From an archaeon (GTDB lineage Archaea; Nanobdellota; Nanobdellia; Woesearchaeales; UBA11576), in assembly GCA_020052935.1 (NCBI GenBank), contig JAGVOD010000018.1:1-35047 (forward strand): 35,047 bases of DNA, in the 5' to 3' direction. Below the pieces are notes generated by a model, which did not search any database, had not been told where the DNA came from, and was given only the letters and a program-made list of their open reading frames with translations. Each line of letters opens with the position of its first letter. Within the stretch, counting starts at the first letter, position 1. Positions 1 through 35,047 of this stretch are shown piece by piece. A program made the position numbers and the translations under genes.

Positions 1-2693
1 GTCCCTTCCTTGCAAGATGATGCTGGCCTGACGCAGTCATAGTTTCCATTGAGCCCGTTCAGCGAATTCTCAGCATAATAGATGCACTCAGGGTAACAGA
101 GCAGGATTGGAGGCGAACCTGTTGGTACACAGAACTGTTTTTGGCCGCAGGAGTCTCCTGAATTCTTGCCTTTACAGGCTTGCTCTGAAGCCGCAAATTT
201 GTCAGATGTTAGCTGGTCTTGTGCACGTGTGGTGCCCGTACCTGGAGACGTTGATTGTGCTCCTGTCGTTCCTGCAGTCTGCGTCCCTGTTGAGCCTCCA
301 CCGCTTCCTCCGCTTCCTCCACCTATACCCAATAAATCTACAGGGCACATCTCCCCTGTCGCTGTCCTTATCTCGATATCATATGTCTCCTGCACTATGT
401 AGTTGTAGTCCACATCAGCGAGGAATGTTATCTGCCATGGTTCAATCATCTCTGCGTCTGGACGCGGCTCGAAGTGGCATGATGGGAATATCTTCTGTTG
501 GCCTTTTGTCACGTCTCTGAGGTTTGCGTTCTTTAGGTATTCCTCATCGAGTTTTAGCTCTGTTCCGAACGTGCTTTCGTCTATTTCCCAGCCTTCGCAA
601 AATTCCTTGACTGCCTTGAGGCCTGGCGGTGTTATGATGACCCTGAAGCTGTTCAGGTTCCTGACCCAGCCATCCATCATGTTCTCTATTCCTGCGCGGA
701 GCGTGAGTTCTGCGTTTTCTTCTCCTCCGACGCCTATTAGAGGGACTTTCTGTGAGGCCATCAGGACTTTCACAGCCCCTTTCTTTGATACTGACGTGTA
801 GTCTCCTAGTTCTGGGTATATCGCTTTTACTGCTGCGTTGTATTCTCCCTCACTGAGTTCTTTGTCGTATGATTTTGCATATGTCTTCACTTTCTCGTTG
901 AGTATCACCTTGTCCATTATGTAGTTGCGCATCTCTGCTGTCGTCCTCAGGTTGTCTGCCTCTGCTGTTAGCGTTATGACATAGTTTCCGCACGCAGTCG
1001 GGCGCGGGTAGCAAGTGACTTCCTTGTCGAAGTTGTAGCCTTTCATCAGGTCTGGCCTTATTTTCTGCTGTTCTCCCGGGTGCAGCTCGAGCTCGCCAGC
1101 GCTCATTATTGATTTTGATTGTGAAGTCTGTCTTGACTGCATGCTGCATACAAGTGCAGCAGTCATCTCCCGGGTCGGGTCGACTCCTTTTATCCTCGCT
1201 CCGATCTCCAGTGTCTTGACTTCGTTCAGGTTCACTTTCTTCGGGTTCGGTAGCCATGGTTCCATGACTTTTATGCCTACTTCTCCGCCTGACTCTTCCA
1301 CTTTTCCTTCTATGTGCTCTCCGCTGGCTATCGCAACCTGCGTCTTGTAGGACGAAACTGCATCTTGTATGATTGATGATAGTCCTTTTGACCCTGTTCC
1401 TGTCACGCCTGATTGGGCTTCTGCTGCAGCATCTCGGATTGCGCCGGTTTGGTATGCTGCGTACAACGCCGGGCCGGTCCTTGTGGCGCACCCGTAGAAC
1501 GAGCCGGCTATCATGAGTATCCCGATGATGGCGGCCATCCCGTTTTTCTTGCCTAGGAATGAGTATAATGCTATGCCGAATACGAACAGTGCCAGTGGTA
1601 TGAGCGCAGGTGCCGCACCTCTGATGCCTATCTCTTCTGTTGATTTAATCACTATGCCTGCCATGACCATGCTGATTACCATGAGTATTATCACTGCTGC
1701 TGAAGGCTTCTCAGGTTGTCCTCCGGTTTCGCTGCCAGCGCTGCCTAGCTTTGCGAACATGCCTTTGTTGCCCGTCTGTCCGTCTCCTGCAGTGCCAGAT
1801 GCTGACGCCTTCTTGGCATCTTCTGCCTGCTTCTTTGCCGCTTCTTTCGACTCTTTGTTCGCGAGCTTCTCCCTTTTCTTTGCGAGCTTCTCCTCTGTTA
1901 TTCCGAGCTCCCTGGCTTTTTTTGAATCCTTGAGGTACTTATGTAGCTGGTATAGGCTGCCGATCGAGTAGAACGGAAGTATGTCGACGAATGGTATCAG
2001 CTCTATCCAGAAGTATGGCCGGGTATATGCTCCCATGAAGTATGATATTATCAGCTGGACAAATATGTTGGCGGCAAACTCGATGACAGTCCCGATGCCT
2101 AATGTCTCAGCCTCGATGAATATTGTGACGATTATGTCTATTATGTCGTATATCACTGCGATTGCTACGCCGATTCCCATCTTTGTCATAGATGTGCTCG
2201 CGAGCTTGTTCTCGAGCGAATCCTGCTCATCACCTGCCTTTTGCTGCTCATCAGCGAGTTTCTGTTGTTCCTGGGACATGCCTTGCGGTTGTGCAGCGCC
2301 CGCATTCTGATTTCCTTGGGCAGCTTGTATCATCTGCTGGTAGTCCTGCATCTGCTGCTGTTGTGATGGCTGTTGAGGTGGTGCTTGTTGAGGTGGTGGT
2401 TGCTGGGGCTGCTGAGGAGCAGTTTGTGCCTGTGGCTGTTGGGGCGGCGGCGCTTGTTGTTGAGTTCCTTGTGGAGCTGGCTGAGACTGAGATTGGGTAG
2501 CTGCAGGGGCAGCATACGCCGCTGTAGAAGCAGCTGTAGAAGCAGCTGTAGACGCTGTTGATGCAGATTTTGATGCAACAGTTGCAGGTTTTAGAGCAGC
2601 TGCTGCAGGCTTCGCGCCACCCATTTTTAGAGCCATCGCCCTCTTATCCTTGAGCATCTCTTTCAGAATTCGCGTTCCTCTTTCAAGTAACAT
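1..2693 (-). CDS. Large membrane-anchored envelope protein with Q/P-rich N-terminus (3' end outside window)
   Basis: The minus frame is open from an ATG at 2693 to base 1, giving about 897 residues with no stop, so the C-terminus is missing. Residues 27-66 are Ala/Ser/Thr-rich and 67-160 are very Gln/Pro-rich. Hydrophobic segments follow at about 171-190, 200-222 and 225-245, then a Lys/Glu/Ala-rich charged stretch (about 245-310), then further membrane segments near 328-346, 359-378 and 386-402. The rest (about 400-897) has no long hydrophobic stretch and looks extracytoplasmic. It ends in a Gly/Ser linker (GGGSGGSGGGS) and a Cys-rich portion. I do not recognise the family; the architecture resembles large DPANN surface proteins. 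It lies 39 nt behind the gene at 2733-3938 on the same strand and may be co-transcribed. ATGs at 2657 and 2636 are alternative starts. Frame and coding status are well supported; the function is unknown. Confidence 0.8.
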   Translation of the reverse strand, partial: MLLERGTRILKEMLKDKRAMALKMGGAKPAAAALKPATVASKSASTASTAASTAASTAAYAAPAATQSQSQPAPQGTQQQAPPPQQPQAQTAPQQPQQPPPQQAPPQQPSQQQQMQDYQQMIQAAQGNQNAGAAQPQGMSQEQQKLADEQQKAGDEQDSLENKLASTSMTKMGIGVAIAVIYDIIDIIVTIFIEAETLGIGTVIEFAANIFVQLIISYFMGAYTRPYFWIELIPFVDILPFYSIGSLYQLHKYLKDSKKARELGITEEKLAKKREKLANKESKEAAKKQAEDAKKASASGTAGDGQTGNKGMFAKLGSAGSETGGQPEKPSAAVIILMVISMVMAGIVIKSTEEIGIRGAAPALIPLALFVFGIALYSFLGKKNGMAAIIGILMIAGSFYGCATRTGPALYAAYQTGAIRDAAAEAQSGVTGTGSKGLSSIIQDAVSSYKTQVAIASGEHIEGKVEESGGEVGIKVMEPWLPNPKKVNLNEVKTLEIGARIKGVDPTREMTAALVCSMQSRQTSQSKSIMSAGELELHPGEQQKIRPDLMKGYNFDKEVTCYPRPTACGNYVITLTAEADNLRTTAEMRNYIMDKVILNEKVKTYAKSYDKELSEGEYNAAVKAIYPELGDYTSVSKKGAVKVLMASQKVPLIGVGGEENAELTLRAGIENMMDGWVRNLNSFRVIITPPGLKAVKEFCEGWEIDESTFGTELKLDEEYLKNANLRDVTKGQQKIFPSCHFEPRPDAEMIEPWQITFLADVDYNYIVQETYDIEIRTATGEMCPVDLLGIGGGSGGSGGGSTGTQTAGTTGAQSTSPGTGTTRAQDQLTSDKFAASEQACKGKNSGDSCGQKQFCVPTGSPPILLCYPECIYYAENSLNGLNGNYDCVRPASSCKEG
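2371..2400. repeat. 15-bp tandem duplication in Q/P-rich coding region
   Basis: Two adjacent 15-bp units, TGTTGAGGTGGTGCT and TGTTGAGGTGGTGGT, differ at one base. On the minus strand they encode a repeated PPQQ motif inside the Q/P-rich segment of the envelope protein. The unit is a multiple of three, so copy-number change would keep the frame. Confidence 0.7.
2521..2553. repeat. 12-bp tandem repeat (2.75 copies) in Ala/Ser/Thr region
   Basis: The unit GCTGTAGAAGCA occurs at 2521-2532 and 2533-2544, with a partial third copy to 2553. On the minus strand it encodes iterated STAA near residues 48-57 of the envelope protein. The perfect units suggest recent slippage expansion, with the frame kept. 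Confidence 0.8.
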
Positions 2694-2732
2694 CAGGACT
2701 ACATGCACCTCTTTTTATCAAAAATAAAGTAT

Positions 2733-3938
2733 TTATTCCTTTACTACTTCCAGCGTCACTATCTCTAGTGTCGTCTCGGGGATGATCTTGATTGCGTTGT
2801 TGCCTTCTATTATGTAGTCGTTTATGTTCTTCTTATAGGAAGCCTCGGTCTGGAACAGGCTGGTCTCACGACCGTTTATGTTTATCCTTCCTGATTTCTG
2901 CTCATCTGCTTCTGTGAACTTGATGTTCAGCATGACGCTGTACTTGCCGTCGCGGACGTCTTTCATCGTGTCTGCGGTTATCTCGAAGTATTGCGCTGGC
3001 TGCAGCACCTCTTTCATCTCTGATGATATGCTTATCAGATCAATCAGATAGCTGCCTTCCTCGCTGTCGAACGTTATGGTGTTCTCTCCTTCGCGCAGCG
3101 CGTCTGGTGTGAACTCTATGACTACCCTTCCGCCGCAGTCAGGCACTGAGTAGTAGACAGAGTGCTGGTTTATGAGCACGTTCAGCTTGCCTGTCTTGCC
3201 TGTTATGCAGTCTGGCGTGAATCTCATTATCGCGCGCTTGACATTTGATTTCTCTGTGGCTGAGACGATGAATATGTTCAGGCTCTTCTGGCGTGAGATG
3301 TCCTTTACCTCTCCGCTTATCTGCACGTTCCCGAGGTTGTGCCTGTTCACGCGCCAGAACCTGAATCCCGCAGGCTCGGCAGATAGGTCTATCTTGTTCT
3401 CTCCTTGTACGAGGAACTGTTTGCCTATCCTTATCGGCTCTGGGTTCTCTGTTGTTACTTCCTCGTTGAACACGAGGTTGCCGTTGACCGTGACCATTAA
3501 AGCTCCTTTCATCTTCTTGTCAACGAAGCTCAGCAGGACATTGTCGGTGTTCTCCAGGTCGTCTAGCGTGAATTGGAGTGCTGACGTCTTCTTTCCGAAT
3601 ATTGATGACTTGACAGACAGCAGGCTCATTGTGCCGAATGTCTTTGATTCTGTCCTTGAGTATAATGTGAGTGATGGTATGTTGTGCTCTATCTCTTCTG
3701 AGGATATTCTAGATAGTGTGCCTGGGCTTGCCTTTAGTATTGTCTCATTGACAAAGCCCTTCGCGCCAGTGGTCGTTGTTCCGTTGCCTTCAAGTATCTG
3801 ATCCCTGAAGCTGGGGGGTATGAAAAGCAGGTAGAAGATGATGAGCAGCGCTATTACCGCTATGAGTGTTGCTGCGTGGCTCGCATCCTGGGCTTTCCTA
3901 GAACTGACTATCATTTTTGGGGGGTTGGCTCTGAGCAT
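2733..3938 (-). CDS. Membrane-anchored protein with extracytoplasmic beta-rich domain
   Basis: A 401-residue protein if started at the ATG at 3938, which has AGGTGA seven bases upstream; an in-frame GTG at 3947 overlaps that ribosome binding site and is less likely. A short basic cytoplasmic N-terminus is followed by one membrane segment (about 24-44, rich in I, L, V, A and ending in PP). The remaining ~350 residues have alternating hydrophobic/polar patterns typical of beta-sandwich domains, with recurring phrases such as 'GENTITFDSEEG' and 'EGNNAIKIIPE'. These suggest two or more related galactose-binding- or Ig-like domains. I do not recognise a named family. It is divergent from pelota and precedes the Q/P-rich envelope gene, so an envelope role is inferred. 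The real ORF is clear; the function is unknown. Confidence 0.75.
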   Translation of the reverse strand: MLRANPPKMIVSSRKAQDASHAATLIAVIALLIIFYLLFIPPSFRDQILEGNGTTTTGAKGFVNETILKASPGTLSRISSEEIEHNIPSLTLYSRTESKTFGTMSLLSVKSSIFGKKTSALQFTLDDLENTDNVLLSFVDKKMKGALMVTVNGNLVFNEEVTTENPEPIRIGKQFLVQGENKIDLSAEPAGFRFWRVNRHNLGNVQISGEVKDISRQKSLNIFIVSATEKSNVKRAIMRFTPDCITGKTGKLNVLINQHSVYYSVPDCGGRVVIEFTPDALREGENTITFDSEEGSYLIDLISISSEMKEVLQPAQYFEITADTMKDVRDGKYSVMLNIKFTEADEQKSGRININGRETSLFQTEASYKKNINDYIIEGNNAIKIIPETTLEIVTLEVVKE

Positions 3939-3990
3939 CAGATTCACCTTTTTATGGGCGTTATACGCTCTCTAAGCCAAAATGAATATC

Positions 3991-4003
3991 TTTATATATT
4001 TAT
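3991..4003. promoter_or_regulatory. Shared TATA region between pelota and the divergent envelope gene
   Basis: The sequence TTTATATATTTAT is close to symmetric. It lies about 50-60 bp from the pelota ATG and the same distance from the minus-strand ATG at 3938, so it could position transcription in both directions. Predicted starts about 25 bp away would be near 4025 (+) and 3965 (-). Confidence 0.5.
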
Positions 4004-4022
4004 GTTTTTCTATTTCCTTTGG

Positions 4023-4041
4023 CCTAAAACGCGGTTTTAGG
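4023..4041. promoter_or_regulatory. Perfect palindrome at the predicted pelota transcription start (possible operator)
   Basis: CCTAAAAC and GTTTTAGG are perfect 8-bp inverted arms around a GCG spacer. The palindrome begins about 20-25 bp downstream of the TATA box and ends 10 bp before the pelota ATG. It could be a repressor site overlapping the start of transcription or, in RNA, a small hairpin that hides the initiation region. No protein is assigned to it. Confidence 0.5.
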
Positions 4042-4051
4042 GGCTTGGGAC

Positions 4052-5110
4052 ATGAAAATATTGCATTTTCGCAAGGACACTGCAAAGGTGCTTGTTGAGA
4101 ACCTTGATGACCTATGGTACTTGTCAAGCATAATAGACATAGGTGACACTGTAGAAGGCCGCACATTCAGGAAGATAAAGCTGGGTGGCGGGGAAGAGCG
4201 TTCCCAGAGTGTCGTAAAGAAACCTGTCTTCCTGAAGATTAGTGTGGAGAATGTCGAGTTCCACAAGTATGCCGACTCCCTCCGCGTCTCAGGCAAGGTC
4301 TTGGAAGGCGTTGAAGACATCCCTAAAGGCTCTTACCATACCTTCAATGTTGAGGAATCTTCTACCATAACTATAATCAAGGAGTCATGGCTGAACTACC
4401 AGCGCCAGAAGCTGGAAGAGTCTGCAAAGGAAAAGAAGCCTGACACGCTCATCTGTGTCTTTGATCGCGAGGAGGCGTACATTGCCATCATGAAGAAGTA
4501 TGGCTTTGACATCCTTGCAGAGCTCAAGGGAGAAGTGGAGAAGAAGGCCGAGGCTAAGCAGGCCTCGAAGAACTTCTATGAGGATATTATCAACGCGCTG
4601 AAGGAATACGTGAAGCGTCATGATATCAAGCATGTCATCCTGGCGAGTCCTGCTTTTTGGAAAGAGGAGTTGTTCAAGAGCCTGAAGGACCAGGAGCTCA
4701 AGCAGAAGATCATCCCGGCGACCTGCTCTTCGTGTGACAAGTCAGCCATCAACGAAGTGATAAAGCGTCCTGAGGTGCAGATTGTGCTCCAGCATGACCG
4801 CAGCTCCTCTGAGATAAGGCTTGTCGAGGAGCTGTTGTCAGGAATCTCGAAGCAGGGCGCGGTCTCATACGGCCTCAACGAAACAAAGTCAGCTGCAGAG
4901 GCTGGTGCCATAAAGTCCCTTTTGGTTACTGACGGTCTCATCCAGAAGACGAGGCAGGACGGCAGCTTCGGCAGGATCAATGAATTGATGAGGATTTCTG
5001 ACCGTTCCGGCGCCAGTATCCACATAATCTCTTCAGACCACGACGGTGGCAAGAGGTTGGATGGTCTTGGCGGTATTGGCGCGTTGTTGAGATATAAGAT
5101 GAATTATTGA
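4052..5110 (+). CDS. pelA: Pelota/Dom34 ribosome-rescue factor
   Basis: A 352-residue full-length archaeal pelota. With the ABCE1 ATPase it splits ribosomes stalled on mRNA; it is an eRF1 relative that lacks the GGQ peptide-release motif, and none is seen here. Three domains are recognisable: the Sm-like N-terminal domain (about 1-125, starting MKILHFRKDTAKV), the central eRF1-like domain (about 130-255) and the C-terminal L7Ae-like domain (about 260-352). The last contains the family signature YGLNETKSAAEAGA and the ending HDGGKRLDGLGGIGALLRY. The start follows a TATA region and a palindrome. The last 7 bp overlap the convergent ackA stop codon. Identification is secure from motifs and length. 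Confidence 0.96.
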   Translation: MKILHFRKDTAKVLVENLDDLWYLSSIIDIGDTVEGRTFRKIKLGGGEERSQSVVKKPVFLKISVENVEFHKYADSLRVSGKVLEGVEDIPKGSYHTFNVEESSTITIIKESWLNYQRQKLEESAKEKKPDTLICVFDREEAYIAIMKKYGFDILAELKGEVEKKAEAKQASKNFYEDIINALKEYVKRHDIKHVILASPAFWKEELFKSLKDQELKQKIIPATCSSCDKSAINEVIKRPEVQIVLQHDRSSSEIRLVEELLSGISKQGAVSYGLNETKSAAEAGAIKSLLVTDGLIQKTRQDGSFGRINELMRISDRSGASIHIISSDHDGGKRLDGLGGIGALLRYKMNY

Positions 5111-6201
5111 TGTGAACTGTTCGCAAGAAGTTTCTTGGCTTCTCTCGCCATCATGAGCTCTTCATTTGTCTTTATGCAGAATACCCACACCATTGAGTGG
5201 AACGCAGATATCAATTCGTGGTTCTCGTGGTTTGCCTTCTTGTTGACGCGTACTCCGATATGCTTGAAGTGCGAGAGTACTTTCTCGCGTATCCACCACG
5301 CGTTCTCTCCTATCCCTCCGGTGAAAACGATTGCGTTCACGCCGTCCATCGCCGCGATGTAAGCTCCGATGTATTTCACCAGCCTGTAGCAGAACACCTC
5401 TTCCGCGAGTCTTGCTCTTGCGTCTGTCTCGAAAGAAGCATGTATGTCTCTCATGTCTGTCTTGCCGCAGAGCGCGAAGAGGCCTGATTGCTTGTTGAGC
5501 ATCTCTTCTATCTTCTTGTAGCTGTACTTTTCCTTGTGCTGCAGGAACGGGATTATTGCAGGGTCTATGTCTCCGCTTCTTGTGCCCATGACCAGCCCTT
5601 CGAGCGGTGTGAATCCCATCGACGTGTCGACTGATTTTCCGCCGAGCACCGCAGCTACCGAGCATCCGTTGCCGAGGTGGCATGTTATTATCTTGGTCTT
5701 TTCCAGAGGCTTGTCCATCGCCTTTGCTGCCTCTTCAGCCACATAGTGGTGGCTTGTTCCGTGGAATCCATACCTCCTAATCCGATGCTTCTTGGCGACA
5801 TCAGATGGTATCGCGTAGGTATAGGCTTTCTCAGGCAGTGTCTGGTGGAATGCTGTGTCGAACACAGCGATCTGTGGGACAGTGAAAAGTTTCATGCACG
5901 TCTTTATGCCTTCTATCTCTGGCACGTCGTGAAGAGGTGCTAGCTCTTTCAGCTTTTCGAGCTGCTTGAGCACTGGTTTCGTGATGATGACTGGATCAGA
6001 ATTCTCTCCGCCGTGCACAACCCTGTGGCCGACTGCATTTATCTCTATCCCGCGGTTTTTTGTCTCGAGGATTATCTGCTTGATTCCCTGCTCGTAGTTC
6101 TTTACGCGCTCAATTACGCCTTTGTGCACTAGGCTTTCATCCTGGAACAGGTCATACTTGACTGAGGAAGAGCCTATGTTAAGTATGAGTATGTTCATCA
6201 T
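5104..6201 (-). CDS. ackA: Acetate kinase
   Basis: Interconverts acetyl phosphate + ADP and acetate + ATP in the cytoplasm. The 365-residue protein has the ASKHA-fold acetate kinase signatures: NIGSSSVKY (8-16), GHRVVHGGE (58-66), VFDTAFHQT (113-121, catalytic Asp115), RRYGFHGTSHHYV (142-154), HLGNG, GTRSGDIDP (206-214), FTGGIGEN (293-300) and TNEELMMA (345-352). It is about 35 residues shorter than typical enzymes (~400), the shortening lying mainly before GHRVVHGGE. The usual LAPLHNP motif reads LAPLHDVP. Start: tandem ATGs at 6201/6198 behind GAGGTG. It is divergent from acs over a shared promoter, and its tail overlaps pelota by 7 bp. Acetate kinase is uncommon in archaea, most of which use ADP-forming acetyl-CoA synthetase, so acquisition by transfer is plausible. 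Confidence 0.95.
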   Translation of the reverse strand: MMNILILNIGSSSVKYDLFQDESLVHKGVIERVKNYEQGIKQIILETKNRGIEINAVGHRVVHGGENSDPVIITKPVLKQLEKLKELAPLHDVPEIEGIKTCMKLFTVPQIAVFDTAFHQTLPEKAYTYAIPSDVAKKHRIRRYGFHGTSHHYVAEEAAKAMDKPLEKTKIITCHLGNGCSVAAVLGGKSVDTSMGFTPLEGLVMGTRSGDIDPAIIPFLQHKEKYSYKKIEEMLNKQSGLFALCGKTDMRDIHASFETDARARLAEEVFCYRLVKYIGAYIAAMDGVNAIVFTGGIGENAWWIREKVLSHFKHIGVRVNKKANHENHELISAFHSMVWVFCIKTNEELMMAREAKKLLANSSHQ

Positions 6202-6202
6202 T

Positions 6203-6273
6203 CACCTCTTATATTGGCTGTTGTATAAGAAAAACTATTTAAATCATTTCCTTATTTGTGTGCTCAAGAGGTG
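6203..6273. promoter_or_regulatory. Divergent ackA/acs promoter with mirrored ribosome binding sites
   Basis: A single TATTTAAAT (6236-6244) lies midway between the two divergent genes and is symmetric enough to serve both. CACCTCTT at 6203-6210 and AAGAGGTG at 6266-6273 are perfect reverse complements and act as the ribosome binding sites of ackA (minus) and acs (plus). The layout suggests coordinated expression. Confidence 0.6.
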
Positions 6274-6280
6274 TGTTTCT

Positions 6281-8017
6281 TTGGCTGAGCCGCATCCTAA
6301 GATAGTCAAAAAAGACGTGAAGACGCTTGTCCCTTCTCCCTACATACTTGATTATGCAAAATCCTACAGGAACTTCTCTTGGTCTGATGCTGAGCGCGAG
6401 ATCGAGTTCTTCATCGATGGTAAGCTCAACGCAGCGTACGATGCTGTCGACAAGCATCTCAAGACAAAAGTCAAGGACAAGGTCGCGATACATTGGCTTG
6501 GCGAGACAGAAACCAGGGATATAACCTATGCTGAGCTCGCGCGTCTATCCAACAAGTTCGCGAATGTCCTGAAGTCGAATGGTATCAGTAAAGGTGATCG
6601 TGTCTTCATCTTCCTTCCGAGGATTGAGGAGCTTTACATCAGTTTCCTCGGCACTTTGAAGACTGGCGCTATCGCCTCGACTCTGTTTGCCGCTTTTGGC
6701 CCTGAGGCGTTGTTTGACAGGCTGCATGACAGCGGTGCGAAGATAGTCGTTACTAGTCCTGACCTGAAGTCTCGGGTTGATCAGATACGTAACAATCTTC
6801 CAGAACTCAAGACTGTGATTGTGACTGGAAGTATACCGCTCGGCAAAGATGAGTTGAGTTTTGACAAGGAGATGTCCGCCGCATCTGACAGGTTCGATGT
6901 CGTCCATATGGACCCGAAAGACAGGGCATACATGCTCTACACCTCCGGCACTACTGGCAAGCCGAAGGGGGTTGTGCATACGCATTATGACATCGTGCAT
7001 CAGCATCTTACTGCTAAATGGATCCTTGACCTTCATCCCGAGGATGTCTATTGGTGCACTGCAGATCCTGGTTGGGTCACAGGCATATCTTATGGTATCC
7101 TTGGTCCTTTCTCGAATGGTGCTACTACCATTGTTGATGCTGCGAGGTTCAGCGCAGAGCGCTGGTACAAGATAATCCATGACTACAAGGTCACTGTCTG
7201 GTACACTGCTCCGACTGCCATCAGGATGATGATGAAAGAAGGTCCTGAGCTGTCGAAGAAGTACAACCTTTCCTCATTGCGGCATCTCGCTTCTGTCGGC
7301 GAGCCTCTCAATCCCGAGGCAATCTGGTGGGGCCTGGATAACCTCGGTCTTGCATTCCATGACAACTGGTGGCAGACAGAGACCGGCGGAATCCTGATAG
7401 CGAACTATCCTTGCATGGATATCAAGGTCGGCAGCATGGGCAAGCCTTTTCCAGGCATAGTTGCAAGCATCGTGGATGACAATGGCAGCGAGCTTCCTGC
7501 AGACAAGGAAGGCAACCTTGCGATAAGGCCTGGCTGGCCGTCTATGATGCTCGAGATCTGGAACAACAAGGAGAAGTATGATTCATATTTCAAGGATGGC
7601 TGGTACTTCTCTGGAGACCGTGCCTGGAAGGACGCTGATGGTTATTTCTGGTTTGTAGGAAGAGCGGATGACGTCATAAAGACGGCGGGTCACAGAGTAG
7701 GACCGTTCGAGGTCGAGTCTGCCCTTATCGAGCATCCTGCTGTTGCAGAGGCAGGAGTCATCGGCAAGCCTGACGAGTTGTACGGCGAGATAATCAAGGC
7801 ATTCATCTCATTGAAGAAAGGATACGTTCCTTCAGATCAGCTGAAAGAGGACATCCAGAAGTTCATCAAAGGCCATCTTGCAGGCCACGCATATCCGAAA
7901 GAGATTGAGTTCCGCGACACGCTGCCGAAAACCAGGTCAGGAAAGATAATGAGAAGAGTTCTCAAGGCCCAGGAGCTAGGACTTCCAGTAGGCGACCTGT
8001 CCACGATGGAAGATTAA
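6281..8017 (+). CDS. acs: AMP-forming acetyl-CoA synthetase
   Basis: Activates acetate to acetyl-CoA with ATP via acetyl-AMP. With a TTG start at 6281 it is 578 residues, close to the short AcsA type (~570) rather than the ~650-residue form. The TTG lies 7 nt behind AAGAGGTG and about 40 bp after the TATA box. The frame stays open upstream to 6122, but that part overlaps ackA and the promoter; a GTG at 6260 is the alternative. Seen in order: an N-terminal ACS domain (YRNFSW), the P-loop-like YTSGTTGKPKGVVHTH, the acyl-binding core with CTADPGWVTG and DNWWQTETGG, the adenylation motif YFSGDRAWKDADGYFWFVGR, the hinge DDVIKTAGHRVGPFEVE and the C-terminal PKTRSGKIMRR, whose Lys is the catalytic and acetylation-regulated lysine. 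It is convergent with pta, 20 bp apart. Confidence 0.95.
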   Translation: MAEPHPKIVKKDVKTLVPSPYILDYAKSYRNFSWSDAEREIEFFIDGKLNAAYDAVDKHLKTKVKDKVAIHWLGETETRDITYAELARLSNKFANVLKSNGISKGDRVFIFLPRIEELYISFLGTLKTGAIASTLFAAFGPEALFDRLHDSGAKIVVTSPDLKSRVDQIRNNLPELKTVIVTGSIPLGKDELSFDKEMSAASDRFDVVHMDPKDRAYMLYTSGTTGKPKGVVHTHYDIVHQHLTAKWILDLHPEDVYWCTADPGWVTGISYGILGPFSNGATTIVDAARFSAERWYKIIHDYKVTVWYTAPTAIRMMMKEGPELSKKYNLSSLRHLASVGEPLNPEAIWWGLDNLGLAFHDNWWQTETGGILIANYPCMDIKVGSMGKPFPGIVASIVDDNGSELPADKEGNLAIRPGWPSMMLEIWNNKEKYDSYFKDGWYFSGDRAWKDADGYFWFVGRADDVIKTAGHRVGPFEVESALIEHPAVAEAGVIGKPDELYGEIIKAFISLKKGYVPSDQLKEDIQKFIKGHLAGHAYPKEIEFRDTLPKTRSGKIMRRVLKAQELGLPVGDLSTMED

Positions 8018-8037
8018 GAAATAAAATAATTTTTCAT

Positions 8038-9057
8038 CTACTCCTTCGCTCCCTTCTCTATATGATGCGCTTCTATGACTGTCATCGCTGTTATGTCGAC
8101 TATATCCTTTACTAAGCATCCTCGTGATAAATCGTTCACAGGCTTCCTAAGTCCCTGCAGTATGGGTCCTATCGCTTCTGCGTGTCCGAAGAATGTCGCT
8201 AATTTGTAGCCGATGTTTGCTGCCTGCAGGTCTGGGAATATCAGCACGTTGGCATCTCCTTGTATCAACGCCTTGGGGCATTTTATCTTTGCCACCCAAG
8301 GTTCTACTGCTGCGTCGAGCTGCATCTCTCCGTCTATCACTGCCTCTGGCAGCATCTTCTTTGCCTTGTCTTTCGCCATCTCTGTCGCTTCGATGATCTT
8401 CTTCGCCAAAGGATGGTTTGCGCTGCCTTTTGTAGAGAATGACAGCATCGCTATTCTCGGCTCTATGCCGAATCTTATTGCAGTACGTGCAGTGTCTATG
8501 GCTATCTCTGCGAGGTCGTGCGCATCCGGTTCTATCGTCACCGCTGCGTCTGCGAACAGCATTATCTCTTTCTTGAACCTTATGAAGAACACTCCAGAGA
8601 CCTTGTGGAACTTCTCTCGCATCTTTATTATCTGCAGTGCTGGCAGGACAGTGTGTCCTGTGCTGTGTATTGCTCCTGATATCAGCCCGTCTGCTTCTCC
8701 AAGATGCACCATCATGGTGCCGTAGTATATCGGCTCCCTGATGAGTGTCTTCGCCTGGTCGAGTGTCATGCCTTTTGCTTTTCTGATGTTGTATAGGTCG
8801 GTTGCGTACCTCTCGAGCTTCTTTGCGTTCTCAGCAGCGAGGTGGTCTATTATCGGCACGCCTTTAAGGTTGAGCTTGAGTTTCTTTATCGCCTTGTTTA
8901 CTTCAGAGGTATTGCCGATGAGTATTGGTTTTGCTGTCTTCTCCTTCAGCACTTCTTGTATCGCCTTGAGCGTCCTTTCTTCAGTAGACTCAGGAAACAC
9001 TATCCTTTTAGGATCCTTCCGCGCTTGTGCTTTTATCCTGGCTATGAAATCCTTCAT
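8038..9057 (-). CDS. pta: Phosphate acetyltransferase
   Basis: Converts acetyl-CoA + phosphate to acetyl phosphate + CoA, the partner step to acetate kinase. At 339 residues it is the short single-domain type, without the N-terminal DRTGG extension of enterobacterial Pta. Family features include the N-terminal RIVFPESTEERTLKA, GLISGAIHSTG, a GSANHP loop, DGEMQLDAA, and the highly conserved C-terminal block running from ANVLIFPDLQAANIGYKL through GPILQGLRKPVNDLSRG, which forms the CoA/phosphate site. A good ribosome binding site (AAGGTGA) precedes the ATG. It lies 49 nt behind the coiled-coil membrane protein gene, so it may be read from that promoter, while ackA and acs use their own divergent promoter. 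Confidence 0.95.
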   Translation of the reverse strand: MKDFIARIKAQARKDPKRIVFPESTEERTLKAIQEVLKEKTAKPILIGNTSEVNKAIKKLKLNLKGVPIIDHLAAENAKKLERYATDLYNIRKAKGMTLDQAKTLIREPIYYGTMMVHLGEADGLISGAIHSTGHTVLPALQIIKMREKFHKVSGVFFIRFKKEIMLFADAAVTIEPDAHDLAEIAIDTARTAIRFGIEPRIAMLSFSTKGSANHPLAKKIIEATEMAKDKAKKMLPEAVIDGEMQLDAAVEPWVAKIKCPKALIQGDANVLIFPDLQAANIGYKLATFFGHAEAIGPILQGLRKPVNDLSRGCLVKDIVDITAMTVIEAHHIEKGAKE

Positions 9058-9097
9058 TTTTCTTCACCTTCTTTGTTCAATCATGCGTGCCTTGCTT

Positions 9098-9129
9098 GTG
9101 CTGCACTTATCTTCCTGGTGCTGCACTTA
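9098..9129. repeat. 12-bp direct repeat at the stop codon of the coiled-coil protein gene
   Basis: GTGCTGCACTTA occurs at 9098-9109 and 9118-9129, a 20-bp period. The TAA stop of the minus-strand gene is formed by the TTA of the first copy (9107-9109). The duplication may have reshaped the C-terminus of that protein. Confidence 0.6.
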
Positions 9130-11137
9130 CTTGTGCATTGGCATATCTCTCTGCTTTTCTGGCTTTCTTGGTGGCCCATTCTGCTGCTGCCGCTCCCTGC
9201 TGCAGCTTCTTCGCTTCTGCGAGTTCTATGTTCAGCAGCTTCTTGAATGCTGCGTTGAGTGTGACACATATCTCTTCTCTTGCGCTTCCTACCTTCACGA
9301 CATAGTTATCTAGTAATTGCACATGTCTTGTTGTGTGCTTGTACGCCTCATTGAGCGATCTGTATGCTTCTCTGATGTGGCTCGCAAGCACTTTCCCTTT
9401 TTTGTATGCCATCTTGTTTATCTCTTCGTTTATCTGCGATGTCTGCGCCAGCTGCGCGAGGTTGCCTTTTGAGTGCGGATTCTGGTCGATTATTGCTGCC
9501 ATCTTGTCGAGCTCTTCCATGGCCTGCGTTATCCTGTAGTACATCATCGTCATGTAAGTCGCGGCCCTGGCGAGGTGATAGACATTTCCTATTGCCTTTG
9601 CCATGTCACGTATAAGCGGCAATAACTCCTCAGAGTTGTATTCGTGCCCCAGCTCGGCAATGTTTCTGAGCTTGTCGAAGAGGACTATTGTGGTGTCAGT
9701 CAATCCTGAGAGTTCTGCGTCAGGTATCTCTCCTGCCTCTTGCCTGAAGAGTTTCTCAGATTTCGCGTGTTCCACCCTGAGCTGTTTGTCCTGGTGCTGG
9801 AACAGGGTGTTGAAGTTCTCCATCTTGTCTAGATGGTTTTCTTCGCTTTTGCTTATATGGTGAAGCAGCTGTATTTTCCTATCTTCCATGGCATTTATAC
9901 TCACAAGTCTCTTCAGTATCTTGTCAAGGTAGCCTTTTACGTCCCCCAGTCTTTTGTTCACGCTCTCGAGGGCTTCATGCCTCTGCCTCATCATCTGCAG
10001 TCTCTGGGGTGCGTTCTGTGCATTGGATTTTGATGCTTCGCTCTCTGCGCGTTTCAGGTCCTCGACGCTCTTCTGCAGCACTTTTTCCATCGCGACTATG
10101 CTCTGGTCTGCTGCCGTCCTTACCCTGGTGAACGCTGACCTTTTCTCTTCCAGCTCTGTCGCTTCGTATGCTGCGTCGCGTATTATCTTCATGGACCTGT
10201 GGAATATCTTGCCTGCCTTCTCTTGCAGCGACTCTTCTTCAAGCTTGTCTCTTACGAGCTGATTTGATATATGGAGTATTTTCTTTGACGCTGCCATTAT
10301 GTCCTTTTTCCTCTCATCATCGACTGCAGAGTCTCCCAGCGCCGCGAGTTTCCTCTTCAGCTCCTCGCATTGCCTGAGTATCTCTATGATGTAATTTGCG
10401 TCGCGGTCCTCGATCTCGTCCTGCTGCTTCTCCATGTTTTCCATTGTCTCTGCGAGTTCCTTGCCTGCCGCCGCGATTGCTGATTCGTGCTCCTGCTCTT
10501 CTATGTTTGTCTTCTCCCTTTCAGACAATGCAGAGCTGAACCTCCTCAACCCCGAAGATATCTTGTCCCTTGACCAGCCAGCCCCTTTCCTAGCGTTCCT
10601 GCCGAGCCATCTTATTGCTTTGCGCATCTTGTGCAGCGCGCTGCCAGGCACTCCTTCTCTTCTCTGCACCTTCGCTGCGTCGCTTGTCCCGTACTCTTTG
10701 TCGTGGCCGCGTTTCCGCACCATGTGCGTCAGGGCTGTCACTCCGCCGACTATGCCTAGCAGCATGACTGGGTTTATGGACACTAAGAACGCGACTCCGT
10801 ACAGCGGCACGAGCATTATCAACGCGCCATGCCATTCTCCTTTTGTGAGTTTCTTCACAAGTCCTGATGCCAGGAATGCCATCGCGAAGTAAGCTACGTA
10901 TATTGTCTTGAACCCGAACATCACCATTCCACAGAACAAGAGTACTGCTGCTTGAGCCCAGTAGCTCCTTTCCTCTGGCTGTTTCTTGACCTCCATGAAG
11001 ATCGCAACGACCATTATCAGTGCAACAACTCCAAAGACGCTCTGCAGCTGCGTGTTGCCTGGCACATTAGAAAGGAAAGATAATGATGACTGCCTGTAAC
11101 TGTTCAATGCTGTGTCTATATCTGAGATGCTTACCAT
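9107..11137 (-). CDS. Membrane-anchored long coiled-coil protein
   Basis: A 676-residue protein of unknown family. The N-terminal ~140 residues carry four or five membrane segments (about 31-50, 60-78, 79-95, 103-120, 122-140). A basic region (about 141-205) follows, then some 350 residues of mostly charged helical sequence rich in E, K, Q, R and A with heptad-like spacing (about 205-560), and a helical C-terminal part to 676. The C-terminal mass is therefore probably cytoplasmic. Candidate roles by architecture alone are a scaffold, a tethering or shape protein, or a signalling transducer; no catalytic motif is visible. The start ATG is about 20-30 bp from a TATA box and has no ribosome binding site, consistent with a leaderless transcript. 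Pta follows on the same strand. Confidence 0.78.
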   Translation of the reverse strand: MVSISDIDTALNSYRQSSLSFLSNVPGNTQLQSVFGVVALIMVVAIFMEVKKQPEERSYWAQAAVLLFCGMVMFGFKTIYVAYFAMAFLASGLVKKLTKGEWHGALIMLVPLYGVAFLVSINPVMLLGIVGGVTALTHMVRKRGHDKEYGTSDAAKVQRREGVPGSALHKMRKAIRWLGRNARKGAGWSRDKISSGLRRFSSALSEREKTNIEEQEHESAIAAAGKELAETMENMEKQQDEIEDRDANYIIEILRQCEELKRKLAALGDSAVDDERKKDIMAASKKILHISNQLVRDKLEEESLQEKAGKIFHRSMKIIRDAAYEATELEEKRSAFTRVRTAADQSIVAMEKVLQKSVEDLKRAESEASKSNAQNAPQRLQMMRQRHEALESVNKRLGDVKGYLDKILKRLVSINAMEDRKIQLLHHISKSEENHLDKMENFNTLFQHQDKQLRVEHAKSEKLFRQEAGEIPDAELSGLTDTTIVLFDKLRNIAELGHEYNSEELLPLIRDMAKAIGNVYHLARAATYMTMMYYRITQAMEELDKMAAIIDQNPHSKGNLAQLAQTSQINEEINKMAYKKGKVLASHIREAYRSLNEAYKHTTRHVQLLDNYVVKVGSAREEICVTLNAAFKKLLNIELAEAKKLQQGAAAAEWATKKARKAERYANAQVSAAPGR

Positions 11138-11154
11138 CTTTTGTTTTCACTCAA

Positions 11155-11167
11155 TTTTTTATATATC
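11155..11167 (-). promoter_or_regulatory. TATA box of the coiled-coil protein gene
   Basis: GATATATAAAAAA reads on the minus strand about 20 bp before the ATG at 11137. The spacing would put transcription start at or next to the start codon. Confidence 0.5.
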
Positions 11168-11300
11168 AACACTTTGCACTATTTATTTCTTTATGTTTAT
11201 AGGGCTTTTTATTCCGCCCATATCAGAATGGCGACGGAGAGGCTGTGGACGTGTTTCTGTAAAGTTTTTGTGCTTATATCAGTGTAGTGAAAAATCGTAA

Positions 11301-11374
11301 CATATATTAAGTAGTAGTATTTAGTCTATTCATCTAAGTAGCAAATTTTCGTTGTGAGACAAAAAGGGGGAGGG
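11301..11374 (+). promoter_or_regulatory. Promoter and ribosome binding site of TrmB-like regulator 1
   Basis: CATATATTAA (11301-11310) is the best TATA-like sequence, and GGGGGAGGG (11366-11374) is a strong Shine-Dalgarno sequence 7 nt before the ATG at 11382. The leader would be about 50 nt. The remainder of the 11168-11300 interval shows a moderately GC-rich patch around 11207-11250 but nothing I can assign. Confidence 0.5.
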
Positions 11375-11381
11375 TTTAACA

Positions 11382-12197
11382 ATGATTGTAAAAGAAGAAT
11401 TCCTAAGCAAATTAAGGCGCTATTTCTCTTTGAACCTTTACGAGGTAAAAATCTGGACTGCATTGCTTTCTCGCGGCGTCTCGACCGCAGGTGAACTTTC
11501 TGATATCGCGAATGTTCCTAGGTCTAGGAGCTATGATGTCCTTGAGAGCCTGGAGAAGAAAGGTTTCGCCATCACTAAGCTTGGCAAGCCTATCAAGTAT
11601 ATCGCTGTCCCTCCTGAAGAGGTGCTCGAGCGCGTCAAGAAGAACATGAAGGAAGAGGCGGATGAGAAAGTCAAGCGCCTGGAAGAATTGAAAGGCACTG
11701 AAGTCATCAATGAGCTTTCCACTTTGCACACCCAGGGCATTGACCTGGTCGAGCCTTCTGATTTGTCTGGCAGCTTGAAAGGCAGGCACAATCTGTATAA
11801 TCATCTTGAGCTGACTATCCGCAATGCTGAGGAGTGTGTCTCGATAATGACCACATCTCAGGGCCTGCTGAGGAAGCTTGAGGGCCTGAAGCCGACTTTC
11901 GAGAAGATCAAGAAGCGCGGTGTGAAGATCAGGATAGCTGCTCCGGTGACGAAGGAGAACATGGCAGCCATCAAGGACTTGGGTGATGTCGCTGAAATAA
12001 GGCATTCGACTACCAAGGCGAGGTTCTGCATCGTTGACAGGTCTGAAGTGATCTTCATGGTCATGGATGATGCAGAAGTCCATCCGACATATGATGTCGG
12101 TATCTGGATCAATACGCCTTTCTTCTCAAATGCGCTGGAGACCTTGTTTGACGTGAGTTGGAAGACTCTCAAGACAGCCAAGGAGATAATGAAGTAA
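11382..12197 (+). CDS. TrmB-family transcriptional regulator, paralogue 1
   Basis: A 271-residue regulator. Residues about 10-85 form the TrmB-type winged helix (NLYEVKIWTALLSRGVSTA, then recognition helix VPRSRSYDVLESLEKKG, then wing KLGKPIKYIAVPPEEVLERV). A short coiled coil (about 85-120) likely mediates dimerisation. The C-terminal half (about 125-271) resembles the TrmB/phospholipase-D-like sensor domain, with the HNLYNHLELTI and FCIVDRSEVIFMVMDDAEVHPTYDVGIW segments. TrmB proteins usually sense sugars or related ligands and control sugar uptake or glycolysis; the ligand here is unknown. A close paralogue lies at 20402-21214, nearly identical in the helix-turn-helix. Targets are not determined; the nearby acetate and sugar-phosphate genes are candidates by proximity only. 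Confidence 0.92.
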   Translation: MIVKEEFLSKLRRYFSLNLYEVKIWTALLSRGVSTAGELSDIANVPRSRSYDVLESLEKKGFAITKLGKPIKYIAVPPEEVLERVKKNMKEEADEKVKRLEELKGTEVINELSTLHTQGIDLVEPSDLSGSLKGRHNLYNHLELTIRNAEECVSIMTTSQGLLRKLEGLKPTFEKIKKRGVKIRIAAPVTKENMAAIKDLGDVAEIRHSTTKARFCIVDRSEVIFMVMDDAEVHPTYDVGIWINTPFFSNALETLFDVSWKTLKTAKEIMK

Positions 12198-12200
12198 TTG

Positions 12201-12240
12201 CTTTATTTTTTTCTTCTTATTTTTATTCTGTTTTCTTCTA
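12201..12240 (+). terminator. T-rich termination region after TrmB-like regulator 1
   Basis: Four bases after the stop codon the plus strand carries several T runs (CTTTATTTTTTTC, TTATTTTTATT, TGTTTTC) over about 40 bp. That matches archaeal oligo-T termination, which does not need a hairpin. Confidence 0.6.
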
Positions 12241-12269
12241 TTTGAAGGTAATATCAAGAATGAAGTCAT

Positions 12270-12446
12270 GAGCGAAGCCGCGCCCTACTTCGCTTGCTCG
12301 CTCCACTTCGTTCCGCTTGCAAGCTCTCGTAGCCGCCACGCCCCATGAATAATCTTGCGAAGCTAAGCTGTGAGAAACCAATCATTTCTGTAACTAAGTT
12401 CGCCGATTTTGTGGGCTAATTGGCGGCTACGGTCGCGGCTTCGCTC
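12270..12446. repeat. Intergenic inverted-repeat element A
   Basis: GAGCGAAGCCGCG (12270-12282) pairs perfectly with 12434-12446, and CGTAGCCGCCA (12328-12338) pairs perfectly with 12421-12431. The two stems are nested. On the right side only two bases separate them, while the left side has a 45-nt insert rich in CTTCG/CTTGC words that includes the palindrome GCTTGCAAGC. The central loop is about 82 nt. Base composition is clearly higher in GC than the AT-rich flanks. It fills most of the 320-bp gap between the TrmB gene and pheS, and no ORF is convincing. It does not share the core of the elements at 17527 and 20206. Confidence 0.6.
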
Positions 12447-12486
12447 GAATTGACACTTAACTTGACAACGTCCGATTTCAATAACA

Positions 12487-12496
12487 TTTTTAAATA
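12487..12496 (+). promoter_or_regulatory. TATA box of pheS-pheT
   Basis: TTTTTAAATA ends 21 bp before the ATG at 12518. With typical archaeal spacing, transcription would begin at the ATG itself (leaderless), which favours this start over the upstream TTG at 12500. Confidence 0.55.
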
Positions 12497-12517
12497 GCCT
12501 TGTTTCTCAAATGCCTC

Positions 12518-14050
12518 ATGGACATTAACAGGCTTGTCGAATCCCTGCACCCTTTGGAGAGGAAGGCAGTGCCTTTTCTTTCTAGATGCAATAACCTGAA
12601 GGAGTTGATGCGTCTCTCGCAGCTTTCAGAGGCAGAGGCGATGCGTGCCTTGCAATGGCTTGAGAACAAGCAGGTTCTGAAGATACACGCAGAGGTCAAG
12701 GAGACTGTACGGCTTGATAATAACGGTAAGGTCTATCTTGAGAAAGGCCTTCCTGAGCGCAGGTTCCTGGATGCTTTGAGGATGAAGATACTCACCATGA
12801 AGGGACTGACTGAAGCTACCGGCCTTTCCTCTGATGAGATTGCTGTCTGCCTGGGCCTTCTTAAGAGCAAGGCAGCCATACTGATAGAAGGCGGTGTTGT
12901 TTCTATAACTGACCATGGCAAGAAGATCCTTGACAAGGAGTGGCTTGAGGAAGCTTTCCTGAAGAAGATAGCAGGTTCAGACCTTGGTCCAGATGCCCTT
13001 ACTCCTGAAGAGAATTTCGCCTTTGAAATATTCAGGAAGCGCAGGGAGATAGTCAAGCTGGATGTTGATAAGATAAAGCGTTTTGAGCTTACCGAGCTCG
13101 GCAAGGCTCTTGTCGATGCGGACATCGAGCCGAAAGAGACTGTTGACAGGATCACTCCGGCGATACTCGCGGATGGGTCCTGGCGCAATAAGTCTTTCCG
13201 CCGTTATGATGTTGAGATAAACGTCCCTAAAATCAACAGGGGCAAGAGGCATTTCGTCAATCAGGCCACTGATTATGCGAGGCAGGTCTGGATAGAGATG
13301 GGCTTCAAGGAGATGGAAGGTCCGTTGGTGAACACCTGTTTCTGGAACTTTGATGCTTTGTTTGTTCCGCAGGATCATCCAGCACGAGAGATGCAGGATA
13401 CTTTTTACATGAAGAATCCTGCAAGAGGAAAGCTTCCTGACCATAAGCTTGTCGAGCGGATAAAGGAGATGCATGAGCATGGCGGCAAGACAGGCAGCCT
13501 GGGCTGGCAGTACAGGTGGGGTGATGACCCTGCAAAGAAGATTGTCCTCAGGACCCACACAACTGTTCTTTCCTCGCACACTCTCGCTTCCCTTAAGGGA
13601 TCTGACTGGCCTGCGAAGTTCTTCGCTGTCGGCCATTGTTTCAGGAACGAGGCGCTGGACTGGAGTCATTTGTTCGAGTTCAACCAGACAGAAGGTATTG
13701 TCGTTGACCCTAATGCGAATTTCAAGCACTTGCTCGGCTATCTTAAGCGTTTCTTCGCGAAGCTTGGTTTTCCCCAGGCCAGGTTCCGCCCTGCTTATTT
13801 CCCTTACACAGAGCCGAGCATCGAGATTGATGTTTTCCATCCGGTGCATAAGAAGTGGGTCGAGCTTGGCGGCGCAGGCATGTTCCGTCCCGAAGTCGTC
13901 GAGCCCCTACTCGGAGAGGCTGTTCCTGTTCTCGCATGGGGACCTGGTTTTGATAGGATTATGACTGAGTACTACGGGATAAATGACATTCGCGATTTGT
14001 ACAAGAATGACCTCTCGCAGTTGAGGAGCATGAAGCAGTGGATGAGGTAA
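12518..14050 (+). CDS. pheS: Phenylalanyl-tRNA synthetase alpha subunit
   Basis: Catalytic subunit of the alpha2beta2 PheRS that charges tRNA-Phe. With the ATG at 12518 it is 510 residues, the usual archaeal/eukaryotic length. An N-terminal region with winged-helix repeats (about 1-215, starting MDINRLVESLHPLERK) is followed by the class II catalytic core. Visible are the GFKEMEGPLV motif-1 region, motif 2 FFAVGHCFRNEALDWSHLFEFNQTEG split over its two strands, the phenylalanine-pocket region YFPYTEPSIEIDV, and motif 3 GGAGMFRPE to LAWGPGFDRI. PheT follows 7 nt downstream in the same operon. The upstream in-frame TTG at 12500 is closer to the TATA box than transcription normally starts, so it is rejected. 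Confidence 0.96.
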   Translation: MDINRLVESLHPLERKAVPFLSRCNNLKELMRLSQLSEAEAMRALQWLENKQVLKIHAEVKETVRLDNNGKVYLEKGLPERRFLDALRMKILTMKGLTEATGLSSDEIAVCLGLLKSKAAILIEGGVVSITDHGKKILDKEWLEEAFLKKIAGSDLGPDALTPEENFAFEIFRKRREIVKLDVDKIKRFELTELGKALVDADIEPKETVDRITPAILADGSWRNKSFRRYDVEINVPKINRGKRHFVNQATDYARQVWIEMGFKEMEGPLVNTCFWNFDALFVPQDHPAREMQDTFYMKNPARGKLPDHKLVERIKEMHEHGGKTGSLGWQYRWGDDPAKKIVLRTHTTVLSSHTLASLKGSDWPAKFFAVGHCFRNEALDWSHLFEFNQTEGIVVDPNANFKHLLGYLKRFFAKLGFPQARFRPAYFPYTEPSIEIDVFHPVHKKWVELGGAGMFRPEVVEPLLGEAVPVLAWGPGFDRIMTEYYGINDIRDLYKNDLSQLRSMKQWMR

Positions 14051-14057
14051 TTGCAAG

Positions 14058-15716
14058 ATGCCGACAGTAAAGCTGAACAAGAAGGTTTTCAATAAGCTTG
14101 TAGGTAAAGAGCTTTCCGATGATCAGCTCCGCGAGCGCATACCTATGATCGGCACTGACCTGGAAGGTATAGAGGGTGATGACATCAATGTCGAGGTCTT
14201 CCCGAACCGTCCAGACATGCTTTCCGAACAAGGCTTTGCGAGGGCTTTCTCTGCGTTCATTGGTGTCAAGACTGGTTTGCGCAATTATGATGTCAAGAAG
14301 TCAGGCTCGAAAGTCATGATCGATGCGAGCGTAAAAGATGTAAGGCCATTCACTGCTTGCGCGCTGGTCAAGAACTTGAAGTTCAATGATGAGAAGATCC
14401 GTGAGATAATCCAGATACAGGAGAAGCTGCACGTGACTTTCGGCAGGAACAGGAAGAAGCTCGCGATAGGCATCTACCCGTTAGAGAAAATAAAGCTTCC
14501 GATAAAGTACTTCGCAGCCGATCCAAATAAGATAAAGTTCCGGCCTCTTGAATTCCCAAGTGAGATCACTGCTTTGCAGATACTCTCTCAGCATCCTGCT
14601 GGCCGCGAGTATGGTCATCTTCTGGAAGGAAAGGAAAAGTTCCCCTTCTTTGCTGATGCGGGCGACAACATACTTTCCATGCCTCCGGTGATAAACTCTC
14701 ATATTACAGGCAAGATTGAGGAATCTACCAGCGAAGTGTTCATCGAGTGCTCTGGTTTTGACTTCAATACCTGCAAGATATGCCTGAACATAATCGTGAC
14801 TGCGATGGCAGACATGGGCGGCGAGATTTACTCGATGGAGCTTGAATACGCGGATGGCCGGAAGGTTACGCCAGACCTTGATCCTAGGAAGATAAAGCTC
14901 GATGTCCCTTTCATCAACAAGTGGCTTGGCCTGAAGCTCTCAGAGAAGGATATGGTCGATCTCCTAGCCAAGATGGGTTACGGCTTTGATATGGGTTTTA
15001 CCCTCATCCCGGCCTACCGCGCAGACATACTCCACATGGTGGACCTTGCAGAGGATGTTGCAATCGCGTATGGTTATGAGAAGTTTGATGCTGAGATCCC
15101 TAATGTCGCGACCATCGGCCAGGAGTCTGAGTTCGAGACATTCAGGCGCAGGGTCTCTGAAATATTGATAGGTCTTGGCCTGCTGGAGACCAGCACTTAC
15201 AACTTGAGTAATGCTCCTGATCAGGATGAGAAGATGATGACTGATTTCCCGCTTGTTGAGCTGGAGAGCGCGGTGAATATTGATTACAATGTGCTGCGTG
15301 CCTGGATGCTGCCTTCGTTAATGAAGGTACTGCATGACAACAAGAGCAATGATTATCCTCAGAATATATTTGAGTCAGGCAATTGCTTTGCCCTTGACAA
15401 GGATTCAGAGACCGGTGTCTGTGAGTTCTGCACGCTTGCAGTTGCGCTTTGCGGCCCGGACACTGACTTCACCAGGATTAAGCAGGTTGTTGATTGCCTG
15501 CTGTCTGCCTTGGATTGCAGATATGTGTCTAGTGAGGCAGAGCATCCTTCTTTCATACCAGGCCGCGTGGCCTATGTTTCTGTCAATGACACAATAATAG
15601 GGCATGTTGGTGAGCTTCATCCCCAGGTTCTTGTGAATTGGGGTTTGGAGATGCCTGTGGCTGCTTTTGAGTTGAGCCTGACAGGGCTTTTTAAGGCTTT
15701 AAAAAGCCGACAGTAA
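14058..15716 (+). CDS. pheT: Phenylalanyl-tRNA synthetase beta subunit
   Basis: A 552-residue archaeal-type beta subunit, shorter than the bacterial ~790-residue form because it lacks the EMAP-like and C-terminal anticodon-binding domains. It begins MPTVKLNKKVFNKLVGKELS. It contains the B3/B4 editing region (about 90-260), which hydrolyses mischarged Tyr-tRNA-Phe, the B5 domain (about 275-345, LDPRKIKLDVPFINKWLGLKLSE region and the DILHMVDLAEDVAIAYGYEK motif) and a catalytic-like core (about 350-552) ending HVGELHPQVLVNWGLEMPVAAFELSL. It is co-transcribed with pheS, 7 nt apart. Its last codons overlap a 10-bp hairpin. Confidence 0.96.
   Translation: MPTVKLNKKVFNKLVGKELSDDQLRERIPMIGTDLEGIEGDDINVEVFPNRPDMLSEQGFARAFSAFIGVKTGLRNYDVKKSGSKVMIDASVKDVRPFTACALVKNLKFNDEKIREIIQIQEKLHVTFGRNRKKLAIGIYPLEKIKLPIKYFAADPNKIKFRPLEFPSEITALQILSQHPAGREYGHLLEGKEKFPFFADAGDNILSMPPVINSHITGKIEESTSEVFIECSGFDFNTCKICLNIIVTAMADMGGEIYSMELEYADGRKVTPDLDPRKIKLDVPFINKWLGLKLSEKDMVDLLAKMGYGFDMGFTLIPAYRADILHMVDLAEDVAIAYGYEKFDAEIPNVATIGQESEFETFRRRVSEILIGLGLLETSTYNLSNAPDQDEKMMTDFPLVELESAVNIDYNVLRAWMLPSLMKVLHDNKSNDYPQNIFESGNCFALDKDSETGVCEFCTLAVALCGPDTDFTRIKQVVDCLLSALDCRYVSSEAEHPSFIPGRVAYVSVNDTIIGHVGELHPQVLVNWGLEMPVAAFELSLTGLFKALKSRQ
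15685..15708. other. Perfect 10-bp hairpin at the 3' end of pheT
   Basis: GGCTTTTTAA and TTAAAAAGCC are perfect inverted arms around GGCT. The hairpin lies just before the pheT stop codon, within the last codons. No T run follows directly; a TATA-like CTTTAAAATA at 15719-15728 comes next and could serve the downstream gene. Confidence 0.5.
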
Positions 15717-15718
15717 AG

Positions 15719-15753
15719 CTTTAAAATACTGGCTTACTTCTTGGTTTATATAG
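15719..15753 (+). promoter_or_regulatory. Promoter candidates of the 288-residue membrane protein gene
   Basis: CTTTAAAATA (15719-15728) is a plausible TATA box about 36 bp before the ATG at 15764. GGTTTATATAG (15743-15753) is a second TATA-like run but too close to the start codon. A purine run GGGGG lies just before the ATG as ribosome binding site. Confidence 0.4.
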
Positions 15754-15763
15754 GGGGTTAGGT

Positions 15764-16630
15764 ATGGTTAGGAAGAGGCAAAGGAGTAGTACTATCTATT
15801 TTCACACCAGTCTGAAGCGTCCTAGCTATGGCTATTCTGGCTTCAACTATTCTTTCAGCCGGGCGCTTGATACCACGGTCTCTGTCAGGAGCATTGTCAA
15901 GTATTCTGTATTGGTCCTTGTCTTCCTTATCGTGCTGGGTTCTGTCTTCCTGCTGGGTAGGGTCTCTGCAAAGCCTGATCCTAGCGGCATGTCCTCTGCG
16001 CAGTTGTCTGGCCAGACAAAGCAGACAGCTAAGCAAAGCGCGGATGTTGAGAACCTTTCTGCGGATAAGGTAGTGTCTGACCCGGATCCTTCAGAGGATG
16101 TTGAAGAAGTGGATGCGGATGTGCCTGATAACGCGCGTGTCATAATCACCAGGCCAGAGCCTGCCGTTGACAAGGGTGAAAAGCCTTTGGCAGAAGAGAC
16201 TGAAGTCACTGAAACGCCGGATCCTGTTGTTGGTGAGTCCTGCACTTACAGCCATGCTCCTTTTGACTATAACTACACCAAGGTCAATTTCTCAGTCTCT
16301 AATTTCAACAAGGATGTCCGCGGGGATAATTGGGGCACCATAACTTCATTGAAGCTGACTGTCACGAATAATGAGAAGTGCACCATCATAAATCCTACTC
16401 AGCTGAAGATCAAGCTCACCGCCAAGGGAAAGGGTTCCTTGTGGTGGGATGATGAGGTTTTCTTGCCTGAGACCTTCAAGCGCATCACTCCAGGAGGCAC
16501 TGCCACGGACACCATTACCGTGCATGTCTCTTACTCTGACATCTATGGTGAGAAGGAGCTCAAAGCAACTTTGTTTGACGACTATGACATCCCTATGTCG
16601 ACGGTGAAGAAGTATATGTTTATCGAATGA
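15764..16630 (+). CDS. Single-pass membrane protein with acidic linker and beta-rich domain
   Basis: A 288-residue protein of unknown family. A basic N-terminus (MVRKRQRSS) of about 43 residues is followed by one membrane segment (about 44-66). An acidic, Pro/Asp/Glu-rich linker (about 70-165) comes next, then a C-terminal domain (about 168-288) with a strand-rich pattern (VNFSVSNFNKD, ITSLKLTVTNNEKC, TDTITVHVSYSD, KELKATLFDDYD) and two Cys that could form a disulfide. The C-terminal domain probably faces outside. The fold pattern recalls Ig-like or DUF4352-type domains, but I would not assign one. It follows pheT, with its own promoter candidates, and is convergent with the L14e gene. Confidence 0.75.
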   Translation: MVRKRQRSSTIYFHTSLKRPSYGYSGFNYSFSRALDTTVSVRSIVKYSVLVLVFLIVLGSVFLLGRVSAKPDPSGMSSAQLSGQTKQTAKQSADVENLSADKVVSDPDPSEDVEEVDADVPDNARVIITRPEPAVDKGEKPLAEETEVTETPDPVVGESCTYSHAPFDYNYTKVNFSVSNFNKDVRGDNWGTITSLKLTVTNNEKCTIINPTQLKIKLTAKGKGSLWWDDEVFLPETFKRITPGGTATDTITVHVSYSDIYGEKELKATLFDDYDIPMSTVKKYMFIE

Positions 16631-16661
16631 AAAATAAGAAATTAAATGATTAAAAATATTT

Positions 16662-17045
16662 CTATTCCTCTATCGCCTTCTCGAGCTTGCCTTCTGCCTT
16701 CGGTTTTGCCTTCTCTGCTTTTGCTTTCGGCTTCTCTTCCTTGGGCGCGAGCTTCTTCCTGTCTGCAGCCCTTGTCTTCGCGGGTTTCTCTGCTGCTTTT
16801 CTCGGCTTTGTCGCTTTTATCTCCATGCCGAGCTTCTTGAATTCCGAGATGACAGATGTGTGTGCTGCGCCTTTGCTGAGCTTTATCGTCTCGGTGAGCG
16901 GCTCGAGGTGTCTGACATTGCATTTCCTTCTCCTGGTCTCGCCGTCTATCATGACGAACTTTTCATCCATGACTTCCACTATGACGCATTTCTTGCCTGC
17001 GTCCCTGCCTGCTGTCTTTATGCAGAGCCTTCCTACTTCCATCAT
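16662..17045 (-). CDS. rpl14e: Ribosomal protein L14e
   Basis: Component of the archaeal 50S subunit. The start chosen is the ATG at 17045, which follows GGAGG by 8 nt and gives 127 residues beginning MMEVGRLCIKTAGRDAGKKC, the expected KOW-type N-terminus. The frame extends to 17099, but that extra 18-residue leader is not seen in the family and lacks a binding site. The core domain is about residues 1-85. The rest is a Lys/Ala/Glu/Pro-rich tail (AEKAKPKAEGKLEKAIEE), longer than in many archaeal L14e proteins. A hairpin abuts the ribosome binding site. It lies downstream of L34e, probably in one transcript. Confidence 0.9.
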   Translation of the reverse strand: MMEVGRLCIKTAGRDAGKKCVIVEVMDEKFVMIDGETRRRKCNVRHLEPLTETIKLSKGAAHTSVISEFKKLGMEIKATKPRKAAEKPAKTRAADRKKLAPKEEKPKAKAEKAKPKAEGKLEKAIEE

Positions 17046-17053
17046 TTTATTTG

Positions 17054-17083
17054 CCTCCAGAGAAATACGCAATGGTATTCTCT
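17054..17083 (-). promoter_or_regulatory. Hairpin abutting the L14e ribosome binding site
   Basis: On the minus strand AGAGAATAC, a 6-nt loop and GTATTTCTCT form a 9-bp stem with one bulged T (17059-17083), immediately followed by the GGAGG site (17054-17058). The position would allow translational control, for example feedback by a ribosomal protein; this is inferred. Confidence 0.45.
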
Positions 17084-17162
17084 TTCCAATCTTATCCACC
17101 GCATTGTCGCCAGCGCGGTTTCACATTCAATTAAAAGAGATTGATTATGATACGTGATATGA

Positions 17163-17429
17163 TTACTGCCTTGCCTTGGCTATCATCTTTTTCCTTGTGC
17201 ACTTTGAGCAGAGCACTCCGCCATATGGCCTTTCAGGTCTTTTCTTTGTCTTAGGCATGCGCTGCATCTTGTATGGTCTTTCGCGCGGTACTCCTGCGAG
17301 TACTGCTCCGCAATCTGCGCAGACTGCCCTTGCTGGCTTCCTTTTCTTGTATTGCAGTACTGTCTTTCCGCCAGGTGTCTTCCTGTATACCCTTCGGAAT
17401 GTCCTTGACCTTCTGTTTGGCTTTGTCAT
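17163..17429 (-). CDS. rpl34e: Ribosomal protein L34e
   Basis: An 88-residue 50S ribosomal protein. It shows the family N-terminus RRSRTFRRVYRKTPGGKTV and a zinc ribbon formed by Cys37/Cys40 (CADC) and Cys74/Cys77 (CSKC), joined by the LAGVPRERPYKMQRMPKTKKRPERPYGG region that is typical of L34e. Length matches the family. It is transcribed from a TATA box near 17460 and followed 117 nt later by L14e. Confidence 0.95.
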   Translation of the reverse strand: MTKPNRRSRTFRRVYRKTPGGKTVLQYKKRKPARAVCADCGAVLAGVPRERPYKMQRMPKTKKRPERPYGGVLCSKCTRKKMIAKARQ

Positions 17430-17459
17430 CTAAATCACGTTTTCAGGGAATTGGGCTGG

Positions 17460-17467
17460 TTTATAAA
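17460..17467 (-). promoter_or_regulatory. TATA box of the L34e-L14e operon
   Basis: TTTATAAA is palindromic. On the minus strand it reads AAACCTTTATAAACC, with an A-rich BRE-like sequence upstream, and lies 31 bp from the L34e ATG. Because it is symmetric it could also drive plus-strand transcription toward the structured element that begins about 40-60 bp away. Confidence 0.55.
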
Positions 17468-17504
17468 GGTTTGGGTGGAGGTAAAAATACCTTATCAAAG
17501 GCAG

Positions 17505-17653
17505 CACCACCGCCAATAAATGCTTAGGCAGTGGCGCCGTGAATCTGCGAGGCTTTTCAACAACTCCCTCGCGGGCGTCGCGGGGGGATGCCCCCTACGG
17601 GGACGCAGCCCTTTTGATTACAACGACGCAAGCCGAGCTCACGCGCCACTGCC
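17505..17653. repeat. Structured intergenic element B (family with 20206-20332)
   Basis: The 127-bp unit 17527-17653 is closed by GGCAGTGGCGCCGTGA (17527-17542), which pairs with 17639-17653 apart from one unpaired base. Inside lie the box GTGAATCTGCG (17539-17549), a stem GCGTC/GACGC (17575-17579 with 17602-17606) and the core GGGGGATGCCCCCTACGGGG (17583-17602). The core can fold as GGGG-ATG-CCCC or as CCCC-TAC-GGGG. Just upstream, CACCACCGCC (17505-17514) can pair 8 of 10 with the left arm 17527-17536, an alternative to the outer stem. A second copy with the same length and plan is at 20206-20332. It occupies the 299-bp gap between L34e and TFE. No ORF is convincing there. Confidence 0.75.
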
Positions 17654-17685
17654 AAGTATAACCTAGCGCTGCAGCCTTTAGAAAG

Positions 17686-17697
17686 CTTTTTAAATAG
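17686..17697 (+). promoter_or_regulatory. TATA box of the TFE gene
   Basis: CTTTTTAAATAG lies 32-43 bp before the ATG at 17729, giving a short leader with AAGGT as a weak ribosome binding site. Confidence 0.5.
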
Positions 17698-17728
17698 TGA
17701 TGTCCGGAAAATAGGCTGTAAGGTCAAA

Positions 17729-18229
17729 ATGAAGCTCTCAAATAAGCTTGTTGAGGATGTTGTTTCTGCTGCTGCAGGCGAGGATGTTCTTACTTTAGTG
17801 AAACAGCTGAAGAACAAGAAGAACGTTTCTGAGTTCAAGCTCGCAGAGAATCTGAAGCTAGAGGTCAATGTCGTCCGCAATATGCTGTACCGGCTCTATC
17901 ACGCCAACCTGGTCTCGTTCATCAGGCGCAAGGACAAGAAGAAGGGTTGGTATATCTACTATTGGACTTTCAGGATCAAGCAGATCAAGTATCTTGCGAT
18001 GAATCTCAAGAAGGAGAAGCTTGACCGCTTGAATGACCGGTTGTCTCGCGAGAAGGAGAGCAGCTTCTTTATCTGCCCGAACTCTTGCATGCGTCTTGAC
18101 TTCGAGCAGGCTGTCAGTTTCGAGTTCAAGTGCCCTGAGTGCGCGAAGATAATGCAGCTCGAGGCCAATGAGGAGAAGATCAAGAAGATTCAGGATGAGA
18201 TAAAGGCTCTGGAGAAGGAAGTCATCTGA
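17729..18229 (+). CDS. tfe: Transcription factor E (TFIIE alpha homologue)
   Basis: A 166-residue archaeal TFE, which helps TBP/TFB open the promoter and stabilises the RNA polymerase clamp. The N-terminal winged-helix domain (about 1-90) contains VSEFKLAENLKLEVNVVRNMLYRLY and the wing with GWYIYYWTF. A linker helix (about 92-112) leads to a C-terminal zinc ribbon with Cys116/Cys120 (CPNSC, one residue longer than the common CxxC) and Cys135/Cys138 (CPEC), then a C-terminal helix. Length is normal. The last 8 bp overlap the convergent ribose-1,5-bisphosphate isomerase gene. Confidence 0.94.
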   Translation: MKLSNKLVEDVVSAAAGEDVLTLVKQLKNKKNVSEFKLAENLKLEVNVVRNMLYRLYHANLVSFIRRKDKKKGWYIYYWTFRIKQIKYLAMNLKKEKLDRLNDRLSREKESSFFICPNSCMRLDFEQAVSFEFKCPECAKIMQLEANEEKIKKIQDEIKALEKEVI

Positions 18230-19139
18230 TCCTGAACATCCAGGAATATTTCTTCTGTATCATATCGACCAGCATCTGTGGTTTGTATATTCCCAGCTCA
18301 GTTATCACGCCAGTTATCAATTCAGGAGACATCTTCTCGAATGCAAAGTTGTCTATTTTCACTCCGCGCGGAGCGTCTTTCCACACTTCTGACGCATATC
18401 TTTTTTCTATCGGCTCTTCGAATCCGAACACTGTCTCCGGGTCGAATTTCCAGCTGTTTGCGCAGACATACACAGGCACGTCATACTTGTTCGCTATCTC
18501 TGCGAATAGTTCTGAGCCCACCTTGTTGATTACTTTCCCCTCGACGGTTATCGCGTCCGCGCCAATCAGCATCAGGTCTGCCTTCTTGAGCGCGAATCGT
18601 GCTGCTGAATCGACATAGTGCGTTACTGGTATCCCCTCTTTCGCGAGTTCAACAGCGGTTATCCTCCCCTGCAGCCTCGGTCTTGTCTCTGTGTTGTGGA
18701 CCTCGAAGTGCTTGCCGTTTTTCCATGCCTGCTTGAGTATCCTAGTGACGGTCGAGGAATGGCAGTGCGTGTATATTATCATCCCGTCTTTGATCTTCTG
18801 TGCGCCGTATTCTATTATCTTCTCTTCAGACTCCTGGAAGAAATCCAGGATGTTTTTTATCTTGCTCTCGACGTGTGTCTTCAGGTCTTGTGTTGTCTTG
18901 GAGTGCAGGCCTATGTCTGCCAGGACGAAGTTAAGAGAATTCCTCATGCAGGGCTCTGTAGCCCGTGTAGCGAAGAGCTGTGTTTTTGCTTTTTCCAGCT
19001 CTTTGATTATCTGCGCTGGTTCTTTTTTCCTGTTGTCTTCCAGGACATGAGTGAGTGACTTGACTGCCTCTTTCGCTATGTTCTCTGCTCCTTGTATCTT
19101 CAGGGATTTGATGTCAAGTACTATCTGTTTGAATCCCAT
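18222..19139 (-). CDS. Ribose-1,5-bisphosphate isomerase (eIF2B-like family)
   Basis: A 305-residue member of the eIF2B alpha/beta/delta and methylthioribose-1-phosphate isomerase superfamily. In archaea this subgroup isomerises ribose 1,5-bisphosphate to ribulose 1,5-bisphosphate, between AMP phosphorylase and form III RuBisCO in nucleoside salvage. Diagnostic segments are YTHCHSSTVTRIL with Cys126, NTETRPRLQGR (149-159) and GADAI with Asp195. These two residues match the spacing of the catalytic Cys and Asp described for the Thermococcus kodakarensis enzyme. The C-terminus KYSWMFRIR is also near typical. An alternative is a true eIF2B-like translation factor, but the ETRP and GADA motifs favour the sugar-phosphate isomerase. 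RuBisCO and AMP phosphorylase are not in the window. Confidence 0.88.
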   Translation of the reverse strand: MGFKQIVLDIKSLKIQGAENIAKEAVKSLTHVLEDNRKKEPAQIIKELEKAKTQLFATRATEPCMRNSLNFVLADIGLHSKTTQDLKTHVESKIKNILDFFQESEEKIIEYGAQKIKDGMIIYTHCHSSTVTRILKQAWKNGKHFEVHNTETRPRLQGRITAVELAKEGIPVTHYVDSAARFALKKADLMLIGADAITVEGKVINKVGSELFAEIANKYDVPVYVCANSWKFDPETVFGFEEPIEKRYASEVWKDAPRGVKIDNFAFEKMSPELITGVITELGIYKPQMLVDMIQKKYSWMFRIR

Positions 19140-19193
19140 GGTATCTTGCTCAGCCTTTCAGGATTTAAATGTTTATTACTATTCGTAAGAGAA

Positions 19194-19841
19194 CTATCTC
19201 ACCATTGACTTGACGCAGAGCACTGGCTTGAGCTGGTCTATCTGTGGCTTGAATACGAATGCTGTCTTGTCGTCGAAGTATCCGCACCTGAACCTCTCCA
19301 GAGGGATGCCCGTCCTTTTGGACAGCATTATGGCGTAGAACAGCAGTTGGCATCCGGCATAGCGTTCTTTCTCTGCTGCGGGCTTGTAGTCCCATATCCA
19401 GACATTCTCTTCGTCTATCCTGAGTATGTCTATGTGTCCTGTCAATGGTTCCTCGCAGTCGAACAGTGCCTTGTATGTCTCGAGCTCGTGCTCCTGGAGC
19501 CATATCGGCACTTCCACAGCGACTGTGTTGGCGTCGTTCTCGAGCATGTATACTTCTACATTGGAATGCGCTGTCTTGTAGCCGCCGTGCGCCAACCCGA
19601 GTTCCGCTAGTTTGCAGACCTCGTGGCCATCTATCTTTGTCAGCCTTGTATCCACATCAAGCCGCAGCGAGGATGATCTTGGCCCTGTCTGGAAATAGTG
19701 GTCTGGGCAGGAGGTGAGCATCTTCTCCATGAAGCACTTCAGCGGTCCGTAGTCGTTGCAGCACAGGCTCTCTGCCTTTGGTGTGTGCAGCCTATAGTGA
19801 TAGAACCAGCCGTGGTTTAGAGAGGTGTGTTTGATGCTCAT
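19194..19841 (-). CDS. PD-(D/E)XK nuclease-superfamily protein (RecB-like)
   Basis: A 215-residue protein whose C-terminal half fits the RecB-type nuclease core. Glu110 (VAVEVPIW) is followed by GHIDIL with Asp138, then WIWDYKPA with Asp151 and Lys153, and a helix with Gln165 and Tyr169 (QLLFYAI) matching the Q-x-x-x-Y motif IV. These residues would bind metal and cleave DNA if active. The N-terminal half (about 1-100) has several Cys and His (SLCCNDYG, MLTSCPDHYF), but without enough order to call an iron-sulfur cluster like Cas4/AddB. No CRISPR genes are near. It follows the small membrane protein gene by 35 nt on the same strand. Likely a stand-alone DNA repair or maintenance nuclease; the substrate is unknown. 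Confidence 0.75.
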   Translation of the reverse strand: MSIKHTSLNHGWFYHYRLHTPKAESLCCNDYGPLKCFMEKMLTSCPDHYFQTGPRSSSLRLDVDTRLTKIDGHEVCKLAELGLAHGGYKTAHSNVEVYMLENDANTVAVEVPIWLQEHELETYKALFDCEEPLTGHIDILRIDEENVWIWDYKPAAEKERYAGCQLLFYAIMLSKRTGIPLERFRCGYFDDKTAFVFKPQIDQLKPVLCVKSMVR

Positions 19842-19876
19842 CTTGGAAGAGAAAAAAAATAGTTAAAAGATTATTA

Positions 19877-20104
19877 TTAGCGTTTCTTTGCCTTTCTCTT
19901 GCCGAGCATCGTTTCTATCTTCAGCTCTTCCTTCTCTATCTTGGTCTCTTCAGACTCTATCTTGTGTGTTATCTTGAGAAGGTTCTCGTCCATCCTTGCG
20001 ATGCGTCTTTCGAGCAGCACGAGAATTCGTAGGCTGTAGACGATTGCCGCAAGGGTCCCTATGATTATTGCGAGGGTAACTCCTTCAAGTCCTAGTCCTG
20101 CCAT
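19877..20104 (-). CDS. Small single-pass membrane protein with coiled-coil tail
   Basis: A 75-residue protein: membrane segment at about 8-31 (VTLAIIIGTLAAIVYSLRILVLL), then a charged amphipathic helix to the end (MDENLLKITHKIESEETKIEKEELKIETML) and a basic tail KRKAKKR. The start is firm because AAGGAGG lies 8 nt before the ATG. It precedes the PD-(D/E)XK gene and probably shares its transcript. The family is not recognised; it may be a membrane tether or oligomerisation partner. Confidence 0.75.
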   Translation of the reverse strand: MAGLGLEGVTLAIIIGTLAAIVYSLRILVLLERRIARMDENLLKITHKIESEETKIEKEELKIETMLGKRKAKKR

Positions 20105-20163
20105 TTTTATACCTCCTTTTTGAGCATGATGTGGTTATTACGGGGTTATTTTAGGAATAGTAG

Positions 20164-20171
20164 TATATAAA
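20164..20171 (-). promoter_or_regulatory. TATA box of the small membrane protein/nuclease operon
   Basis: On the minus strand CAACCTTTATATAC lies about 60 bp before the ATG, leaving a leader of about 35 nt that contains the strong ribosome binding site. The near-symmetric TATATAAA could also start plus-strand transcription about 25 bp away, right at the base of element C. Confidence 0.45.
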
Positions 20172-20195
20172 GGTTGCGTGTATGTTTTGTTCAGT

Positions 20196-20360
20196 ACGAA
20201 GATATGCGGCGCCACCGCGAATTTGCGGAGCGTCTTTCAGTTGAATGATTGCACAGACAAGGGGGATGCCCCCTACGGGGAATGTCTGTTTCTTTGGAAA
20301 TAATTAACAAGCGTAGCCTCGCGTGGCGCCGCCTTGTGGTATTCGGAGTATTGTCTTCGT
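20196..20360. repeat. Structured intergenic element C (family with 17527-17653)
   Basis: The 127-bp unit 20206-20332 has the same plan as element B. The outer stem GCGGCGCCACCGCGA (20206-20220) pairs with 20319-20332 with one unpaired base, the box GCGAATTTGCG is at 20217-20227, and the same core GGGGGATGCCCCCTACGGGG is at 20261-20280. The stem flanking the core is ACAGACA/TGTCTGT (20253-20259 with 20283-20289), a different sequence from B but in the same place. A further outer pairing ACGAAGA/TCTTCGT joins 20196-20202 and 20354-20360. It fills the 297-bp gap between TrmB-like regulator 2 and the small membrane protein gene. No ORF is convincing there. Confidence 0.78.
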
Positions 20361-20401
20361 CAGAAATATATAATTGATAAAATGTAGAAAAACTAAAAGA
20401 T

Positions 20402-21214
20402 TTACTGCTTGACTTCAAGCGGCTTCATCGCTTTCCACTCTGTGTCGAACATCTGTTTCAGTGCGGATGAGAAGAACGGTGTATTGACCCACACGCCGGA
20501 ATCGTATGTCGGGTGCACTTCTGCGTCGTCGAGAAGCATGAACGTGACCTGTTTGCCGTCTATGATGCAGAACCTTGCCTTGATGTTGTCGGTGTGTCTT
20601 ATCTCCACGAAGTTCTTCAGCTCTTTGACTGCCTTCTCTGCTTCCTTTGTCAGAGGTGCTGCGATCCTTACCCGGACCTTCCTTTCTTTCGCCTTCTGGA
20701 AGAATGACTTCAATGTTTCAGCTTTCCTTATCAGGCCTTCTGTCGTGGTCATTATCTCCACTGTCGACTCTGCGGATTTGATCATGGACTCGAGGTGGTT
20801 GTATAGGTTGCTCCTGCCTTTCAACGCGCCAGAGAGATCAGTCGGCTCGACGAGCTCGACTCCTTGAGAATGAAGCAATGACAGCTCTTTGAGTATCTCG
20901 CTTCCCCTCAGGGTTTCGAGCTGCTTTGTCTGCGCATCCGACTCGACGATGACCTTTTTCTTTACCCTTTCAAGGACCTCTTCGGGCGGGACAGCGATAT
21001 ACTTGATTGGCTTTCCGAGCTTCATTATTATGAATCCTTTCTTCTCCAGGCTTTCGAGGACATCATAGCTCCTAGACCTAGGAACATTCGCGATATCAGA
21101 AAGTTCACCTGCGGTTGATACCCCACGGGAGAGCAATGCTGTCCACAGCTTGCTTTCGTATGAGTTAAGACCGAAGTCTTTGAGTTTGTTTAAAAAATCC
21201 TTTTGGACTATCAT
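20402..21214 (-). CDS. TrmB-family transcriptional regulator, paralogue 2
   Basis: A 270-residue regulator colinear with the one at 11382-12197, with one residue less near position 15 and one more near 210. The winged-helix region from TALLSRGVSTAG to SLEKKGF is identical in protein sequence. The linker after position 85 and the C-terminal sensor domain have diverged moderately, with shared landmarks such as RSNLYNHLE, RIAAPLTKE, KARFCII, DDAEVHPTYD and NTPFFS. The near-identical reading heads imply overlapping DNA targets with different ligands or partners (inference). A TATA box is at 21278-21286, and an inverted repeat at 21308-21341 lies upstream of it, in a position suited to regulator binding. 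Confidence 0.92.
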   Translation of the reverse strand: MIVQKDFLNKLKDFGLNSYESKLWTALLSRGVSTAGELSDIANVPRSRSYDVLESLEKKGFIIMKLGKPIKYIAVPPEEVLERVKKKVIVESDAQTKQLETLRGSEILKELSLLHSQGVELVEPTDLSGALKGRSNLYNHLESMIKSAESTVEIMTTTEGLIRKAETLKSFFQKAKERKVRVRIAAPLTKEAEKAVKELKNFVEIRHTDNIKARFCIIDGKQVTFMLLDDAEVHPTYDSGVWVNTPFFSSALKQMFDTEWKAMKPLEVKQ

Positions 21215-21277
21215 AGTTTATCGACCTTTGTTCTCGTTAAAAGCCATCAAAACAACCCCTTTTTAACTCAAACGCCA

Positions 21278-21341
21278 AATTTAAATCATTAAATGCTAAA
21301 TAACTGATAAAACTGCCTAAATTGAATATCTGTCAGTTTTA
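21278..21341 (-). promoter_or_regulatory. Promoter of TrmB-like regulator 2 with upstream inverted repeat
   Basis: AAATTTAAAT-type TATA (21278-21286) lies upstream of the ATG at 21214. Beyond it TAAAACTG (21308-21315) and CAGTTTTA (21334-21341) are perfect inverted arms with an 18-bp spacer, about 26 bp centre to centre. A second possible minus-strand TATA (AAACCTTTATATAGG) lies near 21438-21454 and would give a leader of about 200 nt. Confidence 0.4.
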
Positions 21342-21459
21342 CGGCTCCTTTTGTTCCTTTAAGCCAGGATTCTCTTTTTAATAGGTATTACGCCCCAACC
21401 GCAACACCTCAAAAATCTATCACTGTAGAGGTATAACCCCTATATAAAGGTTTCGTTGT

Positions 21460-21483
21460 TTTTGCTATTTCGGAGTAGCAAAA
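21460..21483. other. Perfect 8-bp hairpin downstream of the acylphosphatase gene
   Basis: TTTTGCTA and TAGCAAAA flank the 8-nt loop TTTCGGAG, 16 bp after the acylphosphatase stop on the minus strand. It may protect or end the DUF192-acyP transcript. No T run follows on the minus strand, so termination is not certain. Confidence 0.45.
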
Positions 21484-21498
21484 CTGTTAGAAGTGTGT

Positions 21499-21780
21499 TC
21501 AGATGTGCCTGATATCGAAGTATTCGAACTCATCTGTATCTACCTTCTCTTCCTTTATCTCTGACGATGAGACAAAGGCATTCATGGGGCCTTTCTTGCA
21601 CTGTCTTATGAATTCCTGCAGCTTCATCTCCTCCCCTTGGGCGAGTATCTCCACGTCATCTTTGGTGTTTTTCACGTATCCGACTATCCCTTTTTTGTTC
21701 GCCTCCTGCTTTGCGAATTCCCTGAAGAAAACGCCGATTACGCGGCCTTTCAGTATTATATGGAATCTCTTTAGCGCCAT
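21499..21780 (-). CDS. acyP: Acylphosphatase
   Basis: A 93-residue small cytoplasmic enzyme that hydrolyses acyl phosphates such as acetyl phosphate or carbamoyl phosphate. The signature reads GRVIGVFFREFAKQEANKKG, then GYVKN. The catalytic Arg (FFR, residue 20) and Asn (VKN, residue 38) are present, but the usual Gln of GRVQGV is replaced by Ile. The second half (DDVEILAQGE, LQEFIRQCKKGP) follows the family fold; the C-terminal tail EEFEYFDIRH-type ending is slightly divergent. Its ATG lies inside the last codons of the DUF192 gene (ATGGCGCTAA), so translation is probably coupled. With pta and ackA in the same window, drainage of acetyl phosphate is one possible role. Confidence 0.9.
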   Translation of the reverse strand: MALKRFHIILKGRVIGVFFREFAKQEANKKGIVGYVKNTKDDVEILAQGEEMKLQEFIRQCKKGPMNAFVSSSEIKEEKVDTDEFEYFDIRHI

Positions 21781-22136
21781 TCTAGCTCATCCCCCTCTCG
21801 TGTCTTGCTTTTCCTTATTGTGCCTGACTGAAGCTCGAGCACGTATTTTGCCTTGCCGGTCGAGTTGTACGTCGTGAACGGCCTGAAATCTCTCTTCATC
21901 TCCACCACTCGCTTTTTCTCGTCGAGGAACAGCATGTCGATCGGGTAGAAGACAAAGAACATGTGCAGCCCTTGCAGTTTTGGCTTGTCGAACTCGAACA
22001 CCAGCGCTTTTGCCTTCACAGCAGATTCGTCTGTGAACATAAGGCCGCGTGCCTTGGACGCGACAGATCTGCATAATCTATAGTCTGCTGCGATCAGTGT
22101 TTTCCTTGTTTTGTTGCGGATGTGTATTGTCGTCAC
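21771..22136 (-). CDS. DUF192 protein
   Basis: A 121-residue protein of the DUF192 (COG1430) family, whose function is not established. Landmarks are ARGLMFTDES, the central ALVFEFDKP, MFFVFYPIDMLFLDEKKRVVEM and YVLELQSGTI. The start chosen is the GTG at 22136, which lies just after the promoter; the frame is open to 22247, but that upstream part runs through two TATA-like sequences and is unlike the family. Many DUF192 proteins have a signal peptide, but this one does not, so it is probably cytoplasmic. Its last 10 bases overlap the acylphosphatase start. Confidence 0.85.
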   Translation of the reverse strand: MTTIHIRNKTRKTLIAADYRLCRSVASKARGLMFTDESAVKAKALVFEFDKPKLQGLHMFFVFYPIDMLFLDEKKRVVEMKRDFRPFTTYNSTGKAKYVLELQSGTIRKSKTREGDELEWR

Positions 22137-22157
22137 CTTTTCTAACGAACAGCGCCC

Positions 22158-22180
22158 ATATAAAAAACTTTTTATAAATC
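22158..22180 (-). promoter_or_regulatory. Promoter of the DUF192-acyP operon
   Basis: Two minus-strand TATA-like runs, one from TATAAAAAA-type sequence at 22158-22168 and one from TTTATAAATC at 22171-22180, lie 22 and 35 bp before the GTG start. Either would give a very short leader or none. Confidence 0.45.
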
Positions 22181-22301
22181 TGTTTTTCACAGAACTGCCC
22201 AAAAGCCACAAATCAGGTGAATTAAGCCTGTTTCCACAGGAAATCATAGGGGTATTACCTTTATAAAAACTAGTTTCTCAAATATATATTTTGGAATAAT
22301 A

Positions 22302-22368
22302 GTATTTATAAATACCAAGCCACTTTCTATTTAAATAGTTTATATTTTGTTTATAAACACATAGGGGG
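22302..22368 (+). promoter_or_regulatory. tbp promoter region with three palindromic TATA-like sequences
   Basis: GTATTTATAAATAC (22302-22315), CTATTTAAATAG (22327-22338) and GTTTATAAAC (22349-22358) are each perfect palindromes with a TATA-type centre. The middle one has the best spacing (38-49 bp) to the tbp ATG. GGGGG at 22364-22368 is the ribosome binding site. The product of the gene binds exactly this kind of sequence, so self-regulation is possible. Confidence 0.55.
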
Positions 22369-22375
22369 TTAGAAT

Positions 22376-22936
22376 ATGACCAAAAGAGATATTCGGGTTG
22401 TTAATATCGTTGTTTCCTCTTCCTTGGGGCAGGACATTCCTTTAGAGAAGATGGCAGCGACGCTTTCAAACACAGAATACAATCCTGAGCAGTTTCCGGG
22501 CTTGGTTATAAGAATAAAGGAGCCTAAGACCTCTGCCTTGATTTTCAATTCTGGAAAGATTGTCTGCACTGGTGCGAGGACTCTTGACGATGTCCAGCGC
22601 TCGATAAAGCAGATAATCAAGAGCCTTGAGAAGATAAACATCAAGATCTCAATAGAGCCTGAAGTGACTATCCAAAACATAGTGGCTGCTGGTGCCGTCG
22701 GCATGGACCTGAACCTTAACGTCCTTGCCATGAAGCTGCAGAACACAGAGTACGAGCCAGAACAGTTCCCAGGCCTGGTCTACAAGATAAATGTCGAGCC
22801 CAAGGGCGAGAAGGTATTCAAGGCCACTTTCCTGTTGTTCTCCAACGGAAAGGTCGTCTGCACAGGCACCAAGTCAGAGCACCAGGTGCACCAGGCTCTC
22901 GACGCATTGATTGAGAATCTGAAGAAAGTCAAGTGA
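22376..22936 (+). CDS. tbp: TATA-box-binding protein
   Basis: A 186-residue TBP, the promoter-recognition factor of archaeal RNA polymerase. It consists of two ~90-residue imperfect repeats, visible from the pairs NTEYNPEQFPGLVIRIKEP / NTEYEPEQFPGLVYKI and FNSGKIVCTGARTLDDVQRSI / FSNGKVVCTGTKSEHQVHQAL. These form the saddle that bends TATA DNA. The N-terminus is short, as in archaea, and no acidic tail is seen. An AT-rich promoter with palindromic TATA sequences precedes it. mcm follows 147 bp downstream on the same strand. Confidence 0.97.
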   Translation: MTKRDIRVVNIVVSSSLGQDIPLEKMAATLSNTEYNPEQFPGLVIRIKEPKTSALIFNSGKIVCTGARTLDDVQRSIKQIIKSLEKINIKISIEPEVTIQNIVAAGAVGMDLNLNVLAMKLQNTEYEPEQFPGLVYKINVEPKGEKVFKATFLLFSNGKVVCTGTKSEHQVHQALDALIENLKKVK

Positions 22937-22972
22937 TTATTTTTTGTTTTTGCTTATTAGTCTTTAATTTTT
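22937..22972 (+). terminator. T-rich termination region after tbp
   Basis: Directly after the tbp stop codon the plus strand has several T runs (TTATTTTTTG, TTTTTGC, TTTAATTTTTAG). This is a typical archaeal oligo-T terminator. The mcm promoter would lie in the remaining ~110 bp, where GTTTTTTTAAGG (about 23020-23031) is the best TATA candidate. Confidence 0.55.
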
Positions 22973-23083
22973 AGATCCAACCGTTGTCGTCGGAAATCTT
23001 TCGGTTTTTAGGGGGAAAGTTTTTTTAAGGGGGAATGAAAATAATATCCTAGTCATAACTATTTTAGGTAAAAAAGGGATAGC

Positions 23084-25102
23084 ATGGATGTTTCAGAGCA
23101 GATAAAGAGGTTCGAGCAATTCGTCGAGCAGAACTACCAGGTTGCGCTGCTTGAGGCGATTTCTGTCGGAAATAATTTCATGCTTATTGATTTCTCTCAG
23201 CTGGCGAAATTCGACCCTGAGCTTGCAGAGCTTCTTCTTGACCAGCCGGAGGAGGTTCTGAAGGCATTCGAGATAGCTATCAGGAACCTTGACACTCCCG
23301 AGTCTGTCTCGAAGTTCTATGTCCGTTTCAAGAACCTTCCGAAGAGCCAGGAGCAGAGGATACGCGAGATCCGCAGCAGTCATATCGACAAGTTTCTTTT
23401 CGTGAATGGGATTGTCCGCCAGAAGTCTGATGTCAGGCCGCAGGTGACTACTGCGAAATTCGAGTGCCCTAGCTGCGGCAATGTCATCTCAGTCATCCAG
23501 CTGGAGGCTAAGTTCAAGGAGCCGTCGCGTTGCGGCTGTGGACGCAAGGGCAAGTTCCGGATGCTGTCGAAGGAGCTTGTTGATGCGCAGAAGATTGTCC
23601 TTGAGGAGATATCTGAGCTTCTTGAGGGCGGAGAGCAGCCGAAGAGGATTGACATATTCCTGAAGAATGACCTTGTCTCGCCTCTTAGCGACAAGAAGAC
23701 CAACCCGGGCACCAAGATCCGTGTCGTGGGGCAGGTCAAGGAAGTCCCTATTCCTTCTAAGGATGGCGGCAAGCTGGTGCGTTTCGACCTGATGATCGAG
23801 GCGAATTGTGTCGAGTCTGTCGAGGAGAGCTTTGGGGAGCTGACTATAACTGAGGAGGAAGAGAAAAAGATAAAAGAACTGGCGAATGACCCGAAGATCC
23901 TGAACAAGCTTGTCAACTCCATGGCACCTTCTATCTATGGCCATGAGAAGGTCAAGGAAGCTATCATCATGCAGCTTCTTGGCGGTGTGCGCAAGACAAG
24001 GAATGACGGCGTAGTCACAAGAGGAGATATGCACATCCTTCTCGTCGGTGATCCTGGTTCAGGAAAGTCCCAGCTGTTGAAGCGCGCTCAGCTGATAGCT
24101 CCGAAGTCCCGTTATGTATCTGGCAAGGGCGCAAGCGGTGCCGGCCTTACTGCCGCTGTCGTGAGGGATGAGTTCTTACGTGGCTGGGCTCTTGAGGCGG
24201 GCGCTCTCGTACTGGCTAACCACGGCTTCTGCATGATTGATGAGATGGATAAGATGTCTAAGGAGGACCGTGATGCGATGCATGAGGCCCTGGAACAGCA
24301 GACAGTCTCGATCTCCAAGGCGAATATCCAGGCGACGCTTAGGTGCGAGACCACAGTCCTCGCTGCTGCCAACCCGAAGTGGGGCCGTTTCGATCCTTAC
24401 GATCTTCTTGGCAAGCAGATAGATCTTCCTCCTGCGTTGATCAGCAGGTTTGATCTTATTTTCCCGATAAAGGACTTGCCGAATAAGGAGCAGGATGAGC
24501 GTCTTGCTGGCTTTGTCCTTAATCTCCATCAGACCAGCGATGCCGGCACGTGTGACATTGATACTGATACCCTGAGGAAGTTCATTGCATATGCGAGGCG
24601 TTACTGTGTCCCGAAGCTCACTGACGCAGCATTGGAGGAGATCAAGGAGTACTATGTCAAGATGCGCGCTTCTGGCGGCGATGAAGGTGGCGTGAAGGCA
24701 ATACCTATAACTGCAAGGCAGCTTGAGGCACTGGTGCGGCTTGCAGAGGCTTCTGCCAGGTCGCGTCTTTCAGATAAAGTGACGAGGAAAGACTCCAGGA
24801 AGGCCATTGAGCTGCTGCATTACTGCATGTCGCAGGTCGGTATCGACCCTGATACCGGCAAGATTGACGTCGATATCCTCACTACAGGTGTATCTTCTTC
24901 TGCGAGGAGCAACATCATAGTCATCAAGGAGGTCATAAATGACCTGGAGAACAAGATTGGCAAGACCCTTCCTGTGGATGATGTCGCGAGAGAAGCGCAG
25001 GAGCGTGGCATCTCTGCTGACAAGGTCGAGGAAGTGCTTGAGAAATTGAAGCGTTCTGGTGATATATTCGAGCCGAAGCGAGGGTTTATCCAGAAGATTT
25101 GA
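23084..25102 (+). CDS. mcm: Replicative DNA helicase MCM
   Basis: A 672-residue archaeal MCM, the hexameric 3'-5' helicase of the replication fork. The N-terminal domain (about 1-265) includes a zinc-binding part with CPSCG (about 127-131) and CGCG (about 149-152). The AAA+ domain (about 275-500) shows Walker A GDPGSGKSQ (about 323), Walker B MIDEMDKM (about 384), sensor 1 AAANPKWGRFD (about 427) and the arginine-finger segment SRFDLIF (about 453). A C-terminal winged helix (about 600-672) ends LKRSGDIFEPKRGFIQKI. No intein interrupts the ATPase motifs, and length is normal. It follows tbp; the next gene has its own promoter. Confidence 0.97.
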   Translation: MDVSEQIKRFEQFVEQNYQVALLEAISVGNNFMLIDFSQLAKFDPELAELLLDQPEEVLKAFEIAIRNLDTPESVSKFYVRFKNLPKSQEQRIREIRSSHIDKFLFVNGIVRQKSDVRPQVTTAKFECPSCGNVISVIQLEAKFKEPSRCGCGRKGKFRMLSKELVDAQKIVLEEISELLEGGEQPKRIDIFLKNDLVSPLSDKKTNPGTKIRVVGQVKEVPIPSKDGGKLVRFDLMIEANCVESVEESFGELTITEEEEKKIKELANDPKILNKLVNSMAPSIYGHEKVKEAIIMQLLGGVRKTRNDGVVTRGDMHILLVGDPGSGKSQLLKRAQLIAPKSRYVSGKGASGAGLTAAVVRDEFLRGWALEAGALVLANHGFCMIDEMDKMSKEDRDAMHEALEQQTVSISKANIQATLRCETTVLAAANPKWGRFDPYDLLGKQIDLPPALISRFDLIFPIKDLPNKEQDERLAGFVLNLHQTSDAGTCDIDTDTLRKFIAYARRYCVPKLTDAALEEIKEYYVKMRASGGDEGGVKAIPITARQLEALVRLAEASARSRLSDKVTRKDSRKAIELLHYCMSQVGIDPDTGKIDVDILTTGVSSSARSNIIVIKEVINDLENKIGKTLPVDDVAREAQERGISADKVEEVLEKLKRSGDIFEPKRGFIQKI

Positions 25103-25119
25103 TTTTATTGTCGAAAAGA

Positions 25120-25128
25120 TTTATATAT
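25120..25128 (+). promoter_or_regulatory. TATA box of the four-gene envelope operon
   Basis: TTTATATAT ends about 21 bp before the ATG at 25150, and there is no ribosome binding site. The spacing predicts a leaderless message starting at the ATG, which fixes the start against the longer frame beginning at 25099 inside mcm. Confidence 0.55.
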
Positions 25129-25149
25129 CCTTTTTATAAACAACCCTTC

Positions 25150-28100
25150 ATGCTTAAAAGAGGTTCCAGATACATCTGCATGTTTCTTATTTACTTGGTA
25201 TTGATACCTATTTTTCAGACCGCCAATGTCTTTGCTGAGTTCTACTCAGGCATACATGGTTCTGACAATGTTCCGGGTTTCAGGAAGACCTATCCTGATG
25301 TTACCATAATCAATGTCTCTGCATTGATCCCTGGCGAGACCGTGTCTGGCTCTCAGATAAAGCTTCTTTCTGACCCCACGAGACCTTTTGAGTGCACTGA
25401 GGGCAATGCTACCTCGCCGTATGTCTGCCAGATGACTGTTCCTGGTGACCTCCCTCCTGGCCCTCACGAGTACGAGGTTCAGTTGTTCCACGCAGATCTT
25501 TCAGAAGCCGCGCCCAAGCAGGTCCTGACGATAGTTGCTGATGACCAGCCTCCGAAGATACATTCCTTCAGTATCGCCAGGAACGGCTCTAATGTCTCTG
25601 CCGCTTATCAGGTCTCTGATTCTGCATGTGCGTCATGCCCGCCTGACCTGTGCGCGGGTATCGCGAGGATAGATTTTCTTCTCAATTACGAGAAGGTCGG
25701 CGAGGTCATCCCAGATGCCGGCCAGTGCCTTCTCCCTGCAAACACGACGCTCCTCATGATAAACCCCGTGCCCGGCGTCATCACGAAGAATATCTGTATT
25801 GAAGCGTATGACCGTCTTTTCCAGAAATCCTCTGAGTGTAGGGAGATTGTTATGGACTTCTCCCCGCCGCAGCTCATCAATGCGAGTCTTTGGTTCAATA
25901 ATAAGCCATTGCGCTACACAAAAGGTGAGCCGCAGGGCAATGTCGTGCTCCAGGCTTTTATCGCAGAAGAGTCTGAGTTGAATCTCAGCTCGATTGTCGC
26001 TGATTTCTCCTCGTTGAACTCAAGAGCTGAGTTCAGCAGCGCGTACAGGAACGTCGACATGTCGGACACAAACAAGATGCTTTTCAACATAAAGTGCAGC
26101 AATGTCTCTAAAGGCATTTACAACTGCACCTGGAGCAACATCCTTATGCTGCTCAATTCTGCATCTACCCCAAAGATAACTGTATACGCGACCGATACTC
26201 TTGGGAATGTTATGAACTCCACGTATGATTTGCCTATTCTTTTCGACAACACAAAGCCTGTTGTTACTGGCATGCGTTCCGGCATAGCTGATGATGTAGG
26301 TCGTTACTGGGTCGGCAAGGGCAACAACACTATTTACGTCGACATCTCAGAATCTGGATCAGGATTCAGGGACAGGAAGCTTTTCATTGATTTCGGGAGC
26401 TTTGGCAAGCAGCAGTATGCTGGTGATAAGACAATCATCGCTCCGAATAACTGCACAGAGGGTTGGACCTGCGTCTATGATTTCATCAATGTCATCAACC
26501 CGCACGTGAGCGGCGAAGTCCTTCCCATGACGGTTATTGCTGGCAGCTCTGATGATGCTAATAATCCTGTCGAGGGTGCGACAAGCACGGGCTTTTATTA
26601 TGATAATGAGGCTCCGCAGATACTCGCCATACAGAACTCGACTGTCTGCCCGACTTTCCCAGACTCTATCGAGATAAAGGTGAATGTCTCAGAGAAGTAT
26701 TCTGGTGGTGTCAAGGCAGAGGTCTCTGCCCCTCTGCTGAGCACGAATATCTTTCCGATGAGCTTTGACTGTGAGGAGACCACCAAGAAAGGGACTTGGG
26801 CCTGTGATATCATCATCGATAACCTTGTGACGCTTTACGTCGATGGCGAGATAAACCTCACTCTGTTTGACCGTGCTGGAAACCACAACACGACGACTCT
26901 TAGACAGGAGGTCTGCGAGGCAGCGCCAGGCACTCCTCCGAATGTTATCAGCGTTGCAAGTTGTGATGTCCTTCCAGCTTCAGGCATTGACCGCCAGATA
27001 TCTGAACGTATTCCTTTCCCTATCTTCTTGCGTCCTACTCTTCGCCCGACAAGCACTGGCGCAGCCATCCAGCAGGTCCGCGTCACGAAATGCTCTTCCC
27101 CGCTTGGCACGTTCAGCGACGAGTATGTCCTTGATGAGTTGAACTTTGATTCTCCATTGATTGGCACGACGGTTCAGCTCTCTCCAGAAGCCCTGGCGAC
27201 TTCAGGCACTGACATCATCGATAAGATAGACATCTCTTGCGGACTCGAGTTGATTGTCCGCGCCGGCACCAAGGTCTATCAGCTGCCTGAGATCGAGAAC
27301 ATGACCTGTCGTGATGTGCCCGTGCATGGTACTGTTTTTGGCGGGATAGACCATAGCTTGAACCTCACCATGCAGGACATAACCGATCAGATCAAGGACA
27401 AGGAGGATGAGATTGCTGATTACGAGGACGCGCTTGATGTCCTGGGTGGAATCTGCACCATCGCAGAGCTCATGGCCAAGATAACTGCTGCGTTGCAGAT
27501 ACTTCGTGAGGTGATCTGGGTCGTCTCGCTGATATTGTATGCGCTGACGTTCAGCAAGAGTGCTGGTGAGAAGTTGTATCACACCACTTGCAGGTTAGTT
27601 GAGAAGATTAGCGGCTGGATTGTCACTCTTCTATGGCAGATTGATTCTGGCCGCATCGGACAGGATTTCTGGGGTGAGGGCGCCGCCTGGTCTTCTCCTG
27701 GCTTCTACATCAAGACCCTTTGTGGAATTTTCACCTGCCGCCTCACAGAGCAGAACACCTTTGTGGAGATGCTCGGCGGGATGAGTCTGGATGTGGATTC
27801 TGCCTGGGGTCCTGCCAACTCGCAGAGCTATGATAGGTTTGTTCAGGACGAAGCCAGGGAAGGCACGACAAACCGTTTCCCTGAGGGAGACGGTGTTCCT
27901 GGCAAGATTCCGACCGATGTGTATAAGGTGATTTTCTCCGCATATAGGAGCAAGGAAGTCGCTACTCTTGGCCTATGCATGCCGGGCTATGTCTATGCCT
28001 TGAGGAAGGAGCGTCAACTCTTGTGTATGAAGCGTAATTGTTATCGTGATTTTGTCTCTTCAGGCTTCTCGCCAGAGGTGTGTGAGAAGATGCAGTCTGC

Positions 28101-28497
28101 AAGGCATTGTGTCTATGTCAGCAGCGCAGCATATAAGATTGCAGGTGATAGTGTATCAGGCCGTATTGCTTTGGGTATCATTGAGTATGAGCTCAACAAC
28201 GCTATTGGTGCTTTGTCTTCTTGGGGCTTGCGCGAGTTGGGCTGCGCCTATCCTTGGGGATTGAACAACTATAAGAAGATTGGTGACGGTGTTGACAAGG
28301 AGTGTGGTGACGAAAAGACTTCAAAAGATTCGCCATTGCCATTGCCTTCGCCAGCAGGCACTCTCTGGAGCCACATCTGTGGCCTCTCGCTCGCAGTCCT
28401 TATCTGGATGGATGTGGGTGACTGGCTTGACGCCAGCGACTGGGACTGGAATTATTACAATGATGGATTAGGAGACCCTGATTACTGCAGCATGTAA
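25150..28497 (+). CDS. Large secreted/surface protein with Ig-like domains and C-terminal membrane segments
   Basis: An 1115-residue protein. Residues 1-29 are a signal peptide (MLKRGSRYICMFLIYLVLIP, cleavage plausible after NVFA). Residues about 30-630 are strand-rich with several Ig-like units, marked by repeats such as TIVADDQPPKIHSFSI, VMDFSPPQLINASLW, ILFDNTKPVVTG and YYDNEAPQILAI. They contain many N-x-S/T sequons and Cys pairs. A Cys-bearing region follows (about 640-740), then a short coiled coil (QIKDKEDEIADYEDALD), hydrophobic stretches (about 780-845) and a Cys-rich domain with LCMPGYVYALRKERQLLCMKRNC. The last part has another hydrophobic segment (HICGLSLAVLIWM) and ends Asp/Tyr/Trp-rich. 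The family is unknown to me, although similar long proteins occur in DPANN genomes. First gene of an operon with the next three. Confidence 0.85.
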   Translation: MLKRGSRYICMFLIYLVLIPIFQTANVFAEFYSGIHGSDNVPGFRKTYPDVTIINVSALIPGETVSGSQIKLLSDPTRPFECTEGNATSPYVCQMTVPGDLPPGPHEYEVQLFHADLSEAAPKQVLTIVADDQPPKIHSFSIARNGSNVSAAYQVSDSACASCPPDLCAGIARIDFLLNYEKVGEVIPDAGQCLLPANTTLLMINPVPGVITKNICIEAYDRLFQKSSECREIVMDFSPPQLINASLWFNNKPLRYTKGEPQGNVVLQAFIAEESELNLSSIVADFSSLNSRAEFSSAYRNVDMSDTNKMLFNIKCSNVSKGIYNCTWSNILMLLNSASTPKITVYATDTLGNVMNSTYDLPILFDNTKPVVTGMRSGIADDVGRYWVGKGNNTIYVDISESGSGFRDRKLFIDFGSFGKQQYAGDKTIIAPNNCTEGWTCVYDFINVINPHVSGEVLPMTVIAGSSDDANNPVEGATSTGFYYDNEAPQILAIQNSTVCPTFPDSIEIKVNVSEKYSGGVKAEVSAPLLSTNIFPMSFDCEETTKKGTWACDIIIDNLVTLYVDGEINLTLFDRAGNHNTTTLRQEVCEAAPGTPPNVISVASCDVLPASGIDRQISERIPFPIFLRPTLRPTSTGAAIQQVRVTKCSSPLGTFSDEYVLDELNFDSPLIGTTVQLSPEALATSGTDIIDKIDISCGLELIVRAGTKVYQLPEIENMTCRDVPVHGTVFGGIDHSLNLTMQDITDQIKDKEDEIADYEDALDVLGGICTIAELMAKITAALQILREVIWVVSLILYALTFSKSAGEKLYHTTCRLVEKISGWIVTLLWQIDSGRIGQDFWGEGAAWSSPGFYIKTLCGIFTCRLTEQNTFVEMLGGMSLDVDSAWGPANSQSYDRFVQDEAREGTTNRFPEGDGVPGKIPTDVYKVIFSAYRSKEVATLGLCMPGYVYALRKERQLLCMKRNCYRDFVSSGFSPEVCEKMQSARHCVYVSSAAYKIAGDSVSGRIALGIIEYELNNAIGALSSWGLRELGCAYPWGLNNYKKIGDGVDKECGDEKTSKDSPLPLPSPAGTLWSHICGLSLAVLIWMDVGDWLDASDWDWNYYNDGLGDPDYCSM

Positions 28498-28498
28498 G

Positions 28499-29059
28499 AT
28501 GAAAGCTAAAAAGACATTCAAATCGTGCATAATCTTGCTGATGTTAGTTCTGCTTAGCGCTCCAGCATTCTCAGCCAGCTGGTATGAGTGGCTCTATGGT
28601 GGCGCTCTTTCGTCGACAACTCACGGCAATCCTGTCTTGCACTGGTATAATGTCTCGCAGTGGGAGCTTGATGTCTGCTATGCTTGGGGCGGAACTTCTG
28701 ACCCTAACTCTGTCTCACAGAACAATGTTGTGGGAGATTATTATCATAATCTTATCGTGACTATCCAGGCAGAGGTGTCTGATCCTCTTGGCGAGGCTGC
28801 TGTTGCGACAGGAAAGCGTGTCTACGAAGTGGCTTGGTTCATCCAGCCTACTGACCTTGATGAGACCATGAACTTTGAGGTCAATCTCATAGACCAGTAC
28901 GGCCAGAAGGAGCTCGTCGAGTCGCTTAGCTCGAACTATGTCAATGGTTTCCGTGGCTATGATGTGAGGGTGAGCGAGAAGAACTACACGAATGCTACTA
29001 TAACCTATTGGAATGACCGTCGTGAAAAGTTGTCTATGGGTGTGCCTTTCGTAAGGTGA
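28499..29059 (+). CDS. Small secreted protein of the envelope operon
   Basis: A 186-residue protein with a clear signal peptide (MKAKKTFKSCIILLMLVLLS, cleavage near SAPAFSA|SW). The mature part is aromatic-rich (WYEWLYGG, WYNVSQWELDVCYAW, YEVAWFIQP) and strand-like, with N-x-S/T sequons. It begins one base after the upstream stop codon and is followed directly by the next gene (TGA then ATG), so translation is tightly coupled. The family is unknown. Confidence 0.82.
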   Translation: MKAKKTFKSCIILLMLVLLSAPAFSASWYEWLYGGALSSTTHGNPVLHWYNVSQWELDVCYAWGGTSDPNSVSQNNVVGDYYHNLIVTIQAEVSDPLGEAAVATGKRVYEVAWFIQPTDLDETMNFEVNLIDQYGQKELVESLSSNYVNGFRGYDVRVSEKNYTNATITYWNDRREKLSMGVPFVR

Positions 29060-29878
29060 ATGATGAAAAAGAAAGAGATGCGTACCGGACTGAGTAAGCG
29101 TTTGTCTGATGTATTCAGCGGAATCAAGAGGGACTTCTGGAAAGTATTCCTAAAGACTTTGTTGTTCGATTTCCTTTGCCTAGCATCCCTCCTCATCATA
29201 CTGCTTGTGTCCTTCGCGCTCTTTTCATCATCCTGGGGGAAGCTTGGCTCAGCTTTGCCTTCTGCCTTGAAGATGGCGAGCGCGATATCCGCCAATCCTG
29301 GACTGGTCAAGGCTTATTCCGGTGAATTGACCTCGTTGCGTACGGCTCTCGACTCTTTTATGTGGGAAGCGTCATTCATCCTGGCGGTCACGCTGGTCGC
29401 TTTCGTGCTTTGCTATTCCTTTTTCCAGATGAAGATATTCCGGGTGTTGGACCCTGCGCTTCTGAAGAAGAGCTATTGGCGTTTTGTCTTGTTGGATGCT
29501 GTGCTGATTGTCTTTTCCTTGCTTTTGATGTCGTTCGGGATTTTCGCTTTCAGGTTATTTGTTAATGTCATAGTGTCTTCTGTGTTCCTCTTGTTCATCC
29601 TGCTCTTGGCGAACAATGCCTGTTTTGTATTCGTGAAGATAAAGAAGGTGTTCGCCGCGTTAAGAATGGCATTCTCCTTGTTCAGGCCTTTCTTGCTCGT
29701 CATGTTCCTTGTCCTGGCCTGCGTCTTTGTCTTCCTCTCTATGCTGCTTGCAGCATTATCTTCGCTGTTTTGGGGTTTCGGCCCGCTCGTGCTTTTGTTT
29801 GGTTTCCTTGTCCTTTGGTCTCTAGGTAGGCTTATCATCTATCGTGTAAATGGGGTATTCTGGAAAGATGTCAAATAG
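29060..29878 (+). CDS. Polytopic membrane protein of the envelope operon
   Basis: A 272-residue protein with about six membrane segments: around 31-55, 100-122, 138-160, 165-188, 209-232 and 236-256. It has a basic N-terminus (MMKKKEMRTGLSKRLSD) and no catalytic motif that I can see. The start is the first of two tandem ATGs, with AGGTGA overlapping the previous stop. It overlaps the next gene by 11 bp. Its position among three secreted or anchored proteins suggests a membrane platform or export component; this is inferred. Confidence 0.82.
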   Translation: MMKKKEMRTGLSKRLSDVFSGIKRDFWKVFLKTLLFDFLCLASLLIILLVSFALFSSSWGKLGSALPSALKMASAISANPGLVKAYSGELTSLRTALDSFMWEASFILAVTLVAFVLCYSFFQMKIFRVLDPALLKKSYWRFVLLDAVLIVFSLLLMSFGIFAFRLFVNVIVSSVFLLFILLLANNACFVFVKIKKVFAALRMAFSLFRPFLLVMFLVLACVFVFLSMLLAALSSLFWGFGPLVLLFGFLVLWSLGRLIIYRVNGVFWKDVK

Positions 29879-32171
29879 TGTTTTTGGTAACCGGAAAGCG
29901 CAGATCACCGTGTTCATGATAATCGGCATAGTCCTTGTCATAGGTGCTTTGGTGTATTTCGGCATTTTCTTCCAGCGCGAGGCCATTGCCCCGGAAGAGG
30001 AGCGCGGTGTCGAAGTTCCTCTCGAGGTCAAGCCTGTGAAGGATTTTGTCGAGTCCTGCGTGCTGAAGATTGGCGTCGAGGCTTTGAAGCTTGTCGGCCA
30101 GCATGGCGGCTACATATATCCGTTAGAGCGGCAGGATGACGGCCGTGTTTTCACTATAGACCCTCTTGATCCTAGTTCGTCTGATGGGGTTTCATTTACT
30201 GAGAGAGCAGAGAGCAGTATCGTCTATTGGTGGTATATGAAATCCCCGAACAGCTGCAACCGCTGTCTCATCACGACGGAGAATATTCCGAAAATCGATA
30301 GCATCGAGCGTCAGGTTGACAAGTATATTGCCGCGAATCTCGGTAGGTGCCTTGACGGGTTCGTCTCTTTTGAGAGGAGCGGCTTTGATGTTTCTGAGCT
30401 CGGCCAGCCTGTCGCTACGACAAAAGTGACGGCGCAGGACGTGGTTGTCTCCACAGACCTCCCTCTTAGGATAAGTCTTTCAGGCAAGACCACTGATATG
30501 GACCGGTTCATTACTCATATACCTATCAACCTCACGCGCGTGTACGCTCTTGCGAGGGAGATTGCGCTTACAGAGGCGAACGATAATTTCCTAGAGTACC
30601 TAACTAAGTCGTGGATTGTTATGAATGGTGGGCTCCACACGAACATGCTGCCGCCGACATATGCTATAGAGGACAGCTATGCTCCGAAGATATGGATAAA
30701 GGAAGTGGTCGAGATGCAGCTCAAGGACTTGTTTACGAGCTATGTCCTATCGCTCCAGGTCAACCAGACAAAAGGCGCGAGGAAGATGGAGTTCGCTTCT
30801 GACCGGGTGATTGGTGGCGCCTACAGCTCTTTTTTCCTGAATCTCCTGAACAGCAGCTATGATGATTATTCAGTACGGTTCTATTACCTTGGCTGGCCCA
30901 TGTACCTGCACATAACTCCGGATGATAATGGTGTGCTTCGTGCCGCCAGGGTGACTGATTTCCCTATGATGCTCCCTGGCCTGGCTGCCTTCATCGCTAT
31001 CAAGCCTCAGCGGGAGTACGAGTTCTTCTATGATGTCTCGTATCCTGTCGTTGTTGAGCTGAGGAACAAGCAGGATCTGTTCGGGGAAGGCTTCACCTGG
31101 CTTCTTGCATTAGAGGTGAATCTGCGTGACACCAGGAGTGTGCAGGAATGGTTTGAGGGCAATGGGACTTATGGTGAGTGGGATTATTCTTGGGTTGATT
31201 TCAACATACCTCAGGATGAGATCAGGCAGACAGAGCACGGCGCGAACCTTTCTCTCGCGACCCAGAACTACACAAAGAGCCTTTTCTGCTCTCCTAAGCA
31301 GATGATAAGCGGCAATGTCTCTGTCGTCGTGAAAGACGCTCTCAACAGCTCTGTCCTTGAGGATGTTTCTGTTAAATACTCTTGCGGCAGGTATGACTCC
31401 TGCTTTATCGGCCGAACCGCATTTGACCTTGATAACAATGCGACATGGCTTCTCGCAAAGTTCCCTGTCTGCGTCGGTGGTGGCATAATCGAGCTGGAGA
31501 GGTCTGGGCATAAGTCTGAGATGATCATTGACCTCACTACGATAGCTGGCAAGGATGAGAGATTCGAGTTTGAGATGGTCCCTATATTCGTCAAGAATGT
31601 TACTATCAAGAAGCTTCCTTTGGAGCGGGTCATACTCTACCGCGAGCCATTGGAGGACCACGGGAATAATTATACCCGTTTCCTGCAGCTTACTGGAGAG
31701 GTCTCTGACCCCGTCCCTGGCGAAGAGTCTATGATACTTAACGTAAGGAAGGTCGACGAGCCTTCTGCGAATTCTTTCCCTGCGCAGAACCTTGTTATTG
31801 ACAATGCGACATCCGCCAGCACTCTCAAGCTTGTTCCTGGCATCTATGAGGTCCAGACAACTTATATTGATGTGGTCAAGCGTACGATACTTCCTGAGAA
31901 GCGCTGCCGTGATACCGACGAGGATTGCATCTTTATCCCAGAGACTCCGGGCACGACCCTTGATCAGCTTATCGGCGGCGGCCTTGTATTGAACAATGTT
32001 ACAGGTTACTGGGAGGTTGGTTATGATGACCTTTCCCGCGGCGACAAGATTGTGATAAATGTCCTGCAGCTGCCTCCTCCTCTCGTTATAGAGGATCTGG
32101 GTGACATGTCGCTTGTCGAGAATTTGTCCTGGCAGTTCCGTTCAGGGCTTCAGCCACAATTCACACGCTAA
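29868..32171 (+). CDS. Surface protein with pilin-like N-terminus
   Basis: A 767-residue protein from the ATG at 29868; an in-frame ATG at 29850 would add 6 residues. The N-terminus MSNSVFGNRKAQITVFMIIG looks like an archaeal class III (type IV pilin-like) signal: a short basic leader, a likely cut between Ala and Gln, then a hydrophobic helix (to about residue 36). The long exterior part is strand-rich with many sequons (NLSLAT, NYTKS, NVSVV, NSSV, NATW, NVTI, NYTR). A region with FFYDVSYPVVVELR is followed by a Cys-containing Ig/carboxypeptidase-regulatory-like segment (DVSVKYSCGRYDSCFIGRT) and a Cys pair in EKRCRDTDEDC. It is too long for a pilin major subunit; an adhesin or tip protein is a guess. 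Last gene of the operon, overlapping the convergent gene by 4 bp. Confidence 0.85.
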   Translation: MSNSVFGNRKAQITVFMIIGIVLVIGALVYFGIFFQREAIAPEEERGVEVPLEVKPVKDFVESCVLKIGVEALKLVGQHGGYIYPLERQDDGRVFTIDPLDPSSSDGVSFTERAESSIVYWWYMKSPNSCNRCLITTENIPKIDSIERQVDKYIAANLGRCLDGFVSFERSGFDVSELGQPVATTKVTAQDVVVSTDLPLRISLSGKTTDMDRFITHIPINLTRVYALAREIALTEANDNFLEYLTKSWIVMNGGLHTNMLPPTYAIEDSYAPKIWIKEVVEMQLKDLFTSYVLSLQVNQTKGARKMEFASDRVIGGAYSSFFLNLLNSSYDDYSVRFYYLGWPMYLHITPDDNGVLRAARVTDFPMMLPGLAAFIAIKPQREYEFFYDVSYPVVVELRNKQDLFGEGFTWLLALEVNLRDTRSVQEWFEGNGTYGEWDYSWVDFNIPQDEIRQTEHGANLSLATQNYTKSLFCSPKQMISGNVSVVVKDALNSSVLEDVSVKYSCGRYDSCFIGRTAFDLDNNATWLLAKFPVCVGGGIIELERSGHKSEMIIDLTTIAGKDERFEFEMVPIFVKNVTIKKLPLERVILYREPLEDHGNNYTRFLQLTGEVSDPVPGEESMILNVRKVDEPSANSFPAQNLVIDNATSASTLKLVPGIYEVQTTYIDVVKRTILPEKRCRDTDEDCIFIPETPGTTLDQLIGGGLVLNNVTGYWEVGYDDLSRGDKIVINVLQLPPPLVIEDLGDMSLVENLSWQFRSGLQPQFTR

Positions 32172-33463
32172 GTCGTGGGTGTTGTCTGTAGGCCGAATGG
32201 AGCCATCTCTTTGTATATTGTCTCTTTGTCTGTCTGTGGCGTGATCTGCGGGACTTTCTTTGTGAACAGTACCATTTCGCATGATTGTTTCACTCTCGCA
32301 TCTTGTACCTGTGCGCACGCGCTTGCTATGCCTGTCGCCATGGCTATCTGCACATAGCAGTTGTCCCTCTGTCCCAAATCTGTTATCTCTTCGCAGACCG
32401 CAGGCGTCTTCTTGAATTCGGCGAGCATGGTTATGCATGCCTGCTTGTTTGCGCTGAGCCTGAACTCGTTGCACATGCTGATGGCGCGCGTCGGGTCTCT
32501 TACAGAGACAGCTTTGACCTCTTCGAATGCTTGCTGTCTTGTCTTGCCTTCGTAGAATAGCTTTTCCTCTGGCGCAGGTATCGGTACAGGCTTGGTCTCC
32601 GGTGTTGGTTCTTGTGTCGGAGCTTCTGATCCTAGCTCTGGTATCTTTGTTATGTTCTCGGCTGTGGGTAATTGTTTCCTTATCTCTTCTATCTTTTCCG
32701 CAGCCATCTCTTTTGGCAGTATGTCGAATATGAATCCTGATGTTGCTGTGAATTCTTTGTATTGTGCGTCTACTCTCAGCACGTAATTGCCCGGCTTGAT
32801 GTCTTCTGGTATGTTGAACTTGACTATGTTCTCCAGTGTCGTCGATAATGCTACTGTCTCGCTTTTTTCCAGCACCGCCCCTTGCGTGTCGCGGTCTATC
32901 ACCTTATACGTGAGGAGTACGTCGAATCTTTTTTCGTATCCGAAGTTTATCAGCTTGGTCTGGAACACTAGTTCGCCTCCCTGCTGCACTATCGTCGTGA
33001 GCTTCTCTGCTTCTACATCAAGGAGTTTTTCAGGCACGCCGATGCCTATCTTCGTGTATGCCTTGAAGTACATCACCGTCACTGCTGTCGTCATCAGGAA
33101 CATGGCTATGAGCGCGAACACGAGGAGTTTGTGCTCTATCTTGGCCTCTTTTTTGGGCTGCTGCAGCTGCTGTACTGCGGATGTGACTTCATAGTAAGGG
33201 TATCCTCTGCTTGTGAGGAAGTTAGATATGGTGTTTACGTCATATCCTGCGTTGAGCTGTTTCTGGATATATCCTGAGAGTTGCTGTATCCTCTGCTCTT
33301 CCGCGAGCCTTGGGTTTGCCTGCAGGTTCATCACGTACTGTACAGAACTCGCGACTTCGGATTTTTCATAGCCTGCTTCCAGAAGGAAGCGGTTTATCTC
33401 TTCCAGCTGCTTGCCTTGTTTGCGCTGTGAGAGTATGAACGAGACTATGTTCTGCTGTGCCAT
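32168..33463 (-). CDS. Membrane protein with duplicated cytoplasmic helical domain
   Basis: A 431-residue protein. The cytoplasmic N-terminus holds two related ~39-residue helical repeats, 6-44 (ending NRFLLEAGYEKSEVASSVQY) and 62-100 (ending NFLTSRGYPYYEVTSAVQQL). Both share the pattern Q...G....I..FL...GY...EV.S.VQ, reminiscent of small UBA-like three-helix units. One membrane segment follows (about 112-133). Outside, a strand-rich Ig-like domain (about 150-260) is followed by a Pro/Glu-rich linker with TPETKPVPIPAPEE, and a Cys-containing helical C-terminal domain (about 310-420; Cys at SMCNEF, QACITM, AVCEEI, DNCYVQ, SACAQV, QSCEMV). The ATG is about 25 bp from a TATA box and has no ribosome binding site. 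The family is unknown. Confidence 0.82.
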   Translation of the reverse strand: MAQQNIVSFILSQRKQGKQLEEINRFLLEAGYEKSEVASSVQYVMNLQANPRLAEEQRIQQLSGYIQKQLNAGYDVNTISNFLTSRGYPYYEVTSAVQQLQQPKKEAKIEHKLLVFALIAMFLMTTAVTVMYFKAYTKIGIGVPEKLLDVEAEKLTTIVQQGGELVFQTKLINFGYEKRFDVLLTYKVIDRDTQGAVLEKSETVALSTTLENIVKFNIPEDIKPGNYVLRVDAQYKEFTATSGFIFDILPKEMAAEKIEEIRKQLPTAENITKIPELGSEAPTQEPTPETKPVPIPAPEEKLFYEGKTRQQAFEEVKAVSVRDPTRAISMCNEFRLSANKQACITMLAEFKKTPAVCEEITDLGQRDNCYVQIAMATGIASACAQVQDARVKQSCEMVLFTKKVPQITPQTDKETIYKEMAPFGLQTTPTT

Positions 33464-33485
33464 GCTGGTGACGAACGGATTGGCT

Positions 33486-33535
33486 TATTTAAAGCTTGCG
33501 CGGTTTTGTGTTTGCATCATGATAAAGTTTATAAG
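33486..33535. promoter_or_regulatory. Divergent promoters of the duplicated-domain membrane protein and the OB-fold protein
   Basis: A minus-strand TATA, CTTTAAATA (33486-33494), lies 23 bp before the ATG at 33463. A plus-strand TATA, GTTTATAAG (33527-33535), lies 23 bp before the ATG at 33558. Both spacings point to leaderless transcripts. Confidence 0.5.
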
Positions 33536-33557
33536 AAATGTTATCTACTTTTGTTGG

Positions 33558-34202
33558 ATGCCAGATGCAGAGTCAGCGAAACGACAGGTTGCATACAAGG
33601 TCAGTGTTGCAGACCTTCTCCGCAATAGGTATGTGAAGGAGGAGGGTTGGTTTCCGAATTATATCTCTGTGGGAGACAGGAAGGTCTCTCGCGCCAATCT
33701 TTTGGGGGTCATAACTGCTAAGCAGTCCCAGGAGGGCGGTGTTGCTGCCCATACTCTCATTCTTGATGATGGCACGGGAAGCGTCCCGTTGCGCTTTTTC
33801 GAGTCTGCGGGGATTGATGTTGGTGACATCGTCAATGTCATCGGTCGCCCGAGGGAATTTGGCGCTGACCGCTATGTCGTGCCTGAGATTATCAGGAAGG
33901 TCTCTGATTCTAGGTGGGTGCAGGTTCGTAAGCTAGAACTTGCTTCTGAGCACCATTCGGCTGCAAAACCTGAGGGTGCGGATGGAAGTCTTCTTGTGGA
34001 AGAGGAGGATTTTGGCGAGGTGTCTAGTCCTCTGGCGCGCGTGATTGGCATCGTCCGTGACCATGATGCGGGTGATGGTGTCGGCTTCGAAGATGTTGCG
34101 GTCAGGGCAGGAGATATAGACTTGGATGATTGTCTTAAGCGTCTTCTTGAGAAGGGTGAGATATTCGAGATACGACCTGGCAGATATAAGGTCCTCGAAT
34201 GA
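33558..34202 (+). CDS. OB-fold and winged-helix protein (RPA32-like or RPA-associated)
   Basis: A 214-residue protein from the ATG at 33558. The frame runs back to 33411, but the promoter lies inside that part, so those starts are rejected. Residues about 44-125 form an OB fold (SRANLLGVITAKQSQEGG, ILDDGTGSVPLRFFES, VGDIVNVIGRPREFGADRYVVPEIIRKV), typical of nucleic-acid-binding RPA-type domains. An acidic linker (about 128-155) leads to a C-terminal winged helix (about 158-214) ending LEKGEIFEIRPGRYKVLE. This order matches the small RPA subunit (RPA32) and archaeal RPA-associated proteins. Likely role: single-stranded DNA binding in replication or repair, with the winged helix contacting partners. 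It is convergent with the SpoIIM-like gene. Confidence 0.82.
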   Translation: MPDAESAKRQVAYKVSVADLLRNRYVKEEGWFPNYISVGDRKVSRANLLGVITAKQSQEGGVAAHTLILDDGTGSVPLRFFESAGIDVGDIVNVIGRPREFGADRYVVPEIIRKVSDSRWVQVRKLELASEHHSAAKPEGADGSLLVEEEDFGEVSSPLARVIGIVRDHDAGDGVGFEDVAVRAGDIDLDDCLKRLLEKGEIFEIRPGRYKVLE

Positions 34203-34214
34203 TTGGTTAGAAGT

Positions 34215-35047
34215 TCAGAAAAGCCTTGGTGTGAGATATGATTCCATCACTGCGGCGACGAACAGTATGCCTATGGCTATCATCAGCAGGGAGGACGCGT
34301 CGAGTATTATCTTCTGGAAGTTGTCTGTCTTGAAGTCTTTTCTTATCACCGCTACAGAGATTATGCCTCCTGCGAGTCCTGCCACCATGTATGCTACCAT
34401 CTCTGGCAGGCCGTGGAACAGGTATCTCATGAATGAGTAGGAGACTGTCTGTGTTACAGCAGCCATCTTTGCCATTCCGCCTAGTGCCAGGTATTTTGTC
34501 ATGCCTAGTTTTATCAGGTTGCCTATCGCCGCGGAGCAGACAGAGGCGTTCCATGCCAGTATGAATACCGCGCCGGCTCCGTAGATGAATGCGAAGATTA
34601 TGCAGAATATCAGGACCTTTATGTTGTTGAAGAATATCTTGTTGAACAATGATGTGGTGACTGCGTGGCCTGTCGCCTGTGCTGTTACTGGTGCGTTTAT
34701 CTGCGCTATGGTCGATATCTGCTGCCTGAACAGTGTTTGTGACATCTCTGTCGGCAGTACCACATACCATATGACATACCCTACGACCATGCCTAGGAAC
34801 AGGAAGGTATAGAACATCAGCACTCTGCTGTGCCTTTTCAGCATTGTCATTTCGCTTTCCAGCACCGTGTCTTCTTTCTCTTCGCTCCTGATTGCGTGGA
34901 ACATCAGGGGCACGCATGCGAATGTTGTGAGGAATATCATCACCAGGTCTGCCTTGTCCCTGAACACCCAGTATCCTAGGAACAGTCCGACAGACGCGAC
35001 AAGTATTCCGTAGAAGAATAGTTCCCAAGGCCTCTTTACCGCGGTTA
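34215..35047 (-). CDS. SpoIIM/DUF95-like membrane protein (5' end outside window)
   Basis: The minus frame runs from the window edge (TAVKRPWELFFYGILVASVG at the edge) to a TGA at 34215, so the N-terminus is missing; a GTG at 34967 is internal. About 277 residues are visible, with six or seven membrane segments. Features of the stage II sporulation protein M family are FFNNIKVLIFCIIFAFIYGAG, ILAWNASVCSAAIG and HGLPEMVAYMVAGLAGG. Family members occur widely in archaea and non-sporulating bacteria with no settled function, so the name does not imply sporulation. It ends 13 bp from the stop of the OB-fold gene. Confidence 0.85.
   Translation of the reverse strand, partial: TAVKRPWELFFYGILVASVGLFLGYWVFRDKADLVMIFLTTFACVPLMFHAIRSEEKEDTVLESEMTMLKRHSRVLMFYTFLFLGMVVGYVIWYVVLPTEMSQTLFRQQISTIAQINAPVTAQATGHAVTTSLFNKIFFNNIKVLIFCIIFAFIYGAGAVFILAWNASVCSAAIGNLIKLGMTKYLALGGMAKMAAVTQTVSYSFMRYLFHGLPEMVAYMVAGLAGGIISVAVIRKDFKTDNFQKIILDASSLLMIAIGILFVAAVMESYLTPRLF

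Follow-up and report, generated by a model that had tools for sequence, protein, structure and literature searches.

The window analysed here is a 35,047-nt stretch of a woesearchaeal genome assembly (contig JAGVOD010000018.1). Two units in it, designated B and C, lie in a neighborhood whose gene order around both copies (L34e, TFE, IF-2B-like, PD-(D/E)XK, small protein, TrmB) is conserved in the family. As the initial annotation had described, both units are 127 nt long, carry a common core at offsets 56 and 55 and the box GYGAATYTGCG at offsets 12 and 11, respectively, and have stems that differ in sequence yet are self-complementary. Both fold better than shuffled sequences on the + strand (z of -4.4 for B and -3.7 for C), and the 20-nt core, found twice in the window, did not appear in any of 100 shuffles. 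The segment upstream of B that had been proposed to compete for its left arm, as in a switch, turned out to be the left arm of an outer nested hairpin, which is seen in several copies. A TATA-like CTTTTTAAATAG is located at 17686-17697, just past the end of B and upstream of the TFE gene. We also noted a 75-aa protein encoded at 19877-20104 on the - strand, which has no Pfam match and contains a stretch of 40 to 43 residues whose identity to the counterparts in five other genomes of the family, 88 to 100%, greatly exceeds that of its neighbors.

Table 1. Features of copies B and C in the window
Feature	Position	Strand	Remarks
Outer second hairpin layer of compound copy B, remnant left arm	17500-17526		Layer with intact right arm in L005, L055, L063, L078, and L045
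Element B, inner hairpin unit of a probable MITE copy, compound subtype	17527-17653	+	Model score 79.5 bits, E 1.8e-17
B, P1 left arm GGCAGTGGCGCCGTG	17527-17541	+	Pairs with CACGCGCCACTGCC; P1 of this class fully (100%) paired in 29 relatives
B, P2 stem and core, GGGCGTCGCGG - GGGGATGCCCCCTACGGGG - ACGCAGCCC	17573-17611	+	
B, P1 right arm CACGCGCCACTGCC	17640-17653	+	
B, outer layer, decayed right arm ending in GCGCTGCAGCC	17654-17676		Aligns, with substitutions, to the corresponding arm of L063 and L005
Element C, probable MITE copy, main subtype with ends of the IS66-type class	20206-20332	+	Model score 133.8 bits, E 1.8e-30, C being part of the training alignment
C, P1 left arm GCGGCGCCACCGCG, one bulged C	20206-20219	+	Pairs with CGCGTGGCGCCGC at 20320-20332
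C, conserved left motif TTGCGGAGCG, GCGNAGC minihairpin-like	20223-20232	+	Nearly invariant columns in alignment A2
C, P2 stem and core, ACAGACAAG - GGGGATGCCCCCTACGGGG - AATGTCTGT	20253-20289	+	
C, conserved right motif AAGCGTAGCC	20309-20318	+	Nearly invariant columns in alignment A2

B is 85 to 88% identical to copies L063 and L005, both of which are compound, with a second hairpin layer around the unit; B itself keeps only a decayed outer layer. C has no recognizable outer inverted repeat, and neither the combined scan for TIRs and TSDs nor the check for outer repeats detected a TIR pair or a TSD on either copy. B and C are old copies whose outer repeats have decayed. Their former mobility, like that of the 18 C-type copies (of 29) lacking an outer inverted repeat, is deduced from better-preserved relatives that carry TIRs and TSDs, and their assignment to a MITE family from homology with copies having both, the missing ends being read as a sign of age.

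The core-bearing element is absent from both window sites in three relatives (G004, G006, and G008), and a locus of a genus mate (L200 of G001) is an insertion relative to the matching host stretch (L051), which represents the empty site. The family therefore displays insertion polymorphism at orthologous loci. In G009, a member of another genus of the family, the L34e-TFE gap holds a coreless MITE that has IS5-type ends and the 9-bp duplication TATTGAGGT, and the other window gap holds a hairpin whose right end resembles GTATTTGTTTAGC. When G001 and G002 were searched for orthologous copies that had diverged in place, the candidate pair (L176/L058) proved to have different element subtypes in one intergenic gap and so has no bearing on such divergence.

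Copy number and distribution of the family

Allowing up to three mismatches, we counted 116 cores in the host genome, 59 of them in forward and 57 in reverse orientation, compared to zero for the reversed-pattern control. Further copies, which the initial annotation had proposed to seek in the host and its relatives by means of a covariance model, were found with a model trained on 29 C-type copies (alignment A2), C among them, all of one end class. When the best 150 candidates per genome were scored, at least 131 copies were detected in the host, scattered over both strands, and 15 to 41 in four relatives, namely, 35 and 17 in genus mates G001 and G002 and 41 and 15 in G007 and G009, which belong to another genus of the family. 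The same search of G003, G004, G005, and G006 returned none, so that copy number among relatives is very uneven, ranging from 0 to more than 130. Taking about 140 bp per copy, the family accounts for approximately 1.1% of the host genome, which is a small one.

A loose core pattern was positive in 22 of 59 relatives, all from Woesearchaeales, and a stricter one in 13 of 281 genomes of the class, again only within Woesearchaeales, where its occurrence is patchy; no core was found outside this order among the searched genomes of the class. The named carrier records are MAGs of Woesearchaeota and Nanoarchaeota, in agreement with the DPANN setting assumed at the outset. Plasmid and phage collections searched with B gave no match. 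A lone match on a viral contig (L108) has the core without the surrounding P2 or P1 and was taken as chance.

In the host, 62 of 67 copies lie outside ORFs of at least 90 aa. The gaps between copies and adjacent genes have medians of 39 and 46 bp, and there is no recurrent protein-coding neighbor. No two host copies are more than 89% identical. About 18 copies in the host (G000), with model matches of 177 to 197 nt (for instance, C12:18690-18878 and C53:2323-2510), exceed the others by some 50 nt. In L001 and L120 the extra length consists of two small hairpins directly 3' of the core (ACACTTAAAAATCC..GGATTTTTGGTGTGCC and AAAAACGC..GCGTTTTTGAGCA). Three loci have the left P1 arm swapped for another repeat, TTTCTGAGCGTGCTCAGAAATGCnnnGCATTTCTGA (L043 at 1519 and L065 at 1519, both on the - strand, and L066 at 1502 on the + strand). 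Finally, G273 carries inverted pairs of the core at a constant spacing of 129 bp (C5:12076/12205, C17:5579/5708, and C24:11430/11559), perhaps forming a palindromic composite unit.

Pairing and covariation in the inner module

The core has a consensus of about 19 to 20 nt, GGGG-NNG-N-CCC-H-TNC-GGGG, which is nearly invariant across the order. Its C run is complementary to both flanking G runs; when the 3' one is used, a UNCG-type loop results on the + strand, equivalent to GNA triloops on the other strand. The + strand loops of the fetched loci were CTACG (73), TTACG (31), CTTCG (11), ATCCG (11), CTCCG (6), and others, with a single UGCG (TGCG) loop in L192; most of these loci were fetched by a pattern fixing the T and C of the loop, so the constancy of the loop is partly built in.

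The claim that pairing is kept while the sequence changes was borne out by the covariation test that the initial annotation had called for. In the 29 C-type copies, the covariation score was 0.345, compared to 0.117 for shuffled alignments and at most 0.118 for slid versions, and none of 500 shuffles matched it; 16 of 26 pairs were changed on both sides. In P1, all 377 of 377 cells were paired, 9 of 13 pairs being altered on both sides, and not a single G-T or mismatched cell was present despite changes at nine pairs. In P2, 79% of the cells were paired and 7 of 8 pairs were altered on both sides. The A2 copies were picked by the GCGNAGCG and AGCGNAG motifs, an alignment that omits the other end class and two copies with the left arm replaced, so that the figure of 100% holds for copies having this P1. 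A looser count over all host copies, in which G-T ranked equal to Watson-Crick pairs, gave 3.8% G-T; the complete absence of pairing intermediates is thus specific to A2.

Comparing the arms of P2 within and between copies gave the same picture. A left arm paired with its own right arm reached a mean of 6.84 in the host, versus 3.55 when arms were swapped between copies, and the corresponding values in other genomes were 6.16 and 3.53; among 74 host copies, 55 distinct P2 left arms were found. Since the C-type model also detects copies of the other end class, at 84 to 94 bits (e.g., C34:29785-29917 and C73:1880-2006), the inner module is homologous in both end classes.

In line with the initial view that no known RNA family is involved, no Rfam family matched the window or six other copy-bearing loci, save for the RNase P RNA gene that neighbors one of the copies. 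This archaeal gene (RF00373, 103 bits, L040:1603-1931 on the - strand) adjoins an element copy at about 1423-1593 that has an exact 8-bp duplication.

Ends, duplications, and matching transposases

The well-preserved core-bearing units are 130 to 215 bp long, have no transposase gene, end in TIRs, and are accompanied by TSDs. Two end types occur around the common inner module: GGCTCTGT..AAA with 9-bp TSDs and GTATTTGTTTAGC with 8-bp TSDs. A scan for TIRs with TSDs around 121 copies gave 22 candidates, many of them exact, some of the weaker ones possibly being due to chance. The clearest units, of 163 to 165 bp with near-perfect TIRs and exact 9-bp duplications, are found twice in L084 and once each in L088, L096, and L105, and L103 has a longer unit with TIRs and a TSD; GTATTTGTTTAGC-ended units with 8-bp duplications are present in L040 and L103. 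Examples of the duplicated sequences are gattgaacc and ataaagaga in L084, gtgcaccca in L088, ataaagttc in L103, and aaaaattg in L040, each present twice. Similarity between sibling copies stops at the TIRs. In G009 we counted 91 GTATTTGTTTAGCA ends, several of which bound units of 139 to 351 bp with exact 8-bp TSDs; the GTATTTGTTTAGC-ended units of this genome have a P1 of the same type and no core. This burst of GTATTTGTTTAGCA-ended units is probably recent and would be useful for studying transposition.

Single GGCTCTGT ends were traced in four genomes. In G322 (the same as G038), L155 shows GGCTCTGTCCTGAATCTCC as its end, after which a transposase gene begins, and in L154 (G322) the end GGCTCTGTCCTAAGAGTC comes after the 3' part of a transposase gene; these sequences are the right and left ends, respectively, of MITEs in the same genome (L088). 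Taken together, the two different ends found on the MITEs of this genome recur in L155 (5' end) and in L154 and L164 (3' end). A complete insertion sequence of 883 bp, with ends GGCTCTGTAGAAAA..TTTTCTACTGAGCC, was found in G055 (L159). Its 270-aa transposase matches Pfam DDE_Tnp_1 (E 1.4e-11) and NCBIfam IS5_2 (E 9.7e-35), the latter at 120 bits, below the cutoff of 140. The 5' leaders of the IS5-type elements (L155 2496-2600, L151, L152, and L159) contain two successive hairpins, perhaps a protection from outside transcription, the second of which (e.g., GGTGGAGGCGAATCTCCACC) ends at the ATG of the transposase.

For the other end type, 11 bp separate GTATTTGTTTAGCA from the 3' end of an IS66 transposase frame of 453 codons in L201 (NCBIfam E 1.2e-67, Pfam E 1.7e-32). 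No complete IS66 element with both ends was recovered and the far end of L201 was not found, so this link stands on one end. In the host assembly, which is 85% complete, no transposase with matching ends was found. The IS6 family was considered as a source and rejected, PF13610 matches occurring in 4 of 20 genomes and none of them near element ends. An insertion sequence of about 965 bp in G001 (L161/L162, 1470-2437), with ends GGCTTGTTTGCAAGTT, a 295-codon transposase-like frame, and 8-bp direct repeats, has ends unrelated to those of the element.

Origin of the copies and relation to known systems

These data make it very likely that B and C belong, as old copies that are immobile on their own, to a family of GC-rich hairpin MITEs dispersed in Woesearchaeales. 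A complete unit would consist of a TIR, a spacer, P1, GCGNAGC, a covarying P2 with the core (GGGG-NNG-N-CCC-H-UNCG-GGG), a second GCGNAGC, P1', sometimes a GNA-capped hairpin, and the other TIR. Such units would be moved in trans by IS5-type and IS66-type transposases, would insert mostly into intergenic gaps, and would then decay from the outside in, which is presumably how B and C lost recognizable TIRs and TSDs. Of the three readings initially put forward for the two units, the miniature mobile repeat is thus upheld by TIRs, 8- to 9-bp TSDs, empty sites, and transposase-bearing elements, whereas a structured RNA lacks a specific pointer.

As a structured RNA, the element would be transcribed from the + strand, the UNCG-capped core with P1 and the covarying P2 forming a regulatory or trans-acting RNA that mobility merely spreads. 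The strong covariation would suit such a molecule, as would the + strand loop, which is always of the UNCG type in the fetched loci, most of them fetched with the loop partly fixed. With small ORFs allowed, the + strand also seemed co-directional with the flanking genes (19 copies in the +,+ class versus 5 in the -,- class), but this bias was gone after removing ORFs created by the element itself. Stricter filters gave 19 versus 14 in the host (p 0.49) and 21 versus 15 elsewhere (p 0.41), a longer ORF limit 23 versus 12 elsewhere (p 0.09), and neither the consistent gene orientation nor the conserved locus expected of an ncRNA or riboswitch was observed. Given the lack of a significant orientation bias, the uneven copy number, and the empty sites in three relatives, nothing except the fold itself speaks for a cis-acting RNA, and without any Rfam match either we regard this explanation as highly improbable. 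Chance inverted repeats can be discounted altogether, as no core is expected in the window and the covariation is out of reach of shuffling. An integron attC site was also considered and, in view of the TIRs and TSDs, put aside.

Two further explanations accept the hairpins as such. If each copy were a domesticated DNA- or protein-binding site or a transcription boundary, with hairpins kept by selection in place, one would understand why P1 is perfect in all 29 A2 copies even though an outer inverted repeat is missing from 18 of them, why the core is nearly invariant across the order, and why the copies lie so close to genes. This would, however, put more than 130 loci under selection in a family that is missing altogether from related genomes. 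Copies are found in all classes of gene orientation, and template switching predicts perfect arms in the absence of selection (PMC8794818). We therefore regard domestication as improbable. Dispersed hairpins with conserved small-loop motifs, and the inverted pairs of fixed spacing in G273, also recall REP or REPIN sequences, in which case single-stranded hairpins would be recognized and mobilized by a RAYT (Y1 tyrosine transposase) or an enzyme of the IS200/IS605 type; exact 8- to 9-bp TSDs, together with TIRs like those of DDE-type IS5 and IS66 elements, render this barely credible.

Within the MITE interpretation, the inner hairpin may have stayed paired because template switching copies one arm to the other, because the fold is needed for transposition, or because it is selected in place. 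Template switching between the arms of inverted repeats can create and maintain hairpins without selection (PMC8794818). All three processes would keep the stems paired; we favor template switching combined with a structural requirement during past mobility, to which we give an even chance.

Several observations count against the MITE interpretation as it stands: the missing TIRs and TSDs of B and C and the missing outer repeats of 18 of the 29 C-type copies, the lack of host copy pairs above 89% identity, the failure to find a transposase with matching ends in the host assembly, and the sharing of the core by two end types, which plain mobility does not explain. To our knowledge, MITEs do not normally carry one elaborate covarying core across the ends of two unrelated transposase families. 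An alternative, which we consider unlikely, is that the inner module (P1, P2, and the UNCG-type core) is itself a functional unit. As a folded RNA or single-stranded DNA, it would benefit whichever MITE contains it, for instance through control of transposition or by attracting a replication or repair factor of the host, and it would have been passed between IS5-type and IS66-type elements across the order.

What is new here is the family, its covarying core, and one inner module common to two unrelated end types. In the searched library, no literature describing this element or combining DPANN with miniature inverted repeats turned up, and the element may be the first MITE family described in DPANN. 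A fold common to two transposase end types makes it testable whether nonautonomous elements carry a fold serving them, and perfect stems in worn copies offer a natural test case for maintenance by template switching versus selection. They also caution that covariation by itself is no proof of a functional RNA.

Among known systems, the IS5 superfamily (DDE_Tnp_1) shares with the present MITEs the TIR GGCTCTGT..AAA and 9-bp TSDs, the TSD length of the IS903 group, and the ends of L155 and L154 are those of MITEs in their genome. IS66-family insertion sequences generate 8-bp TSDs, as found on the C-type MITEs, which also have the TIR GTATTTGTTTAGC seen beside the IS66 transposase gene of L201. 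In contrast to both groups, the MITEs of this family carry no transposase. REP/REPIN and BIME sequences are likewise dispersed extragenic palindromes, many of the present copies being worn down to a hairpin, but this family is much longer and has the TIRs and TSDs of DDE transposons, unlike the 20- to 40-bp palindromes without TIR or TSD that define REP/REPIN. Prokaryotic MITEs such as QMITE2 of Coxiella and Chunjie of Geobacter (PMC10969869), like the present family, are short, noncoding, multicopy, and intergenic, form long hairpins, have TIRs of about 13 to 17 bp and TSDs of 8 to 9 bp in well-preserved copies, and are accompanied by matching insertion sequences. Worn copies that lose TIRs and TSDs, and MITE transcripts that form hairpins, have also been described already (PMC10969869). 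Compared to these, the woesearchaeal family is GC-rich rather than AT-rich, has an inner fold that covaries around a 19-nt core with hardly any variation, includes nested compound copies, and carries its inner module under the ends of two unrelated transposase families.
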